From: an uncultured Eubacterium sp.
GTDB lineage: Bacteria; Bacillota; Clostridia; Oscillospirales; Acutalibacteraceae
Assembly (NCBI GenBank): GCA_905233545.1
Contig: CAJOEV010000032.1
Coordinates: forward strand, 1-34,720
Direction: 5' to 3'
Length of the DNA: 34,720 nucleotides
The notes under the pieces are model-generated. The model saw only the letters and a program-made list of their open reading frames with translations, was not told the origin of the DNA and searched no databases. Position numbers and translations under genes: made by a program. This document shows, piece after piece, positions 1 through 34,720 of this stretch; position 1 is the first letter of the stretch; the number at the start of each line of letters is the position of its first letter.

Positions 1-47
1 TGTCAAGTCTTTTTTGAAAACTTTTTTACTTTTTTTGCAAAAAGAAA

Positions 48-80
48 AAGCCCCACACATTTTCTGTGTGAGGTTTTTCT
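48..80 (-). terminator. Intrinsic terminator after the nuclease gene
   Basis: The arms at 51-59 and 65-73 pair through nine bases with one wobble and a short T-rich loop. Read on the minus strand, the hairpin is followed by a T-rich run (50 down to 41), so it ends the nuclease transcript. Ts also follow it on the plus strand, so it may work in both directions. The outer 1-47 bases are very AT-rich and hold nothing else I can recognise. Confidence 0.75.
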
Positions 81-112
81 TAACTTAATGACATTGCCCG
101 ATGGGTGCTTCT

Positions 113-1078
113 TTACGGATTACATATACCGCACGGGTCATAGCCGTTTTTGATAAGACTTTCTCTTGTGCCCTTATATTTCTTTTTATTCTTTGGGCTC
201 ATTTTATCAACGGCTTCACAATCAGGATGGTGGAATTTCTTTGAGCTTGTGTTGATAATATATGTTTGTTTTGTGCTGCCGTCGTTGAAGTTATCTTTTT
301 CTTTAACAGCTTTACTGTCTCCGGTCGCATAGTTTATTTCAATACCAGGCTGAGCGTTGTAGCAATAGACATTGAACGATATGCCCTTTCCGCTGTCCTC
401 AACGCTTTTGGCCTGCATATGAACGCCGCGAGCAACTAATTCATTGCCTTTGAACTGAGGAGTTACCTCATATAAAACATGGTTGCCGGTTTCTTCGATA
501 TAGTCATCAACCATATCTTCAAACGGAAGCATTCCCTGTACATTCAGATATCTTGTTCCCGTTATAAGATTTCTTTCATTGGCGTTTTCGGCAGTGAGTT
601 GATAGCCGATTAAATGACAGCGGTTATATAAATAACGACCGTCAACATTATCATATTTATCCGAATGCCAGCCCGTTGGCTTAACCTCACCGATGGCGCC
701 TCTTTTTTCAGTCGGCATAATATCCTCACCGATGCAGGCAATACATACAGTGCATCTTCCGAGTGAATCAAGACTGCCGTATTTTTCATAAGATACGGTT
801 TTGAGTTCACTGTCTGCAAAATCTGGGACATTATTATTTATTGCAACATATGGCAAGTTATCAAATTCGGGCACCTCGTTAAAGAGGTTGTATTTTACTT
901 CTCGAACAGCATCGGTGCTTGTTTTTGTTGAAGTGTTTGAAGCCTCGGCTGTTGACACAGCGGACGTCTGTGCAACAGTTGTGCTTGTTGTTGAAATGTT
1001 TTCTTCACTGCTTTTGCAGGAACAAAACAGAAGCATAACCGTAATAAGAAGAGATAATAGTTTAATGCTCGTTTTCAT
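113..1078 (-). CDS. DNA/RNA non-specific endonuclease, lipoprotein
   Basis: Probable surface-attached nuclease of 321 residues. Residues 1-21 form a lipoprotein signal (LLFCSC, lipidated Cys about 21), followed by a Ser/Thr-rich linker to about residue 56. The NUC1/EndA-type nuclease core contains NRCHLIGYQL (152-161) and NERNLITGTRYLN, the His-metal signature of the DNA-entry nuclease branch, with His155 as the likely general base. A separate C-terminal module (about 272-321) has HHPDC and CGIC, a small zinc-binding domain resembling the Ada metal-binding fold (ligands His284, Cys287, Cys316, Cys319). The start is supported by AGGAGA six bases upstream. It is likely a single gene with its own terminator. 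Known for the family: degradation of extracellular DNA for nutrients or uptake; the role in this organism is inferred. Confidence 0.85.
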   Translation of the reverse strand: MKTSIKLLSLLITVMLLFCSCKSSEENISTTSTTVAQTSAVSTAEASNTSTKTSTDAVREVKYNLFNEVPEFDNLPYVAINNNVPDFADSELKTVSYEKYGSLDSLGRCTVCIACIGEDIMPTEKRGAIGEVKPTGWHSDKYDNVDGRYLYNRCHLIGYQLTAENANERNLITGTRYLNVQGMLPFEDMVDDYIEETGNHVLYEVTPQFKGNELVARGVHMQAKSVEDSGKGISFNVYCYNAQPGIEINYATGDSKAVKEKDNFNDGSTKQTYIINTSSKKFHHPDCEAVDKMSPKNKKKYKGTRESLIKNGYDPCGICNP

Positions 1079-1137
1079 ATGATTTCTCCTGAATGATTTA
1101 ATAGTATTATTTTATCATATGAAAAGGTAGGATTCAA

Positions 1138-1151
1138 CACCTAACACCTAA
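1138..1151 (-). repeat. Two TTAGGTG heptads at the end of ylbJ
   Basis: Read on the minus strand there are two exact TTAGGTG units. The last codons and stop of ylbJ (FRC-stop) are written by this repeat. The same heptad family recurs at 15001, 21045 and at the ends of the 23401 element. Confidence 0.6.
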
Positions 1152-2166
1152 ACCCTGGTTTTATCTTCCTGTTTTCAATATCGAAAACGATAAGCGCACA
1201 GCCGATTATCATAACCGTGCTAAGTCCCGAACCGAGCTTGCTGATTTCAAAAGGAAGCGACGGAGAAAGAATAGCACTTACCGATGAAATTTCGGGGAAG
1301 AAACAGAGAATCAATTTGCATATAAAGAAAGACAAAACTGCTGAAATGACTCTGAATATGAAAAATCTGCTGTATTTAACCTCCATATCCTTTAAAACAG
1401 AAATGAGCTGAAAGTGAATACACAGTCCGCCGAAGCTCAGAAAAAAAGCACATATCGGCAGGGGAGGAAGCGTTTTTGTTTTGCATATTCCGTTTGTAAT
1501 TTCAAAAACTGCAACAAGATAATCGGGAATTTTGATTATTGAAATAAATGAAGAAAACAGAATAATATACCCGCTCATAATAGCAAGGCTTTTAACTGAG
1601 CTTTCAACACTTTGGCAAAGAGCACTGCTAAAATTGGTTTTTTGAAACGAACAGTTAATTTGCTGATTATTTAAAGGTTTGGTGAATAACGCAATAATCA
1701 AAGATGATAAAACACAGCTGAAATAAAGAACAATTCCTGCTTTTGTGCTTTTGTAAACAACAGTCCCTATGGCGCTTATGATGAATGCACAGCCTCCGCA
1801 GAAATTGAAGCACATTATTTTTTGGACATCTTTTGATGTGATAAAGCCGGATTTATATAGCTCCCTTGTTAATATTGCACCTGAGGGATAACCTGATATC
1901 ATTCCGAGTAATATAGTTTTTAAAACTATGTTTTTGGATTTCAGTTTAATAAGAATGTTGCACAGAATAAGAATAGGAAGGAGGGCGGGAATAATTATTC
2001 CTTCGCATAGGTTTATTCCTTCAATCGCACCTGATTTTGCAGCAGGTGAAAATATTAATAATACTATTATTATGCAAAACAGAATATATGCAATGATGCT
2101 TTCACCGGGTTTCTTCATAAAGAATATTATGAAGAAATCCGATAGAGTATTACATTGTTTTGGCAT
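1141..2166 (-). CDS. ylbJ: Sporulation integral membrane protein YlbJ-like
   Basis: Polytopic membrane protein of up to 341 residues with about eight hydrophobic segments. It matches the YlbJ/nucleoside-recognition family: IIIPALLPILILCNIL near the N-terminus, GMISGYPSGAILTRELYKSG, the FNFCGGCAFIISAIG segment and FLSFGGLCIHFQ late in the protein. YlbJ is a sporulation protein of endospore formers; its transport substrate is not known to me. The start is uncertain: the first ATG (2166) sits against the cpsB terminator with no ribosome site, and an internal ATG at 2118 (MKKPGES) also lacks a clear one. The gene lies just downstream of the cps operon terminator, so it probably has its own promoter that I could not place. 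Confidence 0.75.
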   Translation of the reverse strand: MPKQCNTLSDFFIIFFMKKPGESIIAYILFCIIIVLLIFSPAAKSGAIEGINLCEGIIIPALLPILILCNILIKLKSKNIVLKTILLGMISGYPSGAILTRELYKSGFITSKDVQKIMCFNFCGGCAFIISAIGTVVYKSTKAGIVLYFSCVLSSLIIALFTKPLNNQQINCSFQKTNFSSALCQSVESSVKSLAIMSGYIILFSSFISIIKIPDYLVAVFEITNGICKTKTLPPLPICAFFLSFGGLCIHFQLISVLKDMEVKYSRFFIFRVISAVLSFFICKLILCFFPEISSVSAILSPSLPFEISKLGSGLSTVMIIGCALIVFDIENRKIKPGFRC

Positions 2167-2196
2167 TAAAAAAACCCGAGTTATCCTCGGGTTTTT
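2167..2196 (-). terminator. Intrinsic terminator after cpsB
   Basis: Perfect arms AAAACCCGAG (2171-2180) and CTCGGGTTTT (2186-2195) surround a five-base loop. On the minus strand it is followed by a run of seven Ts. It lies directly after the cpsB stop codon and closes the cpsC-cpsD-cpsB transcript. Confidence 0.85.
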
Positions 2197-2197
2197 T

Positions 2198-2914
2198 CTA
2201 TCTTAATAAAGCATTTGCGTTTTGCATAAGAACATCAACTGCTTCCTGTCCGCTTTCTTTGATGATTGCGTTTATTCCGTCTTCATATTCGGGCGGACGC
2301 GAATCAAGATTATGGCAGTCGGAGCCAAGCAGCATAATCTGTCCGTTATTAAGAAACTTAAACAGTTTTTTCTTAATTCTTCTCGGTGCCTGGGCAAATG
2401 TGCTTATGTTAACCTGCGGAAGGCAACCAATTTCAATGAAATCGCTGAGTTTGTATTTATCGTCCATAAGAGCTCTGTATCTTTCAATGTGAGCCAGAAC
2501 GGGCTTAACACGGTAGTCACAGTAGAGATTAAGCAATCTGTCGTAATCTTTTTCGTCAAAGCGTGAAGAAAACGGATGCTCTATCAAAACATAATTTGAT
2601 GAGCCGATGCATAAATCCTTTATACTCTTATTATTAAATAAGTATGGGCTGATATAAACCTCAGCTGCAGGAATTAATTCGGGATATCCGCTTGGGACTT
2701 CTTTGATAAGAGCGTTATAAGACTCTTCTCTGTTTCGTAAAAAGTCATCAAGAGAAATTGTGTCGGAATAATAGTGGGGAGTAAGGAGTATTTTTTTTGC
2801 ACCCTGTTCCTTGAGCCTTTCAATCATTTTCAGACTCATCTCCATATTCCTTGAACCGTCGTCAATTCCCGGGAGAATGTGAGAATGCATCTCAACGAGA
2901 TTATTAATAATCAT
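2198..2914 (-). CDS. cpsB: CpsB/CapC-type tyrosine-protein phosphatase (PHP fold)
   Basis: Metal-dependent protein-tyrosine phosphatase of the PHP superfamily that dephosphorylates the partner BY-kinase CpsD. At 238 residues it is close to the usual size. Visible metal-site motifs are HSHILPGIDDG (10-20), TPHY (about 45), AAEVY, LAHIERY and GSDCHN near the C-terminus. Its ATG overlaps the stop of the annotated cpsD frame as ATGA. If the native Gly-Tyr frame of cpsD is used instead, that gene stops at 2921 and leaves six bases before this ATG. AAGGAAG about 11 bases upstream can serve as the ribosome site. It is the last gene of the operon and is followed by a strong terminator. Confidence 0.9.
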   Translation of the reverse strand: MIINNLVEMHSHILPGIDDGSRNMEMSLKMIERLKEQGAKKILLTPHYYSDTISLDDFLRNREESYNALIKEVPSGYPELIPAAEVYISPYLFNNKSIKDLCIGSSNYVLIEHPFSSRFDEKDYDRLLNLYCDYRVKPVLAHIERYRALMDDKYKLSDFIEIGCLPQVNISTFAQAPRRIKKKLFKFLNNGQIMLLGSDCHNLDSRPPEYEDGINAIIKESGQEAVDVLMQNANALLR

Positions 2915-4005
2915 TTTTTATTACTTCCTTGGGTCGTATTGATTGCCCTTGAAAATAGAATTTGATTTGTTATCGTCTGCAAAATTACCGTAGTTACCGT
3001 AATTGCCGTAGTTACCATAGGTGACGTAGTTTCCGTAACCGCCGTAGGATGAGCCCGGTGTACCATAGTTAGGAGCAGAAACGGATGATTTCTGAGACGG
3101 AGCATAACCGCCGTAGGTACCGCCATATGTGCCATAGCCACCGTATCCGCCGTATCCGCCGTATCCGCCATAGCCGCCGTAGCCGCCGTATCCGCCATAG
3201 CCGCCGTAGCCGCACCATACCCGCCGTAACCATAGCCTTTGCCGTAACCATATCTTCCGTAATAACGGCGATAGTAGTTATATCTGTATTTACCGCCTGC
3301 TGCGGATTCAACATAGTTAACTATGAAGCCGATAATTTTTGCGTCAATGAACTCAAGTGTGCCGAGTGCTCTTTCAACCTCGGGATGAGTTGACTGGTTG
3401 TACTTAACAACAAGAACAACACCGTCGCTTTCTCTGATGAGCGGAAGTGCGTCCGATACGATGTTAATCGGAGGCGTATCAATAATGATATAGTCAAAAT
3501 CATTCGAAATTTCAGATAAGAAATCTGTCATCGGTTCGCTTCCGAGAAGCTCAGCGGGGTTCGGAGGAATTGTTCCCGAACAGATAATTGAAAGGTTTTC
3601 AAATTCTGTCGGATGAACAACCTTGAATAAATCAACCTTTTCGGTTGATGATGAATCAATAACGCTTGAACCGAGATAGTTTGTAAGTCCAGGAGCATTG
3701 GGAACTGAGAAATAATGATGAACCTTGGGCTTTCTGAGGTCGGCGTCTATAAGAAGAACTTTCTGACCTGCCTGAGCAAAGGTGATTGCAAGGTTGATGG
3801 TTGTTGTTGTTTTACCTTCACCTGCAACAGAGGAGGTAACAACAATAGTTTTGCATCCCTTTTTCATAATGGAAAACATTATGTTTGCTCTGATACCTTT
3901 GTATGCCTCTTCAACTCTGAACTTAAGGGTTGGATTAATGTCAAGATTCTGAATTAGTGCTCTTGAAGTGTTTGTTGTTGTTCTTTCGTTACGTTTTCTT
4001 GCCAT
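2911..4005 (-). CDS. cpsD: CpsD/CapB-type tyrosine autokinase (BY-kinase), frameshifted tail
   Basis: Bacterial tyrosine kinase that works with the membrane activator CpsC and the phosphatase CpsB. Walker A is SSVAGEGKTT (58-67), Walker A' is VLLIDADLRKP (83-93) and Walker B is DYIIIDTPP (171-179). A Tyr-rich tail begins at about residue 240 (YRYNYYRRYYGRYGYG), the expected autophosphorylation cluster. After residue 264 the annotated frame turns into an unlikely Ala-Thr-Met-rich run. One missing base at 3212-3213 (GC where GGC is expected) accounts for this: the neighbouring frame continues as GGY repeats and then YGNYGNYGN, and stops at TAA 2921-2923, giving about 361 residues. The start overlaps the cpsC stop as TAATG. 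The kinase core is intact; whether the shift is biological or a sequencing error is open. Confidence 0.88.
   Translation of the reverse strand: MARKRNERTTTNTSRALIQNLDINPTLKFRVEEAYKGIRANIMFSIMKKGCKTIVVTSSVAGEGKTTTTINLAITFAQAGQKVLLIDADLRKPKVHHYFSVPNAPGLTNYLGSSVIDSSSTEKVDLFKVVHPTEFENLSIICSGTIPPNPAELLGSEPMTDFLSEISNDFDYIIIDTPPINIVSDALPLIRESDGVVLVVKYNQSTHPEVERALGTLEFIDAKIIGFIVNYVESAAGGKYRYNYYRRYYGRYGYGKGYGYGGYGAATAAMADTAATAAMADTADTADTVAMAHMAVPTAVMLRLRNHPFLLLTMVHRAHPTAVTETTSPMVTTAITVTTVILQTITNQILFSRAINTTQGSNKK
3119..3237 (-). repeat. Gly-Gly-Tyr codon repeat in the cpsD tail
   Basis: A near-perfect 9-bp period (GGCGGCTAT / GGCGGATAC on the minus strand) runs through this stretch, encoding Gly-Gly-Tyr units. 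The repeat is prone to slippage in replication and to errors in assembly, and it holds the 1-nt frameshift at 3212-3213. Confidence 0.8.
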
Positions 4006-4859
4006 TATTCATCCTCTCCTTTCTGCTGAGATTCAGGTTCTTCTATTGAAGCTGTTTCAGTGCTTGCTGATGCCTTAACAGAACTGTTAGATTTCTGAAC
4101 ATTACCTGCATTACTGAAGTTCGGGATTGAGCCGAGAACAGGAATATTGTACTTGTCTGAAAGCTCATCGCTTGACTTAATACGAACATCAAACAGTGTT
4201 CTGAGAACAACATATGCAGCTGCAACAACAATTCCTATAGCTGCGCCGATTGCACATTTCTTCGGATATCCGAGACTTCCTGCTGATGCAGCTTTAACAG
4301 CTTTGTCCTGAACAGATGCATGAACAAGTGAGTTGTTAGTTTGTTTCATCATCTGGGGGATTGATGTTTCAAGCTGCTGTGCAATATTATATGATAGTTC
4401 AGCATTGGTTGTTGTAACCACAATATTAAATATAGCCGTTTCTTCAACAAGTTCAATTTTAATTGAATTCTTTATTGTCGATACAGTATAGTTGGAATTC
4501 TGCCTTTTATTGAGTGCGTTCGTAACCTTGGTCATAAACTCATTTGTGTTCATAACTTCAACATAGGTTGGAAGCATTTTCATAGCGTAGTTCATCTTAC
4601 TGGTGTTACTGGTTCGAACATACTCATTGTTTTGGTCTTTTGAAGAAGAGGGAACCTGATTGATTTCACCAATATCATCGTTTCCGTCAACAGCATAAGC
4701 AAGAAACTTAACATTTGAAGTATAAGTCAGTGTTGTGAAATGTGAGGTGTAGAAATAACCTGCGAGCACTCCGATGAGCGCAAATACAACAAGCAATTTC
4801 CATCTTCTTAAAAGTGAGATTAAAATTTTCTGAACATTAGCATCAATATTCATAGTCAC
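4005..4859 (-). CDS. cpsC: CpsC/Wzz-type kinase activator and chain-length determinant
   Basis: Membrane adaptor of the CpsC/YveK (Wzz) family that recruits and activates the BY-kinase. It has 284 residues, two transmembrane helices (about 20-38 and 200-220) and an extracytoplasmic loop between them. After the second helix comes the short cytosolic segment typical of this family (DVRIKSSDELSDKYNIPVLG), then a Ser/Glu-rich tail. The open frame starts at GTG 4859; an ATG two codons later is equally possible, and AAAGGAT lies upstream of both. It is the first gene of the operon, about 75 bases behind a near-perfect sigma-A promoter. No polymerase, flippase or glycosyltransferase genes occur in the window. 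Confidence 0.88.
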   Translation of the reverse strand: MTMNIDANVQKILISLLRRWKLLVVFALIGVLAGYFYTSHFTTLTYTSNVKFLAYAVDGNDDIGEINQVPSSSKDQNNEYVRTSNTSKMNYAMKMLPTYVEVMNTNEFMTKVTNALNKRQNSNYTVSTIKNSIKIELVEETAIFNIVVTTTNAELSYNIAQQLETSIPQMMKQTNNSLVHASVQDKAVKAASAGSLGYPKKCAIGAAIGIVVAAAYVVLRTLFDVRIKSSDELSDKYNIPVLGSIPNFSNAGNVQKSNSSVKASASTETASIEEPESQQKGEDE

Positions 4860-4941
4860 TATTCATCCTTTTTCCATTATTCTTTGCCCGGCAAATGCGG
4901 AAGCAATTGAAATTTGCTCTGCACATTATGTCCTAAACTAC

Positions 4942-4970
4942 ATTCTACTTTATTACTCGGTTTTTGTCAA
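4942..4970 (-). promoter_or_regulatory. Sigma-A promoter of the cpsC-cpsD-cpsB operon
   Basis: Minus strand: -35 TTGACA (4970-4965), a 17-bp spacer and -10 TAGAAT (4947-4942). Transcription should start near 4935, leaving a leader of about 75 bases before cpsC. Confidence 0.8.
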
Positions 4971-5023
4971 TAATTAAATATTATTATAAATACAAAAATT
5001 AATTGAATTTTTTTAATAATTTA

Positions 5024-5052
5024 TTGACTTTTACTAAATAATTTAACATAAT
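5024..5052 (+). promoter_or_regulatory. Sigma-A promoter of the glycosidase operon
   Basis: -35 TTGACT (5024-5029), a 17-bp spacer and -10 CATAAT (5047-5052). The predicted transcript start near 5059 falls on the upstream GTG (5058), which argues that translation begins at the ATG at 5088. The 4971-5023 stretch between the two divergent promoters is AT-rich and shows no other clear signal. Confidence 0.75.
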
Positions 5053-5087
5053 AAATAGTGAGCAAATATATATTTTGGAGAAAACCT

Positions 5088-7706
5088 ATGGCAAATTCCT
5101 TTAAACTGCCTCTCTGGGGGCCTTATTCAAAAAAGTATATGGGCTTGTCAAGAATTATTGACAGCCTGAGAGATATGGGTGCAAGATTTGATTTCACGGT
5201 GCATCCGACATTGTGGAATTCTTCAACACCCGTTCCTAATGTAACCGTTCCTTCAAACTATCATCTCTGGCAGTGTAATAATGATTTCAGTTATTATGCG
5301 TACAGATATGAGTTATTATGGAAGGATTTGGTTTATGCGGATGTTTCTTTTTCAAAGATAAATGATGAGGCATATCTTGCGCGTATTTGTGTAAACAATA
5401 ACAGCGAACTCAAGCAGAATACTGTTATTAACTTCTTTTCATCCCTTGAGTATCCGAGCGCCAAGGACATCGTTCTCGATTGTCCGCAAAAGTCCGAAGT
5501 CGTTAACGCTGTTGATTACGAAAGATTTGAATATGCAAATAAAAGACCGTGGGATGAACAGAATCCCGACGGACTTTTTAAGGGCACCTTTAGAGACAGG
5601 GATTTCTGGGGCAGAAGCGGACTTGGTGACCGCTTCGACAATAAGCATGTGCATTACCGCTATTTCAAGCCGTTCGGCGAAGAAAAAGGCGATAAAGTAA
5701 GCTATAAAATCTGCGGTGAAGGCTTTGAAAACCCCATTTTTATTATCAGATACAGAACAACCTCTCAGACCCCTGCAGAATTTATCTGCAATGGCAAAAG
5801 CTATTTCTTCAAGCCCAGCGATGAACTCGTATGTGAGAGCTTTGATTTTTGCAAAAACCCCGAATTTGTCAGTGTTGGCAGGGGTGGAATTGAGCTTGAT
5901 TTCATTGCTGTTGTAGAAAAGGGCGAAACTGTTGTTCCAAGACTTGAAAAGCACAGTATTGTTCCTGAAATTGATGTTTCAAAAAGCAGAAACTGTGTTA
6001 AAACAAAGCTGAATTACGGTTATGATAACTGTGATTTTACGGTTTTGACGTTCAATAAAAACACCCGCCACAGAACTCTTGACAGCGGTTCACTTGAGGA
6101 CGCGCTTATCAACCGCCTTTCAAACGGCGATGTTACATATGATGATTTAACCGAAACTTTCTCAAAGGTTTTTGAAAGAAAACACAGCGACAGCGGATTT
6201 TTCCAGAACACGCTGGTTAAATCAATTTTCATCGACCCTCATTCAACCCATATTGAATATGCAGTTATTGCAAAGGGCGATATCGAGCCGATGAGCCTTG
6301 AGGAATACGAATACTATTATCTCAAAGCGAAAAACAATGCTCAGGATGTCTGCTACAACAGATGCGGAAGAAAATATGAGCTTTCAACAAATATTCTTAA
6401 AGCAACTCTCTTAACAAATATTGTTTATCCTGTTTACAGATACGGAAAATATGTTGCACACCATACGCCGGGTAAGCGTTGGGATTCGTTTTATACCTGG
6501 GATTCGGGCTTTATCGGAATGGGTCTGCTTGAATCTTCAAAGGAGCTTTGCAAATATGTTCTTGATATGTATCTGAAAACAACGGAACACGATGACTATT
6601 GCTTTTTGCTTCACGGTTCGCTCGTTCCGACTCAGTTTGAACAGTATCAGGAGCTTTTGAAACGCACCGAGAATAAGAGCGAACTGAATTATCTCTATGA
6701 TAAAATGAAGGTCTACTATGAATTCCTCCAGGGAAGAACAAATTCTTCAACCTGTGCAAAATTCGGCAACGGACTTTTAACAACATATGACTACTGGTAT
6801 TCAAGCTCGGGAATGGATGACAATCCCGTTCAGCTTGAAATGATAAAGAATAAGGCTGAGGAATATACCTGTCCCTGCATATCAACCTCGCAGGCGATAA
6901 GAGCTGCAAAAATCCTCAGAATGACGGCAATTTTCCTCGGAAAAGACGATGACGTCAGAATCTATGACGAGGATATTAAGCGTTCAACCGACGCGCTCAA
7001 TAATCTCGCGTGGGACGAGGATTCGGGCTACTACGGCTATACAATGTACGATAAGGAAGAGCCGTATATTATGCGTACCGAAAGCGGTGAAAACTGGAAC
7101 AAGGGCTTTGACGGAATATATCCGCTTATTGCGGGCGCTGCATATGGAGAGCGCAAGCAAAGGCTGATTGAACATCTGAAAAATCCAAGAGAAATGTTCT
7201 CAAAATCCGGTATCAGCGCCGTTGATATGAGCGCTTCATATTTCATGGATGACGGCTACTGGAACGGCAATGTCTGGATGAGCCATCAGTGGTTTGTCTA
7301 TAAAGCAATGCTTGATAACGGCGAGACAGAATTTGCATACGAAATCGCTCACAGAGCGCTTGAAATATGGAAGAGGGAAACCGATTTTTCTTATTATACA
7401 TATGAGTGTTTCGGCATTGAAACCCAGAGGGGCGGATGGTTCCACAATTTCGGCGGTCTTTCATCACCGATTTGTATCTGGGCAAATGCATATTACAAAC
7501 CCGGAACGGTTACAAGCGGTTTTGATTTGTGGACGGATTATCAGAAAAAGAGCGATAATTATTCAATTATAGTAACTCTCAAAGAGGACGAAACATATCA
7601 GGCGTTTTTAAACGGAAGTCCCGTTTCTTTCAATATGAGAAACGGCGGATGTCTTGAATTCACCTTTAACAGCGATGTTAAAGAGGGTATACTTGAAATA
7701 TATTAA
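5088..7706 (+). CDS. Six-hairpin glycoside hydrolase, GH63/MGH1-like
   Basis: Large protein (872 residues, no signal peptide) with an N-terminal beta-rich part and a C-terminal (alpha/alpha)6 catalytic domain. The catalytic region shows KRWDSFYTWDSGFIGMG (about 463-479), which supplies the acidic residue of the GH63-like clan, and GYWNGNVWMSHQW (about 723-735), with a conserved Glu-containing segment (YECFGIETQ) after it. Known for the clan: inverting hydrolysis of alpha-glucosides or related disaccharides and oligosaccharides. The substrate here is unknown, and the lack of a signal suggests cytosolic action on imported sugars. ATG 5088 is chosen because GGAG lies seven bases upstream and the in-frame GTG at 5058 coincides with the predicted transcript start. 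It probably forms one transcript with the next gene, 19 bases away. Confidence 0.75.
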   Translation: MANSFKLPLWGPYSKKYMGLSRIIDSLRDMGARFDFTVHPTLWNSSTPVPNVTVPSNYHLWQCNNDFSYYAYRYELLWKDLVYADVSFSKINDEAYLARICVNNNSELKQNTVINFFSSLEYPSAKDIVLDCPQKSEVVNAVDYERFEYANKRPWDEQNPDGLFKGTFRDRDFWGRSGLGDRFDNKHVHYRYFKPFGEEKGDKVSYKICGEGFENPIFIIRYRTTSQTPAEFICNGKSYFFKPSDELVCESFDFCKNPEFVSVGRGGIELDFIAVVEKGETVVPRLEKHSIVPEIDVSKSRNCVKTKLNYGYDNCDFTVLTFNKNTRHRTLDSGSLEDALINRLSNGDVTYDDLTETFSKVFERKHSDSGFFQNTLVKSIFIDPHSTHIEYAVIAKGDIEPMSLEEYEYYYLKAKNNAQDVCYNRCGRKYELSTNILKATLLTNIVYPVYRYGKYVAHHTPGKRWDSFYTWDSGFIGMGLLESSKELCKYVLDMYLKTTEHDDYCFLLHGSLVPTQFEQYQELLKRTENKSELNYLYDKMKVYYEFLQGRTNSSTCAKFGNGLLTTYDYWYSSSGMDDNPVQLEMIKNKAEEYTCPCISTSQAIRAAKILRMTAIFLGKDDDVRIYDEDIKRSTDALNNLAWDEDSGYYGYTMYDKEEPYIMRTESGENWNKGFDGIYPLIAGAAYGERKQRLIEHLKNPREMFSKSGISAVDMSASYFMDDGYWNGNVWMSHQWFVYKAMLDNGETEFAYEIAHRALEIWKRETDFSYYTYECFGIETQRGGWFHNFGGLSSPICIWANAYYKPGTVTSGFDLWTDYQKKSDNYSIIVTLKEDETYQAFLNGSPVSFNMRNGGCLEFTFNSDVKEGILEIY

Positions 7707-7725
7707 ATGAAAAGGGGAGTAAAAA

Positions 7726-9372
7726 ATGAGTGAAAAAATCTTTGGCAGTAATAATGAGCCGTTGAAGATTCAGTTTATAACGGATTTGCATTATTACTCA
7801 AGAAAGAACGGTACCGAGGGCAAGGCATATGAAAATGCCGAGTCAAAGAGTCAGAAGGTTATCAAGGACTCCGATTTGGTAATAAAAGCGGGCTTTGATA
7901 TTCTCTGTGAGGACACCTCAACGGATATCATTGTTCTTTCGGGCGACACTACAAAAGACGGTGAGATTAATTCCCACGAAGAGTTTATTGAAATGCTCTA
8001 TGATCTGAAAAAGAGGGGCAAAAGAGTTTATGTTATCACCGCAACCCATGACTACAGGGGCGAGGGCTACACAAAAGGCTTTGACGGCGATAACGAAATT
8101 CAGGTTCCTGCAGTTAAGGACAGAGCTGACCTCTGGGATATGTACTACGATTTCGGCCCTTCTGAGGCTATTTCAAGCCACCGTCAGTCAATGAGCTATG
8201 TTGTTCAGCTTGCGCCAGGTTACAGACTTTTTGCACTTAATGATGACTACAATCTCAAACCTGATCCGGACGGAGGCTCGGGCTTCTCGGATGACTGTAT
8301 GGCATGGATTATGGAACAGCTTGAGGACGCGCACAAAAACGATCAGTTCGTTATTGCAATGACACATCATCCGATGATTTCACCATCACCCTTCTATGCA
8401 ATTATCGGCTCTGGAGATATGCAGAAGCACCACGCTGTAACAAGAGAAATCTTTGCTGACAACGGTCTTAATGTTATGCTTTCGGGACATACCCATGTTC
8501 ATGATATCAGCTACATAACAACTGAAAAGGGCAACAGATTCTATGACATTGCCTGCGGTGCCATGATTGGCTGTCCGCCTGCAATGAGAAATGTTATTCT
8601 TGATCCCAAAAACGGCAAGGTTGATGTTGAAACAATTATTATCAAGGATGTTCCCGGACTCGACACGGGCGGAAAGCCTTTTGATGAATATATGAAGGGA
8701 TTCTTCTTCGGAATGATTGGCGGAGTTATCGATGCACTTGCAAATGATTATGACCGCTTTACCGAAATGGCTTCGGCATTCTCAATCAGTCCCGAAAAAG
8801 CTAAAAAATTAAAGCCAATCTTAAAACCTCTCGGAAAATTCCTCAACAAGCTCACCTTTAAAAAAGTATGGAAGCTTTGCAAGAAGGAAAGCGGACTAAA
8901 AAAAGCTGATATTGAAGATATCAAGGATAACAAGGTTGTTGATTTCATTCTTGAACTTGTTACAAATCTCTACTGCGGTGATTCACCATACGGTCCCGAA
9001 ACAAGGGAATATAAGCTCACCTGCGGACTTCTCAATGTTGTTGATTCGTTCCTCAATGTTATTCATCTTGATATCGGCAAGTTCCTTAAGGGAGCAACAA
9101 GTGTGAGAAGCCTTGTTGAGCCTCTTCTGTGGAACAGCGGTTACTGTGATGCTAATGCAACACTTCCGCTTTATCCGATTTATGATGACGAAAACCCCGC
9201 ACCGAAAGAAATGTTTGAAGAAAAAGAATTTGTTGATACGGTTAAGCCGAGTAAGAAGGGCGTTTTAGTTCTTATTTGCTTAATTCTTATTGTTCTTTTA
9301 ATACTTGCAATTCTTGCAGGTTTGATTGCACTTATTGTTTATCTTATCATCCTGCTTATCGGCTTATTCTAA
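7726..9372 (+). CDS. Calcineurin-like metallophosphoesterase with C-terminal membrane anchor
   Basis: A 548-residue protein with an N-terminal metallophosphoesterase domain (about 13-305) and a very hydrophobic C-terminus (about 509-548). The latter would make it a tail-anchored protein facing the cytosol, since there is no N-terminal signal. Metal motifs in order: DLHYY (Asp20, His22), SGDTT (Asp74), TATHDY (His108), MTHHP (His214) and SGHTHVHD (His255, His257). The usual GNH(D/E) motif is ATHD here, so the metal-bridging Asn is Thr107. The 310-500 region is mostly charged helices without a family I recognise. A ribosome site AGGGGAG precedes the start. Its place 19 bases after the glycosidase suggests a joint role, possibly on phosphorylated sugars or lipids, but this is inference. 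Confidence 0.8.
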   Translation: MSEKIFGSNNEPLKIQFITDLHYYSRKNGTEGKAYENAESKSQKVIKDSDLVIKAGFDILCEDTSTDIIVLSGDTTKDGEINSHEEFIEMLYDLKKRGKRVYVITATHDYRGEGYTKGFDGDNEIQVPAVKDRADLWDMYYDFGPSEAISSHRQSMSYVVQLAPGYRLFALNDDYNLKPDPDGGSGFSDDCMAWIMEQLEDAHKNDQFVIAMTHHPMISPSPFYAIIGSGDMQKHHAVTREIFADNGLNVMLSGHTHVHDISYITTEKGNRFYDIACGAMIGCPPAMRNVILDPKNGKVDVETIIIKDVPGLDTGGKPFDEYMKGFFFGMIGGVIDALANDYDRFTEMASAFSISPEKAKKLKPILKPLGKFLNKLTFKKVWKLCKKESGLKKADIEDIKDNKVVDFILELVTNLYCGDSPYGPETREYKLTCGLLNVVDSFLNVIHLDIGKFLKGATSVRSLVEPLLWNSGYCDANATLPLYPIYDDENPAPKEMFEEKEFVDTVKPSKKGVLVLICLILIVLLILAILAGLIALIVYLIILLIGLF

Positions 9373-9379
9373 AAAAATA

Positions 9380-9408
9380 TTGCATTAGGTATAATTTACT
9401 GTTATAAT
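9380..9408 (+). promoter_or_regulatory. Sigma-A promoter of the GtrA-like gene
   Basis: -35 TTGCAT (9380-9385), a 17-bp spacer and a perfect -10 TATAAT (9403-9408). It lies directly behind the phosphoesterase stop codon, so the next gene can be transcribed on its own. Confidence 0.75.
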
Positions 9409-9442
9409 AAAAAAGTAAAATTTACATAAAAGGAGTAAAATT

Positions 9443-10105
9443 ATGGCAGACGAAAAGAAAAAGTTTTCTCTCGGCGGTATTGATGATGCAGCTGAAGAAA
9501 AGGGCTCAGGCATTAAGGCGCTATGGCAGTTTTTGAAGTTCATTGTTGTAAGCGGTCTTGTAACAATCATTCAGTTAGTACTTGCAAATGTACTTCCGCT
9601 TATCTTTGATAAGCCCGCATTCAAAGTTGGACTTCCCGAATTCCTTCAGGGAATATTTGCACCGAATACTGTTTTTGATGCAACAACAGCAGAAGGAATT
9701 AAGCAGATTGGTAAATACGTTATCGACGGAACAATCGAAAACGGAGCTGTTATCGGCGGTGTCGTAACTTGGGGATTCCTCCTTCCGTTCTTCCTTTCAA
9801 ACCTTATTGCAAATATCTACGGTTTCTATCAGAACAAGAAAACAACATTCAAATCCGATGCTCCATGGTATAACTTCGCAATCTATATTGTTCTTATGAT
9901 TGCTCTTATTCTCTTCTCAACATGGTTCCAGGGCTGGCTCGTTGGATTTATCGCAAAAGCTCCTTGGGCTTGGCTGAATGCAGCAGCAAGAACAATCGCA
10001 GGACTTGCAGCAGGCTTTGTTCAGATGCTTGTTCTCTTCCCGATGGAAAAATTCGTTCTTCTTAAAGAAAAGAAGGAAGAAGACGCACCTGCAGAAGCAG
10101 AATAA
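9443..10105 (+). CDS. GtrA-like four-helix membrane protein
   Basis: 220 residues with charged ends (start MADEKKKFS, end EEDAPAEAE) and four hydrophobic segments (about 29-50, 105-128, 145-170 and 180-200). The pattern of FIVVSGLVTIIQLVLANVL, then LIANIYGFYQNKKTTF (the SNxxA-xxxF-NKxxxF style motif) and a last helix ending at FPMEKFV resembles the GtrA/DPMS family. That family includes flippase-like subunits for polyprenyl-phosphate sugars. The insert between helices 1 and 2 is longer than usual. The ribosome site is AAAGGAG, eight bases upstream. It has its own promoter and a strong terminator. The family call is moderate; a substrate cannot be named. Confidence 0.55.
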   Translation: MADEKKKFSLGGIDDAAEEKGSGIKALWQFLKFIVVSGLVTIIQLVLANVLPLIFDKPAFKVGLPEFLQGIFAPNTVFDATTAEGIKQIGKYVIDGTIENGAVIGGVVTWGFLLPFFLSNLIANIYGFYQNKKTTFKSDAPWYNFAIYIVLMIALILFSTWFQGWLVGFIAKAPWAWLNAAARTIAGLAAGFVQMLVLFPMEKFVLLKEKKEEDAPAEAE

Positions 10106-10124
10106 TATATTGTGCATAATTATT

Positions 10125-10169
10125 GCGCCTCAGAGACTGAAATCTCTGAGGCGCTTTCACTTTTTGTTT
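10125..10169 (+). terminator. Strong intrinsic terminator
   Basis: A perfect 12-bp stem (10125-10136 with 10143-10154), a six-base loop and a T-rich tail. It ends the GtrA-like transcript. Confidence 0.9.
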
Positions 10170-10200
10170 TGTATTAAATATAATAATGTTGGTGGGAGTT

Positions 10201-10683
10201 ATGCATTTTATTGAGTACAACAGAAAAGCTGCGGCAAAATATGCAAAAAGGTGGGCGTTTTCAAGAAATCCCGAATACTATAATTTTGACGGAATAGGCG
10301 GTGACTGCACGAATTTTGCTTCGCAGTGCCTTTATGCAGGGAGCAGAGTTATGAATTTTACAAAGGATTTCGGATGGTACTATATTTCAATAAACAACCG
10401 TGCGCCTGCGTGGAGTTCCGCCGAGTATTTCAGAAGGTTTCTTCTTGATAACAGGGGAGAGGGACCCTTTGCAGCTGCAAGAAAGATTACTCAGCTTGAG
10501 AGCGGAGATTTCATCAGCCTTTCAGACGGTGAAAATATTTATCACACACTTTTTGTTGTTGATATTATCGATAATATGCCATATGTTGCTGCTCATACAA
10601 ATGATGCATATAATATTCCGATTTCTTCCTATTCATATGGAACAGCATTGGGACTTCACATAATAGGAAGTAATATTTTTTAA
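10201..10683 (+). CDS. Putative amidase-domain (Amidase_6) cysteine hydrolase
   Basis: 160 residues matching the 'putative amidase' domain family: YNRKAAAKYAKRWA at the N-terminus, then GGDCTNFASQCLYAG with the likely nucleophile Cys36, WYY, and a late His115 in YHTLFVV, followed by AAHTND. The fold is NlpC/P60-like, so peptide-bond cleavage in peptidoglycan is the usual guess. There is no signal peptide, which suggests action in the cytosol or mother cell. Start choice: an in-frame ATG at 10186 lies two bases after a TATAAT (10179-10184) that looks like a -10 box, so I use the ATG at 10201 behind GGTGGGAG. It converges on sigK with 12 bases between, which fits a sporulation role. Confidence 0.7.
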   Translation: MHFIEYNRKAAAKYAKRWAFSRNPEYYNFDGIGGDCTNFASQCLYAGSRVMNFTKDFGWYYISINNRAPAWSSAEYFRRFLLDNRGEGPFAAARKITQLESGDFISLSDGENIYHTLFVVDIIDNMPYVAAHTNDAYNIPISSYSYGTALGLHIIGSNIF

Positions 10684-10695
10684 CGATATGGGTAT

Positions 10696-11394
10696 TTAAT
10701 CTCTGAAATCTATAAACTCTTTTATATCGTTTAAAATCTTTTTTTCTATTCTTGAAACATATGAACGGCTTATGTTCAGGCGCTGAGCAACTTCCCTCTG
10801 CGTCAGCGGTTTTTTGTTATTGAGTCCGTAGCGCAGAATAATAATCTCTTTTTCGCGCTCATCCTCCATATTCATAATGTATTTCGAAACCTCGCTCCAT
10901 TTGGTTTTTGTTTCAAGGTTTTCGGCAAGGTCGCTCGGGTCGGCAATTATTTCCTCAATGGTGAGTGGATTGCCGTCCTTATCTGTTTCTATCGCGTCAC
11001 TGAGCATAACATCGTTTTCCTGCTTTTTTATTGAGCGGAAATACATAAGAATTTCGTTTTCAATGCATCGCGAGGCATATGTTGCAAGCCTTGTGCCCTT
11101 TGAATTATCAAATGAATCAATTGCTTTAATAAGTCCGATTGTTCCGATTGAAATCAAATCATCGGTGTCGTTGGTCTTTGAATAGTATTTTTTTACGATG
11201 TGGCTGACAAGACGCAGATTCCGTTCTATTAAAACTGCTCGCGCCTCTTTATCTCCGTTTAGCTTTCTTTCAATATATTCCTTTTCCTCCTTTGGCGGAA
11301 GCGGTTTCGGAAAGGAGGAGGTGTTTTGTATGTGCAAAATGAAATAGATTATATTTGCACTTAAAAAGGAAAGTATTGCGCTTAACATTTTCAT
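10696..11394 (-). CDS. sigK: Sporulation sigma factor SigK, pro-form
   Basis: Mother-cell sigma factor of late sporulation. The chosen start gives 232 residues: a hydrophobic pro-sequence of about 27 residues, then FPKPL, region 2 with LIERNLRLVSHIVKKYY, DDLISIGTIGLIKAIDSF and TRLATYASRCIENEILMY, and region 4 with LTQREVAQRLNISRSYVSRIE as the -35-recognition helix-turn-helix. The pro-sequence has the same length and position as that of Bacillus SigK, which must be cut off by the SpoIVFB membrane protease; some clostridia lack it. The reading frame is open to 11427, but starts at 11394 or 11388 fit the GGTG ribosome site and the family better. The gene is not interrupted by a skin element. Confidence 0.85.
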   Translation of the reverse strand: MKMLSAILSFLSANIIYFILHIQNTSSFPKPLPPKEEKEYIERKLNGDKEARAVLIERNLRLVSHIVKKYYSKTNDTDDLISIGTIGLIKAIDSFDNSKGTRLATYASRCIENEILMYFRSIKKQENDVMLSDAIETDKDGNPLTIEEIIADPSDLAENLETKTKWSEVSKYIMNMEDEREKEIIILRYGLNNKKPLTQREVAQRLNISRSYVSRIEKKILNDIKEFIDFRD

Positions 11395-11403
11395 CACCGA
11401 GAA

Positions 11404-11432
11404 ATTATATGCAAGCCTTGCTTGCATAATTC
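11404..11432 (-). promoter_or_regulatory. Candidate sigma-E-type promoter of sigK with palindromic spacer
   Basis: Minus strand: -10 CATATAAT (11411-11404; sigma-E consensus CATACAAT) and GAATTAT as a possible -35 (11432-11426), 14 bases apart. A perfect inverted repeat, ATGCAAGC-3-GCTTGCAT (11409-11427), fills the spacer and could be a binding site for a regulator. In Bacillus sigK is transcribed by sigma-E RNA polymerase, which makes this reading plausible but unproven. Confidence 0.45.
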
Positions 11433-11442
11433 ATAATAAAAG

Positions 11443-11478
11443 AAAAATCCCCAAGACCAAAGTCTTGGGGAGATTTTT
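11443..11478 (-). terminator. Intrinsic terminator after the ferredoxin gene
   Basis: Nine-base perfect arms CCCCAAGAC (11449-11457) and GTCTTGGGG (11462-11470) with a CAAA loop, flanked by A-rich and T-rich runs. It separates ferredoxin from sigK. Confidence 0.9.
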
Positions 11479-11485
11479 AATTCAA

Positions 11486-11656
11486 TTAGTCCTGAGCAGG
11501 AGCGCCAACAGGGCAAGCATCAGCACAAGCACCGCATTCGATGCAAGCATCAGCATCAATTTCATACTTAGCGTCGCCTTCGCTGATTGCGCTAACAGGG
11601 CATTCGCCTGCGCAAGCACCGCAAGAGATGCATTCATCAGAAATCTTGTATGCCAT
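11486..11656 (-). CDS. 2[4Fe-4S] ferredoxin
   Basis: Small electron carrier of 56 residues with two classical cluster motifs, CISCGACAGECP and CIECGACADACP, each giving three Cys plus the distant fourth. Such ferredoxins serve pyruvate:ferredoxin oxidoreductase and hydrogenase in anaerobes. The start at 11656 (MAYKISDEC) is preferred over the upstream in-frame ATG because GGAGG lies eight bases before it. It has its own promoter and terminator and so is a single-gene unit. Confidence 0.95.
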   Translation of the reverse strand: MAYKISDECISCGACAGECPVSAISEGDAKYEIDADACIECGACADACPVGAPAQD

Positions 11657-11688
11657 AACGATTACCTCCATATTTATTTATCGATTAT

Positions 11689-11717
11689 AATATAACAAAA
11701 ACGATATAAAATTGCAA
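11689..11717 (-). promoter_or_regulatory. Sigma-A promoter of the ferredoxin gene
   Basis: Minus strand: -35 TTGCAA (11717-11712), a 17-bp spacer and -10 TATATT (11694-11689). It lies between the ricT stop and the ferredoxin start. Confidence 0.6.
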
Positions 11718-11731
11718 TAGGTTTATTAAAA

Positions 11732-12565
11732 TTACTTGTTTTTACTGTTTTTATAGTCTTTCAGTATACGAACCTCGTCCTTGTTAACAACAATCGGAGC
11801 GCCTTCGGGCATATCATCAAGCTGAACTTTAAGCGTTCCTGTTAATACAGCGCGGTCAATAACTGTTCCGCGGCCGCTTCTGCAATCAACTCTTGTTCCT
11901 ACAGCGGGAGTTATTTTGTTGAGGTATTCATAAGAATTTTGCTCATACTGCAAACAGCACATAAGTCTTCCGCAGCATCCGCTGATTTTACCGGGGGAGA
12001 GCGAAAGTCCCTGAACCTTTGCCATTTTTATTGAAACAGAGTGGAAATCGTTAAGGAAGGTTGAACAGCAAAACGGTCTTCCGCAGATTCCGAGTCCGCC
12101 CAGAAGCTTTGCCTCGTCCCTTACGCCAATCTGGCGAAGTTCAATTCTTGTGTGGAATTCGCTTGCCAAATCCTTAACAAGTTCTCTGAAATCAACTCGT
12201 CCGTCTGCAGTGAAATAGAATATTATTTTTGACCTGTCAAATGTGTATTCAGCCTCGGTCAAATCCATTTCAAGCTTGTGTGCTTCAATCTTTTTGAGAC
12301 AGATTGCATACGCCTCTTTTTCAAGCTCTTTGTTTCTTTTAAGCTGAAGCAGATCATCCTCGGTTGCGATTCTGATAATGGGCTTGAGCTCGCTTATAAC
12401 CTCGTCATCGGGAATTTCTGTTATGCCCGTTGTTGTTTTTCCGCATTCAACGCCCCTTGAGGTTTCAACAATAACATCCATTCCTGTGTGAATATCTATA
12501 TTTTTGGGATCGAAGTGATATGTTTTGCCCGTATCCTTAAAACGCACACCAACTACTTTTACCAT
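11732..12565 (-). CDS. ricT: PSP1-domain protein RicT (YaaT)
   Basis: 277 residues with the PSP1 domain. The two cysteine-rich motifs GICGRPFCCS and GCCGRLMCCLQYE are the diagnostic part and provide ligands for the iron-sulfur clusters of the RicA-RicF-RicT complex in Bacillus. There the complex is linked to RNase Y-dependent mRNA maturation and to the phosphorelay for sporulation and competence. The ribosome site CCGGAGGAAA lies a few bases before the ATG. It follows holB by 43 bases, and darA-holB-ricT keeps the order of the Bacillus yaaQ-(yaaR)-holB-yaaT cluster. No terminator is visible after it. Confidence 0.92.
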   Translation of the reverse strand: MVKVVGVRFKDTGKTYHFDPKNIDIHTGMDVIVETSRGVECGKTTTGITEIPDDEVISELKPIIRIATEDDLLQLKRNKELEKEAYAICLKKIEAHKLEMDLTEAEYTFDRSKIIFYFTADGRVDFRELVKDLASEFHTRIELRQIGVRDEAKLLGGLGICGRPFCCSTFLNDFHSVSIKMAKVQGLSLSPGKISGCCGRLMCCLQYEQNSYEYLNKITPAVGTRVDCRSGRGTVIDRAVLTGTLKVQLDDMPEGAPIVVNKDEVRILKDYKNSKNK

Positions 12566-12608
12566 TATATTTCCTCCGGAAAACCTATTAACTATGCATT
12601 GTGCATTA

Positions 12609-13595
12609 TTATCTGCCCTGAGCTTTTCTTAGCTCATAGCAGAGCTTTGTTATGAGTATTGCATTATTGCCGTTGCCCTGAGCTAAATAGATTATTCGGC
12701 TGCAGGCATCGGACATTTTAAGAAGCTTTCTTTTTGATAAAACCGAAGAAAGCTTTTTTACTGTTTCATTCTGATTTGAAAGCATTTCGCCGCTTGCAAT
12801 AACAGCGTCTCTTAAAATCATTTTCAAAAAAGTGAGTGCTCCGATAAGTGTGTTTTTATCCCTTTCAAAAACACTGCACTCTTTGATTAAATCGTATTCA
12901 TTTGCGCTGATTGAAGCAAGGGCAATGTTGTTTGCAATTTCTATATATTTCTGAAGCTTGCCGTCTGTGAGCGACTCAAGCGCTTTTCCGATATTGCCGT
13001 TGCAGACAGTGAGCGAGTGAAGTGCGTCGTTATAATCAATATCGGGATTGTTATCACAGATATAGCGTGCGCCTTCGGCAAAATCAACGCCCTGAAGGCT
13101 TATGACAACACTTCTTGATAAAACAGTTTCAAGAAATGCTGATTTTGTTGTTGTACATAGAATGAAAACCGCATATTCGGGCGGCTCTTCAATAAGCTTT
13201 AACAGCGCATTCTGAGCCTCAACTGTCATTCTTTCACATTCATAAAGAAAGTAGATTTTATACTGTGATTCATTTGGTTTGATTGCGGCGTCATTAATAA
13301 TATCGCGTACCGTGTTAACAGAAAAAGGACGCGATTTTTTGCTTTCATCGGGACCGAATTCGCAGATATCGGGATGAATCATCTTGATAACCTTTTTGCA
13401 TTGAGCACAGACTCTGCACGGGCGTTCTTCATCACTCAGACACATAAGTGAAAGCGCAATTTCTTTTGCCAGTGTTTTCTTGCCGATTCCCTCATCGCCT
13501 TCAATTATCAGAGCGTGCGGAAAACGCTTGGTTTCAATAAGAATTCCAAGCTGTTCTTTAACTTTTTGATTTCCTAAAAAGGTTTCAAATTTCAT
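12609..13595 (-). CDS. holB: DNA polymerase III delta-prime subunit
   Basis: Clamp-loader subunit of 328 residues. An AAA+ N-terminal region carries GDEGIGKKTLA (33-43, a Walker A form), a zinc-binding cluster built from Cys51, Cys59, Cys62 and Cys65 (CRVCAQCKK), a Walker B-like IYFLYECERM, and the ALLKLIEEPPEYAVFILCT segment including sensor 1. The SRSV at about 158-161 matches the SRC arginine-finger motif with the Cys replaced by Val. The C-terminal collar half is less conserved. It lies 21 bases after darA and is probably co-transcribed with darA and ricT. Confidence 0.92.
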   Translation of the reverse strand: MKFETFLGNQKVKEQLGILIETKRFPHALIIEGDEGIGKKTLAKEIALSLMCLSDEERPCRVCAQCKKVIKMIHPDICEFGPDESKKSRPFSVNTVRDIINDAAIKPNESQYKIYFLYECERMTVEAQNALLKLIEEPPEYAVFILCTTTKSAFLETVLSRSVVISLQGVDFAEGARYICDNNPDIDYNDALHSLTVCNGNIGKALESLTDGKLQKYIEIANNIALASISANEYDLIKECSVFERDKNTLIGALTFLKMILRDAVIASGEMLSNQNETVKKLSSVLSKRKLLKMSDACSRIIYLAQGNGNNAILITKLCYELRKAQGR

Positions 13596-13616
13596 ACCGT
13601 AGTCTTTTGATTCTTC

Positions 13617-13940
13617 CTATAGTTTAATAAACTCGTCCACATCAAGGACTGTTGCAACAATTCCGTACTTTTCAACATCAACAGCCTGCTTAAGAAACGA
13701 ACCTGTAACAGTGCTTGTAACGCCTGTTGATTCAACAATTCGTTTTGTTGCATTGTTTTTCATAATTTCAATCAGGTCTTTAACTTTTTCATCCTCGCAT
13801 ACGGTGAAAATTGTTGTGTGTCCGTCAACAAGGAACTGACCCTGAGTTGATATTTTTGTTGATGAATAGCCGTTTTCAGCAATTGCGGAAACGACTTTTT
13901 CCACATCGGAATTAGAAACGATTGTCAGAACTAATTTCAT
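13617..13940 (-). CDS. darA: Cyclic-di-AMP-binding PII-like protein DarA (PstA/YaaQ)
   Basis: 107-residue trimeric signal receptor related to PII proteins. The MKLVLTIVSNSD start, the STKISTQGQFLVDGHTTIF segment (the T-loop-like ligand site) and the C-terminal GIVATVLDVDEF strand match the DarA/PstA family, which binds c-di-AMP. The downstream target is unknown. It is first in the darA-holB-ricT cluster, behind a sigma-A-type promoter. Compared with Bacillus, yaaR is missing between darA and holB. Confidence 0.9.
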   Translation of the reverse strand: MKLVLTIVSNSDVEKVVSAIAENGYSSTKISTQGQFLVDGHTTIFTVCEDEKVKDLIEIMKNNATKRIVESTGVTSTVTGSFLKQAVDVEKYGIVATVLDVDEFIKL

Positions 13941-13978
13941 TTAATCACTCTTTTTCATAAATATTTTTAATAATAACT

Positions 13979-14008
13979 ATTATATATTATATAGTTGTCG
14001 AATTTCAA
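13979..14008 (-). promoter_or_regulatory. Sigma-A promoter of darA-holB-ricT
   Basis: Minus strand: -35 TTGAAA (14008-14003), an 18-bp spacer and -10 TATAAT (13984-13979). Confidence 0.6.
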
Positions 14009-14056
14009 TATCGCCAAGAAAAGTTTACAAAACCGAAACACAGAATTTATTATTTT

Positions 14057-14995
14057 TTAAAGCACCGAGGCAAGTGCAACAATAACGGGCATTGTGATAA
14101 TTGAAAAGATGCTCGTCTGACCGACAATTTCAGCACTCAGTGCAGTGTCGTTATCATATTTTGCGCTGTACATTGCCGTGTTTGTTGCAACGGGTGCAGA
14201 GGTTGAAATAACAAGTGAAACAAGCATATTTCCGCTTGCGCCCAGAAGTCTGAAAATGAATAGCATACAGCAGGGAATAAAGATAAGCCTCAAAAATGAA
14301 ACAAGAAAAATTTCTTTTTTTACAAAAATATTCTTGTATTTGCAGTTTGCAAAGAATGTTCCGAAAACAATCATTGCCATTGGCGAGTTGCACGCTGCAA
14401 TTCTTCCCATCGTGTCCGAAAGAAAATCGGGCAGATGTACTCCCAGAAGGAAGAGCGGGAGACCGATAATAACGCTGATTGAGCCGGGGTTGAAAATAAG
14501 CTTTTTTGCATTGATTTTTGCTTTTCCGCCTGAAATCTGGTGAATTCCGTATGTAAAGGCGAAAACATTGAATATTGAAATATAACACGAGCCGTAGAAA
14601 ACGCCTTCGTTTCCGACAACGCTTTGTGCAAGCGGAAGCGCGAAAAATGCCGCATTAGAAAAGGTTATTGCATAGTGGTATATTCCGCTTTCCTTTTTAT
14701 CCCTTTTTCTGAAAGTTAGTGAAGATAAGCCAATTGCAAAAACATGGGTTAAAAGCGCGAGCAAAAAGGCAAAAAACAGCAGCCTTATATGCTCCTTTGT
14801 TCTCTCCATTGAAAGAAAGGAGTTAATTACCGCAATCGGCAGTATCATATTAAAAAGCAAGTCAACAAGTCTCTTTGCGTCAGCCTGAACAAAAATCTTT
14901 GTTTTGTCCGCAGCAAAGCCGACGGAAGCAATGAGATAGAGTATTAGGACTTGAATAAATACTGTTTGAAGGTTTTGAAGAAAGTCGTTTAGCAT
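14057..14995 (-). CDS. AEC-family (auxin efflux carrier-like) transporter
   Basis: 312-residue permease with about ten hydrophobic segments. The N-terminal half (VGFAADKTKIFVQADAKR, then VDLLFNMILPIAVINSF) and the C-terminal half (SAPVATNTAMYSAKYDND, then AEIVGQTSIFSIITMP) are typical of bacterial AEC permeases. The family exports or imports organic acids such as malate or malonate. It lies downstream of the citrate synthase and membrane-protein genes, with a 46-base gap that holds the heptad repeat, so an organic-acid substrate is possible; this is inference. No terminator is evident after its stop. Confidence 0.8.
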   Translation of the reverse strand: MLNDFLQNLQTVFIQVLILYLIASVGFAADKTKIFVQADAKRLVDLLFNMILPIAVINSFLSMERTKEHIRLLFFAFLLALLTHVFAIGLSSLTFRKRDKKESGIYHYAITFSNAAFFALPLAQSVVGNEGVFYGSCYISIFNVFAFTYGIHQISGGKAKINAKKLIFNPGSISVIIGLPLFLLGVHLPDFLSDTMGRIAACNSPMAMIVFGTFFANCKYKNIFVKKEIFLVSFLRLIFIPCCMLFIFRLLGASGNMLVSLVISTSAPVATNTAMYSAKYDNDTALSAEIVGQTSIFSIITMPVIVALASVL

Positions 14996-15000
14996 GATGA

Positions 15001-15042
15001 TTAGGCGTTAGATTTTAGGTGTTAGGTGTTAGGTTTTAGGTT
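15001..15042. repeat. Six-unit TTAGGNN heptad array
   Basis: Six successive 7-bp units, TTAGGCG, TTAGATT, TTAGGTG, TTAGGTG, TTAGGTT and TTAGGTT, fill the gap between two genes. This is the longest copy of the TTAGGNN family in the window. Confidence 0.85.
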
Positions 15043-15836
15043 TAGATTTTTGGTGATAGTAAATTGTTTCGGAAGTAATGTGCAAAGAAGAACAGGCAAA
15101 GCGAAGTCAGGAAAAACGCAGAATTGTCGCTGATTGGCGCAAATTTGCCGTATCGAAGCGCGAATATTCCGATTAAGAACAACAGCAAACAGAGATATGA
15201 AAATGCTCCGAGAAAGAAAACGAATGCTTTTTTTGCGCCCTCTTTGTTTTCAATTTCAGATATGAAAGAAAAGAAAAACAAAACAGCAAAAATCAGCATA
15301 AGTCCTTTAACGGAAGAAAAAACATCTTCCCTGAATGTGACTGCATTAAGAATAACCAGTCCCGATTTTGCAAGAGCCCATAAAAGCGGAGCAAAATGCA
15401 GGTATCTAAGCTTCCTGAAATCGTAAGATGTATATTTATACGACAGAAAAACCGTTATAAAATACAGAGAAGATAAAAGCGCAAAAACAAGTGAAACTGC
15501 ATTTGCGCCTGCCAAAGCAAATATTATTCTTTTTGAAGTCAGCGCAGAGACCGTAGTCGCTGCGCTGTTTACGAAATCTATTAAAAATCCGATTCCTGCA
15601 ACAAATGCCGAATCGGCAACGGAATTGATTTTCTTAAGCTCAAATGACGGGGGATAAGCCTCTTCCTTAAAGCTTTGGTATGCGAGTATACCAAGCATAA
15701 GAAAAACAAGACCGTAAACTATGTAATTAACCTTGTTATCAAGCTCAAATCTAAGTATTGCGCCAAAAACAAGGGCGCATGAAATAAGCAGAAGAAAGGC
15801 TAAAACAAAGCTTAGTTTATATCTTCTGTTTTCCAT
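15042..15836 (-). CDS. Membrane protein of unknown function
   Basis: 264 residues with about seven to eight hydrophobic segments and short Lys/Arg-rich loops; I do not recognise a family. Its ATG overlaps the stop of citrate synthase (TAATG), so translation is probably coupled, and it ends at the TTAGGNN array. The middle part (VAGIGFLIDFVNSAATTVSAL) is the only distinctive segment. The coupling to gltA and the AEC transporter downstream suggest a role around organic acids or the membrane under similar conditions, but the sequence itself gives no evidence of function. Confidence 0.7.
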   Translation of the reverse strand: MENRRYKLSFVLAFLLLISCALVFGAILRFELDNKVNYIVYGLVFLMLGILAYQSFKEEAYPPSFELKKINSVADSAFVAGIGFLIDFVNSAATTVSALTSKRIIFALAGANAVSLVFALLSSLYFITVFLSYKYTSYDFRKLRYLHFAPLLWALAKSGLVILNAVTFREDVFSSVKGLMLIFAVLFFFSFISEIENKEGAKKAFVFFLGAFSYLCLLLFLIGIFALRYGKFAPISDNSAFFLTSLCLFFFAHYFRNNLLSPKI

Positions 15837-17200
15837 TATCTCTGACTGAGCTCAATAAACTTTCTCGGTTTTGAAACGCTCTTATAAGCAGGACGCATAA
15901 TTCTTCCGCCCGATGTTATCTCTTCAAGACGGTGTGCGCTCCAGCCTGCGATTCTTGCGGTTGCAAACAGGGGAGTATAAAGATCCTGAGGAATTCTGAG
16001 AACCTGGTATACAAGACCTGAATACAAGTCAACATTTGCACACATTGTTTTTTCAACGCCCTTAACCTCAGCAAAGACTTCAGGAGTTAAGCGCTCAATG
16101 CTCTCAAGAACTCCGAATTCTTTTTCATATCCGTGGTCGATTGCAAGCGCCTTTGCGTTTTCTCTTAAAATAACTGCTCTCGGGTCGGATTTTGTATATA
16201 CAGCGTGACCCATACCGTAGACAAGTCCCGAGCCGTCGTTTGCTTCACCTTTAAGGATTTTTGCAAGCATATCGCGCATTTCACCGTCGTTTTCGGGGTG
16301 AGCGCAGTGCTCAAGAATGTAGTCCATCTGGGTTTTAACCTTGATGTTTGCACCGCCGTGCTTTGGTCCTTTAAGTGAGCCGAGACCTGCTGCAATAGCA
16401 GAATAAGTGTCTGTTCCGCTGGAGGTCAGAACTCTTGTTGAGAAGGTTGAGTTATTTCCTCCGCCGTGGTCTGCGTGAAGCATTAAGCATATGTCAAGAA
16501 GATGAGCTTCTTCCTGGGTGTACTGCTTATCGGCTCTTGTCTGACGGAGAATGTATTCAGCCGTTGAAATATCCTTTATAATCGGGTGAAGATACATTGA
16601 TTTGTTGAGGAATGCTCTTCTTTTTACCTGATATGCAGTGTTCATAATTGTCGGGAACTGAGCAATAAGCTGAAGTGACTGACGAAGAACATTTGCAACA
16701 GAAGTGTTATCGGGGTCCTCATCGAAAGAATATAAAGCCATAACGCAGCGAGCCATTTTATTCATAATATCCTTTGAAGGACGCTTAACAATGGTGTCGT
16801 CAATAAAGTCATTGGGAAGAACTCTGCATTCGCCGATAACCTCGCGCAGCGACTGAAGCTGGTACTCAGTCGGAAGTGAGCCGAAAAGAAGAAGCCATGC
16901 AACCTCTTCAAAGCCGTATCTGTTATCTTTAACACAGCTTTCAACAATATCCTTGATATCGTATCCGCGGTATGAGAGCTTACCTTCTTTCGGAATGACC
17001 TCACCGTCGAGAATATAGTAGCCCTCAACGGAGCAGATACGGGTAAGTCCTGCCATAACTCCTGTTCCGTCGCTGTTACGAAGGCCTCTTTTAACTTCAT
17101 ATCTTTCAAAGTCCATGGGCTTAACGGTATTGTTTTTTTCAAGAACACTGCATAGCCCTGAAATAGCTTCCATTGAAATTGGGGAAATATATGATGACAT
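15836..17200 (-). CDS. gltA: Citrate synthase
   Basis: Condenses acetyl-CoA with oxaloacetate to citrate. At 454 residues it is of the longer form common in anaerobic Firmicutes and Bacteroidetes. The catalytic triad is visible: His245 in LHADHGGGNNSTF, His332 in GMGHAVYTKSDPR and Asp391 in NVDLYSG. GPKHGGAN and FATARIAGWSAHRLEE are further signatures. The ribosome site AAGGAG precedes the ATG by about eight bases. It is driven by a perfect-consensus sigma-A promoter with a palindrome across the start point. Without other Krebs-cycle genes here, a biosynthetic (glutamate) role is likely. Confidence 0.95.
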   Translation of the reverse strand: MSSYISPISMEAISGLCSVLEKNNTVKPMDFERYEVKRGLRNSDGTGVMAGLTRICSVEGYYILDGEVIPKEGKLSYRGYDIKDIVESCVKDNRYGFEEVAWLLLFGSLPTEYQLQSLREVIGECRVLPNDFIDDTIVKRPSKDIMNKMARCVMALYSFDEDPDNTSVANVLRQSLQLIAQFPTIMNTAYQVKRRAFLNKSMYLHPIIKDISTAEYILRQTRADKQYTQEEAHLLDICLMLHADHGGGNNSTFSTRVLTSSGTDTYSAIAAGLGSLKGPKHGGANIKVKTQMDYILEHCAHPENDGEMRDMLAKILKGEANDGSGLVYGMGHAVYTKSDPRAVILRENAKALAIDHGYEKEFGVLESIERLTPEVFAEVKGVEKTMCANVDLYSGLVYQVLRIPQDLYTPLFATARIAGWSAHRLEEITSGGRIMRPAYKSVSKPRKFIELSQR

Positions 17201-17240
17201 ATTTTATCTCCTTGAATAATATATTTTAATATGTGTTATA

Positions 17241-17285
17241 AACATTCTGAATGTTAATTATACTAAATATTTAAAATTATGTCAA
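17241..17285 (-). promoter_or_regulatory. gltA promoter with an operator-like palindrome at the start point
   Basis: Minus strand: -35 TTGACA (17285-17280), a 17-bp spacer and -10 TATAAT (17262-17257), both perfect. The 15-bp perfect palindrome AACATTC-T-GAATGTT (17241-17255) covers the predicted start of transcription and is a natural repressor site. Confidence 0.8.
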
Positions 17286-17295
17286 GGTGAACAAT

Positions 17296-17382
17296 ATGAA
17301 GAAGGCAATTATAGTTTTTGCCGTGCTTTTTCTTGCAACGGCGCTCATTCCGATAATATCGGTTTTTCAGGCAGCGAAATAG
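17296..17382 (+). CDS. 28-residue hydrophobic peptide
   Basis: A short open frame (starts MKKAIIVFAVLFLA, ends SVFQAAK) that would form a single transmembrane helix after two lysines. AAGGTG lies six bases before the ATG, so it could be translated. It is encoded opposite to its neighbours, in the gap between gerC and gltA, and its ribosome site overlaps the gltA -35 box. It could be a genuine small membrane peptide or the leftover N-terminus of a longer secreted sporulation protein (SpoIID-like signal peptides look similar). The gene call is tentative. Confidence 0.4.
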   Translation: MKKAIIVFAVLFLATALIPIISVFQAAK

Positions 17383-17391
17383 TTTCAAGCA

Positions 17392-18513
17392 CTAAGCGGT
17401 ATTGTTTGAAATTCTTTGAAGAGAGGATTTGACCTCGGCTTTCACTTCAATATTTCTGAGATTATCACGCCAGTTATCTTTCATCGAATTATATAAAGCG
17501 CTATCCTTGATGCAGAGATATCTTGCACTCATAAACGGATCGCTTTTGTTTTCAAAACACTTTTTAACCGTGCTTTCACAGAGCTTTTTAAGTTTGGCTT
17601 CGCATGCTTTCTGAACAGCTTTGCAATCGCTTTCACTAAGTGGTTTTTTTATTGTTTTCTCGCTTTCATTTATCAAAATATCTGTTTTGATTTTAATATT
17701 TAAAATAGGTTTGCCGTTTTTAATCTGAACGCTTTTTTTAGCGCTGAGCGAGGTTATTTCTGCTGACACCTTCCCAAGCTCTTTTGCTTCAAAGGTCAGA
17801 ATTCCGCTTTCAAATTTGTTTTTGACTGCAAGAAATCCCATTGTTTCTTCCTCGTTAAGAAAAACGGCGTATTTATCAAGAGAAAAAACTGCTGTCCCGA
17901 TGCACTTAACATTGTCTTTTTCGGCTTTAAGAACAGGAAAAAAGATGTCCGAGGTTTCGTCGTTATAGAGATTTAAAATATCGGCAACAGTAACCGAGGG
18001 AGCGTGTCCGTTTGATTCTCCGAGCTTGATAAGCGAGAAGATGTTTTCTGCAGGAATCTGAGCCGAATTCTCTTTGCTTTTTACAATTTCCTTTGCATCG
18101 GGATAACCGATTGCCAGAAGTACATCGGGGCGCGAATCCTTGCTTTTCAGAAGATAATCAATCCCGCTGTCAACATTGCTCTGAGCCCATTCACAGCCAA
18201 GTATTACAATTTTGTTCTGACCGAAGAAAACGTCCTTTGAAACGGTTTTCGAGGTGTTGAAAATGGCGGAGGATATATTCTCTCCCATTCCGTTTGCAAC
18301 TGAGGTAACATTTCCCTGAAGCTGTTCGGTGCTTCCGCTGTTTTCAGAAAGATTAAGATACTGCAGAGAGATATTCGTTTTGCTTTCTTTTGTATCAATT
18401 CCGAGCGCCTGAACGATTGTTAAATCGTTTATTCGCTTTGAGGTCTTTTCGCAGGAGGAAAAAACAAGGGAAATGAGCAGAGTGCAGATGATTATTTTAA
18501 ATGCTTTTTTCAT
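17392..18513 (-). CDS. gerC: Ger(x)C family spore germination lipoprotein
   Basis: C subunit of a germinant receptor, 373 residues from the chosen start. The signal peptide ends in the lipobox LVFSSC (Cys21) with INDLTIVQALGID just after it, as in GerAC proteins. The end is the weakly conserved GerAC C-terminal domain with many lysines. The start at 18513 is chosen because AAGGAGG lies seven bases upstream; the in-frame ATG 14 codons earlier has none. Its 5' end overlaps gerB by 17 bases. Together with gerB and gerA it forms an inner-membrane receptor that senses nutrients in the dormant spore. Confidence 0.88.
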   Translation of the reverse strand: MKKAFKIIICTLLISLVFSSCEKTSKRINDLTIVQALGIDTKESKTNISLQYLNLSENSGSTEQLQGNVTSVANGMGENISSAIFNTSKTVSKDVFFGQNKIVILGCEWAQSNVDSGIDYLLKSKDSRPDVLLAIGYPDAKEIVKSKENSAQIPAENIFSLIKLGESNGHAPSVTVADILNLYNDETSDIFFPVLKAEKDNVKCIGTAVFSLDKYAVFLNEEETMGFLAVKNKFESGILTFEAKELGKVSAEITSLSAKKSVQIKNGKPILNIKIKTDILINESEKTIKKPLSESDCKAVQKACEAKLKKLCESTVKKCFENKSDPFMSARYLCIKDSALYNSMKDNWRDNLRNIEVKAEVKSSLQRISNNTA

Positions 18514-19537
18514 TTTCACTCCTCCTTGAAAACATAAGAAAACATATCGGAACAATCACAAGAAATACGGCGGTGATAATTAAATAAAACCATCTTGCAC
18601 CGCTTGTAATCTCGCTGAAAAATCTTCGGTAAATAAGAATTGATGCAGTAAGCGAGGAAATAAAAAGAAATATAATTTCGCCCTTTTTATTTACTCTTTT
18701 TATGCATTCCCCAGCGCTGTAAATAATAACGGCGCATTTAGAAAAAAGCGCGAAAAACCCGAATGCAGTGTAAACGATATCAAGCCTTGAAAAACTCTTG
18801 AAGGCAGTCATCTGAAAAAGAGTATATACGGGGAACGCAAAGAGGGGAGCGGCGCTTCCGAGAACTCCGATGCAGAAAAGAAGCATAATGAAGATTGCAA
18901 GATATGAAGCAATAATTCCCAAAAATAACGGCTTTGCATTTGCTTTATCACATTTTTTCTGAAGCACAAGAAAGAGCGCAGGCTCAATTGAATTTGATGA
19001 AAAAATGAGGCTGTTTTTCAGCGTTTCGGCTTTTGTTCCGACGAAAAACGGCATAAAATTCATTATCTGAAAGTTTTTGATATTGAGTAAAACAATTGCT
19101 ATCAGAACGGATATAGAAAGAACTGCACACATAAGCGAAAATCTTGCAAGCGCTTCGATTTTAAGATATGCGCCGTAGCACGCAGCGGCAGTTATAAGAA
19201 CTGCAAAAAACAGCGGTGAATCACCGTGAGTTGTTTTGTCGCAGGCAAAAAAAGCAAAACGGCTTATGTTAACACCTGCAAAATAGATGAAATAAATAAG
19301 ATATAATATTCTTCCCGCTTTTGTATCAAGCGGGTTTTTGTTATATTTCACGCATAAACATGCGGGAACACAGAAAAGAAGATTAACAAAAAGCGCCAGT
19401 GCTGAGCTGATAAGCGAATCGGGTGAAATGCCGTTAAACAGTATTGACTGATAGAATGTCAGCGCAACAACAGCGCGGGATATAAGAAATATGAAAAAGA
19501 GCTGATACGGTGCAATAACTCTTGTTTGATTATTCAA
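18497..19537 (-). CDS. gerB: GerAB/GerXB-type endospore germination permease
   Basis: Polytopic B subunit of the germinant receptor (amino acid/polyamine permease superfamily), 346 residues and about ten hydrophobic segments. Features: ISRAVVALTF near the N-terminus, IMNFMPFFVGT and SSNSIEPALFLVL in the middle, and PVYTLFQMTAF. The proposed start is a TTG at 19537: GGAGG lies nine bases before it, inside the last codons of gerA, and the TTG overlaps the end of gerA. An ATG seven codons earlier lies in front of that ribosome site and cannot use it. Confidence 0.85.
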   Translation of the reverse strand: MNNQTRVIAPYQLFFIFLISRAVVALTFYQSILFNGISPDSLISSALALFVNLLFCVPACLCVKYNKNPLDTKAGRILYLIYFIYFAGVNISRFAFFACDKTTHGDSPLFFAVLITAAACYGAYLKIEALARFSLMCAVLSISVLIAIVLLNIKNFQIMNFMPFFVGTKAETLKNSLIFSSNSIEPALFLVLQKKCDKANAKPLFLGIIASYLAIFIMLLFCIGVLGSAAPLFAFPVYTLFQMTAFKSFSRLDIVYTAFGFFALFSKCAVIIYSAGECIKRVNKKGEIIFLFISSLTASILIYRRFFSEITSGARWFYLIITAVFLVIVPICFLMFSRRSENEKSI

Positions 19538-20981
19538 CGGACGAGCCCTCCAAGTCATATATTCTTACTCTGCGCCTTGAAAGGTTTTTCCAGCTTCTTC
19601 TTATAATTGTGTCGCCGAGTGATGAAAAGGTAAGCGGTGAAATCGGAGCTGAATAGGGGACTCCGAGATTACCCAGCGCACAAATATTGATTCCGAGCGC
19701 GCCGATACCGATAATCAAAGCGTACATTCCGCCGACTCCTGCAAGCAGTATAAATAGAATTCTCAGAAAAGCAACGCTTTCATAAAGAGGATAAACAACA
19801 TACGAGGCAATTGCAGTCAGCGCAACGGTAACAAGCATGGGCTCACCGATAATTCCTGCGGAAACTATTGCTTCCCCAATAACTATTGCGCCGATTATTG
19901 AAACTGCATGACCGATTGTCTGCGGAAGGCGCAGTCCCGCCTCCCTCATAATTTCGTAGAGAATATGAATGATAACCGCTTCAAGAACAAGCGAAAACGG
20001 CGTTGTTGCTTCACTGGAAGCGATAACATATAAAAGTGTTGTCGGTATCATTTCCTGATGAAATGTGCCTACGGCAACATACATAGCAGGCAGAAAAACG
20101 GATATAAAGAATGCAAGGTATTTAAGCCCTCTTGTGAAGGAGGCATAAAACGGGGGATTGTCGTAATCATCAAGGGAAGAAAAATTATCCGAAAAAAGAT
20201 AGGGCGTGAACATAACAAACGGAGTTCCGTCAACAATAATTCCGATTCTGCCTTCGAGGAGTTTTGAAGCTAAAACATCGGGGCGCTCGGTATTGCCGAC
20301 TGCCGAAAAAAAGGATTTAACCTTTGAATTGATGAAAGGCTCAAGACATCCGTAGTCCGAAACCGTGTTCAGATCGGCGCTTTTCAATCTTTTTTCGATT
20401 TCGTTTAATGAGTCAAAATTTACTCTATTATCAATATAGGCGAGCACAACGCAGGTTGAAACAGATTCTCCGAGTTTAATTTGTTTGAGTTTTAAATGAT
20501 GGGTTTTAAGGCGCTTTCTCAGAAGCGCTTTGTTATCGTTGAGAGTTTCAACAAAGCATTCCTTTGCACCCTTAACCATTGCTTCGTTTGTAGGCTCGTC
20601 AGTTGTTCGTTTGCTCCAGCCCTGAACGCCCATTGCAAGCGCATTAAGACAGCCCTCGAGATAAAACAGCGCAAAACCGCTCATAATATAAAAATGGCAG
20701 TCTTCAAAGGTGTTGATTTCTTTCATTTCAACACTGCCGACAACCGATTTCTTTATTGTTTCAAAATGCTCGGCGGGGGAGATTGTTTCAATATTTGAGC
20801 GAAGTATCGGCTCTGTTATCATATGCGAAAGCATAAGCGAATCAGTAAGTCCGTCGAAGGTGCAGAAAAAACCTCTTCTGCCTGAAACAATAACCTCACG
20901 AAGCAGAAAGTCCGAACAGTCTTTGAAATCACTCTTGAAAATATCCCTGTTGATTTCATAGCTTTTAGTAAGATATTTCAT
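19530..20981 (-). CDS. gerA: GerA family spore germination protein (A subunit)
   Basis: 483 residues. A cytosolic N-terminal domain (to about 280) is followed by the membrane domain, with EGRIGIIVDGTPFVMFTPYLF, then SSEATTPFSLVLEAVIIHILYEIMREAGLRLP and IGHAVSIIGAIVIGEAIVSAG, the classic GerABKA signatures. It forms the oligomeric nutrient-gated ion channel of the receptor. The start at 20981 (MKYLTK) is supported by GGTGAT upstream; the frame is open to 21044 but without a ribosome site. It is first in the gerA-gerB-gerC operon, whose genes all overlap. Confidence 0.92.
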   Translation of the reverse strand: MKYLTKSYEINRDIFKSDFKDCSDFLLREVIVSGRRGFFCTFDGLTDSLMLSHMITEPILRSNIETISPAEHFETIKKSVVGSVEMKEINTFEDCHFYIMSGFALFYLEGCLNALAMGVQGWSKRTTDEPTNEAMVKGAKECFVETLNDNKALLRKRLKTHHLKLKQIKLGESVSTCVVLAYIDNRVNFDSLNEIEKRLKSADLNTVSDYGCLEPFINSKVKSFFSAVGNTERPDVLASKLLEGRIGIIVDGTPFVMFTPYLFSDNFSSLDDYDNPPFYASFTRGLKYLAFFISVFLPAMYVAVGTFHQEMIPTTLLYVIASSEATTPFSLVLEAVIIHILYEIMREAGLRLPQTIGHAVSIIGAIVIGEAIVSAGIIGEPMLVTVALTAIASYVVYPLYESVAFLRILFILLAGVGGMYALIIGIGALGINICALGNLGVPYSAPISPLTFSSLGDTIIRRSWKNLSRRRVRIYDLEGSSVE

Positions 20982-21016
20982 ATAATCACCAATCTTATTA
21001 TTGAGCGCATTTTGAA

Positions 21017-21046
21017 TAATATGCATATTCGGGGAACAATACATTT
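21017..21046 (-). promoter_or_regulatory. Candidate sigma-G promoter of gerA-gerB-gerC
   Basis: Minus strand: -10 CATATTA (21023-21017) matches CATNHTA, and AAATG (21046-21042) fits four of five positions of the -35 GHATR with the expected 18-bp spacer. Germination receptor operons are normally sigma-G dependent, which supports the reading; it is a match by eye only. Confidence 0.35.
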
Positions 21047-21058
21047 AGGCGTTAGGAG
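21045..21058 (+). repeat. Two TTAGGNN heptads supplying a ribosome-binding site
   Basis: TTAGGCG TTAGGAG. The AGGAG of the second unit lies seven bases before the DUF421 start codon and is its ribosome-binding site. Confidence 0.6.
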
Positions 21059-21065
21059 TGATTAT

Positions 21066-21524
21066 ATGACGATAATTTTAATAAGAAGTGTTATTATTTA
21101 TCTTATTGTTGTTATGGCTGTCAGGATTATGGGCAAAAGGCAAATCGGTGAGCTTAATCCTCACGAATTTGTTATAACCATTCTTATAAGTGCGGTTGCA
21201 ACAATTCCTATTCAGGAAAGTTCAATTCCTCTTTCATATTCAGTAATACCGATTCTTGTTTTTGTTTCTCTTGAGGTTATCGAATCGGCGCTGTCAATTA
21301 AATTTCCCGCTTTCAGTAAGCTTATTGACGGTCAGCCGATTGTTGTTATCAAAAACGGAAAGCTGCAGAAAGAGAAGCTTGAAATGCTTAGATTTTCAAC
21401 CGAGGACTTAAATGATGCACTAAGGCAGAAGGATATTTTTGATATCAACGAGGTTGAAAATGCCATAGTTGAAACAAACGGCTCGCTCAGTGTTCAGAAA
21501 AAGAATGATTGTGAGGAGAATTAA
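21066..21524 (+). CDS. DUF421 (YetF-like) membrane protein
   Basis: 152 residues with two or three N-terminal transmembrane helices and a short soluble domain. MAVRIMGKRQIGELNPHEFVITILIS is the DUF421 signature (split here by its middle KRQIGELNPHEF), with IDGQPIVVIKNGKLQ at the start of the cytosolic part. DUF421 proteins occur in spore formers; members in Bacillus have been linked to spore membrane properties and heat resistance. The ATG at 21066 is used because AGGAG is seven bases upstream; the earlier in-frame ATG has no such site. It is divergent from gerA and three bases before the DUF4363 gene. Confidence 0.82.
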   Translation: MTIILIRSVIIYLIVVMAVRIMGKRQIGELNPHEFVITILISAVATIPIQESSIPLSYSVIPILVFVSLEVIESALSIKFPAFSKLIDGQPIVVIKNGKLQKEKLEMLRFSTEDLNDALRQKDIFDINEVENAIVETNGSLSVQKKNDCEEN

Positions 21525-21527
21525 TAT

Positions 21528-21890
21528 ATGAAAAGAGTTTGGTTTGCGGTTGCTTTTATTCTGCTGAGCGCAGGACTTTGCATTTATCAGCAGTGCTATG
21601 TTAAAACAAGCTGTGAAAAAATGTTTGTCATTCTTGAAGAGGCTCAGAAATTTGAAAATGCAAAGGATAAAGATAACAGAAATAAAAAGATTGAAGAACT
21701 TCAAAGATACTGGAGCGCTCGCAATAATTTTCTTTTTGCTTTTTCGGAGCACAGTACACTTGACGAACTTGCAAAAAATATACGCTCTCTGAAAGCGGCG
21801 CACAGTATGAAAAGCTCTCTTGAGGAAACAAAGGTTTTAGTTTTGATTTTTTATGAAAATGAAAGGATATCCTTTTCGAATATCCTTTAA
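21528..21890 (+). CDS. DUF4363 family protein
   Basis: 120 residues: one N-terminal transmembrane helix (about 4-22) and a helical outer part with the pattern LQRYWSARNNFLFAFSEHSTLDEL, that is YW-x-NNFLFAFSEHS, typical of DUF4363. These proteins are often encoded next to DUF421 proteins in Clostridia and are presumed partners. GAGGAG precedes the ATG, and only three bases separate it from the DUF421 stop. The molecular function is unknown. Confidence 0.72.
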   Translation: MKRVWFAVAFILLSAGLCIYQQCYVKTSCEKMFVILEEAQKFENAKDKDNRNKKIEELQRYWSARNNFLFAFSEHSTLDELAKNIRSLKAAHSMKSSLEETKVLVLIFYENERISFSNIL

Positions 21891-21899
21891 CAAATAAAG

Positions 21900-21923
21900 G
21901 GGCAGGGAAGAACCCTGCCTTTT
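21900..21923 (+). terminator. Intrinsic terminator after DUF4363
   Basis: Seven-base perfect arms GGCAGGG (21901-21907) and CCCTGCC (21913-21919) with an AAGAA loop, then TTTT. The T run overlaps the stop codon of the convergent DUF4430 gene. A weaker hairpin (GGATAT...ATATCC) lies over the last codons of the DUF4363 gene. Confidence 0.8.
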
Positions 21924-22647
21924 AACAAACATATTTAAAAATTATTTCATCTCCGCTTGAAACTGTGTACTTTCCGCAGCTTTTCGGCGGAGATTTTGAA
22001 TTGACTGTGTAAACCCATCCGCTTGCTGACCCACAGTCGAATTCATCAAGATTGTTTATTCCCGAAACATATATTCCGTAAACAGTGTTCCTTGATGACA
22101 GCTTGACATTATTTGTTTTGCAAGCTCTTTCAAGAATATCATAAACTGTTTCGCCGTCTTTGAATTCACATTTCATTCTCGGGATAATCAGCCCGTTTTC
22201 GGGAACAAAGCTTTCGTGACCTTCTTTAAGCTTGTCTTTTTTACTGTTAATTGCTGAGCATTCAACGGTTATATAGCAGATGTTCTGCTCCTGAGCTTTC
22301 TGAGAAGCTTTTTTTGCTTCAGCTTTTTTTGCCTCAGCCTTTTTTACTTTTTGAGCTGTTGTTTTTTTAGTTGTTTTAGCTTTAGCTGCTTTTTTTGTTC
22401 CGGAGGTTTTTTCTTCTTTTTTTGTTGTTGATGTTGAAGTAGCTTTTGTTTTTTCTTTTTCGGTTTTCTTTTCGGTTTTAGATACTTCTTTAGCTTTTTC
22501 TGTTTCTTCTGATATGGCTTCGCTTTCTTTCAAAACACTGTTAATAACCGTTATATTGGTTTCGTTGTTAACAGTGTTAACCGAACAGCCTGTTGCAAGA
22601 GATACAAGAAGAATAACTGAAAGAATAATAAGCAGATGTTTTTTCAT
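21922..22647 (-). CDS. DUF4430-domain lipoprotein with Lys-rich linker
   Basis: 241 residues. The signal peptide ends at the lipobox LATGC (Cys21). A long linker (about 40-122) of Lys, Thr, Ala and Glu probably spans the wall. The C-terminal domain (about 150-241) fits DUF4430, the beta-grasp-like module also found in transcobalamin-type binding proteins: DGETVYDILERACK, then VYGIYVSGINNLDEFDCG, SGWVYTVN and YTVSSGDEIIF. The domain often binds corrinoids or serves as an adhesion module; no ligand can be named here. Its ATG overlaps the stop of the HPr-kinase-like gene (ATGA), so the two are translated together. Confidence 0.82.
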   Translation of the reverse strand: MKKHLLIILSVILLVSLATGCSVNTVNNETNITVINSVLKESEAISEETEKAKEVSKTEKKTEKEKTKATSTSTTKKEEKTSGTKKAAKAKTTKKTTAQKVKKAEAKKAEAKKASQKAQEQNICYITVECSAINSKKDKLKEGHESFVPENGLIIPRMKCEFKDGETVYDILERACKTNNVKLSSRNTVYGIYVSGINNLDEFDCGSASGWVYTVNSKSPPKSCGKYTVSSGDEIIFKYVC

Positions 22648-23375
22648 ATTCCAAGCTCCTCGGGTGTTTTAAGCATTGCCGAAGAGGAAACCTCAACCGC
22701 CTCTTTCGAAATATCGCAGCCAAGTTCGTAAAGGGGAACTGAGTTAAAGATATCTTCAATGACATCAAGCAGAAGATTCATACCTTTTAGCGGAAGCTTT
22801 CTGACGGTCTGCGAAAAAATATTGAAAACCGCCTTGTTTGTGTCCGCCTTTTTTATCCAATTTGTCTTACTTCTTTCAATAAAACAAATTCCGCCAAGAG
22901 GAACAATTTCAGGCTTTGAATAGTCATATTTTCCGCTCCACGGAGTTCCGCAGGCGTATATTTTTCCGTCGATTTTTCTGATAGCGGGCTTATCGTCATT
23001 CAGAATATATGCCCTGTCACCGAAGTATTTCAGCCAGAGATTTGTGTGGGTTGATTTGCCCGTTCCGCTGTCAGCCGAAAAAGCGTAGGCAACGCCGTCA
23101 ACAACAACACAGGAGGAATGAAGAAGCATGCCGTTGAATTTCAAAAGTGCGGCATAAAATGCAGAGCCCGTTAGCATATATTCCCAGTCCTCGTAGCCAA
23201 GTTCGGGATGCTCTTTCATATGCGAATCAATCTTTTCATCACTGACATTAATTGTTATATCCGCTTTTAATTCATCGCTCTGGTTTTCAGAAAGATAGGC
23301 ATGCGCCTGCTTTTTTGTTCTTTTACCAATATGCTCAATTTTTACCCTGAGCCCCGCAATATCGTAATACGGCAT
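22644..23375 (-). CDS. HPr kinase/phosphorylase-like P-loop protein
   Basis: 243 residues. The central motif FSADSGTGKSTHT is a P-loop as in HprK and PEP carboxykinase-like enzymes. It is followed by YILNDDKPAIR (metal-binding acidic pair) and YACGTPWSGKYD, then VPLGGICFIERS. The N-terminal HPr-kinase sensor domain is absent. Such stand-alone HprK-like proteins are common in Clostridia, sometimes in peptide-modification clusters, but no PqqD-like partner or precursor is visible here. The start at 23375 is set by AGGAGG six bases upstream; the earlier in-frame start at 23435 runs into the MITE-like element. Substrate unknown; phosphorylation of a small molecule or peptide is inferred. Confidence 0.75.
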   Translation of the reverse strand: MPYYDIAGLRVKIEHIGKRTKKQAHAYLSENQSDELKADITINVSDEKIDSHMKEHPELGYEDWEYMLTGSAFYAALLKFNGMLLHSSCVVVDGVAYAFSADSGTGKSTHTNLWLKYFGDRAYILNDDKPAIRKIDGKIYACGTPWSGKYDYSKPEIVPLGGICFIERSKTNWIKKADTNKAVFNIFSQTVRKLPLKGMNLLLDVIEDIFNSVPLYELGCDISKEAVEVSSSAMLKTPEELGI

Positions 23376-23400
23376 TTCGCTCCTCCTTTCAAAATTATGC

Positions 23401-23605
23401 TTAGGCATTAGGGGTTCGAACCGAATAAGCCTCAAATTGCATATTTCACACCCCTTTTTCCGCTTTTTGTCTTACCATACGGCAGTATGCTTGCACCAAA
23501 AAACGAAAAAATGAATGCAAACTATGCAATACGAGGCGCTTTAACGCAGTATTTGTGAAAAAGGGACGGTCAAAACCTTGTTGGGTTTGAATCTCTAATG
23601 CCTAA
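23401..23605. mobile_element. 205-bp MITE-like element with 22-bp terminal inverted repeats
   Basis: The left end (23401-23422) and the complement of the right end (23584-23605) agree at 19 of 22 positions. Both begin TTAGGCATTAG and continue TTC(G/A)AACC. The interior carries further short inverted segments (for example CATACGGCAGTATG) and no open frame, so it would need a transposase in trans. It fills the gap between the divergent HPr-kinase-like gene and the mltG promoter. No clear target-site duplication is visible. Confidence 0.55.
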
Positions 23606-23641
23606 AGTTAGTATAATGGATATGTTTAGTTAAGTCAAATA

Positions 23642-23669
23642 TTGATTTTTATAAATTATATGGTAAAAT
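23642..23669 (+). promoter_or_regulatory. Putative sigma-A promoter of mltG
   Basis: -35 TTGATT (23642-23647), a 16-bp spacer and -10 TAAAAT (23664-23669), 33 bases before the start codon. Confidence 0.5.
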
Positions 23670-23701
23670 GAAACCAAAGCTAACTTTGAAAGGAAAAGAA
23701 T

Positions 23702-24754
23702 ATGAAAAAGAAAAAGAATAAAAACGGCGCAGTCATTGCCGTGCTCGTTGTTGTTTTGGTACTGATACTCGGAGTCCTTGCATATTTCGGCTACTCATAC
23801 ATAACAAATGATATCAACGGCAAAAACCAGAGCAGTGATGAATACACTCTTGTTATAACAAAAAATGACTTTGAATATGAAATAGGCAAGAAGCTCTACG
23901 ATAACAAAATCATTGTTTTTGATTCTCTGTGGACTTCATGGATGAACAAGCATTATCCCGATTTTACATATATCAACGGTGAATATAAGCTTACGGCTGA
24001 TATGAGCTATGAGGAGATTGCTCAGAAGCTTCAAAAGCCCGACGTTTCCCATAAAACCGTTAAGGTTGCAATCCCCGAAGGATACAATGTTATGGAGATT
24101 GCAAAAACTCTTGAGGAGAACAAAATCTGCAAAGCAAAGGATTTCCTTGAAGTGTGTAAATCAAAGGAAGGCTTTGATTATGACTGGCTTAAGGATGTTC
24201 CCGACAGTGAGCTTATTGCTTATCAGCTTGAAGGTTTTCTTTTTCCTGCAACATATGATTTTGCAATGAACAGCGACCCCAAAGGCATTGCCGATGTTAT
24301 GCTCGGAACCTTTGACAAACGCATAACGGATAAGTGGAAAAAGTTCTGTGAAGAAAACTATATGAGTATGTTTGAACTTATTAACCTTGCAAGCGTTGTT
24401 CAGGAGGAGGCTTTCGGTCCCGAGTCAGCAGGGAATATCGCTTCCGTATTTATCAACAGACTCAATAAGGGCTCAAAGCTCCAGAGTGATGTAACATATT
24501 TCTATGCAAAGGCGCTGCGCGACGAACAGGGATTTTCACAGAAGGTTTATGACGGATACTACACCTATCGCTGTCCCGGACTTCCGAGCGGACCTATAAC
24601 CAATCCCGGTGAAGAAATAATCAATGCGGTTGTAAATCATCCCGATACAGATTATCTCTATTTCTTCTCGGATTTGAAAAAAGAATTCCACTTTGCCAAG
24701 GATTATGATGAGTTTATGAAACTGCAGAAAAAATATCCCTGGAAAGAAGAATAA
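23702..24754 (+). CDS. mltG: Endolytic murein transglycosylase MltG (YceG-like)
   Basis: 350 residues with one N-terminal membrane helix (about 9-32) after a Lys-rich start. It cuts nascent peptidoglycan strands at the outer face of the membrane. A LysM-like region precedes the catalytic domain, which shows LEGFLFPATYDF, SVVQEEA with the catalytic Glu236, SDVTYFYA, CPGLPSGPITNPG and DYLYFFSD. The ribosome site AAAGGA lies before the ATG. The gene ends 70 bases before nnr, at a heptad-repeat element that may serve as its terminator. Confidence 0.92.
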   Translation: MKKKKNKNGAVIAVLVVVLVLILGVLAYFGYSYITNDINGKNQSSDEYTLVITKNDFEYEIGKKLYDNKIIVFDSLWTSWMNKHYPDFTYINGEYKLTADMSYEEIAQKLQKPDVSHKTVKVAIPEGYNVMEIAKTLEENKICKAKDFLEVCKSKEGFDYDWLKDVPDSELIAYQLEGFLFPATYDFAMNSDPKGIADVMLGTFDKRITDKWKKFCEENYMSMFELINLASVVQEEAFGPESAGNIASVFINRLNKGSKLQSDVTYFYAKALRDEQGFSQKVYDGYYTYRCPGLPSGPITNPGEEIINAVVNHPDTDYLYFFSDLKKEFHFAKDYDEFMKLQKKYPWKEE

Positions 24755-24761
24755 TTTATTT

Positions 24762-24810
24762 AGAATTGAGAATGGAGAATTGAGAATTTCGGACGGGCAC
24801 TGCCCGTACC
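24762..24810. repeat. GAGAATN heptad element with palindromic core
   Basis: A partial unit plus GAGAATG, GAGAATT and GAGAATT (24762-24788) are followed by TTCGG and the perfect 7-bp inverted repeat ACGGGCA-C-TGCCCGT (24793-24807). The arrangement matches the left half of the element at 29441. The 24811-24824 stretch before nnr holds no ribosome site that I can see. Confidence 0.7.
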
Positions 24811-24824
24811 GATTACTGTGAAAA

Positions 24825-26387
24825 ATGAGAATTCTGAGTGCTGATGAAATAAGGCTGGTTGAAAAGCGATGCTTTGAGAGATATTCAACCGAGGCTGAAT
24901 TAATGCTCAAAGCGGGAACAGCCTGCTTCAATGAGATTATTAAAAAATATGAAAATGAAATAAAGAATTCAAAGGTGTCCGTATTCTGCGGAAACGGAAA
25001 AAACGCCGGCGACGGCTTTGTTATTGCAAGGCTTCTGTACTGTTACGGTGCAGATGCAAGAATAGTTTTGGTTGATAAAGAGCCATCGATTGCCGAGCCT
25101 CTCATGTATTTTGAACAGGCGGTAAACAGCGGAGTAAAGGTTGAACACTTTACAAATAGCGGCGCTGAAAACGGCAAAAACACAGAAAATGCTGAAAATG
25201 TAAAGGAAAATAGCTTTACAAATTCAGACTTTATTGTTGACTGCATTTTCGGAATCGGCTTTCACGGAAGAGCGCGCGGAGTTTTCAATGAAGCATTCAA
25301 AGCGGTCAATGAAAGCGGTGCAAGGGTTATTGCTGTGGATACGCCCAGCGGAAGCTATTCCTCAACGGGCGGAGTCTGTGCAAATGCAATAAAAGCTGAT
25401 TTGACAATTGCAATTTCAACCCTTAAATATGCCCATGTTCAGCCCCCTGCAAATGCACTTTGCGGTGAAATCAGGGTTGTTGATATCGGCATTCCCGATG
25501 ATTGCTATGACAGCGGTTATGCTGAAACCATTGAATTTGAAGATGTAAAAAACTGCTTTATTCAAAGGGACAAAAATTCAAATAAAGGTACATTCGGTCA
25601 TCAGCTGAACATCTGCTCAAGCAAAAAGATGTTCGGGGCAGGGGTTATTGCAACCGAGTCTGCAATGCGCTCGGGCGCAGGTCTTGTTAAGCTTATGCTT
25701 CCGCTTGACGCGTTTCCTCTTGCTGCGGCACATCTGACCCAGTGCCTTTTTGAGCCTGCGCTTCAGACAGTTACCGGAACATTTTCAAAATTCGCTGCGG
25801 GAGCAGTTAAGGAGCAGCTTAAGTGGGCAAACAGCGTTGTTATCGGCTGCGGTATTGATGTAAATGACGATACAAAGGAAATAACTGAATTGGTGCTGAA
25901 AAAGAGCAGAGTTCCGATAATTCTTGATGCGGATGGAATAAACTGCATAAATGGGCGCATATCTATATTTAAGGAGATTAAAGCGCCCGTTGTTCTGACG
26001 CCCCATCCGATGGAGATGAGCAGGCTGATTTCAAAACCAATTGCCGAGATACAGGAAAGCAGAATTGAAACTGCGAAAGCGTTTGCAAAGGAGAATGGAA
26101 TTGTTCTTGTATTAAAGGGCGCAAACACGGTTGTTACGGACGGAGAAAAGGTGTTTGTGAACCTGACCGGGAATCCCTCAATGGCTATGGGCGGAACGGG
26201 CGATATGCTAAGCGGAATGATTGGCTCGTTTATTGCCCAGGGAATGAATGCGCTTGACGCTGCAAAATGCGCCGTGTATATTCACGGACTTTGCGGTGAC
26301 ACTGCCGCAAAGAAGCTGAGCCAGAGAGGAATACTTGTTTCTGATATGATGGAACAGCTCGGCGCTTTAATGTCCCGATTTGAATAA
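24825..26387 (+). CDS. nnr: Bifunctional NAD(P)HX epimerase/dehydratase
   Basis: Repairs hydrated NADH and NADPH. 520 residues, a fusion of both activities as in most bacteria. The N-terminal YjeF_N epimerase domain (about 1-220) has FCGNGKNAGDGFVIAR and VDCIFGIGFHGRARG; the C-terminal dehydratase domain (about 235-515), of ribokinase fold, has GTFGHQLNICSS, SGAGLVKLMLP, VVLTPHPMEMSRL, LKGANTVVTDG and MAMGGTGDMLSGMI, the last being the catalytic Asp and ATP/ADP site. No clear ribosome site precedes ATG 24825. It probably shares a transcript with the lipoprotein that follows by 38 bases. Confidence 0.93.
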   Translation: MRILSADEIRLVEKRCFERYSTEAELMLKAGTACFNEIIKKYENEIKNSKVSVFCGNGKNAGDGFVIARLLYCYGADARIVLVDKEPSIAEPLMYFEQAVNSGVKVEHFTNSGAENGKNTENAENVKENSFTNSDFIVDCIFGIGFHGRARGVFNEAFKAVNESGARVIAVDTPSGSYSSTGGVCANAIKADLTIAISTLKYAHVQPPANALCGEIRVVDIGIPDDCYDSGYAETIEFEDVKNCFIQRDKNSNKGTFGHQLNICSSKKMFGAGVIATESAMRSGAGLVKLMLPLDAFPLAAAHLTQCLFEPALQTVTGTFSKFAAGAVKEQLKWANSVVIGCGIDVNDDTKEITELVLKKSRVPIILDADGINCINGRISIFKEIKAPVVLTPHPMEMSRLISKPIAEIQESRIETAKAFAKENGIVLVLKGANTVVTDGEKVFVNLTGNPSMAMGGTGDMLSGMIGSFIAQGMNALDAAKCAVYIHGLCGDTAAKKLSQRGILVSDMMEQLGALMSRFE

Positions 26388-26425
26388 TGCAAAAGCATAA
26401 TTAATTAGTTTTGGGACTGATTTAG

Positions 26426-26896
26426 TTGAAAAAAGTAATACCGATAATTCTTGCTTTGCTTCTTTTTTCGGGATGCAAAGCAGAAAAATACACCCCTGTT
26501 ATTAACGTGGATTTCAAAGTTTCTGCGGTTGTTAAAACAGGGGATTTTTCATATTCCTGCAATATTGAAAGAGCGGGGGATACAGTATATGTTTCACCGA
26601 CTTCATCAAGAGCGAAAGGGCTTGTTATATCCTGCTCTTCAAAAGAGGTTTCATTTAAAAGAAAAACCTTTTCAAAAACCTTTCCCGTTGAAGAAATTGA
26701 CAAAACCAATCCCGCTGTTATTCTGCATCGCGTTTTCACTTCTCTTGAAAGTGCAGACATCAAGCTTATTGACGGAGCGTTTATATATTCGGGAAACTGT
26801 GAATTAGGAAAATACATATTAACTCAAAACAAGGATAATTCGCTGAAATCTTTGAGTGTTCCTCAGGCGCATATTGAATTTGAATTCACTTCTTAG
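26426..26896 (+). CDS. Small lipoprotein of unknown function
   Basis: 156 residues starting at a TTG with a weak upstream GGGA. The signal peptide is clear, with the lipobox LLLFSGC (Cys17), followed by an all-beta-looking chain (FSYSCNIERAGDTVYV, GLVISCSSKEVSFKRK, FIYSGNCELGKYILT). The strand pattern is reminiscent of LolA/LolB-type lipoproteins and of the germination lipoprotein GerS of clostridia, but this is an impression, not a match of motifs. It is located between nnr and the GH3 promoter. Confidence 0.6.
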   Translation: MKKVIPIILALLLFSGCKAEKYTPVINVDFKVSAVVKTGDFSYSCNIERAGDTVYVSPTSSRAKGLVISCSSKEVSFKRKTFSKTFPVEEIDKTNPAVILHRVFTSLESADIKLIDGAFIYSGNCELGKYILTQNKDNSLKSLSVPQAHIEFEFTS

Positions 26897-26948
26897 CTCT
26901 TTTTACCTCTTACAACTGAATCAATTTGATAATTTTTAATAAAAATTC

Positions 26949-26977
26949 TTGTAAAACATTGAAAGTTATTGTATAAT
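26949..26977 (+). promoter_or_regulatory. Sigma-A promoter of the GH3 gene
   Basis: -35 TTGTAA (26949-26954), a 17-bp spacer and a perfect -10 TATAAT (26972-26977). Confidence 0.7.
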
Positions 26978-27021
26978 ATTTCTGTTAATATTATTTTCTT
27001 TAACGAAAGGAGAATTTTTTA

Positions 27022-28863
27022 GTGAAACATCCTGAAATTATCAGCAAGATGAGCCTTGAACAAAAGGCATCATTCGTGAGCGGATTTGACTACTGGCATC
27101 TTGAGGAAGCACCTGAGCTCGGACTTCCGAAGATTATGGTAACCGACGGCCCTCACGGCTTGCGTAAGCAGAACACGGACAAGTCAACCTCAAACGGAAT
27201 AGGACTCGGCAATTCTGTTCCTGCAACTTGTTTCCCTCCAGCAGCAACATCATCATGCTCGTGGGATCCCGAGCTTCTTAGAAAAGCAGGAGAGGCAATG
27301 GGTGCTGAATGCCTTAAAGAAAAGGTTTCAGTTCTTCTCGGTCCCGGAACAAACATCAAGCGTTCTCCCGTTTGCGGAAGAAACTTTGAATATTTCAGCG
27401 AGGACCCATTCCTTGCAGGTAAATGCTCAGCAGCAATAATCAATGGCATTCAGAGCAAGGGTGTCGGAACATCTCTCAAGCATTTCTGTGCTAACTCACA
27501 GGAAGCATTCAGAATGGTTATTGATGAAATAATCGATGAAAGAACTCTTCGTGAAACATATCTTCCCGCATTTGAGATTGCTATTAAAGAGGCACAGCCG
27601 TGGACTGTTATGAACGCATATAACAAGATTAACGGCGTTTATGCTTCCCAGAACGGTCATACCCAGCAGGAAATCGCAAGAGGCGAATGGGGATTTGAAG
27701 GCTTATTTGTAACTGACTGGGGTTCATCTGTTGACCGTATTCCCGGTCTTATCAACGGAACAGACCTTGAAATGCCTACTTCGGGACCGCTCAACACAAA
27801 GAAGATTGTTGCAGCAGTTCAGAGCGGTGAGCTTGACGAAGCAGTTCTTGATGAAAGAGTTGACACCGTTGTTGATTTGATTGTTAGATCAAAACCCGCT
27901 CTTGAGAGCGAGCATACATTCAGCTTTGAGGAGCATAATGAAATCGCTGCAAGAATTGCTGAAGGCTCAATGCAGCTTCTTAAGAATGACGGCAATATTC
28001 TTCCTCTTAAAGCAGGTCAGAAAGTTGCCGTTATCGGCGAGATGGCAGAGTCACCGCGTTTCCAGGGTGCAGGCTCATCCGTTATCAATCCTTCGAACCT
28101 CGACAATGCGCTTGATAATCTTAAGGCTCTCGGCGTTGATGTTACATATGCAAAGGGCTACGACAAGAGCAAGAACGAAATCAACGAAGAACTCTTTGCT
28201 GAAGCTGAAAAGGCTGCAAGAGAAGCTGATGTTGCAATTGTATTTGCAGGCTTAACCGAGGAATTCGAAGGCGAGGGATACGACAGAGAGACAATCGAAA
28301 TGCCCTCAAGCCACAATGCTCTTATTGAAAAAGTTGCACTTGCAAATGAGAACACTGTTGTTGTTCTTGCAGGAGGCTCTGTTGTTCTTATGCCCTGGCT
28401 TAATAATGTTAAGGCGCTTCTTAACTCAGGACTCGGCGGACAGGCAGGCGGAATTGCCGTTGCAAGAATTTTAACCGGTGCGGTTAACCCCTCGGGTAAG
28501 ACCACCGAAACTTATCCGAAGTTCTTTGAGGACAATCCGACTGCGGGCAATTACCCCGGCGGACCCGTTACAAGCGAACACAGAGAAAGCGTTTTCATTG
28601 GATATAAATACTATGATGCAGCCGACAAAGAGGTTGTTTTCCCGTTCGGCTTCGGACTTTCATACACAACATTTGAATACAGTGACCTCAAGGTATCTTC
28701 AAAGAGTATTAAAGACACCGACACTTTAACCGTATCTTTCAAGGTTAAGAACACAGGCAATGTTGACGGCGCTGAAATTGCTCAGCTCTATGTTGCCGAC
28801 CCTTTATTCATGCCATCCCCGTTCAAAGAAGAGACTCGAGGCTTCTGGCTTCGAACTCGATAA
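27022..28863 (+). CDS. GH3 beta-glucosidase, N-terminal and catalytic part (frame broken)
   Basis: 613 residues of a family 3 glycoside hydrolase. The TIM-barrel domain carries MVTDGPHGLRKQ, LLGPGTNIKRSPVCGRNFEYFSEDP (catalytic pocket; its middle is NIKRSPVCGRNFEYF), KHFCANSQE and FVTDWGSS with the nucleophile Asp232. The alpha/beta-sandwich follows (SMQLLKNDGNILPLK, VIGEMAES), then the start of the fibronectin-III-like domain (YADLxx-type strand, FKVKNTGNVDGAEIAQLYVADP). The frame then ends early with WLRTR-stop, where KELKGF...PGE normally follows. The same protein resumes in the next frame from about 28838. No signal peptide, so it is probably cytosolic. Start GTG with AAAGGAGA eight bases before. 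Confidence 0.88.
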   Translation: MKHPEIISKMSLEQKASFVSGFDYWHLEEAPELGLPKIMVTDGPHGLRKQNTDKSTSNGIGLGNSVPATCFPPAATSSCSWDPELLRKAGEAMGAECLKEKVSVLLGPGTNIKRSPVCGRNFEYFSEDPFLAGKCSAAIINGIQSKGVGTSLKHFCANSQEAFRMVIDEIIDERTLRETYLPAFEIAIKEAQPWTVMNAYNKINGVYASQNGHTQQEIARGEWGFEGLFVTDWGSSVDRIPGLINGTDLEMPTSGPLNTKKIVAAVQSGELDEAVLDERVDTVVDLIVRSKPALESEHTFSFEEHNEIAARIAEGSMQLLKNDGNILPLKAGQKVAVIGEMAESPRFQGAGSSVINPSNLDNALDNLKALGVDVTYAKGYDKSKNEINEELFAEAEKAAREADVAIVFAGLTEEFEGEGYDRETIEMPSSHNALIEKVALANENTVVVLAGGSVVLMPWLNNVKALLNSGLGGQAGGIAVARILTGAVNPSGKTTETYPKFFEDNPTAGNYPGGPVTSEHRESVFIGYKYYDAADKEVVFPFGFGLSYTTFEYSDLKVSSKSIKDTDTLTVSFKVKNTGNVDGAEIAQLYVADPLFMPSPFKEETRGFWLRTR

Positions 28864-29437
28864 GAGAGCGTTTGCTTTCTATAATGTTAATATTAACGAT
28901 TGGTGCGTTGAAACGGGCGAATTTGATATTCTCGTCGGCGCATCAAGCAGGGATATCAAACTCACTCAGACTGTTACCGTTGAGGGAACAGTTGAATGTG
29001 AAATTCCCGACTACAGAGAAACTGCACCTAACTACTACAACAATGTTGCAGGTATCACCAGGGATGATTTCGCAGCAATATACGGTGAGCTTCCCAGCCC
29101 AGATATTGATGTTAACAAGAAGATTGATATTTATTGCTGTCTTAATGACGCGCGTCATACAAAGTGGGGCGGAAAGCTCTGCAATATGATTGAAAAGATT
29201 ATGAGCAAAGCAGGCTCGGCAGAAAACGGCGACGGAAAAATGCTTGCCGCAATGGCAACCCAGATTCCGATTAGAAACTTCATTGCAATGAGTATGGGCG
29301 TTTTCTCACCGAAGATGGCTGACGGACTTCTTATGATGCTCAATGACGACCAGTCAAGCTTTATTGGATTCAATAAGATTTTCTGGAGACTCGGCGGAGC
29401 GCTCACAAGACTTCCGAAACTGCTCAAGTCAATCTAA
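28838..29437 (+). pseudogene. GH3 beta-glucosidase, detached C-terminal part
   Basis: In the +1 frame relative to the first part, FELDKRAFAFYNVN and EFDILVGASSRDIKLTQTVTV complete the fibronectin-III-like domain of the same GH3 enzyme, followed by an extra C-terminal helical domain (TRDDFAAIYGELP, DGLLMMLND) seen in related clostridial GH3 proteins. Between the halves about 14 residues of the domain are missing, so the lesion is a deletion of roughly 40 bases that also shifts the frame, not a single indel. It could be a real mutation or an assembly error. No start or ribosome site would allow this part to be made alone. Confidence 0.75.
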
Positions 29438-29440
29438 AGT

Positions 29441-29550
29441 GAGAATGGAAAATGGAGAATGGAGAATTTCGGTCGCTTCGCTCCGTTAAATAATTAATTG
29501 TCTGAGCGCGGCGAGTATCCGTAATTCTCAACTCTCAATTCTCAATTTTT
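29441..29550. repeat. 110-bp element with inverted heptad arrays
   Basis: Left array: GAGAATG, GAAAATG, GAGAATG and GAGAATT (29441-29468). Right array on the opposite strand: AATTCTC, AACTCTC, AATTCTC and AATTTTT (29523-29550). The core contains TCGGTCGCTTCGCTCCG, a small hairpin. The two arrays can pair over about 28 bases, giving a long cruciform or RNA hairpin between the GH3 and lipase genes. Confidence 0.75.
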
Positions 29551-29563
29551 CCGGAGGTACAAA

Positions 29564-31060
29564 ATGAAAAGAATACTTAAATCAATAACTTGCATAACCC
29601 TTGCAGTGCTTATGGCATTTTCAAGTGCTTTTGTTGCATTTGCAAAGGAAAAGGTTACCCCTGTTATTCTTGTTCACGGACTCGGTGCAAACCCTGTTTA
29701 TGAGAATATCGGAACTGAGGACCAGAAAGAAATTGCAAACCTCGGTCTTGGAGATGACCTTGTTTCAACAATTCTCGGAAATGATGAACTCATCAGCCAG
29801 GTTATCAAAATGGTTGAGCCCAAAAGAAAGGTCAGCGATAAAAAGCTTATTAATGCGCTTGCAGACCTTGTTAAGGATTCAAACATTAACTGCACGGCAA
29901 ACGGAAATGTCAAAAAGGGTCAGGGCGTTATAAACTATTGGAAAGCTCCTCTTTCAAAGCACAGAAGCTACTATAAGGATGCTTCTGTTGCAGAGAGTGC
30001 AATTGCGCGTCAGCTTTGCAGAGAGGTTGGAGCAAAGAATGTTTACTGCTTCAACTATGACTGGCGTCAGGATATCTGCAAAACTGCAAAAGACCTCAGA
30101 GAATATGTTAAAATCATAAAGAAAAAGACAGGCAGCAAGAAGGTTTCCCTCGTTGGATGTTCTCTCGGCGGAGCAGTTCTTTCGGCTTATATGGATGCAT
30201 ACAAGTCAAAGAAGGATGTTAAGCGCTATGTTTTCGTTAACCCTGCAATTATGGGTGTTGACGTTGCAAGAGCATTTGCGCTTGATATGTCATTCAGCAA
30301 GAAATCAATTGTTAACTATCTCAAATGTATGGAAACTGCATACAGCAACGGTGATTCAGTTGCTCTCTTCCGTTTGATATACGCTCTGGGTGATGTTAAA
30401 ATCGGATATGCAGCAAGCTATCTTAACGGATTTGTTAAGAACAAGAAGAATGTCAAAGCGCTTTTCACAAAGGTTGTAAAGCCCTGGATTGGCAATATTC
30501 CCTCACTTTGGGAGTGCATTCCCTACAGCAGTTATAACAAAGCTGTCAAGGAAATGAGCAAGATGGGCGTTCTCGACAAGAAGAGCGGAGTTTATAAGAA
30601 GATTAAGAAATACCACGGCGTTCAGGGAAGAATCAAGAAGAATTTAAAGGCTGTAAAGAAGAACGGCGCTTCTGTTGCAATTATCGCTTCCTACGGAACA
30701 ATGGGTATTCCTGCAACTTCAAAGAAAAACAATCAGACCGATGTTCTTATTGACACAAAATATGCTTCTGCAGGCGCAACTGTTGCAAGCTACGGCAATG
30801 TTCTTAAGAAGAAGCACCAGAAGGGTAAGTTTGCTTCTCCCGATAAGGTTATCAATGCAAAGACCTGTGCGCTTCCCAAGAACACATGGTTCCTTAAGGA
30901 TGTTCAGCATATGCGCTTTAAGTATAATTCAGATGCAACCAAGCTTGTTGCAAGACTTGCAACGGGCAAGGTTAAGAGCAATATTTATTCGGTTAAGAAA
31001 AAATACGGAATTTCACAGTTTGCAAAAGAGAATAAAGACAGCAAACTTGAAAATATTTAA
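29564..31060 (+). CDS. Secreted LCAT-type lipase/acyltransferase
   Basis: 498-residue alpha/beta-hydrolase with a Sec signal (residues 1-27, cleavage after AFA). The oxyanion segment VHGLGAN (37-43), FNYDWRQD (163-170, the LCAT/PDAT family signature) and VGCSLGGAV with nucleophile Ser200 are clear. Catalytic His449 in DVQHMRF and an Asp near 393-397 complete the triad. The protein is rich in Lys, which fits a secreted basic enzyme near the wall. Family members hydrolyse or transfer acyl chains from phospholipids or triacylglycerols; the substrate is not known. GGAGG lies before the ATG and a strong terminator follows. Confidence 0.82.
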   Translation: MKRILKSITCITLAVLMAFSSAFVAFAKEKVTPVILVHGLGANPVYENIGTEDQKEIANLGLGDDLVSTILGNDELISQVIKMVEPKRKVSDKKLINALADLVKDSNINCTANGNVKKGQGVINYWKAPLSKHRSYYKDASVAESAIARQLCREVGAKNVYCFNYDWRQDICKTAKDLREYVKIIKKKTGSKKVSLVGCSLGGAVLSAYMDAYKSKKDVKRYVFVNPAIMGVDVARAFALDMSFSKKSIVNYLKCMETAYSNGDSVALFRLIYALGDVKIGYAASYLNGFVKNKKNVKALFTKVVKPWIGNIPSLWECIPYSSYNKAVKEMSKMGVLDKKSGVYKKIKKYHGVQGRIKKNLKAVKKNGASVAIIASYGTMGIPATSKKNNQTDVLIDTKYASAGATVASYGNVLKKKHQKGKFASPDKVINAKTCALPKNTWFLKDVQHMRFKYNSDATKLVARLATGKVKSNIYSVKKKYGISQFAKENKDSKLENI

Positions 31061-31066
31061 ACACTG

Positions 31067-31089
31067 AAAAAGCCCTTCGGGGCTTTTTT
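31067..31089 (+). terminator. Intrinsic terminator after the lipase gene
   Basis: AAAAAGCCC-TTCG-GGGCTTTTTT (31067-31089), a perfect stem with a UUCG tetraloop. Confidence 0.92.
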
Positions 31090-31124
31090 AGTTTATGGTG
31101 TAGAGGATATTGCCAATCGGTGAT

Positions 31125-31185
31125 TTGAATAATAATATTCAAGATTGTTAAAAAAATAACAGCACATTTCACAAAATGCATTTTG
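31125..31185 (+). promoter_or_regulatory. Two palindromes upstream of the glnA promoter
   Basis: TTGAATA-4-TATTCAA (31125-31142) and the perfect 14-bp palindrome CAAAATGCATTTTG (31172-31185). The second ends four bases before the -35 box, a usual position for an activator or repressor site. Neither resembles the GlnR box (TGTNA-N7-TNACA). The other bases of 31090-31189 are AT-rich without further signals. Confidence 0.5.
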
Positions 31186-31189
31186 GATA

Positions 31190-31217
31190 TTGACAACTGC
31201 AGTGAATTTGGTGTAAC
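31190..31217 (+). promoter_or_regulatory. Promoter of the glnA transcription unit
   Basis: -35 TTGACA (31190-31195), a 16-bp spacer and -10 TGTAAC (31212-31217, four of six). The start would be near 31224, giving a leader of about 186 bases before the first ORF. Confidence 0.6.
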
Positions 31218-31227
31218 CTTTATTTGT

Positions 31228-31266
31228 AAGGCAAAGGGGTCTTTGAGGAAACTCGAAGACCCTTTT
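31228..31266 (+). terminator. glnA leader hairpin 1 (box plus terminator)
   Basis: The box CAAAGGGGTC (31232-31241) leads into an 11-bp stem (31237-31247 with 31252-31262), a GAAA loop and TTTT. It has all features of an intrinsic terminator but lies directly after the promoter, so it would stop glnA transcription unless prevented. Confidence 0.75.
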
Positions 31267-31285
31267 ATCTTTTGAATATTGCTAA

Positions 31286-31327
31286 AAGGCAACGGAGTCT
31301 TTGAGTTTAGCTCAAAGACTCTTTTTT
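31286..31327 (+). terminator. glnA leader hairpin 2 (box plus terminator)
   Basis: The box CAACGGAGTC (31290-31299) leads into GAGTCTTTGAG (31295-31305) paired perfectly with CTCAAAGACTC (31311-31321), loop TTTAG, then TTTTTT. This is the strongest of the three leader terminators. Confidence 0.8.
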
Positions 31328-31346
31328 AGTAATAAACATATTATAT

Positions 31347-31388
31347 AGGACAATGGCGTCTTTTGTGATTTGCACAAAAGGCGCCTTT
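31347..31388 (+). terminator. glnA leader hairpin 3 (box plus hairpin)
   Basis: The box CAATGGCGTC (31351-31360) leads into a 13-bp stem with one wobble (31355-31367 with 31373-31385) and an ATTTG loop. The T tract is short (TTTG, then TTTT after 31391). The hairpin ends about 12 bases before the AGGAGG of the small ORF, so it could also affect translation. Confidence 0.65.
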
Positions 31389-31409
31389 GCCGTTTTAGGA
31401 GGTGTTTGA

Positions 31410-31577
31410 ATGAACAGCGACAAAAACGTTAATATGGCTGCAAGAATTAATTTCGACGGCGAGCCGCAGTTTGAGTTATCCGAGCACATTCACAAAAGCA
31501 AAAAATACCGCGATGCGTTCTACGGAAATGACACTTGGGATAATGAATACTGTTTAAACACAACTGCCTGGGACTGA
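31410..31577 (+). CDS. 55-residue protein ahead of glnA
   Basis: A small open frame with a full ribosome site (AGGAGG seven bases before the ATG). It is soluble and mixed in charge: it starts MNSDKNVNMAARINFDGEP, has a central FELSEHIHKSKKYRDAFYG, and ends in an acidic and aromatic stretch with two Trp (TWDN, TAWD). I do not recognise a family. It lies between the terminator hairpins and glnA, 33 bases before it, and must be on the same transcript. By analogy with small proteins that bind glutamine synthetase in cyanobacteria and archaea, it may modulate GlnA; this is inference only. Confidence 0.6.
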   Translation: MNSDKNVNMAARINFDGEPQFELSEHIHKSKKYRDAFYGNDTWDNEYCLNTTAWD

Positions 31578-31610
31578 AAAACAAAGTAATAATTTTTAGG
31601 AGGATATAAA

Positions 31611-32819
31611 ATGAGTATTACAAAGGAACAAATTTTAAAGGAAGCAAAGGAAAACAATGTCGAATTCGTAAGATTGCAGTTCACCGATTTATTCGGAAGA
31701 ATGAAGAATGTTGCAATCACACTTTCACAGCTTGAAAAAGCACTTGATAATGACTGTATGTTCGACGGCTCATCAATTGACGGATTTGTTCGTATAGATG
31801 AAAGCGACATGTATCTTCATCCCGATTATGATACATGGGCAATCGTACCCTGGAGAAAGCATCAGCAAATCCAGACGGGCAGACTTATCTGTTCTGTATA
31901 TAAAGCTGATAACAAAACACCTTTTGAGGGCGACCCGAGAAATGCGCTCATCAAGGTTATGGAAGAAGCAAAGGAACTCGGCTATGGTTTTAACGTAGGC
32001 CCCGAATGTGAATTCTTCCTCTTCAAGCTTGATGAGGACGGAAATCCGACAACCGAAACCTGTGACGAAGCAGGTTACTTTGACCTTAATCCGATTGACC
32101 ACGGCGAAAACTGCAGAAGAGATATCTGCTTAGCGCTTGAGAATATGGGCTACACAATTGAGGCATCACACCATGAGGTTGCCGAAGGTCAGCACGAAAT
32201 CGACTTCCAGTTCGGTGACGGACTTCTCACAGCGGACAGAGTTATGACCTTCAAGCATGTTGTTAAGACCTATGCAACAAAGCATGGCCTTCACGCAACA
32301 TTTATGCCGAAGCCGATTTACGGTATTAACGGAAGCGGTATGCATACAAATATGAGTCTTTATAACATCGAAACGGGCGCAAATGTTTTTGATGACCCGA
32401 ACGGTGAACTTGGACTTTCAAAAGAGGCATATTCATTCATCGCAGGTATTATGGAGCATATCAAGGGTATTGCGGTATTTTCAAACCCGACAGTCAACTC
32501 ATATAAAAGACTTGTTCCCGGTTATGAGGCTCCGAGCTATCTTGTATGGAGCACTTCAAACCGTTCCTGCCTTGTAAGAATTCCCGCAAGCAGAGGAAAG
32601 GGCACAAGAATTGAGCTTCGCTGTCCCGACCCGACCTGCAACCCCTATCTTGAAATGGCGCTCTGCCTTGCTGCAGGACTTGACGGAATTAAAAGAGGTC
32701 TTGTTCCAAATCCTTCATACGATGAGAACGTTTTTGTTCTTGTCGACAGGGCATTTCGTGTTGTTAAGTGCAACACCTTCGATAACGTTTTTGTCGCCGG
32801 GCTCAATCGTGACGTTTAA
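31611..32819 (+). CDS. glnA: Glutamine synthetase type I, 3' end replaced
   Basis: Forms glutamine from glutamate, ammonia and ATP. Residues 1 to about 375 match the short GSI-alpha type: [75 protein letters not shown] and [19 protein letters not shown]. The family is about 440 residues long, but homology stops at SYDENVF (about 32735). The frame then reads by chance into antisense phage-like sequence and ends at 32819, so about 65 native residues including the C-terminal helices are missing. AGGAGG precedes the ATG. The full gene probably exists in the organism; the break is a recombination or assembly junction. Confidence 0.93.
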
Positions 32820-32938
32820 TCGGTCGTCGACGTCCATCCCCAAGCCTTCACCAACTTTGATAACGCCGAGGTCGTATTCGGTTGCTATCGGCAGGTTGTC
32901 TCTCGAATCCGCGATTTTCGCGTCAATATCGGCGTCCA
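32715..32938 (-). CDS. Phage tail-fibre-like protein fragment
   Basis: Starts [15 protein letters not shown] with AAGGA four bases before the ATG, then [19 protein letters not shown] and [18 protein letters not shown], a repeat type common in tail fibres and baseplate proteins of phages (ATxxxLGVVKVGxGL and an IexVxVNG-like segment). Homology-like sequence ends at VDKNKNV near 32735, the junction with glnA; the stop at 32715 is therefore chance. It lies eight bases after the preceding phage gene, in normal phage gene order. Confidence 0.55.
32727..32740. other. Junction between glnA and phage-like sequence
   Basis: On the plus strand glnA homology ends at codons for DENVF; on the minus strand the tail-fibre pattern ends at NKNV. 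Both readings share the short sequence AACGTTTTTGTT, a likely point of microhomology joining. Codon use and base composition change here, with many CG dinucleotides to the right. Confidence 0.6.
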
Positions 32939-32946
32939 TTAATTCC

Positions 32947-33390
32947 TTAAAAGTTGAAAAGGTTGCTGATGTCAGACCAATCGATTGTCTCTTTTTCATT
33001 GATGTAATCGGACAGGTCAAGCTCAGCGTAGTTGTCACTGTTGATATATTGCTCCACGCCGTCGATTAAAATGCCTTGAATGCCCGCTTGCACGCCGCCC
33101 GCAGTTGTCTCGCAACACGAACCACAAAGCTTGGAGCCGCAAGAAAACTTAAAGTCGTTCGCGTCGCAGGAATTGACGCCCTCAGTGATGACGCGTGCTT
33201 TGGCGTTCCCGTCGATACAGCGCACGTAAAAAGGCTCGTTGAAGAAATAATTTTGGTGCGGCAGAATCGGAATCCCGCTGTCAGGCTCGTCCGTCGTCAA
33301 CACTTCAAGGGTAAACGGGCTCAGGTTTTGGATTATGCCCGTCGGCTCGTCAATTCACACGAAATCTTTTTTCAAGTGCAGATATTGCAA
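32947..33390 (-). CDS. Phage structural-type protein with an in-frame stop
   Basis: From the TTG at 33390, six bases after GGGAGGTGA, the frame reads MQYLHLKKDFV, a TGA stop (33355-33357, codon 12), then IDEPTGIIQNLSPFTLEVL and on to the stop at 32947, giving 147 codons. Without the stop the protein is continuous and plausible; an internal start at 33303 would give 118 residues but has no ribosome site. It has a cysteine-rich stretch (CGSKLCGSCC). I do not recognise a family; the neighbours suggest a virion or tail accessory protein. Confidence 0.45.
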
Positions 33391-33412
33391 GGTCGCTCAC
33401 CTCCCGTCCAAT

Positions 33413-33434
33413 AAAAAAAGCCCCTGCGCGGCTT
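33413..33434 (-). terminator. Possible terminator in the phage-like segment
   Basis: Minus strand: AAGCC-GCGCAGG-GGCTT followed by TTTTT, directly after the stop of the small ORF at 33433. The stem is only five bases, so it is weak. Confidence 0.45.
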
Positions 33435-33526
33435 ACCAAATGATGTAGTCTTCCTCTTTCGGCGGCTCGAAGTCGTCGCCTTTGTCGTTGGTCAATGCAA
33501 CGATACTCCGTTTCAGTGCCTACCAT
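33433..33526 (-). pseudogene. Small phage ORF with a 1-nt frameshift
   Basis: The ATG at 33526 begins MVGTETEY, and the next frame continues ALTNDKGDDFEPPKEEDYIIW to TAA at 33433. Removing one base near 33500 joins them into a 30-residue acidic protein. The ATG overlaps the TAG that would end the upstream tail protein in its corrected frame, as is common in tail gene cassettes. Confidence 0.4.
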
Positions 33527-34720
33527 GTAAGGGAAAGATTGTAATCTGCTTTGGATAATACATTGTTAAATCCATTGAATATTTCCCTTGCAGGTATAAT
33601 TTCCAATAGTTGCCATACCCTGCGCAAACAATCGCGACATGGATACGCTTTGCATCGTCGGTTTCGAGAACTGTTTCAAAACCTGTGGCATAGGTGGGAA
33701 TATGTGCTGATGTAAGCGTAGTGACGCTGGTAGATTTGAGAACGGCTATCCCTGTATTGTATACTCCTAAAAAACAGTATGGGTAGCTAGCGGTCTCAGT
33801 GCTCTTACGTCTGTATATTTTAAGTATCGGGCGCAGAATATTCCCTTCGCTAACCACATTGGTTGAATCATTAGAATTAGTTGCATTCCAAGAAAGCCAA
33901 AAATCTATAGTGAACTTTGATAAGGCGGTTCCTGTGCCTATCTCCCATCCAGAGGTTGCTGAAATCGTGTTGGTTAGTGCCGTGTTTAAATTGCGCAGGG
34001 CGTAGACACCGTGGTCGGTTTTTTCAACGACAGGTGCAGGTACAGTAGTCGTCCAGTTGCGGTGATATATATCGCCCGAAAAGTTTGGTCGCCACAACCA
34101 ATAGCTGTAAAGACCGTCAGTCGAGGGCCCCTTGTAGGCAATCATGGCGTAGTTGTATCCGAAATCAAAAGCAAACGAGGCACTGCCTTTAACCCATTTA
34201 CGTTTAACCCAAAGCGTCGGGTATTCATCGTCTTCAAGCGTATACCAAAGCCCGCCGTCGATTTCGGAAGGCACTGTGCTCAGATAATAAATCTTGGGTT
34301 CAATCGTGCCCGTCGTCGAGTGGGAAGTATTTACTGTTGTCTCTGTAAAAATGTCGGCTTTGAAAATGTACTCGTAATCGTTATGGCGGAGCCGCAAGCA
34401 AGGTGCAACTAAAGATTCTTCGTCGCCAACGTCCATCCAAAGCATTCCTTGCTGATTCGGCGGGTAGGTAATTGCCTCAACGTTTACGCCGTTCAAACTG
34501 CCGCCGCCTACAATGACATTGAGCGATTCGGTCGGGAACCTAGCCCAATAACCGTCGCCGCGCAGAAACTTGTTTTCTTCGCCCGCATTGGGAACCGGAA
34601 CTATTCCCGATTTGCCGTCATCATCCGCAGTTGCGCCAATGAAAAAGCTTGCTGCATTCAAGACGCCTTCCTTGGTTATCGAAAGACCCGAACCGACAAT
34701 GACGCCGCCGAGTTTTTCGG
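33513..34720 (-). CDS. Phage tail-fibre-like protein with lectin-like C-terminus, 5' partial
   Basis: The frame is open to the window edge (EKLGGVIVGSGLSITKEGVLN upstream of the first possible TTG start), so the N-terminus is missing. FFIGATADDDGKSGIVPVPN and NKFLRGDGYWARF match the repeated 'GATxxxxGxxGLVPxP...FLxGDGxW' segment of phage tail fibres. The C-terminal 150 residues look like a concanavalin/laminin-G-type beta-sandwich (FTIDFWLSWNAT, RIHVAIVCAG, YWKLYLQG). A missing G near 33585-33587 would change the end from GKYSMDLTM to GEIFNGFNNVLSKADYNLSLTW-type (stop at 33520), which looks more natural. Likely binds surface glycans of the host. Confidence 0.6.
   Translation of the reverse strand, partial: EKLGGVIVGSGLSITKEGVLNAASFFIGATADDDGKSGIVPVPNAGEENKFLRGDGYWARFPTESLNVIVGGGSLNGVNVEAITYPPNQQGMLWMDVGDEESLVAPCLRLRHNDYEYIFKADIFTETTVNTSHSTTGTIEPKIYYLSTVPSEIDGGLWYTLEDDEYPTLWVKRKWVKGSASFAFDFGYNYAMIAYKGPSTDGLYSYWLWRPNFSGDIYHRNWTTTVPAPVVEKTDHGVYALRNLNTALTNTISATSGWEIGTGTALSKFTIDFWLSWNATNSNDSTNVVSEGNILRPILKIYRRKSTETASYPYCFLGVYNTGIAVLKSTSVTTLTSAHIPTYATGFETVLETDDAKRIHVAIVCAGYGNYWKLYLQGKYSMDLTMYYPKQITIFPLHGRH

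Follow-up and report, generated by a model that had tools for sequence, protein, structure and literature searches.

What reads the sequence box that recurs three times in front of the glutamine synthetase gene glnA of an uncultured Eubacterium sp. (Acutalibacteraceae)? The window, that is, the whole stretch of 34,720 nt analysed here, contains upstream of this gene a leader in which three hairpins follow each other at a spacing of about 60 nt (Table 1). An earlier note on this DNA had taken them for an undescribed serial attenuator in which a protein or small RNA recognises the box, and had set ANTAR antiterminators aside because the loops seemed to lack the AxxGxx hexaloop. We consider it very probable that the leader is a serial transcription attenuator of precisely the ANTAR type, predicted from its sequence to consist of single-hexaloop units without a P1 hairpin. 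Serial attenuation of a nitrogen gene by a factor that probably recognises the box is thereby retained; the dismissal of ANTAR is not, in view of a hexaloop in a competing fold, one ANTAR gene in the genome and a distribution of the units that tracks that of ANTAR genes.

Table 1. Promoter, units and genes of the glnA leader region (positions of the window)
Feature	Position	Strand	Basis and remarks
Sigma-70-type promoter TTGACA-N18-TAACCT	31190..31219	+	Direct reading; TTGACA at 31190, TAACCT at 31214
Unit 1 antiterminator hairpin AAGGC-[AAAGGG]-GTCTT	31228..31243	+	5 bp, about -3.0 kcal/mol
Unit 1 intrinsic terminator	31233..31275	+	Stem 31233-31266 and T-rich tail; unit MFE -25.4 kcal/mol
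Unit 2 antiterminator hairpin AAAGGC-[AACGGA]-GTCTTT	31285..31302	+	6 bp
Unit 2 intrinsic terminator	31294..31330	+	Stem 31294-31322 and TTTTTT; -18.4 kcal/mol
Unit 3 antiterminator hairpin AGGAC-[AATGGC]-GTCTT	31347..31362	+	5 bp
Unit 3 terminator-like hairpin	31351..31396 (hairpin about 31351-31389)	+	-26.4 kcal/mol
Shine-Dalgarno sequence AGGAGGTG	31397-31404	+	Direct reading
Small ORF, 55 aa	31410-31577	+	Good ribosome-binding site; between leader and glnA
glnA, type I glutamine synthetase, shortened	31611..32741 (ORF to 32819)	+	PF00120/PF03951, TIGR00653

The boxes CAAAGGGGTC, CAACGGAGTC and CAATGGCGTC start exactly where they had been reported, at 31232, 31290 and 31351, respectively. 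A terminator scan of positions 30500-32000 returned four terminator-like sites against a shuffle mean of 1.2; two of the four, at 31233-31266 and 31294-31322, lie on the plus strand in the leader, in agreement with the claim that two of the three hairpins are intrinsic terminators. The hairpin of unit 3 was absent from the output for this region. Its fold is equally strong, but it is followed by a weak T-tract, GCCGTTTT, directly 5' of the Shine-Dalgarno sequence. The leader as a whole has a minimum free energy of -85.8 kcal/mol compared with -49.1 kcal/mol (sd 4.34) over 200 shuffles (z = -8.46), none of which reached its fold energy. The core of the box, AANGGNGTCTTT, occurs eight times in the 2.23 Mb genome and a reversed control pattern six times, and four of the eight copies fall into two leaders, three before glnA and one before gdhA. 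Single boxes are thus not uncommon, whereas chance does not explain their clustering. Further upstream, a hairpin with a T-run, AAAAAGCCC-TTCG-GGGCTTTTTT, was seen by eye at 31067-31089, 3' of an alpha/beta hydrolase-like gene. It probably ends that gene, which would make the glnA leader a separate transcription unit.

Contrary to the earlier reading of the loops, the box itself is an AxxGxx hexaloop, located not in the terminator loop but in an alternative fold of each unit (AAAGGG, AACGGA and AATGGC in units 1, 2 and 3). Since the stem of the hexaloop borrows the 5' arm of the terminator, the two folds are mutually exclusive. The hexaloop hairpins reach about -3 to -5 kcal/mol, compared with -18 to -26 kcal/mol for the full units. 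In truncated-leader folding, the unit 1 hexaloop is the best fold for an RNA from the inferred transcription start to 31245, is beaten by another small fold when the RNA ends at 31250 and likewise loses to another fold when about 20 nt of extra upstream sequence are included. For units 2 and 3 the hexaloop is the minimum free energy structure of the truncated leader, with 51 and 7 of 200 shuffles, respectively, folding equally well; of the two units in the truncated gdhA leader, the first has it as its best fold and the second does not. When the P2 hairpin of ANTAR targets is taken as a stem of 3 bp or more that closes a hexaloop with A1 and G4, all three units of the glnA leader have it. Its overlap with an intrinsic terminator is seen in units 1 and 2, unit 3 having the weak T-tract. 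Judged from the sequence, the hexaloop/terminator geometry of the glnA units is that of an ANTAR P2 antiterminator.

If the hexaloop hairpin forms, its pairs should be conserved as pairs. Across a first set of 24 units both the terminator pairs and the hexaloop-stem pairs covary, but these units had been chosen for having 4 bp or more in the stem and a C-G closing pair, so that the set leans towards pairing. Because of this bias, the count was replaced by one on sequences aligned with the model R1, which was built on terminator pairs only, without the hexaloop pairs and with the 5' flank kept as sequence. This run comprised 98 matches from 44 sources, 95 of them distinct, ordinary terminators included. 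In the hexaloop stem 86.9% of the cells are paired and 34 cells show a two-sided change, values which none of 500 shuffles reached, and slid registers of the same alignment pair in 40-61% of the cells. The main two-sided swap is from GC (72) to AU (17). The number of pairs with a two-sided change (3) and the number of further pair types (10) are unexceptional, being reached by 436 and 44 of 500 shuffles, respectively. The 5' and 3' flanks change in step, as in AAGGC/GTCTT, GAAC/GTTC and GGAC/GTCT.

The motif C-NNNGNN-G is in register in 84 of the 95 distinct matches. Within these 84, loop A2 is present in all and the T after the closing pair in 83, both positions lying outside the filter; the 3' side opposite them is variable (T 74, C 9 and G 1 opposite A2; A 50, G 33 and T 1 opposite the T). 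Loop G5 is found in 83 of the 84 and its terminator partner is likewise fixed. Loop positions 3 and 6 are more variable than their 3' partners, which is expected for AxxGxx and is not an additional constraint. Summed over 13 pairs, the entropy is 9.2 bits on the 5' side and 13.1 bits on the 3' side. Some congeners have G at loop position 1. This choice between A and G fits the finding that the ANTAR domain contacts G4 and not A1 (PMC8934654).

The strong conservation of the box could also mean that it is read linearly, or within the terminator, by some other protein or a small RNA, the hexaloop being coincidental. Such linear reading need not make the 5' flank outside the box co-vary with the 3' flank, as it does, nor does it go well with the freedom of loop positions 3 and 6 to vary or with units that track ANTAR genes. 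We regard it as distinctly improbable.

R1 matches were found in 76 of 80 congener genomes (E up to 0.01), in 67 of 197 genomes of the order (E 0.003) and in 39 of 291 genomes of the class (E 0.0003). Part of these matches were read, and some of them, including some single matches in congeners, are ordinary terminators. The assumption that every R1 match is a unit was rejected on account of ordinary terminators behind ORFs (L097-L099, L104, L112, L118, L119). Most of the ordinary terminators read lack a C-G-closed hexaloop with G4; the exceptions are L104, whose hexaloop has a stem of 3 bp on each strand, and L119, in which the stem is 1 bp. An ANTAR gene is present in 36 of the 39 R1-positive genomes of the class versus 109 of the 252 others (p = 2e-9, ignoring phylogeny), and in 57 of 67 versus 57 of 130 genomes in the order (p = 1e-8, again ignoring phylogeny). 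The association is not strict in either direction: 109 of the 145 ANTAR-bearing genomes of the class have no R1 match at the threshold used, and ten R1-positive genomes of the order have no ANTAR gene, with matches without a loop in three of them (G155, G171, G269). The congeners for which no R1 match was obtained are G011, G016, G080 and G082; in G011 and G016, whose genomes are 87% and 73% complete, the ANTAR match is absent too.

A strict DNA pattern was found at no fewer than 118 loci in public records. The units recovered in this way, 120 among the matches listed, carry G4 by design of the pattern. Carriers of the pattern include the cultured Merdimmobilis hominis An559 and Lachnospiraceae bacterium 28-4 and A4. 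Record titles, among the 80 listed, name Clostridia or Firmicutes groups with one exception. The exceptional record, labelled Candidatus Gastranaerophilales and thus outside the Clostridia, holds an exact match of the pattern (L230).

The promoter of the glnA leader matches 9 of 12 consensus bases and has a weak -10 box, from whose end 13 nt lead to the first base of the unit 1 hexaloop. Transcription generally starts about 7 nt after a -10 box, which places +1 presumably near 31226 and leaves about 2 nt to the hairpin of unit 1. In many relatives a near-perfect promoter stands at a similar distance. Among the pattern-found units listed, 107 of 120 are preceded by a promoter that matches the consensus at 10 or more of 12 bases and whose -10 box ends 13-19 nt before loop position 1, whereas shuffled flanks give such a placement in 1.08 of 119. 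The model-found set contains 31 perfect promoters (12 of 12) at 13-20 nt, with 136 loop-bearing units out of 155 examined; this analysis omits L125, the window itself, and L145, and L070, L073, L074 and L077 were scored as having no hexaloop, their position being misassigned near contig ends. With the -10 box so close to the hexaloop, the RNA should begin a few nucleotides before the hairpin.

There is accordingly little space for a second hairpin. P1-like hairpins upstream were counted in 5 of 128 units against 11.8 expected from shuffles, and in 5 of the 120 pattern-found units listed against 12.8 expected, both counts having been made without a dual-hairpin positive control. P1 hairpins upstream of the units were therefore rejected, being rarer than in shuffles and having no room after the inferred +1. 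Lacking P1, the leaders are not members by the dual-hairpin definition of 2012, and they qualify by the minimal single-hexaloop motif of 2022. It speaks against our reading that eutP requires P1 in vivo (PMC3369931).

The same short distance bears on a metabolite riboswitch or a PyrR-type attenuator as the explanation of the leader. A covariance search with Rfam 15 found no family at gathering score in the window; below threshold, a PyrR match extends over units 1 and 2 with 32.4 bits (E = 0.013), short of the gathering score of 54. About 2 nt between the inferred +1 and the first hairpin leave no room for a ligand domain, and the genes downstream are not a pyrimidine operon, so that this explanation has next to no probability. 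Strong terminators such as these might, furthermore, be constitutive and merely damp or insulate glnA. First units stand, however, directly 3' of near-consensus promoters and 5' of nitrogen genes, the ordinary terminators among the model matches mostly lack the C-G-closed G4 hexaloop, and the pattern recurs across Clostridia. Constitutive tandem terminators therefore appear extremely improbable to us.

A covariance search in relatives had been proposed as a check, and it did reveal units before glnA and amtB, including the triple arrangement upstream of glnA. In a first sample of 24 glnA loci of the genus, one per genome, a script scored three loci as having three units, 14 as having one and seven as having none (L019, L021, L022, L023, L035, L036, L039; L035 is cut by a contig end). 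Altogether, three units before glnA were found in 11 genomes including this one (the window, L016, L017, L080-L086, L088), and two units, at the threshold of the model, in four (L087, L089, L093, L103). Since the glnA genes of the other 14 multi-unit genomes are 91-94% identical to the one studied here, the three-in-series arrangement has been seen in one subclade. By sequence comparison the unit itself is more widespread than this arrangement. Single units mostly read AAGAAC-[RANGGN]-GTTC.

These numbers bear on a variant of the ANTAR reading, in which the protein acts across units, the hexaloop of one unit serving as P1 of the next and the array being the working element. In published dual motifs two hexaloops are indeed needed, and in the pattern-found units listed a further box lies within 250 nt in 72 of 120 and a second hexaloop 40-150 nt downstream in 73 of 118. 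However, single units occur at 14 of the 24 congener glnA loci, and the three amtB leaders of the genus that were read (L106, L107, L110) have one unit each. The spacing of about 60 nt is, moreover, far above that of published linkers, which measure 5-12 nt in E. faecalis, where 14 nt impaired function (PMC3369931); for actinobacteria, 2-25 nt have been accepted. Action across units thus seems very doubtful, and units that would each work on their own remain our preferred interpretation.

Units are associated with a coherent set of genes. In this genome the gdhA leader has two units and the start of pyrG one weak R1 match (E = 0.0064). Targets within the genus are glnA, gdhA, asnA, an amtB-PII fusion, a gene for a class II glutamine amidotransferase and pyrG; in the order, the genes for type III glutamine synthetase (PF12437) and amtB are added. 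One of nine reference proteins is encoded in the same orientation, at most 2.6 kb downstream, for 100 of the 120 pattern-found units listed, namely type III glutamine synthetase (79), gdhA (10), other glutamine synthetases (4), pyrG (3), amtB (3) and asnA (1). Of the 20 listed units that lack a reference gene downstream, we read 13. They precede glmS in four cases (L180, L227, L231, L234), purF in three (L238, L275, L278), asnB in two (L184, L241) and carA (L224) and purC (L205) in one each; two have no clear target (L208, L248). These genes were named by NCBIfam, the partial L241 reaching the cut-off of TIGR01536 only. With the exception of purC, the targets all serve to produce, transport or consume ammonia, glutamate or glutamine. 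Going by gene context, the units before glmS, asnB, carA and purF hint at a regulon that would cover the spending of glutamine besides the uptake of ammonia.

Which protein might read the hexaloops? The sole ANTAR gene of the genome (G000:C31:141-296; PF03861, 48.8 bits at a cut-off of 27.3) is located directly 3' of a second glutamine synthetase gene, with gdhA in divergent orientation. The best structure matches of its product among PDB chains are 1s8n, a putative antiterminator that we take to be Rv1626, EutV (6wsh) and AmiR (1qo0). Five of the 11 contact residues of EutV are kept (K147, K149, E160, M172, N173); R142, R168, R175 and R177 are not conserved, K143 is replaced by R and Y164 by H (contact list from PMC8934654, with a numbering offset of two deduced from the alignment). 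Opposite D54 of EutV the alignment has an isoleucine (IIINAP versus MDIQMP), hence the phospho-acceptor aspartate is missing. A Pfam search with the protein returned the ANTAR domain only. The protein would appear to combine an ANTAR domain with a receiver-like one that lacks the phosphorylated aspartate. A published parallel to such a receiver is the pseudo-receiver of AmiR (PMC8934654). The 20 ANTAR proteins of congeners (L010:126-698, L149-L168) fall by eye into two groups, five resembling the one described here and 15 having a different N-terminal part.

In the mechanism that we propose, RNA polymerase would by default stop at the terminators of the leader. Triggered by nitrogen or glutamine status, the ANTAR protein would dimerise, and the dimer would hold each hexaloop hairpin on its emergence, whereby the terminators would be blocked and glnA transcribed. 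The hairpin so held would be a solitary P2 without P1, close to where the transcript begins. Three gates in series would make the response stricter than a single one. The same protein may co-regulate gdhA through its two units and possibly pyrG through its one weak unit. That sensing occurs by protein contact with the neighbouring glutamine synthetase is a guess. In a wider form, this P1-less switch, with one 5'-end hexaloop per terminator, would serve many Clostridia as a general means of controlling how ammonia is assimilated and glutamine used. How strictly a gene depends on the regulator would be set by its count of serial units (often one for amtB and pyrG, two for gdhA or asnA, up to three for glnA), and the readout would run via a pseudo-receiver ANTAR protein linked to glutamine synthetase and not via phosphorylation. 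This wider proposal could equally well prove right or wrong.

The leaders share with the eut leaders of E. faecalis (EutV), nasF (NasR) and amiE (AmiR) an AxxGxx hairpin at the base of a terminator and exclusive with it, the association with nitrogen genes and the presence of an ANTAR protein in the genome. They differ from them in the lack of P1, a hairpin only a few nucleotides from the inferred +1, up to three serial units and a RANGGN loop. The regulons predicted by Ramesh et al. 2012 (PMC3369931) likewise have several attenuators in one genome and in one transcription unit, with targets in glutamine and glutamate synthesis, PII and ammonium transporters; Desulfotomaculum acetoxidans has at least 13 ANTAR attenuators in six transcription units. 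In contrast to our search, that study uses a dual-hairpin model, and here pyrG and asnA and, within the class, glmS, purF, carA and asnB are found as well. Walshe et al. 2022 (PMC8934654) propose one hexaloop as the minimal ANTAR site. According to them, termination is prevented only if each hexaloop of the dual motif is contacted, whereas the present leaders would be natural attenuators with a single hexaloop for each terminator. An ANTAR-type regulator has also been suggested for ammonia assimilation in the case of clostridial NitR with its antisense RNA (ANTAR gene Clo1313_2030; PMC4676874); unlike here, the text seen of that paper does not describe an RNA target motif.

A description of single-hexaloop, 5'-terminal ANTAR leaders or of the box was not found in the open-access literature, and some of the leaders may stand in the supplementary hit lists of PMC3369931. 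As far as sequence comparison and this literature go, the single-hexaloop, often serial layout of ANTAR antitermination is new; ANTAR control of nitrogen genes is already known. The word "undescribed" in the earlier note can apply to that layout alone, as nitrogen control by ANTAR and multiple attenuators had both been published. The structural paper (PMC8934654) leaves open how far single hexaloops function. Since our leaders resemble natural single-hexaloop attenuators, this function becomes directly testable. Serial attenuation could likewise be tested on them, as their number of gates is naturally graded. A search signature of promoter, RANGGN hexaloop and terminator would, furthermore, reveal nitrogen and glutamine regulons in many uncultured Clostridia.

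As to the genes behind the leader, the homology of glnA to that of a relative ends abruptly near 32741 in the alignment, and the start of another contig (G000:C47:1-145) matches the 3' end of the relative's glnA. The tail of the window, 32741-34720, thus probably results from an assembly join or from an insertion; the GC content rises up to 0.51 at 33000-33499. A third glutamine synthetase gene of the genome is located on contig C55. The 55-aa ORF has no match in Pfam, NCBIfam or PHROG. Counting this genome, 19 of 80 congener genomes have one match each to it, and in the 12 contexts read it lies 3' of a hexaloop unit and 5' of glnA (six) or pyrG (six). The ORF is a candidate for a small protein acting on glutamine enzymes, and its nine aligned copies have EYC-x-NTT-x-WD in common.
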